Positions 1 through 7,678 of a stretch of 7,678 bases of DNA are shown here, piece by piece. The notes beneath the pieces were generated by a model that was not told the origin of the DNA, made no database searches, and saw only the letters and a list, made by a program, of their open reading frames with translations. How positions within the stretch are numbered: the stretch's first letter is position 1; each line of letters begins with the position of its first letter. Source of the stretch: Candidatus Fermentibacterota bacterium (GTDB lineage Bacteria > JAFGKV01). Location of the stretch: positions 1 through 7,678 of the forward strand of contig JAUXFG010000171.1 in the NCBI GenBank assembly GCA_030620115.1, written 5' to 3'. The translations under genes and the position numbers were made by a program.

Positions 1-142
1 ACATCCTTCACAGCAGCCGGCAATGTCACCCACCCGCGCCCGTGTCGCAGAATCCGGAGATGTCTCATCATCTCCTAATACCGTCTCATTTTGAATTGCC
101 AAAACAGAGGACAAAACTTCCGAGATGGAGTACTAGCGAGAT
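1..142. other. Short non-coding stretch downstream of tetR
   Basis: No convincing gene is visible here. The only structure is an inverted repeat at 56-75, GGAGATG and CATCTCC with a 6-nt loop. It lies after the stop codon of the minus-strand tetR gene and could fold at the end of its transcript. No run of U follows it on that strand, so it is a poor candidate for an intrinsic terminator. Confidence 0.4.
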
Positions 143-760
143 TCATCCATCCGCCTTCAGACCTTTTTCTACAAAGGATTTCTTCAGCACTTCCGCTGCT
201 TCGTTCAATTCAAAGAGGTTATGATCCATGATCCACTGGAGCATCAACCCATCCATCGCCCCAATGAGGATAGAGGCCGCGATGGTGCTGTTTACAGGTA
301 GAATTATCCCCTTTGCGATTCCCTCCTCTATGATTCTCACCATCATTTCTCGTGATTTATCATACATTTCCTTAAGATCAAATGCCGCAGTATTCTCTTT
401 ATGCCTCACGCCCTCAGCCCAAAAATCCATCATTATGGCAGGGAATGCAGTCGGGCTCTGTTGCATCGCTTCAACCCAACCATCAATGATTGCATCGAGT
501 TTCTCGAGAGGGTCATAGATCTTGAGAAGACGCCGCGCGATTACTGTCTCCACCTGGAGCATGAAATAGCGAAAGGATTCGGTGAATATGTCTTCCTTGC
601 TGTTGAAGTACTCGTAGACGGTGCCCTTGCCGATACCCGCAGCTTCCGCCACATCAGCCATCTTGGTTTTTGCCACGCCTTTGCGCGCAAAAACCCTCAT
701 CGCTGCTTCGAGTATGTCCTGCTTCTTGGCTTTCTTGTCGACTATCTTCGGGCTCATCAT
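143..760 (-). CDS. TetR/AcrR-family transcriptional repressor
   Basis: This 205-residue protein has the length and layout of a TetR-family repressor, a cytoplasmic dimer that leaves its operator when a ligand binds. The N-terminal DNA-binding part is clear: helix 1 around residues 13-28 (DILEAAMRVFARKG), then the helix-turn-helix at about 34-54 (MADVAEAAGIGKGTVYEYF), followed by the usual KED. The rest is an all-helical ligand-binding and dimerisation domain with no residue pattern that tells me the ligand. Two ATG codons occur in tandem. AGGAG at 769-765 lies 4 nt before the first (760) and 7 nt before the second (757), so the second may be the true start. The gene stands alone, and the only target visible in the window is its own promoter (797-824, operator 777-794). 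No divergent transporter is next to it; the MATE-like relic is about 5 kb away and is not obviously linked. The family call is firm and the regulon unknown. Confidence 0.93.
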   Translation of the reverse strand: MMSPKIVDKKAKKQDILEAAMRVFARKGVAKTKMADVAEAAGIGKGTVYEYFNSKEDIFTESFRYFMLQVETVIARRLLKIYDPLEKLDAIIDGWVEAMQQSPTAFPAIMMDFWAEGVRHKENTAAFDLKEMYDKSREMMVRIIEEGIAKGIILPVNSTIAASILIGAMDGLMLQWIMDHNLFELNEAAEVLKKSFVEKGLKADG

Positions 761-776
761 GCTTCTCCTTGGAATA

Positions 777-794
777 TGACTGACGAGTCGGTCA
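777..794. promoter_or_regulatory. Likely TetR operator (inverted repeat)
   Basis: The 18-bp site TGACTGACGAGTCGGTCA is a palindrome with 7 of 8 matching pairs in its arms around a 2-bp centre. It begins 2 bp downstream of the -10 box of the tetR promoter and covers the predicted start site, so a bound dimer would block initiation. Size and placement suit TetR autorepression. Confidence 0.6.
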
Positions 795-796
795 AC

Positions 797-824
797 AATA
801 TATTCAAAGGAGACTGCACGTCAA
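797..824 (-). promoter_or_regulatory. Sigma-70-type promoter of the tetR gene
   Basis: Read on the minus strand, TTGACG (824-819) is followed by a 16-nt spacer and TATATT (802-797); each box matches 5 of 6 consensus positions. Transcription would start near 790, inside the operator, and give a leader of about 30 nt that carries the AGGAG ribosome binding site. This is inferred from sequence only. Confidence 0.6.
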
Positions 825-878
825 GATCAAGAAAGCCTCGTCGGGAACCTCATTGATTCCCAGATCGCTCTGGACGCT

Positions 879-1025
879 CTACGCTGTACACTCCCAGCCC
901 TTCCTCAAGGACCAATCCTCCTTCCATTTGCCGAATGCATCACCAGCGTGCACATCTTGCATACCGTCCATGCAGATTGTGCACGGTAACTTCTCAAGAA
1001 CCTCGTGCGATATTGGGAAATCTCC
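879..1025 (-). pseudogene. Relic or start-less small ORF with CxxC motif
   Basis: An open stretch of 48 codons on the minus strand ends at a TAG (881-879). It reads like real protein: PCTICMDGMQDVHAGDAF, then GKWKEDW, then GWECTA. It has one CxxC pair plus a later Cys, as in half of a zinc-binding knuckle. No ATG, GTG or TTG occurs in frame, and a TGA closes the frame immediately upstream. A GAGGAG sequence 8 nt before an ATA codon is the only start-like context. The most likely reading is a remnant of a small metal-binding protein whose 5' end was lost, possibly through rearrangement at the repeat at 1069-1101. I do not recognise the family. Confidence 0.35.
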
Positions 1026-1068
1026 TCACCGAGCCGTAGCTTCTCAATAGGCCCGTACATCCGACCTC

Positions 1069-1101
1069 CTCCCCCTTTGGCAAAGGGATCAAGGGGGATT
1101 T
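1069..1101 (+). repeat. C/G-tract hairpin repeat, copy 1
   Basis: The pattern is a C run, TTTGGCAAAGGG, ATCAAGGGGG, ATTT. The C tract can pair either with the near G tract (CCCTTT-ggc-AAAGGG) or with the far one, so two alternative hairpins are possible. A related copy in the same orientation lies at 7051-7082. A 9-bp inverted repeat, CTTCTCAAT (1040-1048) and ATTGAGAAG (1122-1130), brackets this copy. From memory, repeats of this kind are common between genes in many environmental bacteria; I could not check this here. Confidence 0.6.
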
Positions 1102-1201
1102 CTCCGATGCTGCACTGACTCATTGAGAAGTCGCCAGGCACGCTCCATGCATGCGAGAAATGCAGACGCTCTATTATTGGAGCTTTTTGGGTCTTTAACT
1201 T

Positions 1202-1206
1202 GGGGG
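1202..1206 (+). promoter_or_regulatory. Ribosome binding site of the DUF3160 gene
   Basis: GGGGG lies 7 nt before the ATG at 1214. It is purine-rich and suitably spaced, though not an exact GGAGG. The signal peptide begins directly at this ATG, which supports the start. Confidence 0.5.
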
Positions 1207-1213
1207 TAAAACG

Positions 1214-2278
1214 ATGCGCTCTGTTTTTGTTTTCCTACTTATCCTTGCCACTCCTGCTCTCTGCCTCGACCACATGCTGGCAGACATAACTGAATCGATT
1301 GAATCGCCTTTTGGGACGTACACACCGATCCCTGTCATTGTAGATCCTTCCGTAGAGCCATGGGAAATCGAGCCCGATCTTTCGAACGTGATCAACGTGG
1401 AAGACTTCATCTTGAGTGATAGAGAGAAGGAGCTGCTTGCCTCCAACTCATTTGTGATCGTACCCGGACAAGGGAAGGCGGAAGTATACGACTACTACAA
1501 CGAGAACAGAGACCGTGGGATCCCTTCGTTTGTGACATCTGACGCTCTCCTTCACACCTATCATGTACTATTCGACCATCTCCTGAAAACAGCTGAATTG
1601 GAGACCTTCTTCGAGACGTTGAAAACCATGAACAGCACCTTGGTCACGGCCGCCGAGGCGACATTGGCCCAGGCTTCTTCTCCTGCGGAGATCTCCTCTT
1701 CCACGAGACTTCTTGCCTTTCACTTAGTTGCCGCATCGCTACTCGATTCCACCTTTGTGCTGAATCCAGTTGTTGCTGACGTTGTTGCCGCGGAGCTATC
1801 TCTGATCCTGAACCATACTGGTCAAGACACATCTCCGACCTTCGGCTACTCAGAAGACTATACGCAGTACAAGGTACGAGGCCACTACACCGCCAACGAC
1901 ACTCTGGGATGCTATTTCAGGGCTATGATGTGGTATGGAAGGATGGCCTTCATTCTGGACGGGGGATTCGAGAATCAGCTTCTGGTTCGCGACCTCACAT
2001 TGACGGCTCTTCTTCTTGTAAGAGACACGGCGATCTATCCTATCACCCAAGATCAGTGGACCACCGTCTATTGGCCGACTGTCTTTTTTGTGGGCCGCTC
2101 TGACGACCTCATTCCAGAGATGTATCGCGACCTTGCGCTGCAGGTCTACGGACAGCCGATAGAGCAGCTCTCTGTCGCGGACTTGGCTGACTCCACGATG
2201 CTTGAGCTTTTTATCACACAAGCCGCGGGCCACATTCCCACAACCCCAAATTGGGGCCGGAGCACCGCAGGGTCTTAG
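1214..2278 (+). CDS. DUF3160 secreted protein, 5' part of frameshifted gene
   Basis: This is the N-terminal part of a secreted protein of the DUF3160 family, whose biochemical role is not known to me. Residues 1-17 (MRSVFVFLLILATPALC) form a signal peptide with a plausible signal peptidase I site after ALC; it is not a standard lipobox. The family signature FVTSDALLHTYHVLFD is at about 106-121. RGHYTANDTLGCYFRAMMWYGR is at about 222-243. From about residue 346 the reading loses family similarity (WGRSTAGS) and stops at TAG 2276-2278. The continuation (RFMGQRFIPDS) is found one frame over, from about 2253. Candidate slip sites are CCCC at 2244-2247 and GGGG at 2253-2256; removing one base from the G run joins the frames as PTTPN-W-AGAPQGLRFMG. 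The interruption may be an assembly error, a natural mutation, or less likely programmed frameshifting. Confidence 0.88.
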   Translation: MRSVFVFLLILATPALCLDHMLADITESIESPFGTYTPIPVIVDPSVEPWEIEPDLSNVINVEDFILSDREKELLASNSFVIVPGQGKAEVYDYYNENRDRGIPSFVTSDALLHTYHVLFDHLLKTAELETFFETLKTMNSTLVTAAEATLAQASSPAEISSSTRLLAFHLVAASLLDSTFVLNPVVADVVAAELSLILNHTGQDTSPTFGYSEDYTQYKVRGHYTANDTLGCYFRAMMWYGRMAFILDGGFENQLLVRDLTLTALLLVRDTAIYPITQDQWTTVYWPTVFFVGRSDDLIPEMYRDLALQVYGQPIEQLSVADLADSTMLELFITQAAGHIPTTPNWGRSTAGS

Positions 2279-3923
2279 GTTCATGGGGCAACGATTCATA
2301 CCGGATTCATACATACTGGACCAAGTAGTGTTTATGCACACAGACCGCTTAATGCCCAAAGGACTGGATGTGATGGCTGCGTTGGGGAGCGACAGAGCCC
2401 TCTGGATCCTCGACAACATCTACCATGAGTTCGGCGATCCGCTGTACGTGTCCCAGCTTGAGGCCATGCGGGAATATGTGGTCTCTTTGAGTGATTCGAC
2501 GTGGGCGGAGAATCTCTATTACAACTGGCTCTACTCGTTGATGCCGTTGCTTTTTGATAAGGACCAAGGCTGGCCGGTCTTCATGACAAACCCTGCGTGG
2601 TCAGACCGTGAGCTTTCCACGTCTTTGATGAGCTGGAGCGAGCTCCGTCATGATACGATCTTATATGCAAAACAGTCAGAAACTGAGATTGGAATCCCAC
2701 CAGGCGGCGCGTTGGTCCAGGGATATGTAGAACCGAACCCTTATCTTTGGGCAAGGCTTGCCGCCCTAGCTGAATACACTGGTGTCGGCCTTCAAGGATT
2801 GGATTTGATCTCTCCGATTGATTATGAGCGACTCCAGTTGCTTCGCTCACTCTGCCTCAATCTTCTGGAGATCTCCTTGATCGAACTCCAGGGAGAGCGG
2901 CTTTCGCCGGAACAAGACTCATTCATAGCACAGGTAGGTCTGGATCTGAGAATCATCGCTTCGATCGACTCAGACGTGCTTTCCCCGGAATCCCCTGACC
3001 CTGCAGACAGTGCCTGCACGGCTGTCGTTGCGGATGTACATACTGACCCAAACACCAGCACGTGCCTAGAAGAGGGGGTTGGATATCCGTGGAACATCCT
3101 CGTGGTCGTTCCTCGGGGAAACACCCTTCTGATCACGCGAGGTGCTTTTCTACCCTACTATGAGTTCGTGCTCCCTGTGGACGAACGCATGACCGACGAA
3201 GAATGGCGCCGATTTCTCACTGGAACCGAACCTCCGGCCCCTCCCGTGTGGACGTCGATCTTTCGAGACACGACGTCATCTCTTCAAAACCCTTCGCCGG
3301 AACCGTACCACTTCGGAAGCAGGGGAATATGCACCTTCTCATACATCCTCTCTCCCGATCCCCCTGATACCGGGATCACCGTGGATATCGAGGTCCTGTT
3401 CAGCACGCTCGATGGTTTGACCATAGCCGAACCATCGCTCACAATAGTAACGTCCTCATGCGACAGCATTCAGGTATCGCTCCAGCCCCTTGGCCAAGAG
3501 AGATTTCAAGGATCGTTCAATACCGAAGGTTGGGCGCCGGGCGAAACCATTTTCTGGTTCCGGGCCCAGACACCTGGAGGGCAGATACTCCTTGACTGGA
3601 GGACGGTTGTCCAAGTGGGTGGAGGAGCAGGTAGCTTCCCTTCGCCAGAGCCAATTGAGTTCAGGATTCTCGGGGTGAGACCCAACCCATTGGTGGATCA
3701 TGGGCTGATCTCGTTTAGTCTGCCCTCTGCCGGTAGGACGCGGCTATCACTCTGGGATCTGGCCGGAAGAGAACGAACCGTATTGCACGAAGGCTATCTG
3801 TCCGCGGGGTCATATTCTCTACCGTGGGTAGTTACTGAGGACTTGATTCCCCAGGGAACGTATATCTTGAGGCTGAGCTGGCATGGACAGTCGCGCAGTA
3901 GTCTGGCGGTTATTGCTCGATAG
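2202..3923 (+). CDS. DUF3160 secreted protein, 3' part with sorting domain
   Basis: This frame carries the rest of the DUF3160 protein. The ATG at 2202 lies in the overlap and is probably not a true start; homologous reading begins near 2253. Family motifs follow in the expected order: RFMGQRFIPDS, GLDVMAALGSDRALWIL, NWLYSLMPLL, PVFMTNPAWSDRELST, WSELRHDTILYAKQS, GYVEPNPYLWARLAALAEYT, ADVHTDPNTSTCLEEGVGYP and LTDEEWR-like MTDEEWRRFL. An Ig-like segment follows. The last 87 residues (nt 3660-3920: GVRPNPLVDHG, LSLWDLAGR, IPQGTYILRL) resemble the type A C-terminal sorting domain of type IX secretion, or the FlgD-Ig fold. The joined product would be about 900 residues, exported and probably cell-surface or secreted. 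No strong terminator is seen in the 66 nt before the convergent radical SAM gene. Confidence 0.88.
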   Translation: MSFLSHKPRATFPQPQIGAGAPQGLRFMGQRFIPDSYILDQVVFMHTDRLMPKGLDVMAALGSDRALWILDNIYHEFGDPLYVSQLEAMREYVVSLSDSTWAENLYYNWLYSLMPLLFDKDQGWPVFMTNPAWSDRELSTSLMSWSELRHDTILYAKQSETEIGIPPGGALVQGYVEPNPYLWARLAALAEYTGVGLQGLDLISPIDYERLQLLRSLCLNLLEISLIELQGERLSPEQDSFIAQVGLDLRIIASIDSDVLSPESPDPADSACTAVVADVHTDPNTSTCLEEGVGYPWNILVVVPRGNTLLITRGAFLPYYEFVLPVDERMTDEEWRRFLTGTEPPAPPVWTSIFRDTTSSLQNPSPEPYHFGSRGICTFSYILSPDPPDTGITVDIEVLFSTLDGLTIAEPSLTIVTSSCDSIQVSLQPLGQERFQGSFNTEGWAPGETIFWFRAQTPGGQILLDWRTVVQVGGGAGSFPSPEPIEFRILGVRPNPLVDHGLISFSLPSAGRTRLSLWDLAGRERTVLHEGYLSAGSYSLPWVVTEDLIPQGTYILRLSWHGQSRSSLAVIAR

Positions 3924-3989
3924 GTGCCAAACAGATAATCCGAAGGATGGATCGATATCGGTGAAATGAGTCAAGCTTAGGGTTCGAGG

Positions 3990-5441
3990 CTACCGTGCGA
4001 GCTGCTCGAGTTCCTGGATGTTATTAAGACTCGGGAAGAACATTCTGTACTGGGCAAGGATCTCTTCTTCCCGCATGTAGCGTCTCTGGGTCTCCAAAGC
4101 TCGCTCCAGCGGCTCTTTTGAGAGGTAGAATCGCCTGGTCAGCTCCATCCTCAAATCATGGATCGTCTCGGGCGTCAGGAAGTCGCGTAGCTGACCCACT
4201 TGGTGATAGCTGAAGGATTCATCTCGGGCCAGCTCATCGGGTGAGAGACCCGCTTCAACGGCCCAATCGTAGAGCTCCGTCCCCTTGAAGAACCTCACTG
4301 CAAAGTACATCACGTAACACAAACCGGGGAACTGGAGAACAAACTCCAACGTGGCCCGGGCTTCCTCTTCGGTCTCAGTCGGGAAGCCGACCATGGAAAA
4401 AACGTCAACGATGATTCCCTTGCTGATCGTATACTCTATCGTTGCCGCCAGCTTCTCGAGATTCATATATTTCTTCAAGTACTTCTGCAGTCGAGGGGAA
4501 CCGGTCTCCGGAGCGTAGACGACCTGTACCGTGCCGGCATCAACCATCGCATCCACAAATTCCCTCGTGACCACATCACCTCTCAAGCCATTGCTGAAGA
4601 AGAAGTTGACATCGAGGCCTTTCTGAACGATCAGATCGAAAATCCGAATGCCCCGTCTGATGTCATTGGCAAACGCGTCGTCGATCACCAAGAAGTCCTT
4701 GATGCCATGGTGCTGGTTCATATGGGCAATCTCGTCCACAACGTTCTGCGCCGACCGCCTGCGAAATCTTTTTTGCATAATTCGGTGACAGTAGACACAC
4801 TTGTAGGGACATCCACGGCTCGTATTGAGCAATGCATAGCGCCGATAGAGGGGAGTCTCAGGTAGGAAGTGACGGTAGACATCTATGTCTATCAAGTCGT
4901 AGTCAGGATAGGGTAGCTCATCCAGGTTCTCAATCAGTGCAGACGGCCTTATCACGATCCGTCCATCCTTTCCCCGGTAGCAGAGCCCTGCTATCTCTTC
5001 CAGTTGGGCGGTTCCAGCATGGATGTGTTCCATGAGCCGGCAGAAGGCCACTTCACCTTCACCCACGACTCCGAAATCAATGTTGCTATCCTCCATTACA
5101 TCGACTGGGGAGGCGCTTGGGTAGGGACCTCCGGCAACAACGGTGGCAGTGCTGTGTTGCTTCCCAAGACGCGCCGTAGCGTGAAGCTGGTCCTTGGTCG
5201 TACTCAAGCCTCGAAGCCCAATTACATCCGGCCGAAACCAAGAGATCTCGTGGGCAACCTCTGTGTATGATTTGCAGTCGACTCCGAGGTTGATGATCCT
5301 GATCTCGTGTGCCACGGACCAATTCCGGCGGAGATAGGCCGCCAGGCACATCAGCGCCAAGGGTTGATGAATAAAGATCTCAAAGGAATGCCCTGCCTTT
5401 GAAAGGAAGTCAGCAGAAGTATCAATCAAGAGGATTCGCAC
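3990..5441 (-). CDS. B12-binding-type radical SAM protein
   Basis: The protein (483 residues from the GTG start) has an N-terminal cobalamin-binding-like Rossmann domain (about 1-140) followed by a radical SAM barrel. Cys211, Cys215 and Cys218 in SRGCPYKCVYC form the CxxxCxxC that holds the 4Fe-4S cluster, which cleaves S-adenosylmethionine to a 5'-deoxyadenosyl radical. The B12 domain keeps GGPYPSASP (104-112) and VVGEGE (125-130) but lacks the DxHxxG motif whose His ligates cobalt in base-on/His-off enzymes. It may therefore bind cobalamin without a His ligand, or not at all. GFPTET (352-357) is a typical motif of the SAM-barrel part. Members of this superfamily often methylate unactivated carbons or build cofactors and lipids; the substrate here cannot be told. 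The ATG at 5462 would add seven residues, but GGAGGG (5451-5446) sits 4 nt before the GTG at 5441, and the domain conventionally starts at this (V/M)RILLID. The gene stands alone, convergent with the DUF3160 gene. Confidence 0.92.
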   Translation of the reverse strand: MRILLIDTSADFLSKAGHSFEIFIHQPLALMCLAAYLRRNWSVAHEIRIINLGVDCKSYTEVAHEISWFRPDVIGLRGLSTTKDQLHATARLGKQHSTATVVAGGPYPSASPVDVMEDSNIDFGVVGEGEVAFCRLMEHIHAGTAQLEEIAGLCYRGKDGRIVIRPSALIENLDELPYPDYDLIDIDVYRHFLPETPLYRRYALLNTSRGCPYKCVYCHRIMQKRFRRRSAQNVVDEIAHMNQHHGIKDFLVIDDAFANDIRRGIRIFDLIVQKGLDVNFFFSNGLRGDVVTREFVDAMVDAGTVQVVYAPETGSPRLQKYLKKYMNLEKLAATIEYTISKGIIVDVFSMVGFPTETEEEARATLEFVLQFPGLCYVMYFAVRFFKGTELYDWAVEAGLSPDELARDESFSYHQVGQLRDFLTPETIHDLRMELTRRFYLSKEPLERALETQRRYMREEEILAQYRMFFPSLNNIQELEQLAR

Positions 5442-5445
5442 GTTT

Positions 5446-5451
5446 CCCTCC
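5446..5451 (-). promoter_or_regulatory. Ribosome binding site that sets the GTG start
   Basis: GGAGGG on the minus strand lies 4 nt upstream of GTG (5441). No comparable site precedes the ATG at 5462, where only GAGATG is present. This is the main reason for choosing the shorter protein. Confidence 0.7.
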
Positions 5452-5621
5452 TGCCAGCTCATCGGGCATCTCAGCTATCGAGCTTGTGCAAGGTTGTCAT
5501 TATGGCTTTCCATTGTCAACGTCAGCTACTGTTCTTCTTCCCACGTCGATGAGGGTTCGCGCAGAAATGAGCTTGCAGTCTTGGCGCAAGGATTTCCCAT
5601 AGGATTGGTCTCCCCATGTAG

Positions 5622-5641
5622 GGGCACGGCATGCCGTGCCC
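5622..5641. repeat. Perfect 20-bp palindrome
   Basis: GGGCACGGCATGCCGTGCCC equals its own reverse complement, so it can form a 10-bp cruciform arm or a tight hairpin. Preceded by TAG and a further G, it resembles a GC-rich repetitive palindrome that I recall from several bacterial phyla (recall only, not searched). There is no U run, so it is not an obvious terminator. Confidence 0.75.
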
Positions 5642-5654
5642 ACCGGAGTATAGT

Positions 5655-5680
5655 CCCGCACCCAAGGCTTTGGGTGCGGG
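5655..5680. repeat. Hairpin repeat, GCACCCA family, copy 1
   Basis: The perfect 11-bp stem CCCGCACCCAA / TTGGGTGCGGG encloses the loop GGCT. Related hairpins occur at 5991-6018 and 7324-7347, so this is a small repeat family within the window. Confidence 0.75.
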
Positions 5681-5725
5681 ATGAAGATGGGATATCAAAA
5701 TGTGAAGCTATTCCTGCGCGAACCC

Positions 5726-5934
5726 TCATACTCTCTTGAGCCATAGGTATGCGGCGAGGCCGGATAGTACGTTTGCCGCCGCCGCTGCGCCGAACACACC
5801 GCGGAGAGCCAATAGGTGAGATCTTGCAACAGCCGGCGGATGTAGAGGACGAAAAGCTGCACGACGTTCAAGAACCCGGCTTGGAGCGGGCGGGTCAGGA
5901 CATTCAGCGCGGTGTTCCAGACGCTCTCGAGAGC
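5726..5934 (-). pseudogene. MATE-like efflux transporter, C-terminal relic
   Basis: Two minus-strand frames read as pieces of a membrane protein. The upstream piece, just after a TAG at 5937-5935, is ALESVWNTALNVLTRPLQAG, then FLNVVQLFVLY. The downstream piece is RGVFGAAAAANVLSGLAAYL, then WLKRV and a TGA at 5728-5726. Their order and spacing match the end of MATE-family multidrug exporters: a small-residue and Arg-Pro loop, a helix, then a final Gly/Ala-rich helix with a basic tail. One missing base near 5803-5810 would join them (YWL-LRGVFG). The N-terminal three quarters are absent, and the unit at 5936-6227 lies directly where they should be. The fragment cannot make a working transporter. 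The family assignment is from pattern memory and is moderate; another polytopic transporter is possible. Confidence 0.45.
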
Positions 5935-5990
5935 CTAGCCCGGACTTCTCACCGGCTTTCGTGGCGAGACAGAAGAAGTGGTTGTGGCTG

Positions 5991-6018
5991 CCCCGCACCC
6001 AACGCCCTGGGTGCGGGG
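5991..6018. repeat. Hairpin repeat, GCACCCA family, copy 2
   Basis: The perfect 11-bp stem CCCCGCACCCA / TGGGTGCGGGG encloses a 6-nt loop. It shares its stem sequence with the hairpin at 5655-5680 but has a different loop. It lies inside the 292-bp unit. Confidence 0.75.
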
Positions 6019-6151
6019 CGACCGAGGACCCCGGCTCTGTCAGGGTGTAGCCCGGCTCCCGTCTATGTATGACAACGCCGTGACAAGCCGCGTTGGCGAC
6101 CTGTCCCGGCGAAGCTCGAAGAGCGGAGACGGAAGGCCGCAGGCGTATCCC

Positions 6152-6173
6152 CTGTCCGCCAGCTGGCGGACAG
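6152..6173. repeat. Perfect 22-bp palindrome
   Basis: CTGTCCGCCAG is followed directly by its reverse complement CTGGCGGACAG, with no loop. It lies inside the 292-bp unit. There is no adjacent U run. Confidence 0.75.
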
Positions 6174-6226
6174 CAGGTGGTGCCAGATCAGTCGTTGCAG
6201 TAGGAGGTTGGTGAGAAGTTCGGGCT

Positions 6227-6251
6227 AATGCACATTCGGAATCAACGTCCC
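6227..6251. repeat. Dispersed repeat fragment (copy of 7560-7584)
   Basis: These 25 bases (core TTCGGAATCAACGTCCC) match 7560-7584 at 22 of 25 positions; all three differences are transitions. The left edge coincides with the right end of the 292-bp unit. Confidence 0.6.
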
Positions 6252-6276
6252 TCGATGCGCGTTCCTCAATGCGTTC

Positions 6277-6708
6277 TCATCCAGCAAGAGGGTTTTCCCA
6301 TTTGAGCATGGGGAAGCGGGAGAAGTCCGAGTCGGTGGATTGCAGCACACAACCGTACTCAATAGCGAGAGCGGCTATATGGGCATCAGTCACAAGGTTC
6401 GCTGTTGCCTGACCGCCCATCAGCATTTCCCTGAAGATGTCCCAGTGACGTTGCGTGGGCACGACGACCCTGGTGCATGGCTGGGACAGCCAACCACCGA
6501 TGCGCTCGATGGCCTCGTCCAGTGAGAGTGGGCGCTGGAAAACACGTGTATTGGTGCCGATGCGAACAAAAGCGTTCATAACCGTCCAGCAGAGACAGAC
6601 TGGCGTCGAACCCGAGAGCTGCATATCCCACCATTCCCGTGCCCGCTCGTGACGTTGGCTGAGGCTATCCTCGGCGTAGAGGAGGATATTGGCATCGACG
6701 AGTATCAA
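6277..6708 (-). CDS. vapC: VapC-type PIN-domain toxin
   Basis: This 143-residue protein is a PIN-domain ribonuclease and the toxin half of a type II toxin-antitoxin pair; such toxins cleave RNA, often tRNA or rRNA, when freed from their antitoxin. Acidic metal-binding residues are visible: Asp5 in VDAN, Asp108 in LVTDAH, and Asp126/Asp128 in STDSDFSRFP. The WTVMNAFVRIGTN stretch and the end LKWENPLAG match the subfamily first described in mycobacteria, where the usual mid-protein Glu is not obvious. The length is normal. The start is TTG (6708-6706), whose last two bases overlap the antitoxin's TGA stop (6707-6705), with GAGG 7 nt before it; this suggests translational coupling to the antitoxin. 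There is no downstream gene; a repeat begins about 25 nt after the stop. The toxin looks intact. Its RNA target cannot be inferred. Confidence 0.92.
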   Translation of the reverse strand: MILVDANILLYAEDSLSQRHERAREWWDMQLSGSTPVCLCWTVMNAFVRIGTNTRVFQRPLSLDEAIERIGGWLSQPCTRVVVPTQRHWDIFREMLMGGQATANLVTDAHIAALAIEYGCVLQSTDSDFSRFPMLKWENPLAG

Positions 6709-6950
6709 CGGAAATCCTCATCCTCCGCCTGAGCGAGTAGTTCCTGGATGTTATCAAGATTGTATCCTGCTCGGAGACCCATGGGATGAGGGTCCATACG
6801 GTATGGACGGTGAGACGCGGACTTGTCGATCTCCTCCAGTCCCACACGCAGAGCTTCATTCACCACATGACGGAAAGATGTGTGCAGCTTGGCTGCTGCG
6901 GCACGCGCTCGATCGAGGACGTCCTCATCAATTGTGAGTGTTGTTCTCAT
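6705..6950 (-). CDS. vapB: VapB-type ribbon-helix-helix antitoxin
   Basis: This 81-residue protein is the antitoxin partner of the PIN toxin. Residues 1-42 (MRTTLTIDEDVLDRARAAAA, then KLHTSFRHVVNEALRVGLEE) form a ribbon-helix-helix domain: a beta strand for operator contact and two helices for dimerisation. The tail from about residue 45 (PYRMDPHPMGLRAGYNLDNI, then QELLAQAEDEDFR) has the Pro/Gly-rich then acidic-helix shape typical of antitoxin tails that occlude the toxin active site. An ATG at 6971 would add seven residues, but it lies between the -35 and -10 boxes of the promoter, so the ATG at 6950 is the real start. No ribosome binding site precedes it, which fits a leaderless mRNA. It overlaps the toxin gene at its 3' end. 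Antitoxin and toxin together normally repress this promoter. Confidence 0.9.
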   Translation of the reverse strand: MRTTLTIDEDVLDRARAAAAKLHTSFRHVVNEALRVGLEEIDKSASHRPYRMDPHPMGLRAGYNLDNIQELLAQAEDEDFR

Positions 6951-6956
6951 GGTCGC

Positions 6957-6984
6957 ATTATAGCATCCCATTAGGTGATGTCAA
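6957..6984 (-). promoter_or_regulatory. Consensus promoter of the vapBC operon
   Basis: On the minus strand, TTGACA (6984-6979) and TATAAT (6962-6957) are both exact sigma-70 consensus boxes, separated by 16 nt. Only six bases separate the -10 box from the vapB ATG (6950), so the expected start site falls at or next to the A of the start codon. Confidence 0.85.
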
Positions 6985-6990
6985 GACATC
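6977..6990. promoter_or_regulatory. Inverted-repeat operator over the vapBC -35 box
   Basis: GATGTCAAGACATC is a perfect inverted repeat (6-bp arms, AA centre) that contains the whole -35 box. An additional ATCAC follows on the right and GTG precedes on the left, so flanking symmetry is partly retained. Ribbon-helix-helix antitoxins typically bind such short palindromes, so VapB(C) binding here would block RNA polymerase. Confidence 0.65.
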
Positions 6991-7050
6991 ATCACTTCCT
7001 GTGAACGTAAAACTGAGTGATAGCCATATCGAACCCTTCTCTAATATCCC

Positions 7051-7082
7051 TTCCCCTTTTGAGAAGGGGATTGAGGGGATTT
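7051..7082 (+). repeat. C/G-tract hairpin repeat, copy 2
   Basis: CCCCTT-ttgag-AAGGGG, then ATTGAGGGGATTT, has the same plan and orientation as 1069-1101. Again the C tract can pair with either of two G tracts. It lies upstream of the vapBC promoter and is not transcribed by it. Confidence 0.6.
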
Positions 7083-7168
7083 AACCGAAACCTCCCAATC
7101 AAGATTCCGGAGGAAAGCAAACCAGTCCTTCGCTTCGTCCACAGCTGCTTTATCACAATTGCCGACGC

Positions 7169-7232
7169 GATTGGATGAGGCATTGCGGCTCTCTTTCCTG
7201 ATCATCGGAAGCCCGATACCCTGCTGAATCCA
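7169..7232. repeat. 64-bp dispersed repeat, copy A
   Basis: It aligns without gaps to 7595-7658 in direct orientation at 50 of 64 positions. The left edge, GATTGGATGAGG, is identical in both copies. Confidence 0.65.
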
Positions 7233-7323
7233 ACGGATCAGCGACCACCGGGTGGCGGAATATCCACCCTTTTCAGCGGTCTTCCTCAGACCACCGGTCC
7301 TACTGGCGGTCGATTCCTCGATC

Positions 7324-7347
7324 CCACACCCAAGGCATTGGGCGCGG
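7324..7347 (-). repeat. Hairpin repeat, GCACCCA family, copy 3 (degenerate)
   Basis: CCACACCCAA / TTGGGCGCGG around the loop GGCA is a diverged copy of the hairpins at 5655-5680 and 5991-6018. The two mismatches become G-U pairs if the minus strand is transcribed, so the fold survives as RNA on that strand only. Confidence 0.55.
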
Positions 7348-7559
7348 AACAGCCTCAGGCGGCCACAGCCCTTCTCCCCCTTGCGGAGCAAGCGGTAGAA
7401 TTTTCCGCCGAAGATTCTAAACGAATTCCTCAAGCGTTTCTCTATTGACGATGTCGGCATAATCCGACTGATGTGTGATCGTCAGGCTGGAATGAGCTCG
7501 GGAGTGAGGGAGATTTCATGAATGGAGGCGGTAGTTCAGATGTTTGAGATTGCCTGCTC

Positions 7560-7584
7560 AATGTACGTTCGGAACCAACGTCCC
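7560..7584. repeat. Dispersed repeat fragment (copy of 6227-6251)
   Basis: This is a 25-base match (22 identical) with core TTCGGAACCAACGTCCC, followed after 10 bases by copy B of the 64-bp repeat. The two segments may be parts of one longer repeat unit. Confidence 0.6.
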
Positions 7585-7594
7585 CCAGATATTT

Positions 7595-7658
7595 GATTGG
7601 ATGAGGTATTGCGGCCCTCCTCCCTGTTCCGAGGCAACCCGATCTTCTGCCGAATCCA
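7595..7658. repeat. 64-bp dispersed repeat, copy B
   Basis: This is a direct, gapless match to 7169-7232 (50 of 64 bases). It continues to within 20 bases of the window end, so the full unit may extend beyond. Confidence 0.65.
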
Positions 7659-7678
7659 ACAGCCGCAGGCTGCAGCAG

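What the first reader, a model, noticed from the sequence alone, without database searches (positions are those of the whole stretch)
6950..6990. Exact-consensus, operator-embedded, probably leaderless toxin-antitoxin promoter
TTGACA, 16 nt, TATAAT are perfect on both boxes. A perfect 14-bp inverted repeat contains the -35 box, and the antitoxin ATG lies six bases after the -10 box, leaving no room for a ribosome binding site. The antitoxin mRNA would begin at or next to its AUG, while the toxin uses a TTG start with GAGG and a coupled stop/start. Leaderless antitoxin with coupled toxin would tie the toxin:antitoxin ratio to leaderless translation efficiency.
Basis: partly seen in the sequence, partly recalled or inferred. 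Interest (0 to 1): 0.6.

Follow-up and report, generated by a model that had tools for sequence, protein, structure and literature searches.

The report
Conserved leaderless VapBC antitoxin promoter
A bacterial toxin-antitoxin pair has its promoter, its own repressor's binding site and the antitoxin's start codon packed so tightly that the antitoxin messenger RNA should begin at its AUG, and this layout is kept in relatives from about ten bacterial phyla; it resembles what has been measured in the tuberculosis bacterium, so it is a well-supported extension of a known design, not a new one.

Summary
On the minus strand TTGACA (6984-6979), 16 nt and TATAAT (6962-6957) are exact, an inverted repeat (7-bp arms, 6991-6976) covers the -35 box, and the vapB ATG (6950) lies 6 nt after the -10 box with no ribosome-binding site. 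The leaderless reading is strongly supported by comparison. A second copy in the same genome and almost all of about 40 homologues, titled to about ten phyla, keep TGATGcCTTGACATCA ... GATGCTATGATG-NNNN-ATG. Sequence upstream is random and the bases before the start are largely free, but the -10-to-ATG distance is fixed and the base before ATG is C or T (32/33), as expected if transcription starts on the A of AUG. The rival upstream start (6971) exists only in this genome's two copies. Homologues with a Shine-Dalgarno site never have the close promoter (0/13). Only 1 of 317 large ORFs sampled in this genome shows such a layout. The exact TATAAT is not the conserved feature; most relatives have TGcTATGAT inside a second operator-like repeat. 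Leaderless toxin-antitoxin operons are known from M. tuberculosis (32 of 37 pairs), so this is a new member of a known kind. The claimed effect on toxin:antitoxin ratio is untested.

The parts
6976..6991 (-). Operator copy 1: inverted repeat TGATGTC-TT-GACATCA spanning the -35 box
   Evidence: conserved as TGATGcCTTGACATCA in homologues, conservation ends sharply at its upstream edge
6979..6984 (-). -35 box TTGACA
   Evidence: invariant except one base in one of 33 aligned homologues
6956..6967 (-). Operator-like copy 2 GATGCTATAATG (GATGCTATGATG in most homologues), spanning the extended -10
   Evidence: column composition; resemblance to copy 1 (TGATGcyWTGAyR) seen by eye
6957..6962 (-). -10 box TATAAT, preceded by TG (extended -10, 6965-6964)
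6950..6950 (-). Predicted transcription start = A of the vapB AUG
   Evidence: standard spacing (6 nt after the -10 hexamer) plus pyrimidine at -1 in 32/33 homologues; inferred, not mapped
6705..6950 (-). vapB antitoxin, 81 aa, starts MRTTLTIDEDVLD
   Evidence: PF09957 VapB_antitoxin, E 4.7e-5; paralogue 89% identical; 40 homologues
6716..6719 (-). GAGG, likely ribosome-binding site of vapC inside the vapB 3' end
   Evidence: SD-like motif there in 34 of 39 homologues
6277..6708 (-). vapC toxin, PIN-domain ribonuclease, 143 aa, TTG start overlapping the vapB TGA
   Evidence: PF01850 E 5.7e-11; TIGR00028 Mtu_PIN_fam E 3.4e-37; VapC43 7vwo E 3.7e-22; NTGA overlap in 39/39 homologues

Best explanation
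This is the autoregulated promoter of a type II vapBC operon whose antitoxin mRNA is leaderless. A near-ideal sigma70 promoter (consensus -35, 16-bp spacer, extended -10) lies inside two copies of the VapB/VapBC operator, so repressor binding covers the whole promoter. Transcription starts on the A of the vapB AUG. VapB is therefore translated without a Shine-Dalgarno site, from a 5'-terminal AUG. VapC is made from a weak TTG/GTG start that overlaps the vapB stop and has its own GAGG inside vapB, so its synthesis follows VapB translation. Shown by sequence and comparison: the architecture, its conservation, the fixed spacing and the absence of an SD. Inferred: the exact start site, repressor binding, coupling, and any effect on the toxin:antitoxin ratio.
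For: Fixed -10-to-ATG distance of 6 nt in 33 homologues aligned without gaps (window and paralogue included), with the sequence between mostly free and the sequence upstream of -42 random. Pyrimidine at -1 in 32/33, split evenly C/T, against about 50% at large ORFs of this genome. In-frame stops at -12 to -42 in every close homologue. Conserved out-of-frame ATGs at -8 and -16 that would hinder a leadered mRNA. Among 102 non-redundant VapB genes, 62 have the close promoter and 89 have no SD; none of the 13 SD-led ones has the close promoter, Fisher p 1.3e-6. L038 keeps the promoter but has its ATG 35 nt downstream, and has GGAG before it. The operator-promoter pattern occurs 7 times in 395 genomes, 6 of them directly before a vapB. 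VapC start overlap in 39/39. Measured precedent: 32 of 37 M. tuberculosis toxin-antitoxin pairs with a primary start site are leaderless (PMC3898074).
Against: No transcript data. The homologues are related and the operon may spread between lineages, so counts are not independent. The fixed spacing could be held by the repressor's contacts with DNA next to the start codon and not by the start site. The window copy itself has a more structured 5' end than the family average (z -0.48; mean family z +0.84). A start site 1-3 nt upstream cannot be excluded.
Confidence: 0.87

Rival explanations
1. VapB starts at the in-frame ATG at 6971 (MGCYNATMRTT...), and the mRNA has a leader from a promoter further upstream.
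For: An in-frame ATG at 6971 is present in the window and in the paralogue.
Against: It is absent in all other close homologues, whose frame is closed by stops at -12 to -42; it has no SD; it would lie inside the spacer of the consensus promoter; nothing upstream of -42 is conserved.
Confidence: 0.03
2. The promoter is real but transcription starts 2-5 nt before the AUG, giving a very short non-SD leader and not a strictly leaderless mRNA.
For: Start-site choice can vary by one or two bases; a subfamily has 18-nt spacers and 7 nt to the ATG (L019, L023, L032, L033).
Against: Standard -10-to-start distance puts +1 exactly on the A, and the base at -1 is a pyrimidine in 32/33 while -2 is unconstrained.
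Confidence: 0.1
3. The mRNA is leaderless, but only because the repressor's operator geometry fixes the promoter against the start codon; leaderless translation has no regulatory role of its own. (This rivals the last step of the reader's model, not the leaderless start itself.)
For: Both promoter boxes are embedded in operator-like repeats; a compact, transferable operon may simply do without a leader.
Against: The bases nearest the ATG are not conserved as a binding site would be, but -1 is; codon 2 is AGA in 29/39 against 32 of 336 arginine codons elsewhere in the genes, hinting at selection on the 5' end of the mRNA.
Confidence: 0.5

Closest known systems
Leaderless toxin-antitoxin operons of Mycobacterium tuberculosis (Cortes et al. 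2013, PMC3898074)
   Same: Toxin-antitoxin pairs with transcription starting at the first start codon; 32 of 37 pairs with a primary start site were leaderless. The VapC here belongs to the same TIGR00028 subfamily.
   Different: M. tuberculosis expresses about a quarter of its genes leaderless; here the sampled ORFs of the host show no general sign of that, and the same base-exact layout recurs in many other phyla. Start site here is inferred, not mapped.
VapBC family with TIGR00028 (Mtu_PIN_fam) VapC, e.g. VapC43
   Same: VapC matches TIGR00028 and aligns end to end with M. tuberculosis VapC43 (7vwo); VapB matches PF09957.
   Different: VapB scores only just above the Pfam cut-off and has no NCBIfam or credible PDB relative.
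Known leaderless repressor genes: lambda cI, Tn1721 tetR (cited in PMC3293720)
   Same: An autoregulatory DNA-binding protein translated from a 5'-terminal AUG in bacteria that mainly use SD sites.
   Different: Not toxin-antitoxin; no coupled toxin gene.

Membership tests
Type II VapBC toxin-antitoxin | PIN-domain toxin | tested here: met
   PF01850 E 5.7e-11; TIGR00028 E 3.4e-37
Type II VapBC toxin-antitoxin | Small antitoxin gene with DNA-binding N-terminus directly upstream of, and overlapping, the toxin gene | tested here: met
   PF09957 E 4.7e-5; TTGA overlap, 39/39 homologues overlap
Type II VapBC toxin-antitoxin | Inverted-repeat operator overlapping the promoter | tested here: met
   Repeat 6991-6976 spans the -35 box, conserved across homologues; binding itself not tested
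Type II VapBC toxin-antitoxin | Toxin is a growth-inhibiting ribonuclease neutralised by VapB | not testable with these tools
   needs expression and RNase assay
Leaderless mRNA | No SD before the start codon | tested here: met
Leaderless mRNA | -10 element about 10 bp before the start codon | tested here: met
   TATAAT ends 6 nt before ATG; conserved; criterion as in PMC3160421
Leaderless mRNA | Mapped 5' end at the start codon | not testable with these tools
   no RNA data for this genome

The most novel reading that the evidence does not exclude
Leaderless initiation is a selected, regulatory property of this antitoxin family in phyla that otherwise rely mainly on SD sites: it makes antitoxin synthesis respond to the state of the translation machinery (70S ribosomes, initiator tRNA, initiation factors) differently from the SD-initiated, coupled toxin, and makes the module portable between hosts.
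Probability: 0.3. Interest if true: 0.7.

Novelty: new member of a known kind. Interest (0 to 1): 0.45.

Why it matters
Leaderless toxin-antitoxin operons have been described as part of the unusually leaderless transcriptome of mycobacteria. The same base-exact layout in vapBC of Desulfobacterota, Verrucomicrobiota, Spirochaetota, Omnitrophota and others suggests that the leaderless antitoxin travels with the module, not with the host. It gives a natural series (leaderless and SD-led relatives of one antitoxin family) for testing why antitoxins would be made without a ribosome-binding site.

Tried and rejected
Longer vapB start at 6971: rejected, not conserved. Phage or plasmid origin: no relatives in viral contigs, phages or plasmids, and the promoter pattern is absent from viral contigs; no match in E. 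coli. Use of this promoter by other genes: 7 pattern hits in 395 genomes, 6 before vapB; the seventh (two mismatches) has no vapB after it and looks like chance. A host-wide leaderless habit: not seen, SD motifs 31% against 13% background and close promoters at 1 of 317 ORFs; starts there were chosen mechanically, so this is a rough baseline. Defence-system models: none. Profile search of solved structures with VapB gave only de novo designs and unrelated or uncharacterised chains, uninformative. Structure prediction was not run: it would not bear on the promoter question.

Full report
What is there. On the minus strand the window reads TGATGTCTTGACATCACCTAATGGGATGCTATAATGCGACC-ATGAGAACAACACTC. 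TTGACA is at 6984-6979, TATAAT at 6962-6957, 16 nt apart; six bases separate TATAAT from the ATG at 6950. The inverted repeat TGATGTC-TT-GACATCA (6991-6976) has two perfect 7-bp arms and contains the -35 box. A TG in the extended -10 position is also present. The ORF is an 81-aa VapB (PF09957), followed by a 143-aa PIN-domain VapC (PF01850, TIGR00028) whose TTG start overlaps the vapB TGA; GAGG lies 7 nt before it. The closest solved structure is M. tuberculosis VapC43, 7vwo.

Is it more than chance? In the 4.1-Mb genome only five exact TTGACA-N15-19-TATAAT sites exist (control one); two are this promoter and that of a second vapBC copy, 89% identical in VapB, on another contig. In about 540 kb of the same genome, 1 of 317 ORFs of at least 150 codons has a promoter with 9 or more of 12 matches ending 5-7 nt before its ATG, while SD-like motifs are at 31% against 13% background. 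So this layout is exceptional for the host, which otherwise shows an SD signal.

Comparison with homologues. A search of 84,980 species genomes by protein, blind to the upstream DNA, gave 40 relatives, mostly 52-70% identical, from records titled to ten groups of phylum rank; the groups are interleaved on the VapB tree, which is compatible with transfer but, as the tool warns, no proof of it. Including the window and its paralogue, 33 of 39 upstream regions align without gaps to the ATG. From -41 to -26 they read TGATGcCTTGACATCA, from -17 to -6 GATGCTATGATG, both nearly invariant. Upstream of -42 there is no clear conservation. Between -5 and -2 bases vary. At -1 the base is C in 16, T in 16 and A in one. 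This is the mark expected if position +1 of the transcript is the A of the AUG: fixed distance to the -10 box, largely free sequence between, and a pyrimidine-purine initiator.

The longer start. The ATG at 6971 (position -21) exists only in the window and its paralogue. In every close homologue an in-frame stop closes the frame at -12 to -42, and none of the others has an upstream in-frame ATG (L038 has an upstream TTG). ATGs at -8 and -16 that belong to the -10 region are out of frame; in a mRNA starting further upstream they would precede the true start.

Wider family. Scans of the phyla of a Desulfobacterales, a Verrucomicrobiales and a gammaproteobacterial carrier added more distant VapB genes with MRTT or MKTT N-termini. 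In 57 of these the -10-like hexamer count peaks at 6 and 7 nt before the start (16 and 11, against a typical count of about 2 elsewhere, with smaller side peaks at 9, 10 and 12), TTGACA-like boxes cluster 28-33 nt before it, and -1 is a pyrimidine in 51 of 57. Over 102 non-redundant genes, 62 have the close promoter; 13 have an SD-like site, and none of these 13 has the close promoter (Fisher p 1.3e-6; related sequences, so the p-value is only a guide). Shuffled upstream sequences have a close promoter in 1.1%. L038 is a natural experiment: same promoter, ATG 35 nt downstream, and a GGAG before it. In the gammaproteobacterial sample the more distant VapB genes are mostly SD-led, so the layout is a property of part of the family and not of all VapB.

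The exact TATAAT is not the conserved state: most relatives have TATGAT, and only the window, its paralogue, L007, L112 and L113 have TATAAT at this position. The conserved element looks like a second, imperfect copy of the operator (TGATGC-TA-TGATG) laid over the extended -10. In the L019/L023/L032/L033 group the second site is close to a palindrome, for example TGATGACTTAGCATCA. So both boxes are operator-embedded, not only the -35.

Further features. Codon 2 is AGA in 29 of 39 close homologues, while AGA makes up 32 of 336 arginine codons in the rest of these genes; the first 48 nt fold less stably than synonymous recodings in 33 of 39 (mean z +0.84), as would help a 5'-terminal AUG, but the window copy is an exception (z -0.48). 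VapC starts overlap the vapB stop in all 39 (TTG 21, GTG 15, ATG 3), 34 with an SD-like motif: a conserved weak, coupled toxin start.

How it most likely works. Strong promoter, repressed by VapB/VapBC bound across it; mRNA starting at the vapB AUG; VapB translated from a 5'-terminal AUG; VapC translated by coupling from a weak start. The layout is shown; the start site, binding, coupling and the effect on the ratio are inferred.

Known context. Cortes et al. (PMC3898074) mapped start sites in M. tuberculosis: 32 of 37 toxin-antitoxin pairs with a primary start were leaderless. Zheng et al. (PMC3160421) found leaderless genes widespread but a minority in most bacteria outside Actinobacteria and Deinococcus-Thermus. 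Full-text searches of the open library turned up no paper describing leaderless antitoxins as a conserved property of vapBC in other phyla; that library lacks most subscription journals. The finding is therefore a new member of a known kind, with an unusually clear comparative case.

Noticed in passing
window 6020-6229 (+): Dispersed repeat of about 210 bp next to vapC, with about 50 partial matches elsewhere in the genome (73-94% identity), mosaic in structure and holding a 22-bp palindromic stretch; one match lies upstream of the paralogous vapBC as well.
   Followed up: partly
window 1214-2278 and 2202-3923 (+): One DUF3160 protein (PF11369) appears split over two overlapping frames: profile positions 2-271 in the first ORF and 291-632 in the second, suggesting a frameshift or an assembly error.
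   Followed up: no
L019, L035, L042, L034 (vapC region): In several homologues the vapC reading frame ends early (20 to 63 codons) although the start overlap is intact, suggesting decayed toxins or assembly errors.
   Followed up: no
L036:1501; also L067, L082, L128: A few homologues with a similar promoter layout start with GTG, which would be a leaderless GTG start.
   Followed up: no
window 7034-7068: Imperfect inverted repeat CCCTTCTC...GAGAAGGG upstream of the vapB promoter.
   Followed up: no
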